Shown here: piece by piece, positions 1 to 38,810 of the stretch | Layout: each line of letters begins with the position of its first letter | Position numbering within the stretch: the first letter of the stretch is position 1 | Source of the DNA: Desulfurivibrio sp. | Lineage (GTDB): Bacteria > Desulfobacterota > Desulfobulbia > Desulfobulbales > SURF-16 | Assembly (NCBI GenBank): GCA_003605035.1 | Contig: QZKJ01000036.1 | Span: 1-38,810, forward strand | DNA: 38,810 nt | Direction of reading: 5' to 3' | Made by a program: the position numbers and the translations under genes | Notes under the pieces: generated by a model | What the model was told of the DNA's origin: nothing | The model's database searches: none | What the model saw: the letters and a program-made list of their open reading frames with translations, nothing else

Positions 1-966
1 GACCTGGTTCAGCTGCTGGGGATTGCAGACGGTGCGCGGCAGATTTCCGTATTCCTTTGTCACGCTGGCCTTGTATTTCAACTCGTTCCAGACGATATTC
101 AAGGTGGCCTCCAGGCACTCGTTGATATCAGCCGCCTGCTGCCTGGCCTCATCAACCCGGGAAAAGCTCTTCAGCCCCCGGACAATGGCGCTCACCCGGT
201 CCGTGCCGTCAAGGGATTCCCGGATGAGTTCCCTGGCATCTTCGCTGATGTAATCAATCTTGAGCTCTTTTCTGGCGCTCTGCAGTTTTTCACGGGCAAC
301 ACTGCTCGCCTCCTGCTGCAGAAGCTCTATATACTCCGTCAAGCGGTCAATGTATTTCGCCAGGGTGGTCAGGTTGCTGGTGACAAAACCGACCGGATTG
401 TTGATCTCATGGGCCACACCGGCGGCCAGCTGGCCCACCGAGGCCATCTTCTCCCGCTGCAGCATCTGCGACTGGGCCGCCTTCAGTTCGGCATGGGCTT
501 GGGCAAGCAGCCGGTGTCCCTCCTCCAGTTCCACATGGGAGGCCTGGAGCCGTTTCTCAATGACTTTTCTCTGCTCCAATTCTTCCCCCAGTTTTTCATT
601 GCTTGCCGCCAGCTGCCCTGTCCGCTTTCTGACCCTTTCTTCAAGGACCTCATTGGCCTCATTGATCCGCCGGATGGTTTCCATGGACAGACCGATGACC
701 AGGTACACGAAAACGGCGCCGCCGAAAAAAATCAGGCTGGTCAGCAGTTCCAGGGGGAAAGGATGAGCGGACAGCTGCAGGTAGAGATAACCGCAGTAGC
801 CGGCCAGAAAAAAAAGCATCAGGCAGGTCAGGAGGCGCCACCTGCCGGCAAGATCCCGGGGAATAATCCTGTTCCTGCTGCAACTCAGGATAATTGCAGC
901 AGCGAGAAAGAATGCCCCGACGGCGACAAAAAGAATATACACTGATGAAGTCATGGTATGTTCCAT
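1..966 (-). CDS. membrane-bound sensor histidine kinase (partial, C-terminus outside window)
   Basis: Reading leftward from ATG 966 there are 322 open codons with no stop before the window edge, so the catalytic ATPase domain is cut off. About three hydrophobic segments lie near residues 10-28, 46-65 and 75-95. A long coiled coil (about 100-170) follows, then the dimerisation/H-box domain with REKMASVGQLAAGVAHEINN, phospho-His at H186. The signal-input part is only the membrane bundle; no PAS or Cache domain is visible. A second in-frame ATG lies at 954; 966 is preferred because AAAGG sits six bases upstream. The kinase core is strongly similar to the divergently transcribed REC-kinase at 1106 (both carry WNELKYKA and related blocks), so the two look like paralogues. 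No cognate regulator can be assigned from inside the window. Confidence 0.9.
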   Translation of the reverse strand, partial: MEHTMTSSVYILFVAVGAFFLAAAIILSCSRNRIIPRDLAGRWRLLTCLMLFFLAGYCGYLYLQLSAHPFPLELLTSLIFFGGAVFVYLVIGLSMETIRRINEANEVLEERVRKRTGQLAASNEKLGEELEQRKVIEKRLQASHVELEEGHRLLAQAHAELKAAQSQMLQREKMASVGQLAAGVAHEINNPVGFVTSNLTTLAKYIDRLTEYIELLQQEASSVAREKLQSARKELKIDYISEDARELIRESLDGTDRVSAIVRGLKSFSRVDEARQQAADINECLEATLNIVWNELKYKASVTKEYGNLPRTVCNPQQLNQV

Positions 967-1019
967 TATACGCCTTTTGCACTCTTGATGTCACTCCGGA
1001 AAATATCTGTAAATCATCC

Positions 1020-1047
1020 TTCACAAGCGGCAATATTGTGATACTAT
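1020..1047 (+). promoter_or_regulatory. candidate sigma70 promoter for the REC-kinase operon
   Basis: TTCACA, 16 bases, then TACTAT preceded by TG (extended -10 form). It lies in the 139-bp divergent spacer about 60 bases before the start codon at 1106. It is a motif match only, with a -35 one base from consensus and a -10 two bases off. Confidence 0.4.
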
Positions 1048-1105
1048 GTTCATAACCATTCCATGCATATGACTTTGGCTAAAGCACTTCAGAAGAGATG
1101 AGCAG

Positions 1106-2410
1106 ATGGAAGACACGACAGCCATCCTGGTGGTGGATGATGACCAGGCGACACAAGAATTATTCAGCCGTTATCTCACCGGCGCCGGGTACCTGACCAC
1201 CTGCGCAGCCAGCGGCAGGGAGGCTCTTGAGCTCTTTGCCGGGAACTTTTTTCCGCTGGTGCTGCTCGACATCACCATGCCCGGCATGTCAGGCATGGCC
1301 GTGCTGCGGCAGCTGCGCAACAGCGACTTTCCCCCGGAAGTGATCATGGTGACGGCAGTGGACGATCCGGCCGTGGCTGCCACCGCGCTGGAACTCGGCG
1401 CCTGCGGCTACCTGGTCAAGCCCTTTGAGAAAAATGAACTTCTCATCTATGTGGCGCACGCCCTGCGCCTCCGGGAACTGGAAAGAGCAAACCGGGAATA
1501 CCGCGACAATCTGGAACAGCAGGTGCAGGAGCGCACCCGGCAGCTGGAGCAGGCCTGCAGGGATCTCAAGGCCTCCCAGGATCAGCTGCTGCATCAGGAG
1601 AAGCTCGCCACCATCGGTCACCTGGCGGCCGGCGTGGCCCATGAAATAAATAATCCCACCGGCTATATCGGCAGCAATCTGGGCACGCTGACCAAGTACA
1701 TGGGGCACATCAGCGGATTCATCGGGCTGCTGGACGGTTTTTCCTCCGCCCTGCCGCCGGAGAAAGCTGTCGAACTGGCGCTGGCCAGAAAGGATTTCAA
1801 GATTGATTTCCTGGTGGAGGACAGCCGGGACATTCTGGCCGAATGCCTGGAAGGCGTGGGCCGGATCAAAAAAATCGTCGAAGGATTGAAGACCTTTTCC
1901 CGCAAAGACCAGAACACCGCCTGCCTGGCCAGCATCAACGACTGCCTGGAAAACGCCCTCACCGTGGCCTGGAATGAACTGAAATACAAGGCCACCGTGG
2001 AAAAGGACTACGGCGACCTGCCTCTCATCCGCTGCTATCCGAACCAGCTCGCCCAGGTCTTCATGAATCTGCTGGTCAATGCGGCCCAGGCCATCACCGG
2101 CCAGGGAATCATCCACATCAGAACGTATGCGGAAAATAATCTCATCTATATTGCCATTGCCGATACCGGCTGCGGCATTGCCCCGGAAAACCAGAAAAAA
2201 ATCTTCGCCCCCTTCTTCACCACCAAGGAGGAAGGGGTAGGGACCGGGCTGGGGCTGAGCATCGTCACCGAGATTGTGGCCAGGCACGGCGGAGAAATTA
2301 CAGTTGCCAGCGAGGTGGGCAAGGGTACCACCTTCACGATCAGCATACCGCTCCAGCATGATGCTGATGCAGATCAGCCGGAAGCAGCAACTGCGCTGGC
2401 GGCAGGGTAA
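1106..2410 (+). CDS. response-regulator/histidine-kinase hybrid (REC-HisKA-HATPase)
   Basis: A soluble 434-residue protein. The N-terminal receiver has acidic residues D11-D13, phospho-acceptor D55 (LLDITMPG) and K105 (VKPF). A coiled coil (about 115-165) leads to the H-box EKLATIGHLAAGVAHEINNP with H179, and then to an ATPase domain with N, G1 (DTGCGIA) and G2 (GTGLGLS) boxes. There is no membrane segment, so it probably acts in the cytoplasm, receiving a phosphoryl group on REC and regulating its own kinase domain. It is the first gene of a plus-strand trio with gaps of 43 and 25 bases, and it diverges from a paralogous membrane kinase. The natural partner may be that kinase or the HD-GYP protein next door; this is inferred from position only. 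Confidence 0.92.
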   Translation: MEDTTAILVVDDDQATQELFSRYLTGAGYLTTCAASGREALELFAGNFFPLVLLDITMPGMSGMAVLRQLRNSDFPPEVIMVTAVDDPAVAATALELGACGYLVKPFEKNELLIYVAHALRLRELERANREYRDNLEQQVQERTRQLEQACRDLKASQDQLLHQEKLATIGHLAAGVAHEINNPTGYIGSNLGTLTKYMGHISGFIGLLDGFSSALPPEKAVELALARKDFKIDFLVEDSRDILAECLEGVGRIKKIVEGLKTFSRKDQNTACLASINDCLENALTVAWNELKYKATVEKDYGDLPLIRCYPNQLAQVFMNLLVNAAQAITGQGIIHIRTYAENNLIYIAIADTGCGIAPENQKKIFAPFFTTKEEGVGTGLGLSIVTEIVARHGGEITVASEVGKGTTFTISIPLQHDADADQPEAATALAAG

Positions 2411-2453
2411 AGTCTGGCTGCCGCCGGACCCCATCGATTTCATATAAAAAGCC

Positions 2454-3497
2454 ATGGACAACCAATCGTTACTGCTGGTGGATGATGATCCCCATGTGCT
2501 GAAAAGCCTGTACAGGGAACTGAATCCGGCCGGCTACCGGCTCTTTACCGCCGCCTCGGCAAAAGAAGGCCTGGAGATCGTCAAGCAGCACGATATCGGC
2601 GTGGTGTTATCGGACATGTCCATGCCGGAGATGGACGGCATTGCCTTTCTTGAGGCAGTGGCGGTTATCTCCGAGGATACGGTGCGCGTTCTCCTGACCG
2701 GCTACGGCAGTCATGAAAGTGCCATCGCGGCCATCAACCGTACCCATATCTTCGGCTATCTGACCAAGCCGTGGACCCCGGAAAATCTGCAGGCAACCCT
2801 GGCCAAGGCCTTTGCCTATGCCAATCTCAGGCGGGAAAACAAAAGACTGCAGCAGCTCACTACTGCCCAGAATGAGCAGCTCAGATTCATCAATGAGCAC
2901 CTGGAAAGCCTCGTGCGTGAGCGCACCGCCCAGCTTGAAGAGGCGGTCAACGAAGGAATCGAGATGCTCGCCCTGGCGGCCGAGGCAAAAGATGATGTCA
3001 CCGGCGAGCATATCTACCGCATCAGGGAGCTGACCCTGCAAATCTGTTCTGCCCTGGGAATTTCAGAGGCGGAGGCGGAACAGATCTCCTTTTTCAGCGT
3101 GATCCATGACATCGGCAAAATCCGCATACCTGACAGCATCCTGAAGAAAAAGGGCCCGCTCACTGAGGAGGAATGGCAGATCATGCAGACCCACACCAGG
3201 GCAGGAGAAAAAATCCTGGGAAACAAGCCGTTTTACCTGACCGCCCGGCTGATAGCCCGCAGCCACCATGAGAAATGGGATGGCAGCGGTTACCCCGACG
3301 GCCTGCGCGGTGAGGAGATTCCGCTGGCGTCCCGCATCGTGGCCGTGGCGGATGTGTTTGATTCGCTGACCCACGAACGGCCCTATAAGGCAAGATGGTC
3401 TGTCGCAGAGGCCCTGGCATTCATGGAAACCCAGCGGGGAATCCATTTCGATCCCAAAGTGCTGGACGTCTTTCTGCAGCTGCGGAGAAAAGATTGA
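2454..3497 (+). CDS. response regulator with HD-GYP domain (probable c-di-GMP phosphodiesterase)
   Basis: 347 residues. The receiver (1-120) has D10-D12, D54 (LSDMSMPEMDG) and K105 (TKPW). A coiled coil (about 120-165) joins it to an HD-GYP domain with the HD pair at 218-219 (VIHDIGK) and the diagnostic HHEKWDGSGYPDGL block at 271-284. The metal-binding and GYP motifs all look intact, so c-di-GMP hydrolysis in the RpfG style is expected from the family. Phosphorylation by a neighbouring kinase would control the phosphodiesterase. It sits between two kinases in the same orientation, which makes a small phosphorelay ending in second-messenger control plausible. The start ATG has little Shine-Dalgarno sequence upstream, which suggests translation coupled to the gene before it. 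Confidence 0.93.
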   Translation: MDNQSLLLVDDDPHVLKSLYRELNPAGYRLFTAASAKEGLEIVKQHDIGVVLSDMSMPEMDGIAFLEAVAVISEDTVRVLLTGYGSHESAIAAINRTHIFGYLTKPWTPENLQATLAKAFAYANLRRENKRLQQLTTAQNEQLRFINEHLESLVRERTAQLEEAVNEGIEMLALAAEAKDDVTGEHIYRIRELTLQICSALGISEAEAEQISFFSVIHDIGKIRIPDSILKKKGPLTEEEWQIMQTHTRAGEKILGNKPFYLTARLIARSHHEKWDGSGYPDGLRGEEIPLASRIVAVADVFDSLTHERPYKARWSVAEALAFMETQRGIHFDPKVLDVFLQLRRKD

Positions 3498-3522
3498 CTC
3501 ACCTTTTTTTTAAAACACGGAA

Positions 3523-5436
3523 ATGACTGACACCGGCACGGAACTCCAGGAACTGCACCGCATCATTATTGAAAGCATTGCCGACCCGATCTTCATCACC
3601 GATGACGCGGGGAATTTCACCCATATCTGCGGCAATGTCCCTGAACTGCTCGGCTACTCGGTGAAGGAAATCCTGGCCATGGGCAATCTGCAACAGCTGG
3701 CCGGCAACGAGCTGTTCGCCATGCTTGCCCAGACCAGCGCCCGGGAAATACGCAATATCCATTGCATGATTACCGGCAGAAACGGCACATCCCATCACTT
3801 CCTGACCAATGTCAAAAGGGTGGCCATCCGCCACGGCTCCCTGCTCTTTACCTTCCACGAGGTAAGCGAGCTGAAAAACGCAACCGACGCCCTGCGGCAA
3901 AGCGAATATCAGTGCCGCCACATCTTCGACAACATGGGCAGCTGCATGGCCGTCTATGCCGCGGTGGACAACGGCGGGGACTTTATTTTCAGGGACATCA
4001 ACCCCGCCGGCCTGAAATACAGCAAGGTAACCAGGGAGGAGGTGATCGGCAAAAGCGTGCGGCAGGTCTTCCCAGGCATTGACGCCATCGGGCTCCTGGC
4101 TGTCTTCCAGCGGGTCTGGAAAACCGGCCTGCCGGAACATCATCCGGTCAGCCATTATCAGGACGACCGCGTTTCACAATGGGTGGAAAATTATGTATTC
4201 AGGCTGCCGTCCGGAGAGATCGTGGCCGTTTATGATGATATCACGGAAAGAAAAAATGTTGAGAAAGAACATGCCCTGCTGGAGCACAAGCTCCGCCACG
4301 CCCAGAAGCTGGAAGCAATCGGCACCCTGGCCGGCGGTATTGCCCATGACTTCAATAACATCCTGGGTGCCATCCTGGGCTATGCCGAGCTGATGACCGG
4401 CGATGTCCCGGCCGGCTCGCAGCTGGCCGCCGACCTGGAACAGATTCTGATAGCCGGGCATAAGGCAAAAAAACTGGTCAAACAGATCCTTTCCTTCAGC
4501 CACCGGACAAAAGTTGAACGGATTCCCTTGCGGCTGCAGCCCCTGGTGCGAGAAACCGTGAAACTGCTTCGCTCCACCATCCCGACCACCATTGAGATCA
4601 GGCAGCAGATCGCCAAGGACTGCGGCAGCGTTCTGGCAGATCCGGCCCAGGTACACCAGATCCTGATGAATCTGTGCACCAACGCCTATCATGCCATGGA
4701 AAAAACAGGAGGCGTCCTGCGGATTGCCTTAAACAAGAGGGAATTAAGCTCAAAGGATTTCCCCGAATACCCCCATCTGCAATCAGGATCTTTCGCCGAA
4801 CTGGTGGTGACTGACACCGGTGCGGGCATTGATCCCTCCATTCGCGACAAAATTTTCGAGCCTTATTTCACCACCAAGGAACAGGGCAAGGGCACCGGTC
4901 TGGGGCTCGCCATTCTCCATGGCATCGCCAGCGAATATGGCGGCGCCGTGACCGTTGATTCGGTCCCGGGCCAGGGCGCGGCCTTTCATGTTTTTCTCCC
5001 CCTGGCGCAGGAGCAGCGCCTGCCCGGTGAAGCGGCGGATGACCCCCTGCCCACCGGCAGCGAACACCTTCTGTTTATTGACGACGAGGAGAGTCTCGTC
5101 AGGTTGGGGAAAAAAATGTTTACCAAACTGGGTTATACCGTCACCACCCGCCAGTCAAGCCTGGAAGCCCTGCAGACATTCCGGGATACCCCTCAGCAGT
5201 TTGACCTGGTCATTACTGATCAGACCATGCCTGGTCTCACCGGCGCCGACCTTGCCGTAAAAATGCTGCGCATCCGGCCCGATATCCCCATCATCCTCTG
5301 CACCGGTTACACCAATCTCATCTCAGTTACAGATGCCAAGGCCCTCGGCATTAAGGAATTTGTCATGAAGCCGCTCATTCCCGCCGACATGGCCCGCATG
5401 ATCAGGCAGGTGCTGGACGCGGCGCCTGGCCGCTGA
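3523..5436 (+). CDS. PAS-PAS hybrid histidine kinase with C-terminal receiver
   Basis: 637 residues and no membrane segment. Two PAS-like sensor regions (about 10-120 and 125-245, the second ending in the usual DDITERK) precede a HisKA domain with [18 protein letters not shown] (H275), an ATPase domain with DTGAGID and GTGLGLA, and a receiver (about 513-637) with D520/D521, phospho-acceptor D566 (ITDQTMPG) and K616 (MKPL). This H-box type (GGIAHDFNN) differs from that of the two paralogous kinases upstream and matches the hybrid kinase at 14465. It is third in the plus-strand signalling trio, 25 bases after the HD-GYP gene. No output domain is present, so its receiver probably hands phosphate on or modulates the kinase. 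The sensed cue is unknown. Confidence 0.92.
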
Positions 5437-5747
5437 TCAAAACTCCCCCGGCAGGGCAGGAACAGAACTTCCCCATTTTCACGGCATCATCTGCCGATGA
5501 TTGACAGGATGCTGTACGGGGGCTATCATGGCCCCGAGCAAAAAAGATCCGGCGTCGTTCCGCGCCGCCTGTCCGGGCACTGCCTGTGAGCCCTGCCCCG
5601 CTGATGCCGGCGTCCGCAGCCCCGGGGAAAATCAATTTAAGCGTATGTCTTCCCCCGAGCTTGACTTCAGAACGAAAATCATTAACGTACTATACAGTTT
5701 AACAGAGACGATTTTCCGCCAAACATTCCCGGTGAAACAACTGATTC
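5437..5747. other. intergenic region, kinase operon to co-chaperone gene
   Basis: A 311-base gap with no convincing gene; short open frames here lack codon character and ribosome binding sites. It holds one near-consensus sigma70 promoter at 5501. CCCCATTT at 5471 resembles a sigma32 -10 box but lacks a -35 partner. Confidence 0.6.
5501..5529 (+). promoter_or_regulatory. strong candidate sigma70 promoter upstream of dnaJ-like gene
   Basis: TTGACA, exactly 17 bases, TATCAT: a perfect -35 and a -10 with five of six consensus bases. Transcription would start near 5536, leaving about 210 bases of untranslated leader before the co-chaperone at 5748. That is long enough for a leader RNA or an unannotated short gene. 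Confidence 0.55.
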
Positions 5748-6695
5748 ATGAAAAATCTGGACTATTATAAAGTGCTGGGCGTGGCCAAGGACGCCTCAGC
5801 GGATGAAATAAAAAAGGCCTATCGCAAACTGGCCCTGAAATATCATCCTGACCGCAACCAGGGCAACAAGGAGTCGGAAGAGAAATTCAAGGAGGCCAAC
5901 GAGGCCTATGCGGTGCTGTCTGATGCGGAAAAGCGCAAACAGTACGACACCTTCGGTTCGGCCGGTTTCCAGCAGCGCTATTCCCAGGAAGATATCTTCC
6001 GCAACTCCGACATCGGCTCCATTCTCAGGGAGTTCGGCATCAACTTCGGCGGCATGGGCGGCGGCTTCAGCTCCGGCGGTTTCCGCACCTTCTCCAGCGG
6101 TGGCAGGAGTCCCTTTGACGATGTCTTTTCCCAGGGCGGCGGCCCAGCCGGCCGGGGATTTCGCCCTCAGTCACCGGTCAAGGGGCAGGATCTCTCCCTG
6201 GAGCTGTCCATCTCCCTTGAAGAGGTGATGAGCGGCGCGGAAAAAACCATCTCGCTGGGCCGGGGCGGAGAAAAGGTGACGGTCAAAATCCCCTCCGGCA
6301 TTGAAAGCGGCAAAAAACTGCGGGTAACGGGCAAGGGCTCCCCTTCGCCCATGGGCGGCCAGGCCGGGGATCTCTATCTGCACATCAAGGTCGAACCGCA
6401 TTCGGTGTTTGTGCGGGAGGGCAACAACCTGGTTATCGAAAAGGCCATCCCCTTCAGCGCTGCCGTGCTGGGCACGGAGATTGACGTCCCAACCTTAAAC
6501 GGCAAGCAGTTCAAGGTAAAAGTGCCGGCCGGCATCCAGCCCCAGTCCAAACTGCGGCTGAAAGGCCATGGCCTGCCTGCCGGTCCCCACGGCCCCCACG
6601 GCGATATTCTGGTTAAGGTTACGGTGGAGGTTCCGAAAAAGCTGAACAAGGCCCAGAAGAAACTGCTGGGCGAGCTTGCCGAGGCAGGCTTGTAG
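5748..6695 (+). CDS. DnaJ-family co-chaperone, zinc-finger-less (CbpA/DnaJB type)
   Basis: 315 residues. The J domain (about 3-70) carries the HPD motif at 33-35, which stimulates the ATPase of DnaK-type Hsp70. A Gly/Phe-rich linker (about 90-140) follows, then the two beta-barrel client-binding domains (about 143-310). The four CxxCxGxG zinc-binding repeats of classical DnaJ are absent, so this is the CbpA class, not the main DnaJ; the length fits that class. The start is fixed by the conserved opening [10 protein letters not shown]. No dnaK or grpE lies nearby, so it appears to be a stand-alone co-chaperone gene. Its stop codon abuts a palindromic spacer shared with the convergent gene. Confidence 0.93.
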
Positions 6696-6734
6696 AACGT
6701 TCCAGCGTTTCAACGTTTGAGCGTTTGAACGTTC
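6695..6734. repeat. palindromic spacer between convergent stop codons
   Basis: The spacer between the two convergent genes begins and ends with the same 8-bp palindrome GAACGTTC, one copy at 6695-6702 (overlapping the last base of the co-chaperone's TAG) and one at 6727-6734. Between them are degenerate copies of the unit (T)CAACGTTTGAGCGTTTG. It may be a short dispersed repeat or a bidirectional terminator; there is no long T-tract. Confidence 0.6.
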
Positions 6735-6736
6735 AT

Positions 6737-8842
6737 TTACGCCAGGCCCCGCTCATAGTTGAGCGTCGAGGTAGCCGGCAGGTATTGATCCCCGGCAATG
6801 GCCGACAGCACCTCCTGCCCTTTTAGCGAAGAGCCGCCGCACTGGCTGAGATCAACAATCAGCTGTCCACAGCCCATGTTCCGCAGCTCCCGCAGATGAC
6901 CGGTGAGGGAAAAATCCTGCTCCCCTACCACCTGGGTCAGGCCGCCTGATTGCAGGATGCGATAGCCTTCGTCCCGGTCGGAGCGCAGCAATGATCCCGG
7001 CCGCACCCCTCTGAGCGGGATACGGGAGAGCAGCACCGGCTGCGGGCTGTAAACGGTCACAGCCAGCGGCAGGGGAAGGGAACGGCTGTACAACTCCCTG
7101 ATATTTCCCCGGTCATCCTCCACATTGACGGTCAACTCGGCCAGCCCGAGTTCCTGCCAGGCCAGAGCCGCCTGGCTGTTCATGGTATAACAGCGGAACC
7201 CGCCCAGCAGCCTGGCCTCAGCCATTCCGGCAAAGAGCGGCAGATGGCCGAGATTGTTCAGACTAAACAGCCGGTAGCCCTGGCCGGCCAGCAGCTGTAC
7301 CGCCCGCCGGTACTCCTGCCACTCGTCCCCGAACAGCATGGCCGGCACCTCCCAGATGATGGCATCCTTGCGGCCAGCCAGTTTCCGCTCATTTTTTTTG
7401 ACATCAGCCAGATTTTTGGGCGAAAGGGGCAGCTGCAGCCTGGCCACCCCGGGAAGATCAAGCAGGGGCAAATCCGCCAATCCGCGTACCACCACCGTGA
7501 GTTCTCGGGCATACGGGTCAGGCGCCGCCGGTCGTTGCCGGGGCAGCAGCGCGGCCAGGGCCTGCCCTGCCGTTTCCCGGCCGGCCGTGGACTGTGCCGC
7601 CCCGCTGGACGGACATCGCGCCAGTTTCTGCAGACAGGCCTCGCTGCTCAGGGTAAAGGCCGCCTTGCCGCCCACCTTGAAGACCGCATCGCCCACCTGC
7701 AGAACACCCCTGGCAAAATTTTTCACCCGCACGAAATCACCGGCCTCGACCTTTTTCACCTTCTTATGCTCATGCAGCATCTCCCGCACGGTGAAGCCGG
7801 CGCCGGCCCGGTCATCCTGAGGCTGGATGCGCAGCCGGTCCCCCACATGCAGCCGTTCATTGACCTTTAAGCCGATCAGCCCCTCACGCAGGGAAACGAT
7901 ATCGCCCAGATGGCGGCCCAGGCTCCCCTGCCGGGAGGAAACGGCAATGCCAGCGGGCACGAAGCCAGTGAGAAAGCCCCTGGTGGTCTGGCGGCCGAAG
8001 GACAGCTCCAGGTGCTCGGCCGCCTGGCGCAGAGCGGTTTTCCGCTCCCGCTCCGGGGCATCCAGCACCAGCCGGTAGGCCGCCACCACCCGCGCCACAT
8101 ACTCGGCGCTCTTCATCCTGCCTTCAATCTTGAAACTCATGACCCCGGCCTTGATCAGCTCGGGCAGCAGTTCAATGGCACAGAGATCACTGGTGGAAAA
8201 AAAGTAGCCTGCCTGCTGGTGGTGCTGGTAGCGGCGGCGGCAGGGCTGGGCGCAGCGGCCGCGGTTGCCGCTCATGCCGGTAAGGGTTGAGGAAAAAAAA
8301 CATTGGCCGGAGATGGAAAAGCACAGCGCGCCATGGACAAAGTGTTCCAGCTCAATGGTGGTCTGCCGGCGGATGTCCTCTATCTCCTCCAGGGAGAGTT
8401 CCCGGGCCAGCACCGCCCGGACAAAACCCATTTTTTCGAGCATGCGCACCCCTGCCGCATTATGCACCGTCATCTGGGTGGAGGCATGCAGCGGCAGCTG
8501 GGGAAAATAAGTGCGGGCCAGCCGCCACAGGCCGAGATCCTGGATGATGATGCCGTCCACGCCTATGGCGGCAAGCTGGGCCAGGAGATCGACCAGGCGG
8601 GGCAGCTCCGCCTCCTTCAGCAGGGTGTTCAAGGTGACATAGAGACGCCGCTGCTGCTGATGGGCACAGGCAGTGAGCCTGTCCACCTCGGCCACGGTGA
8701 AATTCCTGGCCTTGACCCGGGCGGAAAATTCCTTCAACCCGCAGTAAACGGCATCCGCGCCATTCTCCATGGCGGCGAAAAAGGCCTCGATACTGCCGGC
8801 CGGCGCCAGCAACTCCTGCATATTCTGTTGTTTTCCGGTCAT
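6737..8842 (-). CDS. U32 family peptidase-like protein with DUF3656 (RlhA-like)
   Basis: 701 residues. The N-terminal TIM-barrel opens with ELLAPAGSIEAFFAAMENGADAVY-type sequence, the hallmark of U32 proteins. The U32 signature lies near 165-205 (HFVHGALCFSISGQC, then SGNRGRCAQPCRRRY), giving Cys174, 181, 197 and 201, which in relatives form an iron-sulfur site. A large C-terminal part (about 300-700) matches the layout of the DUF3656-containing branch. In E. coli that branch is RlhA, which hydroxylates a cytidine of 23S rRNA; other U32 members act in tRNA or ubiquinone hydroxylation. The same RNA role here is inferred, not shown. ATG 8842 was taken as start; ATG 8821 (MQELLAP) is equally plausible and neither has a clear ribosome binding site. 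Confidence 0.88.
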   Translation of the reverse strand: MTGKQQNMQELLAPAGSIEAFFAAMENGADAVYCGLKEFSARVKARNFTVAEVDRLTACAHQQQRRLYVTLNTLLKEAELPRLVDLLAQLAAIGVDGIIIQDLGLWRLARTYFPQLPLHASTQMTVHNAAGVRMLEKMGFVRAVLARELSLEEIEDIRRQTTIELEHFVHGALCFSISGQCFFSSTLTGMSGNRGRCAQPCRRRYQHHQQAGYFFSTSDLCAIELLPELIKAGVMSFKIEGRMKSAEYVARVVAAYRLVLDAPERERKTALRQAAEHLELSFGRQTTRGFLTGFVPAGIAVSSRQGSLGRHLGDIVSLREGLIGLKVNERLHVGDRLRIQPQDDRAGAGFTVREMLHEHKKVKKVEAGDFVRVKNFARGVLQVGDAVFKVGGKAAFTLSSEACLQKLARCPSSGAAQSTAGRETAGQALAALLPRQRPAAPDPYARELTVVVRGLADLPLLDLPGVARLQLPLSPKNLADVKKNERKLAGRKDAIIWEVPAMLFGDEWQEYRRAVQLLAGQGYRLFSLNNLGHLPLFAGMAEARLLGGFRCYTMNSQAALAWQELGLAELTVNVEDDRGNIRELYSRSLPLPLAVTVYSPQPVLLSRIPLRGVRPGSLLRSDRDEGYRILQSGGLTQVVGEQDFSLTGHLRELRNMGCGQLIVDLSQCGGSSLKGQEVLSAIAGDQYLPATSTLNYERGLA

Positions 8843-9259
8843 CGTGGTCTCAGTCAGCCTGGCGCTCTTCCCTCTCTTCCCCTGCCTGCGGCAACATTCC
8901 CTCCCTGCCTTTATAACGCCTTTTCAACAAACAGGCACCCAATTCCCTTCGCCTTATCGGAACACCTTGCCATTTTTCATGGAACCTTCCCGGTATTTTC
9001 AACGTAAGAGTAAACATGGCATAGAAAAACATGACGCTCGGAGCGTGGAGTTGTTGCACCTTCAGGAGAAACAGAATCCTGAGTTCAGCCGCTGTCTGTT
9101 TTGCTTCCGTGACGATCATGCAGATGAAAAAGCGCTTCAGCAGGTACCTGCTTAAATGATGATGAAATGATGAATGGGGCCGTACAGTTTTTTCGAGTGT
9201 CCCTGGTGGTTTCACCATGGATAAAAATTTAACAGATCATCTTTTAAGAGGAGTATCAC
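8843..9259. other. 417-base intergenic region
   Basis: No gene can be supported. A perfect palindrome ACGCTC-G-GAGCGT lies at 9033-9045, similar in style to dispersed GACGCTC/GAGCGT repeats seen in many bacterial chromosomes. A short plus-strand frame after it (VELLHLQEKQ... ending QQVPA) looks somewhat protein-like but has no acceptable start or ribosome binding site; it could be a remnant. Confidence 0.4.
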
Positions 9260-9778
9260 ATGAAAGCTGGAAAAAAAATGCGCGCAAACATCGCCCTGCT
9301 CTCCGCCCTTTCCCTTGCCGCCTTTTATACGGCGCCCACTGCTGCCTGGGCGGATGAAGTCGTCGAAATAGCCATTGCTCCCGGCGTGCTGGTTGTTGAT
9401 GCTGAAACTGACTGCACCGAAGATTGTGATTACACCGAATCGGTCACGGTGCACGCCGGGATCGCCTTGGCAGATGCATGCGCGGACGGCGGCCAGGACT
9501 GTTCCGTGGATTTATGTTATGAAGCAACTTGTCTTGCCGCCACGGCAGTTTTTGCGGACAGCCGGGGTGAGCTGGTGGCGAAATTTTCGATCCCGGACGT
9601 GATCGCCATGTTACTCCCCGAAGGTGTCAATGCATACTATGATTTAACGCTGCAAGGGGAGACGCTGGCCGGGGAGCAGTTCTCCGGCACGGATGAAATC
9701 TACCTGAAAGAATACAGCACCACCCCCGCTAAAGAACCAATAGGGCCGCTGGGACCAGGCACCCATGCCAGCAAATAA
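9260..9778 (+). CDS. secreted cysteine-containing hypothetical protein
   Basis: 172 residues. The first roughly 30 form a Sec signal peptide: a Lys/Arg-rich start, a hydrophobic core, then AAWA-DE as the likely cleavage site. The mature part is acidic and holds several Cys (TDCTEDC, DACADGGQDC, DLCYEATC), probably disulfide-bonded in the periplasm or outside. The middle reads like an extracellular beta-sandwich (alternating VTVHAGIAL, AKFSIPD, YYDLTLQGE). The start is well set by AAGAGGAG seven bases before ATG. I do not recognise the family. It is a single gene between a U32 protein and an efflux operon. Confidence 0.8.
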   Translation: MKAGKKMRANIALLSALSLAAFYTAPTAAWADEVVEIAIAPGVLVVDAETDCTEDCDYTESVTVHAGIALADACADGGQDCSVDLCYEATCLAATAVFADSRGELVAKFSIPDVIAMLLPEGVNAYYDLTLQGETLAGEQFSGTDEIYLKEYSTTPAKEPIGPLGPGTHASK

Positions 9779-10039
9779 GCAAAAAAAATAACTTTTCCTC
9801 AGCGACAAAATCGCCTTCGTCTCAGCTTCCCTCCGAAAATTCTGACGACGAAGGCGATGCTGCGCGGGGATTCTTCCCCGCAACTTCTCCTGCCGCAGGA
9901 AAACAGCCACAAACTGGAGTCATGCCCCCGCCACCTGCTGTCGCTTTCTGCCCGGCCATTTTTTTCAATGCCGGCCAACCCGAAAATGTTCACATCTTCA
10001 ACAATCCCGCTTTTCTGCGCAGGCTGCCACATCGGTCCA
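9779..10039. other. intergenic region upstream of efflux operon
   Basis: The region holds a cluster of palindromes at 9810-9900 and no supportable gene. Small open frames on both strands cross the palindromes and have no ribosome binding site. Confidence 0.5.
9810..9900. repeat. cluster of three hairpins (REP/MITE-like)
   Basis: A perfect 12-bp inverted repeat, ATCGCCTTCGTC at 9810-9821 and its complement at 9847-9858, has a 25-base loop. It is followed at once by GCGGGG-ATTCTT-CCCCGC (9864-9881) and by TCCTGC-C-GCAGGA (9888-9900). On the minus strand the first stem runs into TTTT. Three stems in 91 bases of non-coding DNA suggest a dispersed palindromic element or a structured RNA rather than chance. 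Confidence 0.6.
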
Positions 10040-10068
10040 TTGACTTCACGGGTTGTCTCAGATATGGT
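10040..10068 (+). promoter_or_regulatory. candidate sigma70 promoter of the RND efflux operon
   Basis: TTGACT, 17 bases, TATGGT. The start would be near 10075, giving a leader of about 65 bases before the adaptor ATG. The leader contains a 6-bp hairpin, GCTTCG-CGTAC-CGAAGC, at 10103-10119. No regulator gene lies next to the operon. Confidence 0.45.
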
Positions 10069-10141
10069 GAACCGTAACATTTATTCCTAGCAAAATAAAA
10101 ACGCTTCGCGTACCGAAGCCTGGCACGGCCTGCCCTTTACC

Positions 10142-11272
10142 ATGAAAAAACGTCTTTTTCTTGCTGTCATCGGTCTGCTTCTGCTGGTCGGCGCACTCGG
10201 CGGCGTCAAAGCCCTGCAGATCCGCAGCATGATCGATCAGAAAAGCAAGTTTACCCTGCCGCCGGAGATCGTCACCACCGCCACCTCCCGTTCAGACTCC
10301 TGGGACGCCACTCTTACCGCCATCGGCTCGCTGACTGCGGTACAGGGCGTGACCGTGTCGGCCGAGGTGTCCGGCAAGGTCACCCATATCGCCTTTACCC
10401 CCGGCAGCAGGGTGCAGGCCGGCGACCTGCTGATCCGGCAGGACACCACCTCCGAGGAGGCCCAGCTCCGATCTGTCGAGACTGCCGCGGCCCTGGCCAA
10501 ACTCAATCTGGACCGCTACACCGGGCTGCTTGCCCAGCAGAACATCGCCCAGTCCCTCTATGATAATGCCGAGGCTGAGTACAAACAGGCCATGGCCCAG
10601 GTGGACACCATCCGGGCGACCATCAGCAAAAAAAATATCCGGGCCCCCTTTGCCGGGCGGCTCGGCATCCGCCTGATCAATCTGGGCCAGATCCTCAAGG
10701 AAAATGAGCCCATTGTTTCGCTGCAGAACCTGGACCCGATCTTTGTCGATTTCCTGCTGCCCCAGCAGCATCTCGGCCTGATCCACAAAGGTCTCAGCAT
10801 ACGGATCAAAACAGACGCCCTGCCCGGCCAGATCCTGACAGGGAAGATAACCACCATCAATCCCGAAGTGGACAGCGCCACCCGCAACATCCGTATCCAG
10901 GCCACGGTGGCCAACGAGCAGGAACTGCTGCGGCCCGGACTCTTCGTTAACGTGGAGGTGGTGCTGCCACAGCGGCAGAATGTCATCGTCATCCCGGCCA
11001 CCGCCGTGCTCTACGCGCCTTACAGCGATTCGGTCTTTGTGCTCAGGCAGACCAAAAACGAACAAACGGGTCAGCAGGAAACCGTGCTGAGCCAGCAGTT
11101 TGTCAAACTCGGGGAAAAACGCGGGGACTATGTTGCCGTGATATCGGGCCTTAAGGAGGGGGAGGCCATCGTCAGCACCGGGGTGTTCAAGCTGCGCAAC
11201 GGCCAGACCGCGGTGGTCAACAACGAGCTGTCCCCCGAGTTCAAGCTCGCCCCGCAACCACAGGACAACTGA
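10142..11272 (+). CDS. RND efflux periplasmic adaptor (membrane fusion protein)
   Basis: 376 residues. An N-terminal hydrophobic segment (about 4-25) acts as membrane anchor or uncleaved signal. Next come the first half of the lipoyl/barrel-sandwich domain (about 60-100, VSAEVSGKVTHIAFTPGSRV), a short alpha-hairpin (about 100-160), the second lipoyl half (KKNIRAPFAGRLGIR), a beta-barrel region (VDFLLPQQHL, IRIKTDALPG) and a membrane-proximal domain. This is the AcrA/MexH-type order. It would link the inner-membrane pump encoded 64 bases downstream to an outer-membrane channel; no TolC-type gene is in the window. No good ribosome binding site precedes ATG 10142, so the start rests on the signal sequence. 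Confidence 0.93.
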   Translation: MKKRLFLAVIGLLLLVGALGGVKALQIRSMIDQKSKFTLPPEIVTTATSRSDSWDATLTAIGSLTAVQGVTVSAEVSGKVTHIAFTPGSRVQAGDLLIRQDTTSEEAQLRSVETAAALAKLNLDRYTGLLAQQNIAQSLYDNAEAEYKQAMAQVDTIRATISKKNIRAPFAGRLGIRLINLGQILKENEPIVSLQNLDPIFVDFLLPQQHLGLIHKGLSIRIKTDALPGQILTGKITTINPEVDSATRNIRIQATVANEQELLRPGLFVNVEVVLPQRQNVIVIPATAVLYAPYSDSVFVLRQTKNEQTGQQETVLSQQFVKLGEKRGDYVAVISGLKEGEAIVSTGVFKLRNGQTAVVNNELSPEFKLAPQPQDN

Positions 11273-11336
11273 TCCCCCGGAACCAGCCAGCCGGGACAGG
11301 TGATTGCTCAGCCAACCTCTGCCAACACGCCGCGCC

Positions 11337-14300
11337 ATGCACTTTACTGACCTTTTTATCCGCCGTCCCGTTCTCGCGCTGGTGATCAGTCTCGTCATCA
11401 CCATTGCCGGCCTGCAGGCGATCCGCTCACTCAACGTCCGGCAGTTTCCGGTCAGCGAAAACTCCGCGATCACCGTGACCACCGTGTATGTGGGGGCCAG
11501 CGCCGAGCTGGTGCGCGGCTTCATCACCACCCCGCTGGAGCGGGCCATTGCCGCCGCCGACGGTATTGATTACATCGAGAGCCAGAGCGCCCAGGGCGTC
11601 TCCACCATTAACGTCCGCCTGAAACTGAACTACGACGCCACCAAGGCTCTGGCCGAAGTCGGCTCCAAGGTCGACCAGGTCCGCCGCGACCTGCCGCCGG
11701 AGGCCGAGGTGCCGGTCATCAACATCGAGTCCGCCGACAGCCAGTTCGCCTCGGCCTATCTCAGCTTCACCTCCACGGTGCTCAAGCAGAACGAGATCAC
11801 CGACTACCTGGTCCGCGTCGTGCAGCCGCGCCTGTCCGCCGTGGAAGGCGTGCAGCGTGCCGATATCCTGGGGGCCCGCACCTTTGCCATGCGCATCTGG
11901 TTGAAACCCGACCGCATGGCCGCCTATAACATCAGCCCTGCCCAGGTTCGCCAGGCCCTGGCCGCCAACAACTACCTGGCCGCCCTCGGCCAGACCAAGG
12001 GGTCGCTGATCCAGGTGAACCTCATCGCCAACACCGATCTGCGCTCAGTGGAGGAGTTCAAAAATCTGGTCATCCGCGAACAGGGCGGCGCGCTGATCCG
12101 GCTGGCGGACATCGGCGAGGTGGTGCTGGGCGCCGAGGATTATGACACCGAGGTCCGGTTCTCCGGCCAGACCGCGGTGTTCATGGGCATCTGGCCCCTG
12201 CCCAACGCCAACTCCCTGGATGTGGTCAAAAGGGTGCGGACCGCCATGGACGGGGTCCAGCGGGACCTGCCCTCCGGCATGCAGGCGCGCATCGCCTATG
12301 ACGCCACCGACTACATCAACAACGCCATCCACGAGGTCATCAACACCCTGGCCGACACCCTGCTGATCGTGGTGGTCATCATCTTTCTCTTCCTCGGCTC
12401 TTTCCGCTCGGTATTCATTCCTGTGATCGCCATCCCGCTGTCGCTCATCGGCGGGGTGTTCCTCATGCAGGTGTTCGGCTTCACCATCAATCTGCTCACC
12501 CTGCTGGCCATCGTGCTCTCCGTCGGTCTGGTGGTGGATGACGCCATCGTGGTGGTGGAAAACGTGGAGCGGCATCTCGGCGAAGGCAAATCCCCCCTGG
12601 ACGCGGCCCTGACCGGCGCCCGGGAACTGGTCGGCCCCATCATCGCCATGACCATCACCCTGGCGGCGGTCTATGCCCCCATCGGCCTGCAGGGCGGCCT
12701 CACCGGCTCCCTGTTCCGCGAATTCGCCTTCACCCTGGCCGGCGCAGTCACCATCTCCGGGGTGGTCGCCCTCACCCTGTCGCCCATGATGTCCTCCAGG
12801 CTGCTGAAACCAGGGCTGGCCGAGCATGGTCTGGCCGGCAGAATCTCCCGCGACTTCAAACGGCTGCGCAACGTCTACGGCCGCCTGCTTGACGCCACCC
12901 TGCGCGCCCGGCCGGCGGTCTACCTGGTGTGGCTCGGGGTCAGCCTGCTGACCATCCCCATGTTCAGGATGTCGCCGGTGGAACTTTCCCCCAACGAGGA
13001 CCAGGGGGTTATCTTCGGCATCATCGATGCGGCGGCCAACTCCACCCTGGACCAGACCAGCCGCTATGCGGCGGCGGCCAACCGGATATTTCTCAGCATC
13101 CCGGAGACGGATTTCACCTTCCAGATCACCCAGCCCAGTTCCGGTTTCGGCGGCATGGTCACCAAGCCATGGGACCAGCGGGAACGCACCATCTTCCAGA
13201 TCCTGCCCGAGGTGCAGCAGAAACTGCATGGCATAGCCGGCATCCGGATGTTCCCGGTCCTCCCCCCTTCCCTGCCCGGCGGCGGCCAGTTCCCGGTAGA
13301 GTTCATCCTGGCCTCCACGGCCGAGACCGAAGAGATTCTGCAGTTTGCCGGCCAATTGCAGCAGAAGGCGATGCAGAGCGGGCTTTTTGCCTTTCCGCCT
13401 CTCATCGACGTAAAAATCGACCAGCCCCAGTCGGAATTTGTCATCAACCGCGACAAGGCGGCGGATCTGGGGCTCAACCTGGAACAGGTGGGGGCGGACA
13501 TCGGGGCCATGATCGGCGGCAACTTCGTCAACCGCTTCGACATCGCCGGCCGCAGCTACAAGGTCATTCCGCAGATCCAGCGGGTGGACCGGCTCAACCC
13601 TGACCAGCTCAAGAACATCTACATCACCGGCCCGGCCGGCCAGCTGGTGCCGCTCAGCACCATTGCCACCATTGACAATTCCACCGTGCCGCGCTCCCTG
13701 AACCGCTTCCAGCAGCTCAATGCCGTGAAAATCAGCGGCGTGTCGATCCGGCCCCTTGGCGAAGCGCTGCAATTCCTGGAGGATGAAGCGGCCAAAATCC
13801 TGCCCCAGGGGTATACGATTGACTACACCGGCGAATCCCGGCAGCTGCGCACCGAGGGCAATAAATTCCTGCCGGCCTTCTCCCTGGCCGTGGTGCTCAT
13901 CTTCCTGGTGCTGGCCGCCCAGTTCAACAGCTTCCGCGACCCTTTCGTCATCCTGGCCGGCTCCGTGCCGCTGGGCATTTTCGGGGCGCTCATCTTCACC
14001 TTCCTCAAAATGCCGGACCCGAACGCGCCTTTCTGGACCCACGGCTGGACCACCACCATGAACATCTACTCCCAGGTCGGCCTGGTCACCCTGGTCGGCC
14101 TGGTTTCCAAAAACGGCATCCTCATCGTCGAGTTCGCCAACAAACTGCAGCTGCAGGGGCATTCCAAGCTGGATGCGGTGAGGGAGGCCTCCATGACCAG
14201 GCTGCGGCCGATTCTCATGACCAGCGCGGCCACGGCGGCCGGCCATTTTCCGCTGACCCTGGTGACCGGCGCCGGCGCCGCGGCCAGAAACTCCATCGGC

Positions 14301-14444
14301 CTGGTGCTGGTGGGCGGCATCACGGTGGGCACCATCTTCACCCTGTTTATCGTGCCATCCATCTACATGCTGGTGGCCCGGGACCACGCCAGAGACCGGA
14401 ATCAGGAAAGCACGACCCTTTCAGATGAAACAAAATCGTTTTGA
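11337..14444 (+). CDS. RND efflux permease (HAE1 family)
   Basis: 1035 residues, the usual size for a hydrophobe/amphiphile RND pump. The opening MHFTDLFIRRPVLALVISL is the conserved first membrane helix, which favours ATG 11337 over an upstream in-frame TTG at 11304. Two large periplasmic loops follow TM1 and TM7. The proton-relay aspartates of TM4 are present at D401-D402 (GLVVDDAIVVVEN). The C-terminal helices contain GLVSKNGILIVEFAN. It forms a tripartite pump with the adaptor upstream; substrates cannot be read from sequence. The operon has only two genes and ends 20 bases before the stop of a convergent kinase. Confidence 0.95.
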   Translation: MHFTDLFIRRPVLALVISLVITIAGLQAIRSLNVRQFPVSENSAITVTTVYVGASAELVRGFITTPLERAIAAADGIDYIESQSAQGVSTINVRLKLNYDATKALAEVGSKVDQVRRDLPPEAEVPVINIESADSQFASAYLSFTSTVLKQNEITDYLVRVVQPRLSAVEGVQRADILGARTFAMRIWLKPDRMAAYNISPAQVRQALAANNYLAALGQTKGSLIQVNLIANTDLRSVEEFKNLVIREQGGALIRLADIGEVVLGAEDYDTEVRFSGQTAVFMGIWPLPNANSLDVVKRVRTAMDGVQRDLPSGMQARIAYDATDYINNAIHEVINTLADTLLIVVVIIFLFLGSFRSVFIPVIAIPLSLIGGVFLMQVFGFTINLLTLLAIVLSVGLVVDDAIVVVENVERHLGEGKSPLDAALTGARELVGPIIAMTITLAAVYAPIGLQGGLTGSLFREFAFTLAGAVTISGVVALTLSPMMSSRLLKPGLAEHGLAGRISRDFKRLRNVYGRLLDATLRARPAVYLVWLGVSLLTIPMFRMSPVELSPNEDQGVIFGIIDAAANSTLDQTSRYAAAANRIFLSIPETDFTFQITQPSSGFGGMVTKPWDQRERTIFQILPEVQQKLHGIAGIRMFPVLPPSLPGGGQFPVEFILASTAETEEILQFAGQLQQKAMQSGLFAFPPLIDVKIDQPQSEFVINRDKAADLGLNLEQVGADIGAMIGGNFVNRFDIAGRSYKVIPQIQRVDRLNPDQLKNIYITGPAGQLVPLSTIATIDNSTVPRSLNRFQQLNAVKISGVSIRPLGEALQFLEDEAAKILPQGYTIDYTGESRQLRTEGNKFLPAFSLAVVLIFLVLAAQFNSFRDPFVILAGSVPLGIFGALIFTFLKMPDPNAPFWTHGWTTTMNIYSQVGLVTLVGLVSKNGILIVEFANKLQLQGHSKLDAVREASMTRLRPILMTSAATAAGHFPLTLVTGAGAAARNSIGLVLVGGITVGTIFTLFIVPSIYMLVARDHARDRNQESTTLSDETKSF

Positions 14445-14464
14445 CCTGACAGCCATCCTGTCTT

Positions 14465-16831
14465 TCATGGTTGGTCTTTGCCTTTTTCCGCGGGATGATC
14501 AAGAATCTCTCTTACCTTGCTGAGCAGGGTATCGGGACTCAGCGGCTTATAAAGAAAATTGACCCCTGCTTGCAGCATTCCCATTTTGCTAATCTTATCA
14601 GAAGGATAACCGCTGACAAACAGGGCCTTTATCGCCGGCTTTACCGTGATGATCTCCTGGTAGGCCTCACTGCCGTTTTTATTCGGCATGATAACATCAA
14701 GAACAACCAGGTCAATACTGTCACTGTTTTCCCGGAACCGATCAACAGCATCCTGACCGTCAACGGACTCAATGACCGTATAGCCATGACTCTGCAGGAT
14801 CTTCAGAACTAATTTCCTCAGCGTCGGGTCATCCTCGGCCACCAGGATGGTCTCGGTGCCGCCGGAGGGGGGTGGGGCTATAGCCGCTTTCCCAGCCGCA
14901 ACCGCGGCCTCCTTGATTAACGGCAGATAGATCTTGAAGGTTGTTCCCTGGCCGGACTCACTGTAGCAGTTGATATAGCCTTCATGCTGCTTGATGATCC
15001 CGTACACAATCGCCATGCCGAGCCCCGTGCCCTTGCCCACTTCCTTGGTGGTGAAAAAGGGATCGAAAATCCTCTCCATTGTTATTGCATCCATGCCCGT
15101 TCCACTGTCTGAAACGCTTATCAGGGCATACCATCCGGGTTTTATGGCATACTCTTTCCTGTCAACATCTCCAGCCCGCAGTTCAACAGCGCAGGTGTCA
15201 ATGGTCAGCATGCCCCTGCCGGGCATGGCATCCCGAGAATTGGCGGCAAGATTCAGCAGAACCTGTTCTATCTGTACGCGGTCCGCTATGACAACCAGAT
15301 CTTTTGCATAAAGATTGCTGCTCATGGTGATATCCTCACCCATGATGCGCCACAGCATCTTCTCCAACCCCGTAATGATCTCGTTGATATTGACCGGCAA
15401 AAGCTCCAGTACCTGCTTCCTGCTGAAGGTGAGGAGGCCCTTGGTCAGTTGTGTGGCCCTGTCCGCGGCACTAAGAATATTGGCCAGATATGATCTGTGC
15501 TCCTCGTCCGTCAGGGAGCCCTGCATCATGCTGCCGTAGCCGATAATGATATTGAGCAGATTATTGAAGTCATGGGCGATGCCCCCGGCCAGCGTGCCGA
15601 TGGATTCCATTTTCTGGGCCTGAAAAAGCGCGGCTTCCAGCCGTTTCCGTTCGGAGATGTCAACGACCACCGAACGGGACTCAATGACAAGGCCCGCATC
15701 ATCAAGCACCGGATCAACGGAGACGCTTACCCACGCCAGCGAGCCATCCATTTTTTTCATCTTGCATTCCTCATTGCGCACTGAGCAACCGGCCTCCAAT
15801 TTTCTAAAAATCTCCTGCGCCCTGACCAAGCCTTGCGAGGTTTCGGCATAGAGATCAAAGACCTTCATCTGCAGCATGGTTTCCCGCTCATATCCGAGAA
15901 GCTGCACTGCCTGATTGTTGCATTGTAATATGGCCCCGTCATGGGCACTGACGGAGAAATAGGCGACAGGGGCATTATCATAAAGCTCCCGGTATCGTTC
16001 TCTGCTTTGGGATATTTCCTCTGCCGCTCGCTTCTGCTCGGAGATGTCCCGGGCCACATGAACCACACCAGTAAGGGCACCCTGTTTGTCAAACAGGGGT
16101 GAACAGGTCACCAGCAAGGGGATGCCTATATGCGGATCATTCACTTCTTGCGATGCCGTCCGCTGTGTCTCAAGGGTTCTATCAAGCGGACATAAAGGCC
16201 ATGGGCGAGCAAGGTTATGCAGCACCTCATGACACTTTCTGCCGATAAGTTCTTCCGGGTTCATCCCTAAATGGTCGGCCAGGGCCTTGTTTACCCTGAC
16301 CAGTTTTCTTTCCAAATCATGGACCGAAACAAAATCAGGGATGGCGTTAAAGGTGCTCTGCCAGTTCTCCGCAGCCTGCACCAGGGCCGCATCCATGGCC
16401 TCAAGCTTTCTTTCCATGCCTATCTCAGAGCAGACCCGTCTGATGATATTGGGCAAGAGCTCGAGAAATTCGGATCCCTTGACAATGTAATCCCTGGCGC
16501 CGAGTTTCATCATCTCAACGGCCACTCTCTCGTCCCCGTGGCCGGTCATGATGATAAAGGGAATTTCTGTCTCTCTTGCCGCGAGTTCCGTCAGGATTTC
16601 CCTGCCGGTCATGTCCGGCAGGACCAGATCAAGCAAAAGAAGCACATCCGGCTTCACCTCGAGTGCGGCAAGCGCCTCACTGCCCGAGCCGACCCCCTCA
16701 ACCTGAAAGCCTTCCCTGCTGAGATTTTTCCGGATAAGGCGATTCAGACCCTCGTCATCTTCAACGACCAGCAGCGGCAGGTGGAGATCATCGGTGCTGG
16801 TCGGGATGCTGCCAAGAACACGTGATACCAT
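14465..16831 (-). CDS. hybrid histidine kinase, REC-PAS-PAS-HisKA-HATPase-REC
   Basis: 788 residues from ATG 16831, chosen because AGG sits seven bases upstream and the ATG follows the previous gene's stop by 13 bases; the open frame extends 16 codons further but overlaps that gene. The first receiver (about 18-135) has E24-D26, D68 (LLDLVLPDM) and K118, followed by Gly instead of the usual Pro. Two PAS domains (about 155-265 and 275-395) precede the H-box [18 protein letters not shown] with H420. The ATPase domain contains DSGTGMD and GTGLGMA. The last receiver has D712 (LDVIMPNKNG) and K762 (YKPL). It is cytoplasmic and the last gene of the operon beginning with a binding protein, so it could take phosphate from the upstream kinase via the CheY-like gene. 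Confidence 0.92.
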   Translation of the reverse strand: MVSRVLGSIPTSTDDLHLPLLVVEDDEGLNRLIRKNLSREGFQVEGVGSGSEALAALEVKPDVLLLLDLVLPDMTGREILTELAARETEIPFIIMTGHGDERVAVEMMKLGARDYIVKGSEFLELLPNIIRRVCSEIGMERKLEAMDAALVQAAENWQSTFNAIPDFVSVHDLERKLVRVNKALADHLGMNPEELIGRKCHEVLHNLARPWPLCPLDRTLETQRTASQEVNDPHIGIPLLVTCSPLFDKQGALTGVVHVARDISEQKRAAEEISQSRERYRELYDNAPVAYFSVSAHDGAILQCNNQAVQLLGYERETMLQMKVFDLYAETSQGLVRAQEIFRKLEAGCSVRNEECKMKKMDGSLAWVSVSVDPVLDDAGLVIESRSVVVDISERKRLEAALFQAQKMESIGTLAGGIAHDFNNLLNIIIGYGSMMQGSLTDEEHRSYLANILSAADRATQLTKGLLTFSRKQVLELLPVNINEIITGLEKMLWRIMGEDITMSSNLYAKDLVVIADRVQIEQVLLNLAANSRDAMPGRGMLTIDTCAVELRAGDVDRKEYAIKPGWYALISVSDSGTGMDAITMERIFDPFFTTKEVGKGTGLGMAIVYGIIKQHEGYINCYSESGQGTTFKIYLPLIKEAAVAAGKAAIAPPPSGGTETILVAEDDPTLRKLVLKILQSHGYTVIESVDGQDAVDRFRENSDSIDLVVLDVIMPNKNGSEAYQEIITVKPAIKALFVSGYPSDKISKMGMLQAGVNFLYKPLSPDTLLSKVREILDHPAEKGKDQP

Positions 16832-16844
16832 TTTTTTACCTGCC

Positions 16845-17291
16845 TTAACTATTTCCGTTGACTGCCGGCACCTGCACAATCATGATAAAGAGACCCAGTT
16901 GCCTGATGACGTTGACGAATTTTTCATAATCCACCGGCTTGGTGATATAATTGCTGCATCCCAGCAGGTGGCAATGTTCAACCTCCCGCGGATCATCCGT
17001 GGTGGTGACCATAATCACCGGAATCTTGCGCAATTCCTCATCTGCCTTGAGCTGCCGCAGGACTTCGATACCGTCGACCTTGGGCATGCGGATGTCCAGC
17101 AGCAGCAGATAGGAATCCCCGGCTTTGCGATGCGGCCCGCCACCCTTCCTGAATAAAAAATCAAGCGCCTGCTGGCCATCGGCGAAACGGATAATCTCAT
17201 TCTCGATTCCGGCCCGTCGCAGGTTTTTATTAATCAAGGCGGCATGCCCGTCATCGTCTTCGGCTATGATGATATGTATTTCTTTTCTCAT
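16845..17291 (-). CDS. single-domain response regulator (CheY/Rcp1-like)
   Basis: 148 residues, one receiver only: E11-D14 acidic cluster, phospho-acceptor D66 (LLLDIRMPKVDG), T96 or T97 and K118 (ITKPV). The spaced loop RKGGGPHRKAGDSYLLLL is typical of the Rcp1-like subgroup that partners with phytochrome-style kinases carrying SHDLRSPL H-boxes, and just such a kinase lies upstream (34-base gap). The short extension after the last helix has no known domain. It most likely acts as a phosphate shuttle between the Cache kinase and the hybrid kinase downstream. Confidence 0.92.
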   Translation of the reverse strand: MRKEIHIIIAEDDDGHAALINKNLRRAGIENEIIRFADGQQALDFLFRKGGGPHRKAGDSYLLLLDIRMPKVDGIEVLRQLKADEELRKIPVIMVTTTDDPREVEHCHLLGCSNYITKPVDYEKFVNVIRQLGLFIMIVQVPAVNGNS

Positions 17292-17324
17292 TTTCTCTCC
17301 ATTTGATGAAGGTGTCGCTGCGAT

Positions 17325-19733
17325 TCAGGCTCTGTTTCCACCTTTCCAACCCGGCAGGGACACATAAAAACTGCTGCCCCTGCCCTCTTCGGATGCAACC
17401 CAAATCTTGCCGTCCAGCCGGTCAAGGATGCGGTTGACAATGGCGAGTCCCAGGCCATCGCCTTCGCTTTCTGCCGGATTGAGGCGATGAAAAATTTCAA
17501 AAATCTTACCCTGATGCTCCCTGGCAATGCCGATTCCGTTATCAGACACACAGTACACAGACCGGTCTTTCTCCTTTACCCCGTTAATATTGATCCGGCC
17601 TGGTCTGCCTGGATCAAGGTATTTCAGGGCATTACCGAGCAGGTTGGAAAAAAGCTGGTTGAGTTGGTCTCGGTCTCCCCGGCAAGTTGGAAGGTCGCTC
17701 ACTTCAACCTGAACTCCAGCCTCCTTGATCTGAAAATCCATGGTGGCGACGATATCCGCCAGCAACCGGTTCATGTCGCACTCCTCCAGCGTCAGACTGG
17801 CACGTCCCAGCCGGGACAGACGTAACAGTCCGTTCAGCAAATCATCCATCCGGGCGATGCCCTTCTCGATAAACTGCAGGGACTCAGGGATATCCTGATG
17901 AAGCAACGGTTCGGCCTGATTCCGGATCGCCGCAGGGATTCCCGTGTTCTGCCAGAGCGACAGAAGATTTTTGATATCTGCTGACAACTCCTTGCTGAAC
18001 CCCTGGACATTGACCAGCGGCGAACGTAGATCATGGGAGGTGACGTAGATTATCTGCTCGAGTTCATGGTTTTTCTTGTTAAGTTCCAGGGACAACCGGT
18101 CGCGTTCCAGCTCAGTGTTTTTCCGTTGGTCGATATCCTCTATTATCGAGATGAAATATGCCGGGGTCCCGTCATCATCCCTGACCAGGGAAACGGTCAG
18201 ATTGATCCATACCGGTGACCCGTCCAGGCGGATGTAACGCTTTTCCAGGGAATATGTGGATATTTCTCCGGCCAGCACCTGGCGGTAAAAGTCAAGATCA
18301 GTATCAAGGTCATCGGGATGGGTAATGTCCTGAAAGGTGAGCTGCCGCAGTTTGTCCTCCGGGTAACCGACAATAGCGCATAATTTCCGGTTAACACGCA
18401 GCCAGCCTCCCCGAGGCGAGACAAGGGCAATACCGACGGCGGCCTGTTCAAAGGTTGCCCGGAAACGTTTTTCGCTTTCCCGCAGGGCCTTTTCCGCCAT
18501 ATTACGTTTGTCTATTTCAGCATTTAATTCATCGCGCGACGCTGTGATCTCTTGTAGGTTCCGCACCATGGCATTGAAGGTGCCGGCCACTTGCCCGAAC
18601 TCATCATCCCCTGCCAGCTCCATCCGGAAATCAAGATCTCCCCCGCCGATCCGTTCAGCTCCGGCAGAGAGCACTCCCAGCGAGCGGTTGATGGTCATCG
18701 ATAGAAACAAGGCAAATATTATACCCGCCATAATCAAAAGGATGGAGACGACGGCGATGCGCGTGCGCAGAACCTCTGCCGAGGCCAGCACCTCATCGGC
18801 ATCATTGCTCACCAGCAGAATCCAGCCAAAGCCCGGATAATGACGATCTTTTCCCTTGGAGCGGACATAGGAATAAAATCGTTGCACATTTTGTTCATTG
18901 CCGACAAAAAAACCTTCCCCTCCCTCAAGCCGGTTAATCAGGGTTACGTCTGAAAAATCCTGCAGGAAACGGTATGGTCTGCTCCGGAATATGATTTTCC
19001 CGTCCCGCGTCAGCAACCTCGTTCGGGCCGATTGATATCTGCTGGTTGCTATTTCCGCGGTCTTGACAATCGGTCCCACATTGACAATTGCCTTGACCAC
19101 GCCGAGAAAATTGCCATCGCTATCATCGAGACGCAGGGCAACGGCAATTCCGTAGGAATCCGAACCGGCATCATAGGCAATATCCTCTAATGAAATGCCC
19201 TGCTCACGGGCAGTCTGCCACCAGGACTTTTTGTCCTGCCGGTAACTGTTTGTCCGTCCGGTTGTCGCAATAACAGCGCCATAGCGGTTCGTAACAAAAA
19301 GCTCGGGGAATGGCGAATAGCCATATTTCTTCAGCAAGGAATTGATGAACTGCTGACGTAACGCCCGACTCAACTCGTTATCCTGTAATTCCAGCAGCAA
19401 AGGGGAGAGAGTATCCTGCGGGGAAGAAGTCCACTCCCGGTCAATGCGGTCCATGAAATCCTCCGGTGAGTCCAGCTCAGCAAAGGATTGGTTGGATTTT
19501 ACGATGTGGGATAGAATCCATGCCTGTTCAGCGTTGTCCCAGACATACATGATCTTGTCATGGATGGCCAGATCGATGCGTTTCATGGTTTCCTGGGCCA
19601 GGATCAGCGATTCATGGCCGATCGCCTCCTCCAGCGACCTGCGGCTGGCAAAGTCGGCATAAAAAGCCAGGGCCGCGGTCAAGGTCAGGGTGACCAGGAA
19701 GCCTGCCATAATCTTCTGACTGGTCTTCATCAC
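17325..19733 (-). CDS. membrane sensor kinase, Cache-HAMP-PAS-HisKA-HATPase
   Basis: 802 residues. TM1 (about 8-27) and TM2 (about 326-346) flank a roughly 300-residue periplasmic region whose FVTNRYGAVIATTG, WW, DSYGIAVALRLDD and RDGKIIFRS segments fit a double Cache ligand-binding domain. HAMP (347-400), PAS (423-540, with THPDDL) and an H-box of the SHDLRSPLVNVQGF type (H567) follow, then an ATPase domain with DNGIGIA and GLGLAIV. Its ATG overlaps the stop of the binding-protein gene by four bases (ATGA), so translation is coupled. Both a binding protein and an own sensor domain are therefore available for periplasmic input. Ligand unknown. Confidence 0.93.
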   Translation of the reverse strand: MMKTSQKIMAGFLVTLTLTAALAFYADFASRRSLEEAIGHESLILAQETMKRIDLAIHDKIMYVWDNAEQAWILSHIVKSNQSFAELDSPEDFMDRIDREWTSSPQDTLSPLLLELQDNELSRALRQQFINSLLKKYGYSPFPELFVTNRYGAVIATTGRTNSYRQDKKSWWQTAREQGISLEDIAYDAGSDSYGIAVALRLDDSDGNFLGVVKAIVNVGPIVKTAEIATSRYQSARTRLLTRDGKIIFRSRPYRFLQDFSDVTLINRLEGGEGFFVGNEQNVQRFYSYVRSKGKDRHYPGFGWILLVSNDADEVLASAEVLRTRIAVVSILLIMAGIIFALFLSMTINRSLGVLSAGAERIGGGDLDFRMELAGDDEFGQVAGTFNAMVRNLQEITASRDELNAEIDKRNMAEKALRESEKRFRATFEQAAVGIALVSPRGGWLRVNRKLCAIVGYPEDKLRQLTFQDITHPDDLDTDLDFYRQVLAGEISTYSLEKRYIRLDGSPVWINLTVSLVRDDDGTPAYFISIIEDIDQRKNTELERDRLSLELNKKNHELEQIIYVTSHDLRSPLVNVQGFSKELSADIKNLLSLWQNTGIPAAIRNQAEPLLHQDIPESLQFIEKGIARMDDLLNGLLRLSRLGRASLTLEECDMNRLLADIVATMDFQIKEAGVQVEVSDLPTCRGDRDQLNQLFSNLLGNALKYLDPGRPGRININGVKEKDRSVYCVSDNGIGIAREHQGKIFEIFHRLNPAESEGDGLGLAIVNRILDRLDGKIWVASEEGRGSSFYVSLPGWKGGNRA

Positions 19734-20872
19734 TGGCTTAACCTCAGCTGACCGTGGTCAATCCTGGCAGGATAGAGCGGCATGATGATCTCCTGCCTGC
19801 CGGCCTTGAGTTCATAATCTCCCTGCACGCCGGAATAGAGGAAGCCCCGGGCCAGAAGAAGCCGGATATTCTGCCGGGAAACCTCATTTCCCTCCAGGAG
19901 CCCGGCTATCATCTTGACGCAATCATAGCCATTGGTAGCCTGGTGGCTGAATGGTTTACCGAACCGTGCCTTATACTTATCCTTGAATTGTCGGGCAAAG
20001 AGAAAATCTTCATTGTAGACAAGGGGAATTGCGACATAGACGCCATCCGCCTCGGCCATTTCCGTGACTTTGGGATTGGCGGCGCCGGAGGCGGCAATGA
20101 GATGCCCGGCATAGCCAGCCTGCCGCAATTGCCTGATGGCCAGGCGGATATGCCCGACCAGGCCCACCACGTAGACAGCCGGCATGGCGCGCACCGTCTC
20201 GATCTGGGGGGTCAGGTCCTTGACATCATTGGTAAAGGCCACTGCAGCGACCTTGCCACCCTTGGCGACAAAGCACTGCCCGAGCAGTTTGGCCACGGAA
20301 TTGCCGTAAGGGTCCTCCAGATGAACGATCCCCAGCTCTCTAACCTTGAGGGTATCCAGAATCCGCTGCGCCACCCGGGTTTCTTCCTGGGAGTTCGTAT
20401 AATTGCGAAACACCCACTTGCCCTGCTCGGCGAATGCAGGCGCCGAGGTCACAAGCCCCATCAGGACCACCTGATGCTGTGCGGCAAGGGGCGCCAGGGC
20501 CATACCTACTGAACTGAGAGCTGAGACATAGAGTAGTGGCGGCTGCTTCTGTTCAAGACGGAGAAAAATTTTTTCAGCCTCAACAGGACTCAATTTGCTG
20601 TCTTCAATGATCAGCTCTATTTCCCGGTTATCAACGCCGCCTAGAGCATTCACCTCTTCAGCGGCCAGCACCATGGCGTCACGCAAATCAACCAGAAAGC
20701 TGCCCGCCCCGGACAGAGGCAGGATCACGCCGATGCGGACAGGCTCTTTTTCACTTCCTGACATACTTCGGAAAAGGATTACCGCAACCAGGATAAGAGC
20801 AATTGGAGCCGCTATTTTCAGTAACGTTGAGCCGAAGGAATTCAGAAAAATTCTGTTCTTGACAGGCATCAT
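19730..20872 (-). CDS. periplasmic branched-chain amino acid-type binding protein (Peripla_BP_6), likely sensor partner
   Basis: About 380 residues from ATG 20872; an in-frame GTG at 20881 is possible, but AGGTGG just upstream of the ATG favours 20872. An N-terminal hydrophobic stretch (about 15-33) looks like an uncleaved anchor because no clear cleavage site or lipobox follows. The mature domain opens with VRIGVILPLSGAGSF and contains the LivJ/amide-binding-type core (EVNALGGVDNREIELIIEDS, SALSSVGMALAPLAAQHQV, NGYDCVKMIAGLL). No permease or ATPase genes are present; instead the gene is fused by overlap to a Cache kinase. It probably delivers a small amino-acid-like or amide ligand signal rather than feeding transport; that role is inferred from context. 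Confidence 0.88.
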   Translation of the reverse strand: MMPVKNRIFLNSFGSTLLKIAAPIALILVAVILFRSMSGSEKEPVRIGVILPLSGAGSFLVDLRDAMVLAAEEVNALGGVDNREIELIIEDSKLSPVEAEKIFLRLEQKQPPLLYVSALSSVGMALAPLAAQHQVVLMGLVTSAPAFAEQGKWVFRNYTNSQEETRVAQRILDTLKVRELGIVHLEDPYGNSVAKLLGQCFVAKGGKVAAVAFTNDVKDLTPQIETVRAMPAVYVVGLVGHIRLAIRQLRQAGYAGHLIAASGAANPKVTEMAEADGVYVAIPLVYNEDFLFARQFKDKYKARFGKPFSHQATNGYDCVKMIAGLLEGNEVSRQNIRLLLARGFLYSGVQGDYELKAGRQEIIMPLYPARIDHGQLRLSQ

Positions 20873-21280
20873 TACCACCACCTGAATGAAGTTGAATGGG
20901 ATAGATAGGTTGTATCACATCACGCAGGGAATATATATTTTTTACGTATAGGACTTCAGGTTGGTGAAAAAAATTCACTGGAGGAGATTTCTCCCTTTAT
21001 CCTGATTTTCAGATTGTTCTTAGGGACATCAAAGTTATAAAAGTACCGCTTATCTTTGCCGTCATGCCAGCAAGTTTTTAGCTGGCATCCAACTGGCGCA
21101 CGGATTCCGGCTTAAAGCACCCCCGTCAAGCGGGGACTAAACAGAGTGCCGAAATGACGAACATTTCGAGGATTTATAAACGGTATATCAACAATTGCTG
21201 AGTCCCTTAGCATATCTGCGCTTATTGCCGGGTCAAGATGCCGGATAACAGAAAAATGGTCAAACGTGTCTTTTCCAGGC
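20873..21280. other. intergenic region with repeat element
   Basis: About 400 bases with no gene. The part next to the binding-protein operon is AT-rich (20925-20985) and probably holds its promoter, though no box pair reaches a good score. A two-hairpin element lies at 21060-21159. Confidence 0.5.
21060..21159. repeat. 100-bp element bounded by CGTCAT/ATGACG with two hairpins
   Basis: CGTCAT at 21060-21065 is matched by ATGACG at 21154-21159. Inside are a perfect 8-bp stem, ATGCCAGC (21064-21071) with GCTGGCAT (21081-21088), and a CCCCG/CGGGG stem (21121-21135). This resembles the dispersed CGTCATTCC...-type miniature repeats common in proteobacterial chromosomes, in degraded form. Confidence 0.55.
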
Positions 21281-22084
21281 TCAGAAAAAACAGGGACGAA
21301 TCTCGTCGGTGGCGAGGAAGAGGTCCAGCTCCTCCTGGTTGTAGAAGGCCCGTTCAAAGAAAAGCCCCTGGGCCGGGGCGGTGTAGCGGCTGAGATTGAC
21401 CGGCTCCTGCAGAAAACGCTGCAGGTCGGCCGAGGAAAGCTCTCCCCGGCCGATTGCCGCCAGCACGCCGACCAGGCGGCGCACCATCTTCCAGAGGAAA
21501 TGGGAACCGACCAGGCGGACCAGCACCAGTTCAGCGGTTTCCGCGACCTGGGCCTTGTTGATCAGCACCTGCGGTGATTTATTCTTGACCACCTGCCGGT
21601 CGGTAAACGAGGTGAAGTCGTGCATGCCGACCAGCAATCCGGCGGCCTGCCGCATGGCACTGACCTTGAGCGGCTCATCCTGATCCTGCTGCCAAACATA
21701 GCCTTTGCAGAAGGCCGTCCGGCGTTTGGCGAGCTGATAGAGATAACTGCGGCCGAGGCAGTTGTGCCGGGCATGGAAGCGGGGACCGGCCTTTTGCAGC
21801 TTGAGAATATTGATGTCCTGCGGCAGCAGGGCGTTCAGGCGCCTAGCCACTTCCCCGGGCGTATCATCGGTTGCCGCCTCCAGATGGGCGACAAAGTGCA
21901 GGGCATGCACCCCGCCGTCGGTGCGGCCGTTACCCTGCACATCCACGCCCTGGCCATAGAGTTCGCCTGCAGCGGCAAGCAGGCTGCCCTGGATGGTCCG
22001 GGCATCATCCTGCTTCTGCCAGCCGCTGTAACGCCTGCCGTCAAACTCCAGCACCATTTTGAAACGTTGTGTCCTGCTCTCCAT
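21281..22084 (-). CDS. truA: tRNA pseudouridine(38-40) synthase TruA
   Basis: 267 residues, the usual TruA length. It converts uridines 38-40 of the tRNA anticodon arm to pseudouridine. The catalytic motif GNGRTDGGVHAL places the nucleophile at D56 (GRTDAGVHA in most relatives; Ala to Gly here). Other TruA blocks are visible: FDGRRYSGWQ near the start, FHARHNCLGRSYLYQL, and HFLWKMVRRLVGVL with the conserved Arg pair. The start ATG 22084 lies three bases after the stop of the thioesterase gene, so the two are co-transcribed. Function is not in doubt; no special context is seen. Confidence 0.97.
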   Translation of the reverse strand: MESRTQRFKMVLEFDGRRYSGWQKQDDARTIQGSLLAAAGELYGQGVDVQGNGRTDGGVHALHFVAHLEAATDDTPGEVARRLNALLPQDINILKLQKAGPRFHARHNCLGRSYLYQLAKRRTAFCKGYVWQQDQDEPLKVSAMRQAAGLLVGMHDFTSFTDRQVVKNKSPQVLINKAQVAETAELVLVRLVGSHFLWKMVRRLVGVLAAIGRGELSSADLQRFLQEPVNLSRYTAPAQGLFFERAFYNQEELDLFLATDEIRPCFF

Positions 22085-22087
22085 TTT

Positions 22088-22594
22088 TTACCCGAAAAAC
22101 TTTGTGGTGACCATATCCACCAGGTCGGGGTCAATAAAGCCGAGTTTCTTGGCCGCCGGACCGGTGAAGAGGGCAAAAACCCCCTGGGAGAAGGCGCAGC
22201 GCTCCCCGGCCGGATTAAACAGCTCGCCCGTCATCAATGCCTCCCGCTCACTGATTTTTTCCCGGATCCGGCCTGCCAGCCAGAGCATCTCCCCGGAAAA
22301 AACCGGCCTCTCAAACTGCACCTGCAGGGACTTGGTCAGCACCAGCCGCTGGAGCAGATGGATGGCGGTCCAGCCCATCACCTCATCCAGCATGGTGGAG
22401 ATGACCCCGCCGTGCACCACCCTGCCCCAGCCGCAGAGATGCTCCGGCACCGCCACCCGGGAAACCACCGAATCGCCGTCGGAAAAAAAGCGCATGCCGA
22501 GCCCCGCCTTATTGGTCGGCCCGCAGCCGAAGCAGAATCCCTCGGTATGCCTGGGCAGCGGCTTGAATTTCTCTGTCAATTCCAGCTGGTTCAT
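22088..22594 (-). CDS. hotdog-fold thioesterase (PaaI-like)
   Basis: 168 residues from ATG 22594, chosen because GGAG lies eight bases upstream and the conserved domain begins soon after; the frame runs 28 codons further without recognisable sequence. The motif CFGCGPTNKAGLGM near the N-terminus and GRVVHGGVISTMLDEVMGW are characteristic of PaaI-type acyl-CoA thioesterases; the HGG-x-DE block forms the active-site region. Expected activity is hydrolysis of a small or aromatic acyl-CoA, substrate unknown. It is first in a two-gene unit with truA. Confidence 0.85.
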   Translation of the reverse strand: MNQLELTEKFKPLPRHTEGFCFGCGPTNKAGLGMRFFSDGDSVVSRVAVPEHLCGWGRVVHGGVISTMLDEVMGWTAIHLLQRLVLTKSLQVQFERPVFSGEMLWLAGRIREKISEREALMTGELFNPAGERCAFSQGVFALFTGPAAKKLGFIDPDLVDMVTTKFFG

Positions 22595-23112
22595 CAGGAG
22601 TTCTCCGAAGACAAGATTTTGATACTCAAATGGGATTTTTGCGCCAGACTCAACTGCAGCATTTTTGCCTGACCACAAAGCAGTTCACTTTATAACGCCA
22701 ATGCTTTTTTAGCAAGGCAAAGCAGATTTTTTTGCCGCCTAACACTCCATTTTTCTTTTTTATTGCAACCTTTTAGCTCATCCACCCGTTTAAAGATCAT
22801 CTGCCTTTTGCCTATATTCCATCGCAAATGAAACCTATGCAAAAGCGGGTGAAGTTGCCTGAACAGCCAGCATGTTGAAATCATAAAGATATCATCTCCA
22901 CAACCAGAAATCACTTGAATCCGGAAGAGAGGTTCAACTGCGGGATCAAGGCGTTGTGGCAGCTCATACTTCCCTGGCCGCATCGTATAAACCAAAGAAG
23001 ATATCTTCATTTGAGACATATTCGGGAAACAGGGAAGAAGTAGAAGGCATAGGGTGTTATTCAACAATAACCGACAAACCCACCAATAACTAAAATCAAC
23101 AAGGAGGAAAGC
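22595..23112. other. AT-richer intergenic region between divergent genes
   Basis: About 520 bases, lower in GC than both flanks. A 125-codon open frame on the minus strand (22690-23067) is not supported: no ribosome binding site and no recognisable domain. A small hairpin, GTTATT-CAAC-AATAAC, lies at 23056-23071, about 40 bases before the next start codon. The region may hold a regulatory RNA or a decayed gene. Confidence 0.4.
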
Positions 23113-23493
23113 ATGAAGGGTTCAATCAGTAAAATTCTGGGAGTTCTGGCGCTAGGCGCAAGTTTGGTCGTGGCCCAGTCAGGTTGGTCAAAAGGGGTTA
23201 CCGATGATTGCACCACCCTGGTGGCAGGGGAAATCTGTTCAATTGATTATGACGCCAACGCCATTAACGTTTCCGCAGATTGTGAAGATCCCGATACGGC
23301 AGTAACCACTGTCTTCGGTATTCCCCTCGATTACCTTGAGAAATGGGATGTTTTAGGGGTAGTCGAAGGTCTTGATGTGACCATCAATGCCCATGCTTGT
23401 CCCACCACTGGCAAGCTCATGGCCTGTGATATCACCCCCGAAGATGGTGACCTTATTGAATTACGTCAGGGAGCCCTTGGAAAGGGCAAATAA
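23113..23493 (+). CDS. small secreted hypothetical protein
   Basis: 126 residues with a clear Sec signal peptide (Lys near the start, hydrophobic LGVLALGASLVVA, cleavage near QSGWSKG). The acidic mature chain has five Cys (DDCTTL, EICSID, ADCEDP, HACPTT, MACDIT). The start is firm: AAGGAGG lies seven bases before ATG. I do not recognise a family. The chain alternates beta-like stretches (AINVSADC, VTTVFGIPL, DVTINAHAC), as in OB- or Ig-like small periplasmic domains. It is a single gene followed by a strong hairpin. Confidence 0.8.
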   Translation: MKGSISKILGVLALGASLVVAQSGWSKGVTDDCTTLVAGEICSIDYDANAINVSADCEDPDTAVTTVFGIPLDYLEKWDVLGVVEGLDVTINAHACPTTGKLMACDITPEDGDLIELRQGALGKGK

Positions 23494-23526
23494 GTCTAAC
23501 CGGCATTGCCAGTAATTGCCTTTGCA

Positions 23527-23560
23527 TGCCAGTCTGGCGCAGAAAGCCGCCAGACTGGCA
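23527..23560 (+). terminator. 13-bp perfect hairpin downstream of secreted-protein gene
   Basis: TGCCAGTCTGGCG, eight-base loop, then CGCCAGACTGGCA. The T-rich run (ATTTTTCTTTC) starts about 12 bases later, so termination is probable but not textbook; an RNA-stabilising 3' stem is an alternative. Confidence 0.6.
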
Positions 23561-23598
23561 GATGAGCTGGATATTTTTCTTTCAAAGGTTCGCTGCGG

Positions 23599-23640
23599 CA
23601 CAAAAGAAATCCCCGCCCACCAGTTGAGGTGAACGGGGAT
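23599..23640 (-). terminator. intrinsic terminator of the Gly-rich secreted-protein gene
   Basis: Read on the minus strand, ATCCCCG ... CGGGGAT arms (23609-23615 and 23634-23640) with an inner CACC/GGTG stem are followed by TTCTTTTGTG. It lies about 60 bases past the stop of the minus-strand gene. Confidence 0.6.
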
Positions 23641-23700
23641 CAGTTAAACAGGCTAACCCGCGATTGCAGGCGTGCTCCGACAGGTTGCTTGCCGGTTCTC

Positions 23701-24033
23701 TTACTCCACGCCACTACTGAACGAGCGCTTGGTTGATTTAGCCTTGGCCTTGGCCTTGGCGGTATCTTTATCAGCATCGGAATCCTTGTAACGTGCCCGA
23801 TCCCTGTCCTGATCCATGGATTTTTCCTGATTGATGTATTTGTGCTGTTCCAGCTTGCCGGAAGCTGAATCACCGGAGGATCTGGTCATCATGCCACCCA
23901 TGGAAGCCCCCCTTGCGGATCCGCCTCCACCGCCGCTGCCGCCGCTGCCTCCACCGCCCCTGGCAAACGACTCACCATTAAACATCATCACACAACAAAC
24001 TACTGCAACAATTGACAAAAACTTAATTCTCAT
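23701..24033 (-). CDS. secreted glycine-rich small protein
   Basis: 110 residues. A signal peptide (MRIKFLSIVAVVCCVMMFNGESFA) is followed by a Gly/Ser tract (about 26-40), a Met/Ser-rich middle, and a highly charged tail rich in Asp, Lys and Ala (DQDRDRARYKDSDADKDTAKAKAKAK). AAGGAG eight bases upstream sets the start. No fold is predicted from sequence and it is probably disordered in the cell envelope. It is transcribed away from the ECF sigma operon and could be one of its targets, but this is only a positional guess. Confidence 0.75.
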   Translation of the reverse strand: MRIKFLSIVAVVCCVMMFNGESFARGGGGSGGSGGGGGSARGASMGGMMTRSSGDSASGKLEQHKYINQEKSMDQDRDRARYKDSDADKDTAKAKAKAKSTKRSFSSGVE

Positions 24034-24329
24034 ATTTATTCTCCTTGGTAATTTATTGAGAAATTTTTAATTGGTAAACGATGCAATCCGGATAAAAGTT
24101 CCATGGCTCAGCATATTTCGGTACCAAAACATAATGACCCGGAAAACATCTTCCACTCTATACTATTGATATAATTATAAAAAATAACTTGTCTAAAAAA
24201 ATCCATGCGCAGACAGATGATAAATAAAAGGAAATTACCGGATAAATTTGCTAAATAATATAATCATATAAAGAACTCGCTTATCTGCCCCCTCAGCGTG
24301 CCGCGGTTACAGAGATACAGGGGATTTTT
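24034..24329. other. AT-rich divergent promoter region
   Basis: About 300 bases, strongly AT-rich, between the Gly-rich secreted-protein gene and the ECF sigma gene. It must carry promoters in both directions. A perfect TATAAT occurs around 24257-24262 without a good -35. I see no gene. Confidence 0.5.
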
Positions 24330-24959
24330 TTGACAAAATCTAAAAAAAATCAGGAACCTTTTGGGCGGAGATTACGTTTTCATATTGATAATCCCATGGA
24401 AAAAGTAATCAGCCTCATCCAGTATTTTTCCCAGACTTCTGAATTTGAGAAGATCTTACATCCTTACATCCTGAAACTGTATCGGGTTGCCTACCGCCTG
24501 TGCGGTTCAGCCGCTGATGCCGAAGACCTGGTGCAGGATGTACTGGTAAAGGTGTATCCAAAACGGCAAACCCTGGGCAGCCTGGAAAATCCCGGGCCAT
24601 GGCTGGTAAAGGTGATGTACCGAACGTTTATCGATCAACGCCGGCGCCTGGCCAGGTCGCCCCTGCATCTGCAGCAGTGCAGCAACGACGAAGAAAACAA
24701 CTCGTTGCTGGAATCGATACCCTCTGAACACCGCGGCCCCGAAGAAATATCAGAAAACAACCAGGTGAGAGAAAAACTGATGCGGGCAATCAATTCACTC
24801 AATCTTGACCAGAAACATCTCTGCATACTGCATGATGTGGAAGGGTATACCTTAAACGAACTGGAAGACATCCTGGACACGCCGATCGGCACCCTGAAAT
24901 CCCGTCTGCATCGTGCCAGAGCGAGTCTCAGAAAAATATTGCAGCATGAAACCTTTTAG
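24330..24959 (+). CDS. ECF-type RNA polymerase sigma factor
   Basis: 209 residues from TTG 24330, which has AGGGGA six bases upstream; ATG 24396 (MEKVISLIQ) is an alternative without a ribosome binding site. Region 2 runs from FEKILHPYILKLYRVAYRLCGSAADAEDLVQDVLVKVYPK to the WLVKVMYRTFIDQRRR helix. Region 4 contains LNLDQKHLCILHDVEGYTLNELEDILDTPIGTLKSRLHRARASLRKIL. Regions 1.1 and 3 are absent, as in ECF factors. It would direct RNA polymerase to a small regulon, held inactive by the membrane anti-sigma factor encoded 37 bases downstream. The AEDLVQD-type region 2 is that of RpoE-like groups. The inducing signal is unknown, presumably an envelope condition. Confidence 0.93.
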   Translation: MTKSKKNQEPFGRRLRFHIDNPMEKVISLIQYFSQTSEFEKILHPYILKLYRVAYRLCGSAADAEDLVQDVLVKVYPKRQTLGSLENPGPWLVKVMYRTFIDQRRRLARSPLHLQQCSNDEENNSLLESIPSEHRGPEEISENNQVREKLMRAINSLNLDQKHLCILHDVEGYTLNELEDILDTPIGTLKSRLHRARASLRKILQHETF

Positions 24960-24996
24960 TCAGCAAAGTCGTTTATATAGTATAAGGTGAATAATT

Positions 24997-25671
24997 ATGA
25001 ACTGCAGACAGGCGCTGGAATATAGAGACGATTATATTGACGGCTATCTCGGCCGGGAAGAGAAGGTTGCCGTCAGAGAGCACCTTGCCGGCTGTCCGCA
25101 ATGTCACGAGGCCTTCAACCGCGATGTGGCGATGCTGCAGGCCCTGCGTGCCATGCCGGTTCCCGCGCCATCGCCCGGCTTTGTCAGACGCTCCCTGCAG
25201 CAGGCCCAAGCCACCCGCAGATGGCGGCTGCCAAAGAATCTGGCCCCTGTAGTAAGTGCCGCCATGGCGGCCTGCCTCGTTTTGTGGCTGGTCAGCGGCT
25301 TGCCCAGGATGATTAATCAACCGGCCAATGAGCTGCCCACGGCGCAGGTAATCATAAAAATTAATGAACAGAAAATTGTCAATGTGGTGGTCAACGCACC
25401 CCGTGACCTGCTTGATGCACATGTCACCATCGAGTTGCCTGAACAGCTGGAGATGGTTGGATTTCCAGGAAAAACCGCGATAGAGTGGAAAACCGATCTG
25501 CGCAAGGGCAAAAACCTGCTCAGTCTGCCGCTCGTGGCGAAACGTACCGGCAATGTTGAGCTGGTAACCCGCATTGATCATGACAATAAAAGCAAACTGC
25601 TGAAACTTGCCATGAAGATACACAACAGCCATGCAAGAGAAGATTTGCATGCTGCCAGATACATGGTTTAA
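24997..25671 (+). CDS. membrane anti-sigma factor with zinc-finger domain
   Basis: 224 residues. The cytoplasmic N-terminus has the zinc-associated anti-sigma motif H29-x3-C33-x2-C36 (REHLAGCPQC), with C3 as a possible fourth ligand. One membrane helix lies at about 81-102. The outer domain (about 110-215) has beta-strand character (AQVIIKINEQKIVNVVVNAP, AHVTIELPEQL, NVELVTRID) and resembles an Ig-like sandwich. It binds the ECF factor encoded just upstream and would release it on an envelope signal, probably by proteolysis or conformational change. ATG 24997 is preceded by AAGGTG. Assignment as anti-sigma rests on the zinc motif, single helix and position. Confidence 0.88.
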   Translation: MNCRQALEYRDDYIDGYLGREEKVAVREHLAGCPQCHEAFNRDVAMLQALRAMPVPAPSPGFVRRSLQQAQATRRWRLPKNLAPVVSAAMAACLVLWLVSGLPRMINQPANELPTAQVIIKINEQKIVNVVVNAPRDLLDAHVTIELPEQLEMVGFPGKTAIEWKTDLRKGKNLLSLPLVAKRTGNVELVTRIDHDNKSKLLKLAMKIHNSHAREDLHAARYMV

Positions 25672-25724
25672 TAAAATTACGGATTTGTATTTATAATACT
25701 TTTTTTGATGCATGAGGTGAATGG

Positions 25725-26396
25725 ATGAAATACTTATGGGTGAGTTCAGTCTTTATGGCGGGACTGATTCTGAGCGGAGGCAATGCTTTTGCGGCAGGCG
25801 GGAATATTCAATCCGACAGTGCGCGGAATCTGCCAGAGAACCATCTCCTGCTGGCAGATGCCTCCCTTGACCTTGACATCACCATGGAAGTTGTTGACGA
25901 GGATGTGCAGTCCTCGAAAGATATCACCAATGTTATCGAGCTGCCGCTTCGTTCCCGGCATCAGGAAATGAAAAGGCATGAGGAACAGCTGGGCAATGGA
26001 CCTGATTTTTCCAATGGCCCCGGCAAAGGACAGGACAGCGGCCCAAACCCTTTTCCGGAGGGCAGCCAGGAATCCCAGCAACGGATTGACCGTCCAGCTG
26101 ACAGCGCCGGCCCCGCCGACAGTGCCAGCCGACCAGACACAACCAGCCGTCCAGACACTGCCAGCCGACCTGACACTGCCAGCCGACCTGACACAACCAG
26201 CCGTCCCGACACGACCGCCCGACCTGACACAACCAGCCGTCCAGACACGACCGCCCGTCCTGACACGACCAGCCGACCAGACACGACCGCCCGTCCTGAC
26301 ACGCCCAGCCGACCTGAAACGATCAGTCCCGCAGAAATGGGCAATAGAGATACCGCGACCACACCGAAAGGAGATGCGACCAGACAGGGCAACTAA
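25725..26396 (+). CDS. secreted low-complexity protein with 11 hexapeptide repeats
   Basis: 223 residues. The signal peptide is cleaved near AFA-A (residue 23). A conserved-looking segment follows (about 44-78: DLDITMEVVDEDVQ, DITNVIELPLRSRH). The rest is hydrophilic: an Asn/Gly/Pro stretch, then residues 135-200 made of eleven (S/A)RPDT(T/A/P) units, then a polar tail. GAGGTG lies before ATG. It closes the sigma/anti-sigma operon, ending before a strong terminator. The DITMEVV...VIELP segment may be the functional part, for example sensing together with the anti-sigma factor's outer domain; the repeats are probably a flexible spacer or wall/exopolysaccharide-facing tail. Function unknown. 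Confidence 0.82.
   Translation: MKYLWVSSVFMAGLILSGGNAFAAGGNIQSDSARNLPENHLLLADASLDLDITMEVVDEDVQSSKDITNVIELPLRSRHQEMKRHEEQLGNGPDFSNGPGKGQDSGPNPFPEGSQESQQRIDRPADSAGPADSASRPDTTSRPDTASRPDTASRPDTTSRPDTTARPDTTSRPDTTARPDTTSRPDTTARPDTPSRPETISPAEMGNRDTATTPKGDATRQGN
26127..26324 (+). repeat. 18-bp tandem repeat, 11 copies, in coding sequence
   Basis: Eleven in-frame 18-base units encode (S/A)RPDTX. Copies differ mostly at third positions and in the last codon (ACA, ACG, GCC, CCC), with the first residue alternating Ser/Ala in later units. The last unit has Glu for Asp. Such arrays change copy number by slippage or recombination. Confidence 0.9.
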
Positions 26397-26444
26397 ATAA
26401 TATTGTTATAGAATCATTTCTTTCTCGACGATCGGCCAGCAGTT

Positions 26445-26476
26445 AAAAAAGCCCCGGTGCATCCGTGGCTTTTTTT
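26445..26476 (+). terminator. intrinsic terminator of the ECF sigma operon
   Basis: An A-tract, GCC-CCGG stem, TGCAT loop, CCG-TGGC and then TTTTTTT. This is a classic hairpin plus U-run about 50 bases after the last stop codon, able to act in both directions. Confidence 0.85.
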
Positions 26477-26589
26477 ACGTTTGGCTGCCAAGCAAACCCT
26501 ATTCCTCAGGGCTCCCATGCCTCGCAATCCCGCCAGACAGTCCAAATATTTTTAATCCCTATTTTAAGGATTGCAAATAGCTTCTGAAA

Positions 26590-26616
26590 TTGGCACAATC
26601 GCAATTGAGATATAAT
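26590..26616 (+). promoter_or_regulatory. candidate promoter of TPR/beta-barrel gene
   Basis: A perfect TATAAT (26611-26616) lies 20 bases before the start codon. The nearest -35-like box, TTGGCA at 26590, is only 15 bases away, shorter than usual. Transcription would begin about 14 bases before ATG, just ahead of AGGAAGAGG. Confidence 0.35.
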
Positions 26617-26636
26617 CACTCTGTCAAGGAAGAGGT

Positions 26637-27935
26637 ATGCAACTCATCAATCAATTGCTGCGCTGGAAAATTTTCCTGGCATTTTCCCTGGTTGCCCTGA
26701 TTCTCCTCGGTCAGGAAGTACGCGCCGAGAACCGCCCTGAGTCTTCTGCTTTTCAAGCCGGCATCACTGCCTTCAAACAGGGAAATTTTGAAAGTGCGCT
26801 GCATTATTTCCAGCAGGCCGAATCTTTGGGGTTTGAAAAGCCTTCCCTGTATTACAATATCGGCGTCTGCTGTTACAAATTAGGCCGCTATCAGGAGGCT
26901 GAAGAGGCCTTTCGCAAGACCGCCGCCTTTCCGCAAATGGCGCCCCTGGCCTATTACAACCTCGGCGTTGTCGCCGAGAAACAGGCCGACCACGACAAGG
27001 CCGTCCACTGGCTGCAGAAATCATATGATACTGCCGAGGCGGATGATGTCAATCTGCGGGTGCTGGCCGCCAACGCTCTGAACCAGATCCAAGACAGAAC
27101 CGCCCCTTCTCCCTGGGCTGGCTATGTCTCATTGGGCATGGGCTATGATGACAATGTGGAACTGGTACCTGATTCGGATTTTCTGCAGGCCAGCAACATG
27201 GATGACTGGTTTCTTGACGCCTATCTCCTTGCCAGAAGGTTCTTTGCCGGGGAGACAAAGTCATCCGGCTCGTATTTCCAGTCCAGCCTATCCTATCTGA
27301 AGTATGCCGAGGTGGATGAATTCGATACCGGCACAGCCGACCTTGGCCTCTTTTACTGGAAACAGGCGGGCAACTATCAGCTGGAGGGCGGCGGCGGTTA
27401 CTATTACACCATCATTGACGGGCAGAGTTATGAGCAGAGCCCGATGATCAGCCTGCAGGCCCGACGATCCCTGGGCGCGGCAACCGACTTGCGCCTGCGT
27501 TACCGCCTGAATTACCTCGACGTGCTGGATTCCGAATACGACTACCTGTCCGGCTGGCGGCACAGAACCATGGCAGAACTGTCCAGGAAATGGGGGAGCT
27601 ACTACGGCTATCTGGCCTATACCCTTGAACTGAACGAACGTGATGACGAGGATTACTCGCCAACCCGGCATCTTTTTGGCGCGGGACTGGATATGAAACC
27701 ACTGGACAATATCGGCATTAATCTCTATGCCGGCTACCGGACCAGTCAATACAGCATTGCATCCTTAGAGGACCGCGACGAGGACAGGTTTGACGCCATC
27801 CTCAATCTTACCTACTTTCTGGTCAGCGGCTGGGAAATCATCTGCAAACTTGAGTACACCGATAATGAATCAAGTGATGATTCCTATGATTATACCCGCA
27901 ATGCGGTTACCCTCTATCTTGCCCGTCCTTTTTGA
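26637..27935 (+). CDS. TPR protein with C-terminal outer-membrane beta-barrel
   Basis: 432 residues. A signal sequence (about 1-30, cleavage near VRA-EN) is followed by three or so tetratricopeptide repeats (about 38-145: FQAGITAFKQGNFESALHYFQQAE, YYNIGVCCYKLGRYQEAEEAF, YYNLGVVAEKQADHDKAVHWL). About 270 residues of alternating aromatic beta-strands follow, ending in the outer-membrane C-terminal signature ARPF. The layout resembles SLAM/DUF560-type outer-membrane proteins that assemble surface lipoproteins, and also unnamed TPR-porins; which of the two cannot be decided here. AGGAAGAGG precedes the ATG. It is separated from the ECF operon by a terminator, but may belong to its regulon. Confidence 0.8.
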   Translation: MQLINQLLRWKIFLAFSLVALILLGQEVRAENRPESSAFQAGITAFKQGNFESALHYFQQAESLGFEKPSLYYNIGVCCYKLGRYQEAEEAFRKTAAFPQMAPLAYYNLGVVAEKQADHDKAVHWLQKSYDTAEADDVNLRVLAANALNQIQDRTAPSPWAGYVSLGMGYDDNVELVPDSDFLQASNMDDWFLDAYLLARRFFAGETKSSGSYFQSSLSYLKYAEVDEFDTGTADLGLFYWKQAGNYQLEGGGGYYYTIIDGQSYEQSPMISLQARRSLGAATDLRLRYRLNYLDVLDSEYDYLSGWRHRTMAELSRKWGSYYGYLAYTLELNERDDEDYSPTRHLFGAGLDMKPLDNIGINLYAGYRTSQYSIASLEDRDEDRFDAILNLTYFLVSGWEIICKLEYTDNESSDDSYDYTRNAVTLYLARPF

Positions 27936-28228
27936 AAAACTGCCAGGTCCTCGATTCTGACTGACTGCGGCTCATATTCGCCAATTCCCTTTTCGTGCGA
28001 GCGAGGAACCGCTCACCCGAACCGGCAAAAAGAGGGGGCCGGGACAGGCAGCCTCCTCCGGAGGCCAGGCAGCAAACGAGCGGCTCAAGGCAGGGAACCA
28101 TCCGTCGCAGTACCTGAAGCCACCCCGCCAATGCTTCGCTGCTAATCCCGCTGACCGCAACCGGTCCCTCCGGAGCGTTTCAACCGCTCCCGAATGCACC
28201 AGAAAATCGTTATCATGACTGACGGCCA
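27936..28228. other. intergenic region with small palindromes
   Basis: About 290 bases with no gene. It contains CCTCCGGAGG and a hairpin GGAGCG-TTTCAAC-CGCTCC (28172-28190), the latter about 40 bases before the next start codon. No promoter pair stands out. Confidence 0.4.
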
Positions 28229-29671
28229 ATGCGAAAAAAGATACTCATCACCGGCGCCACCGGCTATATCGGCAGGCGACTGAAGACCAGGCTGCTCGAA
28301 AATTCCACCCTGGATCTGCGCCTGCTGGTCAGAAACCGTCACAAGGTCAACCCCCAGGTCTTGCAGAAGGTGGAAATTGTCGAGGGAGACACCTTCCATC
28401 AAGACCAGCTTGCCCGGGCCGTTGCCGGCATTGATACCGCCTATTATCTTATTCACTCAATGGGCGCAGGAGCGGATTTTGAACGGCTTGACCGGGAAAG
28501 CGCTGAAAATTTCCGGGATGCCTGCATTGCCGCCGGCGTAAGGCGCATAGTCTACCTCGGCGGCCTCGGGGTGCGGGAGACAGCCAGCAAACATCTGCTC
28601 AGCCGCATTGAAACCGGAGAAATCCTTGCCGCCAGACCGGACAGGATCCAGACCATCTGGATCAGGGCCGGAGTCATCATCGGTTCCGGCAGCGCCAGTT
28701 TTGAAATCATCCGCCACCTGGTGCAGAAGCTGCCGGTGATGATTACGCCAAGATGGGTTACCACCCAGACCCAGCCCATAGCCGTGGATGACGTGCTCTC
28801 TTACCTCACTGCCTGCCAGGGGCTTGATTGCCAGGGTAATCTGGTGGTGGACATCGGCTGCGGCCGCATGAAATTCGGGGATATGCTGTTGGAGGCGGCA
28901 AAGGCCATGGGGCTGAAACGTTTCATTATCCCGGTGCCGGTTCTCACCCCGAGGTTATCAGCCTATTGGCTGCTGCTGTTCACCCCGGTTCCTTTCAAGG
29001 TTGCCGCTGCGCTGGTTGAAGGACTGAAATCGGAAACCGTCCTGCAGAATGACCATGCCTCCCGTTATTTCCCGCAGATCAGACCTCTCGCTTACCGCGA
29101 GGCGGTTTTGCAGGCTATCAACGATATCGAACAGCACCAGGTCATCAGCCGCTGGTGCGACTCAAGCGGAGGAGCCGTCTGTGACATCAATGATCAGGAA
29201 GATATCGCGGCAGCCGTGCTCCGGGATCAGCGGATCTATGATTTCGGTGATATTGCCGCCGGAAAAATATATGCGGCCCTCTGTACCATCGGTGGGGAGG
29301 CGGGCTGGTTCACCTACAATTTTCTCTGGCGAGCACGGGGATTCATCGACAAAATCTTTGGCGGTTACGGCCTGAACCGGGGCAGACGGGATCCGGCCGA
29401 CCTGCGGGTTGGTGATGCGCTGGATTTCTGGAAGGTTATTGACCTGAAACCGGACAAACGCCTCCTGCTGCTGGCCCAGATGAAGCTTCCCGGCAAGGCC
29501 TGGCTTGAATTTACTATTTCCGGCAACAGACTGTTCCAGACCGCCCATTTTTATCCAAGGGGAATCTGGGGCAGATTGTACTGGTATGCTGTCCTGCCGC
29601 TGCATTCCCTGGTTTTCAGCGACCTGATCAAAAAAATCGTCAACAGGGCCAGGAAAAATACTTCAACCTGA
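28229..29671 (+). CDS. SDR-family NAD(P)-binding protein with DUF2867 domain
   Basis: 480 residues. The N-terminal Rossmann fold has the dinucleotide motif ITGATGYIGRRL (7-18), followed by LLVRNRHKV, EGDTFHQDQL and YYLIHSMGAG segments typical of atypical (NmrA/NDUFA9-like) short-chain dehydrogenases. The C-terminal part (about 330-475; WFTYNFLWRARGFIDKIFGG, DFWKVIDLKPDKRLLLLAQMKLPGKAWLEF) is a DUF2867 domain, a polyketide-cyclase-like fold. This fusion is widespread but its substrate is not known to me. It may act on a lipid or quinone-like compound. There is no strong ribosome binding site; the start is set by the Rossmann motif. Confidence 0.9.
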   Translation: MRKKILITGATGYIGRRLKTRLLENSTLDLRLLVRNRHKVNPQVLQKVEIVEGDTFHQDQLARAVAGIDTAYYLIHSMGAGADFERLDRESAENFRDACIAAGVRRIVYLGGLGVRETASKHLLSRIETGEILAARPDRIQTIWIRAGVIIGSGSASFEIIRHLVQKLPVMITPRWVTTQTQPIAVDDVLSYLTACQGLDCQGNLVVDIGCGRMKFGDMLLEAAKAMGLKRFIIPVPVLTPRLSAYWLLLFTPVPFKVAAALVEGLKSETVLQNDHASRYFPQIRPLAYREAVLQAINDIEQHQVISRWCDSSGGAVCDINDQEDIAAAVLRDQRIYDFGDIAAGKIYAALCTIGGEAGWFTYNFLWRARGFIDKIFGGYGLNRGRRDPADLRVGDALDFWKVIDLKPDKRLLLLAQMKLPGKAWLEFTISGNRLFQTAHFYPRGIWGRLYWYAVLPLHSLVFSDLIKKIVNRARKNTST

Positions 29672-30232
29672 AATGAGGTGGAAAACCGACTCACGACTTA
29701 TCCGTCTCCGCGCAAGCAGGTTCCCGCCGGGGAAAGAACAAAGGCCAGGGCAAAACCGACAAGCAGGGTTACTACGCTGATCCCCTCCAGAACAGCATAG
29801 TTCCAGCCTGCAGCAAGAGCTTTACCGGACACCTCAGTGGCAGAGGCAGTGTTGCTGGCATTTGCATGCGGCAACAGCCTCCCTGAACCCCACCGCACGC
29901 AACTCCGCTCCATCTGTCTCTGCTGCCATGCCGGCCTGCTCCTGGCCATTGTTAATAGCACCAAACTTAATACCTTGCAGCCTGCACAAACCTTCGAGGA
30001 CATCATACCAGGCAGATTCATCGCTGCGTCACTTCTGAACCTGGCGCCCCCTTGAGCCCATGCCACCGGCCAGCACCCCCTGAAAAAATCAGCGGCATAA
30101 AGCCGTCTGAGATTTTTTCCCCACCGTGCCGCCGGTAAACATGCCCCTCTTTCCTCATTGAAAGATTTCAGACACGATTATCGTTTGCTATCCCGCCACT
30201 CCTCATTCGCCAACTTATCGAACACAGCCCTC
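29672..30232. other. 560-base gap, possible gene remnant
   Basis: No intact gene is supported. On the minus strand two overlapping frames have protein-like stretches: one with a good membrane helix (GISVVTLLVGFALAFVLSP, about 29715-29770), and another reading WYDVLEGLCRLQGIKFGAIN then stopping. Neither has a credible start, which suggests a frameshifted remnant. A terminator lies at 30082-30119. Confidence 0.4.
30082..30119 (-). terminator. intrinsic terminator, probably of the receiver-cheW operon
   Basis: GAAAAAATC-AG-CGGC pairs with GCCG-CTG-GATTTTTTC with small bulges around an ATAAA loop; the arm ends in six T on the minus strand. It lies about 115 bases after the cheW stop and could work in both directions. 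Confidence 0.6.
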
Positions 30233-30628
30233 TCAGAAAGGCGCTGTCGTTTCCTTTTTTGCCAGGGGCAGGCGCAATTTCGCCGTCTTCCTGCTGATAT
30301 TGACGACCTCCGAAACGGCATCGACAATGATGCCAACCTCGGAAACAACCCCTTTACTGGCCTGGACCTCAACAACGAGAATGCAGGTTTTTTCCGTGTA
30401 CCTGTCATGGTGCATATTAAATTTCTGCCGGATGTCCACCACCGGCAGGAATTTACCCCGGTAGTTGATCACCCCTTCCATGGAGAGCGAAAATCCGGGA
30501 ACACAGATAACGGTCATCAGTTCAACAACCGCCTTGACCTTGAATATGCCCAGGCCAAATGTATCCCCGCCAAGGCTGAAAGTCAGAAATCTTCCTTGAC
30601 CGACGGTTCTTTTCCGCTGTTTGTTCAT
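30233..30628 (-). CDS. cheW: CheW-like coupling protein
   Basis: 131 residues from ATG 30628, fixed by AGGAGG seven bases upstream (the open frame extends 34 codons further). It has the CheW fold: GRFLTFSLGGDTFGLGIFKVKAVVELM, PGFSLSMEGVINYRGKFLPVVDIRQKFNM with the conserved NYRG, and VGIIVDAVSEVVNI. It is slightly short, missing part of the last strands found in a roughly 150-residue CheW. CheW couples chemoreceptors to CheA, but neither a receptor nor CheA is in the window, so the partner must be encoded elsewhere. It lies 40 bases after a receiver protein lacking its phospho-Asp and is probably made from the same sigma54 promoter. Confidence 0.92.
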   Translation of the reverse strand: MNKQRKRTVGQGRFLTFSLGGDTFGLGIFKVKAVVELMTVICVPGFSLSMEGVINYRGKFLPVVDIRQKFNMHHDRYTEKTCILVVEVQASKGVVSEVGIIVDAVSEVVNISRKTAKLRLPLAKKETTAPF

Positions 30629-30668
30629 AGCACCCTCCTGAGAGTGGGCAGCAGGCAGGCACGCCATG

Positions 30669-31124
30669 TCAAGAGTGACTGTCAGCGCCCATTTTGCCCT
30701 GCTGAGGCAAAGCGCCGGACATGACGGCATGCTGTTTTTTTACAGCAATCATCCTGATCGTGAGCATAATCTGGGCAGGCAGCACCGGTTTCTTCAGCGA
30801 GGCATCAATATCCGGCCTGATGACTTTATTCATCAAGTCAACATTGCCGAATCCGGAAACCATCAGCACAGACACCGCAGGGAAATTCTGATGCAGCCAG
30901 CGGACCAGATCAACCCCCTGCATGTTGGTCATGAAAAATTCCGCTACCACCAGATCAAAAGGCCGGCCGTCAGACTCTGCCGCCAGCACCATGCTTTTTG
31001 CCGTATTCCCTTCATGGGCGACGTAAACTTCAAATCCTTCTCGTTTGAGATGACGTTCTACGGAATGGCTGAAAACCTCATTGTCATCAACGATCAGAAC
31101 CTTGTGAATACAGGTATGAGTCAT
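30669..31124 (-). CDS. CheY-like receiver with Asp-to-Glu change at the phosphorylation site
   Basis: 151 residues, one receiver domain with a short basic tail. The fold markers are present: VLIVDDNE with D13-D14, S90 at the Ser/Thr switch position and K112 (SLKKPV). At the end of strand 3, where relatives read LLDxxMPxMDG, this protein reads VVAEFFMTNMQG, so the phospho-acceptor is E62 (codon GAA at 30939-30941) and the Pro and second Asp are also changed. Glu at this site often mimics the phosphorylated state, so the protein may be constitutively active or may work by binding alone. It lies just upstream of cheW and about 85 bases downstream of a candidate sigma54 promoter. Confidence 0.9.
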   Translation of the reverse strand: MTHTCIHKVLIVDDNEVFSHSVERHLKREGFEVYVAHEGNTAKSMVLAAESDGRPFDLVVAEFFMTNMQGVDLVRWLHQNFPAVSVLMVSGFGNVDLMNKVIRPDIDASLKKPVLPAQIMLTIRMIAVKKQHAVMSGALPQQGKMGADSHS

Positions 31125-31432
31125 TTTATCCTCTTGTAAGGAGCTGTCATCGTCTCTGCCAAGTGCCGGTTTGACAAGTCTGACACCAGGCAGCCACTGA
31201 CAAGCTGATGCAAGGCGGCTGCCAAGGGCGGCAGCTAAGGCAAATAAATACTAACCTGCTGAAATAAAATGATTTCTATAAGGACATACAGAAACAACAG
31301 GGGTGAGGACAGCGACATAAATATCGCCTGGCCCAGGGACTGAGGTGAGGGCCGGTGAAGTGCCCGGATGGCTAATCGATTATTTTTGCTCGAAAAAATC
31401 GGCAAACGACATTTAGGTCAGCGGCCTGCGAC
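31125..31432. other. regulatory intergenic region between NtrC-type gene and receiver gene
   Basis: About 310 bases with no gene. It holds a terminator-like hairpin next to the activator gene's stop, an imperfect AT-rich inverted repeat at 31377-31401 (CGATTATTTTT with AAAAAATCG), a GGCCC/GGGCC pair around 31329-31353, and a sigma54 promoter at 31208-31225. This is the order expected for an enhancer-controlled promoter. Confidence 0.55.
31208..31225 (-). promoter_or_regulatory. candidate sigma54 (-24/-12) promoter of receiver-cheW operon
   Basis: On the minus strand TTGGCAG-CCGCC-TTGCAT. The invariant GG and GC are exactly ten bases apart, with the TGGCA and TTGCA half-sites nearly perfect. 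It lies 84 bases before the receiver start codon. A sigma54 activator gene lies immediately upstream. Confidence 0.65.
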
Positions 31433-31441
31433 CTAAATGTC
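31408..31441 (-). terminator. 12-bp perfect hairpin overlapping the stop of the sigma54 activator gene
   Basis: GACATTTAGGTC and GACCTAAATGTC flank a ten-base loop; the TAG stop lies within the first arm read on the minus strand. TTTTTT follows about nine bases after the stem. It probably insulates the kinase/activator operon from the sigma54-driven genes; it might also be a protein-binding site. Confidence 0.55.
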
Positions 31442-32803
31442 ATCAAGGATCTGCCGCCAGCCGGGCTGTTTTTTCATCACGGCAATCTTTCTCTGCAGAT
31501 GCCGGAGGGTGACCCCGAGGATTTTTGCCGCCCGCGGATGGTCACCTTTGCTTTGCCGCAGCACATAAGCGGTATGCGCCTCGGCATCCTCCTTCAACGT
31601 GCAGAGTTTCCTGGCAAAAGAAAACTGAGACGGCCCTGCCTGCTGGCCAAAATCCTCGGGGATGATGAAAGGCCCGGCGGCCATGAGCACGGCATTTTCC
31701 ACCTGCTGGGCCAGTTGCCGGATATTACCGGGGTATTCCTGCAGCTGCAGATGATCAATGGCCTCGGGGGTGAAGCCGCTCAACTCCTTGCCGTGGCGCA
31801 GACAGGCTCTGTGCAGAAAATGCTCGGCGAGCAGCGGGATATCTTCTTCACGCTCCCGCAGGGGGGGAAGATGCAGATGCACGGATTTCAGACGGTACAT
31901 GAGATCCAGCCTGAAGGCCCCCTCCTGGCAGGCCTTGTCCAGATCCACGTTGGTGGCGGACACGATGCGGACGTTGACGGCAATCTGTTGCGGGTCACCG
32001 AGACGGGTGACCTTCTTTTCCTCCAGCACCCGCAGAAACTTTACCTGCAGATTCCTCGGCAACTCGCCGATCTCATCAAGAAACAGGGTGCCGCCATTGG
32101 CCTGTTCAAAAAAACCCGGATAGCTGGCGGTGGCTCCGGTGAATGCCCCTCTGGCATGCCCGAAAAACTGGCTTTCAAAAAGGGAATCCGAGACAGAGGC
32201 CACATTGACCGCCACAAATGGGCCATCGGGCTCAGGCCCCGCCTGATGAATGGCCTGGGCGAGCAGCTCCTTGCCGGTGCCGGATTCGCCGGTAATCAGC
32301 ACGGGATTGCCGCTTCTGGCCATGGTCTGGGCAAAGAGCAGCAGTTCCTTCAGGCGGGGACTCTGGGTGACAATGGCGCTGAAGGCCTCTGACAGCAGCC
32401 GCTCCTGCCGCGAACCGGCCCCGGCCAGTCCGGTCAGCAGTCCCCGCCGCTCGTAGGCATGTTCCAGGGTCAGCAGCAGCCGCTCGTTCTCCACCGGCTT
32501 GACCAGATAATCATAGGCGCCCAGCCGTATGGCCTTGACCGCCGTATTGACGTCATCCACCGCGGTCAGCATGATGAATTCCGTGGAGGGTTTGAAAGGC
32601 TTTACCGCCTCAAGCAGCTGCAGGCCGTCCATCCCGGGCATGAGCAGATCGACAAAGACCACATCGAAATCACCGTCCTTGATTCGTGCCGCCGCCGCCG
32701 GTGCGCTGTCACAGACCTCGACATCCTGATAACCGCGATGCCGCAATAATCTCCGCACTGAACTTAAAGCGATGGGTTCATCGTCAACCACAAATATCTT
32801 CAT
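31433..32803 (-). CDS. NtrC-family sigma54-dependent response regulator
   Basis: 456 residues. The receiver has D7-D8, D52 (FVDLLMPGMDG) and K102 (VKPV). The AAA+ domain has Walker A GESGTGKE (172-179), the sigma54-contact loop GAFTGA (219-224) and Walker B TLFLDE (239-244), all intact. The C-terminal Fis-type helix-turn-helix contains DHPRAAKILGVTLRHLQRKI. When phosphorylated it should oligomerise and open sigma54 promoters. Its start overlaps the kinase stop by four bases (ATGA), making that kinase the cognate partner. A good sigma54 promoter just downstream is a likely target, and possibly others in the genome. Confidence 0.95.
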   Translation of the reverse strand: MKIFVVDDEPIALSSVRRLLRHRGYQDVEVCDSAPAAAARIKDGDFDVVFVDLLMPGMDGLQLLEAVKPFKPSTEFIMLTAVDDVNTAVKAIRLGAYDYLVKPVENERLLLTLEHAYERRGLLTGLAGAGSRQERLLSEAFSAIVTQSPRLKELLLFAQTMARSGNPVLITGESGTGKELLAQAIHQAGPEPDGPFVAVNVASVSDSLFESQFFGHARGAFTGATASYPGFFEQANGGTLFLDEIGELPRNLQVKFLRVLEEKKVTRLGDPQQIAVNVRIVSATNVDLDKACQEGAFRLDLMYRLKSVHLHLPPLREREEDIPLLAEHFLHRACLRHGKELSGFTPEAIDHLQLQEYPGNIRQLAQQVENAVLMAAGPFIIPEDFGQQAGPSQFSFARKLCTLKEDAEAHTAYVLRQSKGDHPRAAKILGVTLRHLQRKIAVMKKQPGWRQILDDI

Positions 32804-34416
32804 ATCCGCAACCTTCCCGTTGTCTTGATGATGCTGGCCAGTTTTTCAAGCTTCAGCGGCCTGGCCAGAAAAAAATCCGGCCGGAAATCCAAGCCTGCGG
32901 ACCACCTCTCCTCTTCGGCAGGGTCAGCCAGGCACAGCACCGGCAGCAGGGGAAACCGTCTCTTGATGTTTGCCAGCGCCGTTTGCCCGGCAGCTTCATG
33001 CCGCAGCATATCGCACAGCACCATGTCCACCTCGGGATGATCCTGCAGAAAGGCGACAACCTCTTCATGGGAGGCGATGCTTTTGGCCGGCAGGTTCTCC
33101 ACCTTGGCAAAAAAGGAATGCAGCCGGACCAGGGTAGCGGGATCCTCATCGATACAGAGAATGGTCGGCCGCAGGTCCAGCCGGCTCTGGCGGCGGTCAA
33201 TGGGCAGGATAACCGTAAATTTCGTGCCCAGACCAGGCCGGGAGAACACGCCGATGCGGCCCATATGCTCCTGCACCAGACCGTAGGATACCGAAAGTCC
33301 GAGCCCGGTACCCCCGGAACTCCTTCTGGTGGTGAAGAACGGTTCAAAAATACGCTCCATCACCTGGGGCTCCATACCGCGGCCGTTGTCTTCCACCTCG
33401 GCCACCACGGAATGCAGACGCAGATTAACCCTGGTGCGGATGGCGATCTTCCCTTTTTCCTTCTCAGGAACCGCCTGGACGGCATTCATGATCAGGTTGG
33501 CCATGACCTGTTCCAGTTTCTGAAAATGGCCGTGGAAGCCGGGCAGATTGTCCGCCAGTTCCAGTTCGATGCGGCCCACGGACTTGCGCGCCTGGGCGCC
33601 GACAATGGTCAGGGTATCCGTGATCACCTTGTTGAAATCAACCATGGTGCTCGGCGCGCTCTCATCGAGCCGGGCGAAATCCTTGAGGTTGGCGACAATC
33701 TTATTGATCCGGTCGGAGCCTGTTCTGATCGCCTGAATGATCTCGCCCATCTCTCCGGTCAGCTCTTCCAGCGTAATATTGCCGTGCCTGCTGCCCGGAT
33801 TTCTTTTCATATGGTCTCTGATGATCGGCACAAAAATCTCCCAGGATTCCTCCAGAAGGGGGATGTTATAGGTGATAAAACTGTTGGGGTTGTTGATCTC
33901 GTGGGCCACCCCCGCGACCACCTCGCCAAGGGAGGCCAGCTTGTCAGCCTGGATGACCTGCTGCATATGCACATCCGCCTCCTGTTTCATCCTCTTCTCT
34001 TCACTGATATCCTGCACCATGCCGACAATATGATCATTATTGCTGGAGTCGGCATCCCTGATCAGCCTGCTGGAGCTGCTCAACCATTTATAGGAACCGT
34101 CAGCCACCTGCAGTCTGTATTCCCGCCGCTGTATTCCTTCATTGACCAGCAGCTGCAATTCAGCCGAAACCCGGCTGCGATCATCCGGATGCACGTGTTT
34201 GATCCAGAAATCCGGATCTGCCATGAACTGCTCAGCCGTATAGCCGGTAATCGTTTCCACCGATTTGCCCAGGTAGGTAATGGCAAAGTCGCCATCCGCC
34301 CGGCGGGTATAGGGGATGATCGGCAGAGATTCCATGATGATCGACAGCTGCTCATGGATGGTCTGGAGCTGCTGCACCTTTGCCACAAGTTCATCGTATG
34401 TCGGCTTCTGATTCAC
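32800..34416 (-). CDS. PAS sensor kinase with degenerate C-terminal receiver
   Basis: 538 residues with no membrane helix. A short coiled coil, a PAS domain (about 25-140; HVHPDDR, ending VQDISEEKR), the H-box DKLASLGEVVAGVAHEINNP with H172, and an ATPase domain (EDNGRGM, GGTGLGLS) precede a C-terminal receiver-like domain (about 417-538). That domain keeps the acidic pair (D423, D425) and D469 (LCDML), but lacks the Ser/Thr (Ala497) and has Arg519 where the invariant Lys should be, so phosphorylation chemistry is doubtful. The kinase should phosphorylate the overlapping NtrC-type regulator; the receiver may have become a purely structural regulator. Confidence 0.93.
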   Translation of the reverse strand: MNQKPTYDELVAKVQQLQTIHEQLSIIMESLPIIPYTRRADGDFAITYLGKSVETITGYTAEQFMADPDFWIKHVHPDDRSRVSAELQLLVNEGIQRREYRLQVADGSYKWLSSSSRLIRDADSSNNDHIVGMVQDISEEKRMKQEADVHMQQVIQADKLASLGEVVAGVAHEINNPNSFITYNIPLLEESWEIFVPIIRDHMKRNPGSRHGNITLEELTGEMGEIIQAIRTGSDRINKIVANLKDFARLDESAPSTMVDFNKVITDTLTIVGAQARKSVGRIELELADNLPGFHGHFQKLEQVMANLIMNAVQAVPEKEKGKIAIRTRVNLRLHSVVAEVEDNGRGMEPQVMERIFEPFFTTRRSSGGTGLGLSVSYGLVQEHMGRIGVFSRPGLGTKFTVILPIDRRQSRLDLRPTILCIDEDPATLVRLHSFFAKVENLPAKSIASHEEVVAFLQDHPEVDMVLCDMLRHEAAGQTALANIKRRFPLLPVLCLADPAEEERWSAGLDFRPDFFLARPLKLEKLASIIKTTGRLRI

Positions 34417-34637
34417 GTAAGCGTTCCTCAGTTTTGGATCAAAGACAACAAATGCCCCCGCCCAACTTCAGACAAAACAACCAAAGATGACAATGGGATA
34501 AATTTTCTCCTCATTGAATTTCATCGGGAGGACATCAATTCGAGCGTAGCACCTGCTGCTGAAGTTCAGAATTACATTATACAGTTCGTCTTTTCATGGT
34601 TGCCGTCTTAAATTTCACAGGAATGCATTCTCTATTT

Positions 34638-35282
34638 TTATAATCCAAGCTCATCGGCTATTACACGGGCAAATGCGGCGTACTCGCTATCGGCCTTGCA
34701 TGCCTCAACAAGTAATTCCTTAGCAACTGGATCGGTTTCCGCATAAGATGCCAACACGAAAAGCCGGGAAATATGCTTGGATCGATATGCCCGCAGATCA
34801 TTTCGGTTTAAACCCAGCAATACTTCTGTAATTGTTCCACGGGGCGTCTTGCCTATTACTGTTGCCAGCTTGGCAATTGGGTCAAAAACAAACTCAAGAT
34901 GTTCATCCGGTGTGTCCACACAAGGATTTATTAACGGACCTCCTTCGTGTTCTTCAGGAAAACGGTCCCCTTTATATTCTGAACCATTGCATATAGGACA
35001 TGACAGGAGAAGGTTAGACCACTCGAAGGTCAACTCGAGGAATCTAGATTTTGGCCGGAAATGCTCAATATGACCGTATTCAATATGGGAAATTTTACTT
35101 TCGCAATATGCACACTTCCCGCGAAACATGCTAACCAGGACATCCTTAATTTCTCGATGACGATACTTCTTTTCCCATCTGCGTTTATCCGCATCACTAC
35201 CTGCAGCCAACAGAGCCCTGGTCCATGCCTTCTGATGCCGGTCAAGCACTCCCGGCTTCGGTAGCCGAGTGATTTTGATCAT
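34638..35282 (-). CDS. ptuB: HNH nuclease, PtuB/TIGR02646-like (Septu defence effector)
   Basis: 214 residues. It has the metal-binding HNH layout of PtuB-like proteins: C57-x2-C60 (KCAYCESK), H71-x2-H74 in GHIEHFRPKSR, WSNLLLSC, then C95-x2-C98 (CPICNGSEYKGDRFP). Catalysis would be DNA cleavage by the His/Asn/His centre. Its start overlaps the ATPase stop by four bases, so the two are translated together. In Septu systems PtuA and PtuB form a complex that degrades DNA during phage infection; in type I-A retrons (Ec78) the same pair is the effector. No reverse transcriptase is seen here. GC content is clearly below the neighbours (about 47% in a sampled stretch), fitting horizontal gain. Confidence 0.82.
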   Translation of the reverse strand: MIKITRLPKPGVLDRHQKAWTRALLAAGSDADKRRWEKKYRHREIKDVLVSMFRGKCAYCESKISHIEYGHIEHFRPKSRFLELTFEWSNLLLSCPICNGSEYKGDRFPEEHEGGPLINPCVDTPDEHLEFVFDPIAKLATVIGKTPRGTITEVLLGLNRNDLRAYRSKHISRLFVLASYAETDPVAKELLVEACKADSEYAAFARVIADELGL

Positions 35283-36592
35283 GACAGCTTCTTCTCCAGA
35301 AACACCTCAATTTTTTCCTGGAGAGAATCAGGTTCTGGTGGGCCGCCGATCGGTCTGGCTTCTTTCATAAAATCCAAGAGAGACTTAAACTCCGTATGTT
35401 CTTTCTCTGTAAGCTTATTCCTTTTAGGAAGCAATTCATCGTAACGATCAATTTTGCTCTGGGTCTGGGGAGAATAGGAAGAAACAAGGCCAAAAGCATC
35501 ACTTTGCAATATCCGGTCGACATTCATGGCGAACATCCCCGCTACCTTTTCCACATTGACCTTGCCATCGTTTAAGGAAAACTTGAGAGTCATTGCTTCC
35601 GGGCCAGCTCCAGCAGCAATGAGTGGACTATGGGTGGCAACAATAAACTGGAGATTGGGAAACTGCTCCCGGAGCCAAAGCGCTATATCTCTCTGCCAGA
35701 TTGGATGGAGGTGAATATCCAGTTCATCAATCAACACAACCCCTTCTTCTTTTAAAGGGTCATCGCTTGTCGGGAACGCCTGGATCAATCGCCAAACCAG
35801 ATCGCCGGCCAAGGCAAGGACACTCCGGTACCCATCGCTCAGGGCAAGTGTTGGAACCTTTGTCCCTTCTACATCAAAAAAGATGCGCCCCTCAGCGGTC
35901 ACACTATCGAACCGGACACTTTCGGGCAACAAACGGTTGATCGCCGCGATACCCAATTCCTTCTGGCGTTTCGCTTCAGTATCATTGTTTTTTACAATGC
36001 GATAATCTAGATAAACCATCCAACGTTCAAACGCCGACAGTGGCTGATCTTCATCAAATTGCGTGATAAAGTTCGTATAACGAGCCTGAGGTTCCAGGGA
36101 AGGCACAATGATCTCGCTTTTACGGGTAAGCCGGCGGAATGCTCCATAACCGACGGCAAACCAGCCAGAGCCCTTGGATGTAAAGGCATTCTGGCGCAGC
36201 CATGTCAGCCGTTTTTCCGGAGATTCATGTACACCAGGCTCAGTATGAACCTTGTTGCGAATGGTCAATTGCTTGCTGCCCGTGAGGAAAAAAGTATAAC
36301 CGAAGGCCCGGGTAACTCGTTCGAGTCCGAATTGACCGGGGTCATGATCCGACTGGTGAATTTTGATGGAAAGCTTACCGGTCTGCTCCTCATCCCGAAG
36401 CCAACCGACAGGTCGTGGCACCAACTTCTGAGCGCTCTCAGGTCCGGCCAACAGTAATGCCAACGACTGGAGAACCGTGCTTTTCCCACAGCCATTCCGG
36501 CTGAGAAGGGTAATCCATTTTTTACCTTTTATTCGCAGAGAGACTTTCTCAAAGCAGCGGATGTTTTCCAATGTCAATTCTTCTACAAACAT
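35279..36592 (-). CDS. ptuA: SMC/ABC-like ATPase, PtuA-like (Septu defence)
   Basis: 437 residues from ATG 36592, supported by GAGGGG seven bases upstream (the frame extends five codons more). It opens FVEELTLENIRCFEKVSL, as do RecF/OLD/PtuA-like ATPases. Walker A is SRNGCGKST (31-39), with Ser for the usual first Gly; a signature-like LSDGYRS (251-257), Walker B VVLIDELD (285-292) and a His switch at H321 (VATHSPLI) follow. There is no Toprim nuclease domain, which argues against OLD/Gabija. The insert between Walker A and signature is short, as in PtuA. It is first in the overlapping pair with the HNH gene. It presumably senses infection and controls the nuclease; the trigger is not evident. 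Confidence 0.82.
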   Translation of the reverse strand: MFVEELTLENIRCFEKVSLRIKGKKWITLLSRNGCGKSTVLQSLALLLAGPESAQKLVPRPVGWLRDEEQTGKLSIKIHQSDHDPGQFGLERVTRAFGYTFFLTGSKQLTIRNKVHTEPGVHESPEKRLTWLRQNAFTSKGSGWFAVGYGAFRRLTRKSEIIVPSLEPQARYTNFITQFDEDQPLSAFERWMVYLDYRIVKNNDTEAKRQKELGIAAINRLLPESVRFDSVTAEGRIFFDVEGTKVPTLALSDGYRSVLALAGDLVWRLIQAFPTSDDPLKEEGVVLIDELDIHLHPIWQRDIALWLREQFPNLQFIVATHSPLIAAGAGPEAMTLKFSLNDGKVNVEKVAGMFAMNVDRILQSDAFGLVSSYSPQTQSKIDRYDELLPKRNKLTEKEHTEFKSLLDFMKEARPIGGPPEPDSLQEKIEVFLEKKLS

Positions 36593-36669
36593 AAAGGTAC
36601 CCCTCAAGGTAAAAGATCAATAATGTCTGGCAATTGTAACAACTAGGGAATAATAGGGTATGCAAAAAT

Positions 36670-36698
36670 TTCATACTAATTCAAGGTTTTATTGTCAA
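36670..36698 (-). promoter_or_regulatory. candidate sigma70 promoter of the ptuAB-like pair
   Basis: On the minus strand TTGACA (perfect), 17 bases, TATGAA. It gives a leader of about 70 bases before the ATPase start. It lies in an AT-rich spacer between this cassette and the PPDK-like gene. Confidence 0.5.
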
Positions 36699-36753
36699 GA
36701 GAATGCAAGCGCTTTAGGTAATGAGACATTGTTATGCTGATCGCCAAAACTAC

Positions 36754-38810
36754 TCACCCCTTCAGCATCACGCACCGTCCGTTGCGGCCATCGATCTTGA
36801 TGATAATGGGCCTGGCGCAACGGACATGACGCACGTATTGCAGGCCTTTGACCAGCCGCTGCTGCTCGAGCCACTGCCAGTCGAGCCGGTCAGCGGTTCC
36901 CTCGCTCACCGTGATGTACGGAATGCCCATAGAGCTGATATTGTGGAAAAAATGGGTTCCCTGGGACGGCTCGGCCTTTATCTTGTCGTTGCGCAGTTCA
37001 ATCATGGCCCCGACAGCGGAGATATCCTGCCACTGCACGGGAATGCCGAGCCAGCGATCCGCCGAACCCCAGCGGCCTGGTCCGGCGAGCAGATAGGTCC
37101 GCCCCTCTGCCTGCAGCTGCCGGTTCAGCCGGCTGATCTCCCGGGCTATCTCCCGGGTGCAGGCCGCAGCAAACTCGCCGGGGTCCACATAAACGATATC
37201 GCTGATCGTGGCAATTCTGCCGTGGCCCAGGCCCTGGCTGGAAACACAGAAGGCCCGTGCCATCTCCTCGTCATTGATACGCACCTCGCTGTCGCCCGCG
37301 CCCGTCGCCATGGGCCGCAGCTGCAGAAAATAAAACTCGCTCTGTCCGGGGTCGGCAGGGTCGAGGTTGACGGCAAACTCGATTTCCACCGGGCAGCCCA
37401 TGCCCCGGCGGCCGATCTCCAGGACCTCGTTGATATAGCGGGCCAGGGGGAAAAGCTGGTATTTCAGGATCCGGGCAAAGGTCAGAATCTTCACCCCGCC
37501 CTGGCCGCTGTCCCGGATGCGGTGCTCCTCCGCGATATAGCTGCTGGACAGCAGCTGCACCGGCAGCTCGTCCGCCGCCTCGCTGATCTCCCGGCTGACC
37601 AGATTGCTGCCCGGCTGAAAAGCAAGTTCCAGCGGGTAGTCCTTCATCCGCAGGGCGTAAAAAAAACGCTGGGCATTGGCCAGCACATCATCAACCGTGG
37701 AAAAATGGGGCAGCACCTCGGGATAGCGGGGGCAAAAGCGCAGACTCCTTTCCCCCTCCACCACGGTCCTGCCGAAACCAAGGGCAATATGGGCCACGCC
37801 ATCCTCGGGCTGCATGGGCGTGACCGGATAAAAATTATGGGACTGGGCCACCCCGGCCAGGGCCGGATAGAAATAATCGCCATAGCAACTGCCGACCAGT
37901 TGCTGCACGATGACCGCCATGCGGTCGGTAGAGGACCTGCCGGACTGGATACGCCGGGAATAGGCGCGGGGCCCGGCAAAACAGGTTGAGGCATAGACCA
38001 GTTTGACGGCGGCCAGGAACTGCGCCAGCCGCACGGCAAAATCAGGATGATTATTGGGCAGCATGTAGGTGCTGTACAGACCGGCATAGGGTTTGAACTG
38101 GGCATCCTCCTGCAGACTGGAAGAGCGGATGGATAACGGGCCGCTTGCCTGGCCCAGATAGTCCTGCAGCTGGGCCAGCAGCCAGGCGGGCAGCGAGGCT
38201 GCCAGGAAACGGGCGGCAATCTCGGCATCCGACTCAGCGTCGCTGAAAGTCTGCAGGTTATTTTCCGCAACAAAGGCCTCATAGCCGTCCACGGCAATGA
38301 CCATGGTCCGGGGCAGTCTGATCGGGACGCCCAGGCCGGCCAGCTGTTGCGCCGCGGCCAGCTGGTTAGCCATGAAGGCCATGCCCCTGGCCTTGCCGCC
38401 CAGCGAGCCCTTGCCGATCTTGACAAAGTCCATGATCTCCCCGTCAAAGTCCTTTTGCGAGAACTGGGCCACGATGCCTTTCTGCCGCCTGATTCTGAGG
38501 CGGTGAATGGTGTCAGCCAGAAAGGAGCGCATGGCCTGGGGCGAGGCAAAGTCCGTTACCCGCAGGCTGTGCAGGCGACTGGCCACATCCACCTCGGAAC
38601 GGGCCATGATCCAGTTGGAGAAATGATTGCGGGAGGCATGGTAGAGCAGCGACTCCTCCGGGATCACGGCAATTTTCTCTTCAAAGGAGCGCAAATTGTC
38701 CGCCCAGCCGACCACCGTGCCATCCGGCCGGCGGAAGACAAAATCGCCAAAGCCCAGGTGATGGAGGAAAAACTCATGGATCTCCCCGGCCAGGGCCGGC
38801 GCATGCTTGT
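36754..38810 (-). CDS. PEP synthase/pyruvate phosphate dikinase ATP-grasp domain protein (5' end outside window)
   Basis: About 685 residues are visible and the frame remains open to the right edge (…HEFFLHHLGFGDFVFRRPDGT before an in-frame GTG at 38715), so the N-terminus is missing. The core is a PPDK-type nucleotide-binding domain: GKGSLGGKARGMAFMANQL, PRTMVIAVDGYEAFV, SGPLSIRSSSLQEDAQFKPYAGLYSTY, and FYFLQLRPM. The phosphohistidine and PEP/pyruvate-binding barrel domains of true PPS/PPDK are not present within the visible C-terminus, so it is not a complete dikinase; it may phosphorylate another protein or small molecule. Related proteins can carry a regulatory domain at the missing end. 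Confidence 0.85.
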   Translation of the reverse strand, partial: KHAPALAGEIHEFFLHHLGFGDFVFRRPDGTVVGWADNLRSFEEKIAVIPEESLLYHASRNHFSNWIMARSEVDVASRLHSLRVTDFASPQAMRSFLADTIHRLRIRRQKGIVAQFSQKDFDGEIMDFVKIGKGSLGGKARGMAFMANQLAAAQQLAGLGVPIRLPRTMVIAVDGYEAFVAENNLQTFSDAESDAEIAARFLAASLPAWLLAQLQDYLGQASGPLSIRSSSLQEDAQFKPYAGLYSTYMLPNNHPDFAVRLAQFLAAVKLVYASTCFAGPRAYSRRIQSGRSSTDRMAVIVQQLVGSCYGDYFYPALAGVAQSHNFYPVTPMQPEDGVAHIALGFGRTVVEGERSLRFCPRYPEVLPHFSTVDDVLANAQRFFYALRMKDYPLELAFQPGSNLVSREISEAADELPVQLLSSSYIAEEHRIRDSGQGGVKILTFARILKYQLFPLARYINEVLEIGRRGMGCPVEIEFAVNLDPADPGQSEFYFLQLRPMATGAGDSEVRINDEEMARAFCVSSQGLGHGRIATISDIVYVDPGEFAAACTREIAREISRLNRQLQAEGRTYLLAGPGRWGSADRWLGIPVQWQDISAVGAMIELRNDKIKAEPSQGTHFFHNISSMGIPYITVSEGTADRLDWQWLEQQRLVKGLQYVRHVRCARPIIIKIDGRNGRCVMLKG

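Follow-up and report, generated by a model that had tools for sequence, protein, structure and literature searches.

Gene content of the locus

In the present study, the window (the whole 38,810-nucleotide stretch of Desulfurivibrio DNA that was analysed) was found to hold a PAS histidine kinase, an NtrC-type activator, a single-domain receiver and a CheW-derived protein, all encoded on the minus strand (Table 1). The kinase is a hybrid kinase because a Response_reg domain stands at its C-terminus, and it is without a strongly hydrophobic stretch (highest 19-residue hydropathy mean, 1.06). Its frame overlaps that of the activator by 4 bases, as stated in a sequence-only reading of the same DNA, and this overlap recurs in 11 of 12 loci, the remaining locus having 13 bases. 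The activator is an AAA+ protein with a receiver and, as judged by eye, GAFTGA, and is classed as a bEBP; its end was likewise judged by eye to be a Fis-like helix-turn-helix, although no Pfam helix-turn-helix was called in it. The active-site residues of the activator's receiver (D7, D8, D52, T80 and K102) are invariant in an alignment of six orthologs, and the activator shows an omega of 0.12-0.14. The genome contains an rpoN gene, and no RNA families were found in the window at gathering scores.

Table 1. Genes, predicted regulatory sites and gene remnant at the locus
Feature	Position	Strand	Length	Remarks
PAS hybrid histidine kinase	32800-34416	-	538 aa	Pfam PAS_3, HisKA, HATPase_c, C-terminal Response_reg
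NtrC-type sigma-54 activator	31433-32803	-	456 aa	Pfam Response_reg, Sigma54_activat, AAA lid
Putative UAS dyad I	31428-31442	-		overlaps activator stop codon; conserved dyad pattern
Putative UAS dyad II	31407-31420	-		22 bp from dyad I
Putative UAS dyad III	31312-31327	-		weaker, GCGATATTTATGTCGC; not a strict dyad
-24/-12 sigma-54 promoter (predicted)	31209-31225	-		TTGGCAGCCGCCTTGCA; predicted start near 31198
Single-domain receiver	30669-31124	-	151 aa	Pfam; phospho-Asp position is Glu62 (LVVAEFF)
CheW, C-terminal part missing	30233-30628	-	131 aa	GGAGGG in front
MCP gene fossil	29698-30232	-		about 49 residues around a membrane segment recognisable

Conserved predicted promoter and putative enhancer

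The activator stands before the receiver at 13 loci in 257 genomes of the order, with CheW next in 12 and an MCP in 10 (one MCP being cut by a contig end), and the other three loci hold an MCP fossil. When the best 15 candidates per genome were considered, 14 receiver orthologs were obtained, of which 13 adjoin the activator; the 14th, near a contig end, is preceded by three dyads and a -24/-12 match. Thus, the receiver-CheW pair was not found regularly apart from the activator and promoter. However, no ortholog was found in three of the six genomes of the genus or in 242 of the 257 genomes of the order (best six candidates scored per genome), which counts against the explanation proposed below.

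The predicted promoter faces the receiver and CheW genes, as the sequence-only reading had proposed, and of 500 dinucleotide-shuffled versions of the region, only 2 reached its score. A GG-N10-GC site is present in 13 of 13 homologous regions, with each score being reached by 0-22 of 500 shuffles. At two of these loci (L099 and L104), the receiver frame has its first start codon level with the site or ahead of it, and the true receiver start must therefore lie further in; at a third (L101), the scanned region extends into the receiver gene.

Both the hairpin and the AT-rich repeat described earlier exist, as inverted repeats at 31407-31442 and 31377-31401, respectively. The hairpin at the activator stop codon is most likely the putative enhancer of the activator, with two dyads there and a weaker third nearer the promoter; at the level of sequence, these are predicted upstream palindromic sites for the activator. 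Dyad I (YGACNTTTAGGTCGY) is the sole match at no more than one mismatch in the 4.2-Mb genome, and dyad III, located 86 bases from the -24 element, is identical in L062 and differs by one change in L061. Using the strict pattern YGAC-N6-GTCR, 31 dyads were observed in the 13 homologous activator-receiver regions, compared with a mean of 0.11 and a maximum of 2 in shuffles. Strict pairs are exactly 22 bp apart in seven of these regions and 21 bp apart in one more; the strict 22-bp pair is missing from 6 of the 13, which counts against the enhancer reading. A role of the hairpin as a Rho-independent terminator (a GC-rich stem followed by a T run, checked by consensus scan only) was rejected, as the scan made no terminator call and the dyads are conserved. 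The AT-rich repeat was set aside as a part of the system, since the same form is absent from the palindromes listed for two same-genus relatives.

For the four activators without this receiver, the DNA between 45 bases before and 900 bases after the stop codon contains no strict dyad; on the other side, one of these activators (L192) is followed, after 350 bases and within the next gene, by a 10-of-13 sigma-54 match. A strict dyad also occurs at window position 13937. The second match of GCGAYNTTNNNGTCGC in its own genome (C3:18659) was taken as chance, because long open frames cover this DNA and nothing nearby scores 10 or more as a sigma-54 match.

A search for paired dyads across the 257 genomes returned 10 places in 8 genomes: seven at the module, two, each with a -24/-12 site, ahead of an MCP outside the module, and one (G193) tied to no gene. 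By number alone, this result is hardly above the reversed control, which gave 8 places; however, 9 of the 10 places and none of the 8 control places fall in the 15 activator-bearing genomes, and core letters, position and genome set the two groups apart. A relaxed search of these 15 genomes gave 13 places against 0 in controls; the modules of G004, G034 and G252 were not recovered. Four of the places were new, namely the modules in G021 and G039, one place before a second CheW, where a third dyad and CTGGCATCCTCCTTGCT are also present, and one chance-like place. The site in G237:C73 lies inside a 654-codon open frame, has no sigma-54 site and is tied to no gene. Two Desulfurivibrio-type genomes have an extra predicted enhancer ahead of another MCP, and one of the two has one ahead of another CheW as well. 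Thus, the extra predicted sites of the activator that are tied to a gene all precede receptor or CheW genes.

Loss of the receptor, the short CheW and the Glu62 receiver

The unit in the window formerly had a third gene, encoding a chemoreceptor (MCP). The two-gene unit described by the sequence-only reading holds for the window, whereas in relatives the unit is receiver-CheW-MCP. The fossil was recognised when the intact L063 MCP was used as a tblastn query (51% over 49 aa, E 1.2e-4), and it is supported by a three-genome DNA alignment. Each of the three genus members in which the locus was found, i.e., the window and two same-genus genomes, carries it. The adjacent protein is filed as CheW-derived rather than as a complete CheW domain: its match to Pfam CheW covers only positions 2-101 of 138, with the C-terminal quarter gone, and it has 131 aa compared with 139-167 aa in six solved CheW sequences. 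In an AF2 model (11 sequences; mean pLDDT 76.6), the last strand spans residues 104-112, and the tail at 118-131 has a pLDDT below 50. Assembly error was rejected as the source of the truncation because CheW ends identically in three genomes. Its omega is 0.11-0.30 (bootstrap 0.05-0.52), the value against the window reaching 0.30, and it shares 24-33% identity with other CheW proteins of its own genome at the 5 of 10 loci compared. In the three genomes, at dS 0.23-0.79, the receiver and CheW frames are both unbroken and do not differ in length, and both genes stay under purifying selection. The truncation, the fossil and the kinase's own receiver are absent from the earlier reading. In the latter domain, Lys is replaced by Arg in all three genus members holding the locus, and omega is raised to 0.22-0.42, compared with 0.08-0.12 in the kinase core.

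The mutated phospho-site noticed earlier in the single-domain receiver is Glu62. The phospho-Asp is Glu in all three genus members, and D13, D14, S90 and K112 are kept; of the CheY-like residues needed for phosphorylation (DD, phospho-D, S/T and K), only the phospho-D has changed, and the protein is classed as an Asp-less pseudo-receiver, having receiver homology without the phospho-Asp. Its omega within the genus is 0.12 (bootstrap 0.05-0.22). Among 21 lineages (23 distinct receivers, the window genus's three counted once), the Asp has been lost in 4, and some active-site residue has been lost in at least 8. Base rates of approximately 4% Asp-less receivers and 6% pseudo-receivers have been given (PMC12632262), against which these losses have probabilities of 0.009 and 1.7e-5, respectively, both rough since the base rates come from other samples. 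This recurrence suggests that receivers of the cassette may repeatedly become pseudo-receivers. Where CheW, an MCP or an MCP fossil is next in line, 4 of 14 distinct receivers keep all active-site residues; where another gene or none is called next, 7 of 8 do so. In this split, Glu at the first acidic place (L125) was counted as kept, G004:C297 was omitted, and three of the eight (L114, L115 and L128) have MCP-like genes further on. There is thus a hint that operon context is linked to receiver degeneracy, in counts that are not independent of phylogeny.

Proposed working, alternatives and known systems

Herein, we propose that the locus is probably a sigma-54 switch for chemosensory genes, present in this genus as a receptor-less derivative with a pseudo-receiver. 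The PAS hybrid kinase would sense a signal and phosphorylate the adjacent activator, which, as the conserved sites suggest, would bind the two dyads at its own stop codon and probably the third dyad nearer the promoter, and would open the -24/-12 promoter. In most relatives, the predicted transcribed unit is receiver-CheW-MCP, and therefore the circuit would add a chemoreceptor, an adaptor and a receiver to an existing CheA array. In the genus of the window, the receptor, the CheW C-terminus, the receiver Asp and the Lys of the kinase receiver have been lost, with the predicted enhancer and promoter, the receiver and the short CheW retained; what remains would be a sigma-54-inducible receiver, not phosphorylatable at the usual residue, and a CheW fragment. 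The earlier suggestion of chemosensory gear made on demand fits the conserved dyads and promoter and the extra sites before chemosensory genes. The part concerning a working array reconfigured by the receiver and CheW lacks support in this genus, given the MCP fossil and the truncated CheW. In other orders, the same kinase-activator pair stands before other genes, which counts against a chemosensory switch.

As to the remnant, it most likely would still act on a chemosensory array or on the kinase of the locus. We tentatively suggest that receptor loss turned the inducible cassette into a sigma-54-induced regulatory pair, comprising a phosphorylation-independent receiver and a CheW fragment, which might act on the kinase or on a resident array, for instance by competing as an adaptor. 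However, decay caught midway would likewise leave a lost MCP, a truncated CheW and a missing phosphosite, and all three genus members with the locus show these features together with a degenerate kinase receiver under raised omega. Plain decay, in which the target unit became a remnant after MCP loss and the receiver and CheW are functionless in the genus, is nevertheless considered unlikely: the omega of the receiver is as low as that of the activator, both frames have stayed intact at the dS values given above, and the dyads and promoter have been kept. It is also doubtful, if somewhat less so, that Glu62 acts as a phosphomimetic, making the receiver a constitutively "on" output now controlled by the promoter through its amount alone, with CheW as a passenger. 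In its favour, Asp-less receivers carry Glu at this place more often than any other residue, Glu can imitate the phosphorylated state of many response regulators (PMC12632262), and the other active-site residues are kept here. Against it, the idea has been disproved in some cases (PMC12632262), and CheW too is under purifying selection. The sigma-70-like match right before the receiver (31150-31123, 10 of 12) might instead point to a housekeeping sigma-70 operon, with the -24/-12 match and dyads incidental and the inverted repeat terminating the kinase-activator transcript. This is very improbable, as the stretch has four such matches where shuffles average 2.7, the inverted repeat was not scored as a terminator, and 13 loci share the dyads and the -24/-12 site.

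The present study thus predicts the enhancer and promoter of a small Desulfobulbales chemosensory regulon, and it offers one lineage caught after receptor loss with the receiver and CheW still under selection. The mechanisms of bacterial pseudo-receivers were called a mystery in a 2025 review (PMC12632262). Within a single operon context, the receiver family includes both phosphorylatable and non-phosphorylatable orthologs; recurrent residue loss would make it a natural series for studying pseudo-receiver origin.

Several known systems resemble parts of this locus. The enhancer-binding protein regulons of Desulfovibrio vulgaris (PMC4641369) likewise include receiver-type activators with a UAS near sigma-54 promoters, and two sigma-54-dependent operons are tabled there as chemotaxis; however, the words CheW and CheY are absent from its main text, and the kinase-activator, receiver-CheW-MCP arrangement was not met in that account. 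In a study of D. vulgaris response-regulator targets (PMC3333781), MCP is among the abbreviations of a figure legend, and the main text is without the words CheW and CheY. For Geobacter (PMC2577667), 9 of 110 predicted sigma-54 sites precede che, mcp or flagellar operons; these concern major che clusters, and the words "enhancer" and "NtrC" are absent from the text. The abstract on Borrelia mcp5 (PMC11723614) likewise places a chemoreceptor gene under a pathway including RpoN (Rrp2-RpoN-RpoS), but this pathway runs through RpoS and an adjacent activator is unmentioned there. Pseudo- and Asp-less receivers with Asp replaced by Glu at the phosphosite and receiver homology kept have been described (PMC12632262, PMC4395418); in comparison with those accounts, the present receiver has a single domain and belongs to a chemosensory operon, and its orthologous family has lost the Asp in four lineages.

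Gene order and occurrence of the cassette

The window is one complete contig (C41) of a 4.2-Mb genome in 118 contigs, 93.6% complete. Its kinase, which contains no strongly hydrophobic stretch, carries a C-terminal receiver and is therefore a hybrid kinase, and its overlap with the activator gene is common to 11 of 12 loci.

Features of the window and of two related loci
Feature	Position	Strand	Description
Hybrid kinase	34416-32800	minus	Pfam PAS_3, HisKA, HATPase_c, C-terminal receiver
NtrC-type activator	32803-31433	minus	4-base overlap with kinase
Receiver	31124-30669	minus	Glu at phospho-Asp position
CheW	30628-30233	minus	131 residues; Pfam CheW model positions 2-101 of 138 matched
Septu-type pair, PtuB	34638-35282	minus	PADLOC; pair spans 34638-36607
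Septu-type pair, PtuA	35279-36607	minus	PADLOC
Small predicted protein	25725-26396	plus	repetitive tail RPDTTSRPDTA...
L133, gene behind dyads	4793-5653		no Pfam family over its cut-off
L154, gene behind dyads	11347-12186		no Pfam family over its cut-off
L154, gene region after pair	10817-12186		Pfam scan covers 11347-12186

When 22 genomes from the family were searched at the protein level, two belonging to the window's genus carried the receiver (87 and 85% identity), and another genus contained more divergent receivers with at most 49% identity. Profile searching of 257 genomes of the order, with the best 15 candidates scored per genome, yielded 14 receiver orthologs scoring at least 126 bits (next match, 98), and this search found no ortholog in three of the six genomes of the window's genus. 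An orthologous activator lies directly before 13 of the 14 receivers; among these 13 loci, the contig starts inside the activator in L104 and inside the kinase in L064. The gene after the receiver is CheW in 12 of the 13, none being seen in G237, and a chemoreceptor (MCP) gene comes next in 10, one ended by the contig end. The sensor parts of these MCPs vary, with CZB in L065, L099 and L103, HAMP in L100, and four-helix-bundle matches in L098, L101, L102, L104 and, below its cut-off, L063. At the fourteenth receiver (G004:C297), where the contig ends upstream, three strict dyads and GTGGCACAGGGGTTGCT precede the gene, and a long open frame, coiled-coil by eye, takes the place of CheW-MCP. The activator profile, searched in the same 257 genomes as the class-level set with the best six candidates per genome, matched 17 places in 15 genomes at 522 bits or more (next match, 434). 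Four of these activators lack this receiver, namely those of G161, G162 and G163 and that of G004:C16, which is directly followed by a receiver-kinase gene.

Upstream of the kinase, the Septu-type defence pair is placed before a PPDK_N gene. In the same-genus relative L061, about 60 bp separate the kinase from a gene that by eye resembles the PPDK_N gene, and the defence pair thus looks inserted in the window's lineage. Elsewhere in the window, the small predicted protein is flanked by an anti-sigma-like gene and a TPR protein, and the repeat letters of its tail differ in L061.

Predicted enhancer dyads, promoter and further sites

The 13 activator-receiver regions were scanned, each set to include 45 bases of the activator end and 30 past the receiver start. 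All 13 contain a -24/-12 site with GG-N10-GC, matching 10-12 of 13 consensus positions, and the score of each region was equalled by 0 to 22 of 500 dinucleotide shuffles. The strict dyad YGAC-N6-GTCR, the predicted activator site, occurs in 31 copies in these regions (shuffle sum mean 0.11, maximum 2). Seven loci carry a pair of strict dyads with a spacing of exactly 22 bp, located at or across the activator stop codon, and in an eighth the distance is 21 bp; six of these eight have a further strict dyad 91-104 bp on. Two strict dyads are spaced 83, 115, 116 and 458 bp in four other loci, and L061 has one. The third dyad of the window, GCGATATTTATGTCGC, is non-strict and near-identical in L061 and L062, the loci of the two same-genus relatives. 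With at most one mismatch, YGACNTTTAGGTCGY has its single match in its own genome here, and the reversed control has 13. The hairpin described after the activator in the sequence-only reading is a genuine inverted repeat (31407-31442), identical with the dyad pair; its identity as a terminator was rejected, as the consensus scan gave no terminator score. The four receiver-less activators have no strict dyad between 45 bases upstream and 900 bases downstream of their stop, and at one of them, L192, a 10-of-13 sigma-54 match lies inside the next gene.

Across the 257 genomes, the paired-dyad pattern was observed at 10 places in eight genomes versus eight for the reversed control, so the count carries little weight by itself. 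The 15 activator-bearing genomes contain nine of these 10 places and none of the eight control places, and seven are the module itself. At G221:C166 and G222:C188, paired dyads outside the module lie ahead of a -24/-12 site and then an MCP gene; the MCP of G222:C188 has a CZB zinc-binding domain (Pfam). The G193 place differs from the others in its core letters, and the stretch examined contains neither a sigma-54 site of 10 or more nor a following 100-residue open frame. A more specific pattern, allowing up to three mismatches in the 15 activator-bearing genomes, matched 13 places in nine genomes with no control matches; the modules of G004, G034 and G252, which are without the strict 22-bp pair, were not recovered. 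Four places are new. Two of them are the modules of G021 and G039. In G221:C204, the site stands ahead of a second CheW gene, with a third dyad and CTGGCATCCTCCTTGCT in between. The G237:C73 site falls within a long open frame and has no sigma-54 site. Thus, every extra site that can be assigned to a gene precedes a chemosensory gene, two an MCP and one CheW (three sites, two genomes, one genus). The letters upstream of the MCP enhancer in G221 (L237 near 6040-6100), compared by eye with L101 near 8900, resemble the activator gene's 3' terminus, as though this gene end and the regulatory DNA had been duplicated together.

Losses in the window's genus

The MCP has been lost in the window's genus and persists as a fossil in the window, L061 and L062, where tblastn with the L063 MCP recovered 49, 136 and 125 (two pieces) residues, respectively, never reaching the signalling domain; an alignment of the three DNA stretches shows indels and large deletions. 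CheW lacks the loop and C-terminal strands of the other orthologs and stops at the same point in three genomes, and the predicted structure is confident to about residue 112, with pLDDT under 50 from 118. The phospho-Asp of the receiver is Glu in all three genus members. Among 23 distinct receivers, this position is Asp in 17, Glu in four (the three of the genus and L109, the same as L101), Asn in L128 and Ile in L130. Because the activator tree nests L101 with the Asp-bearing L104 and L098, apart from the window's genus, Glu most likely arose twice. Within the receiver domain of the kinase, Arg replaces the conserved Lys in all three members; 20 of 22 other aligned kinases retain the Lys, among them each of the 10 whose unit includes CheW or an MCP. 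The omega of this domain is 0.22-0.42 versus 0.08-0.12 in the kinase core. All five residues of the activator receiver are kept in six aligned orthologs. The joint loss of the MCP, the CheW end, the receiver Asp and the kinase receiver Lys hints that the kinase may formerly have received feedback from the array. Among the three genus members, omega (NG86, 200 codon bootstraps) is 0.12 (bootstrap 0.05-0.22) for the receiver, 0.11, 0.22 and 0.30 (bootstrap 0.05-0.52) for CheW and 0.12-0.14 for the activator; the receiver and CheW were thus maintained for some time following the loss of the phosphosite and of the CheW end.

The wider family and published systems

A kinase-core search among named genomes kept at least 80 loci. 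By profiles, the kinase-activator pair is also followed by this receiver in L112, L114, L115, L117-L119, L125, L128 and L130; at some of these loci, different genes (DnaJ, HD, CheB-MCP-CheW) come after the receiver. In Syntrophaceae, Syntrophales and Smithella loci, several of which end early, this receiver was not called after the activator. Among 16 intergenic regions examined, those of L154 (Syntrophaceae) and L133 (a deltaproteobacterial MAG) contain dyads of similar form, together with a sigma-54 match, ahead of the genes listed for these loci in the table. Genes beside these look by eye like F-type ATPase subunits. Since different genes stand behind it across loci, the pair looks like a switch serving different targets.

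The sequence-only reading, a kinase and sigma-54 activator circuit driving a phosphosite-mutant receiver and CheW, correctly recognized these parts and the promoter; the control it proposed is likely, and the target it proposed was incomplete. The cassette is a conserved chemosensory set under probable activator control, here receptor-less and with a pseudo-receiver. Among the best-ranked matches, judged by title and abstract start and including few subscription journals, no description of the kinase-activator//receiver-CheW-MCP order was found, and a word search of the main text of PMC12316311 returned neither CheW nor chemotaxis. Chemotaxis operons predicted to be under sigma-54 control have already been published (PMC4641369 and PMC2577667), and PMC12632262 describes Glu as a frequent, possibly activating replacement in pseudo-receivers.
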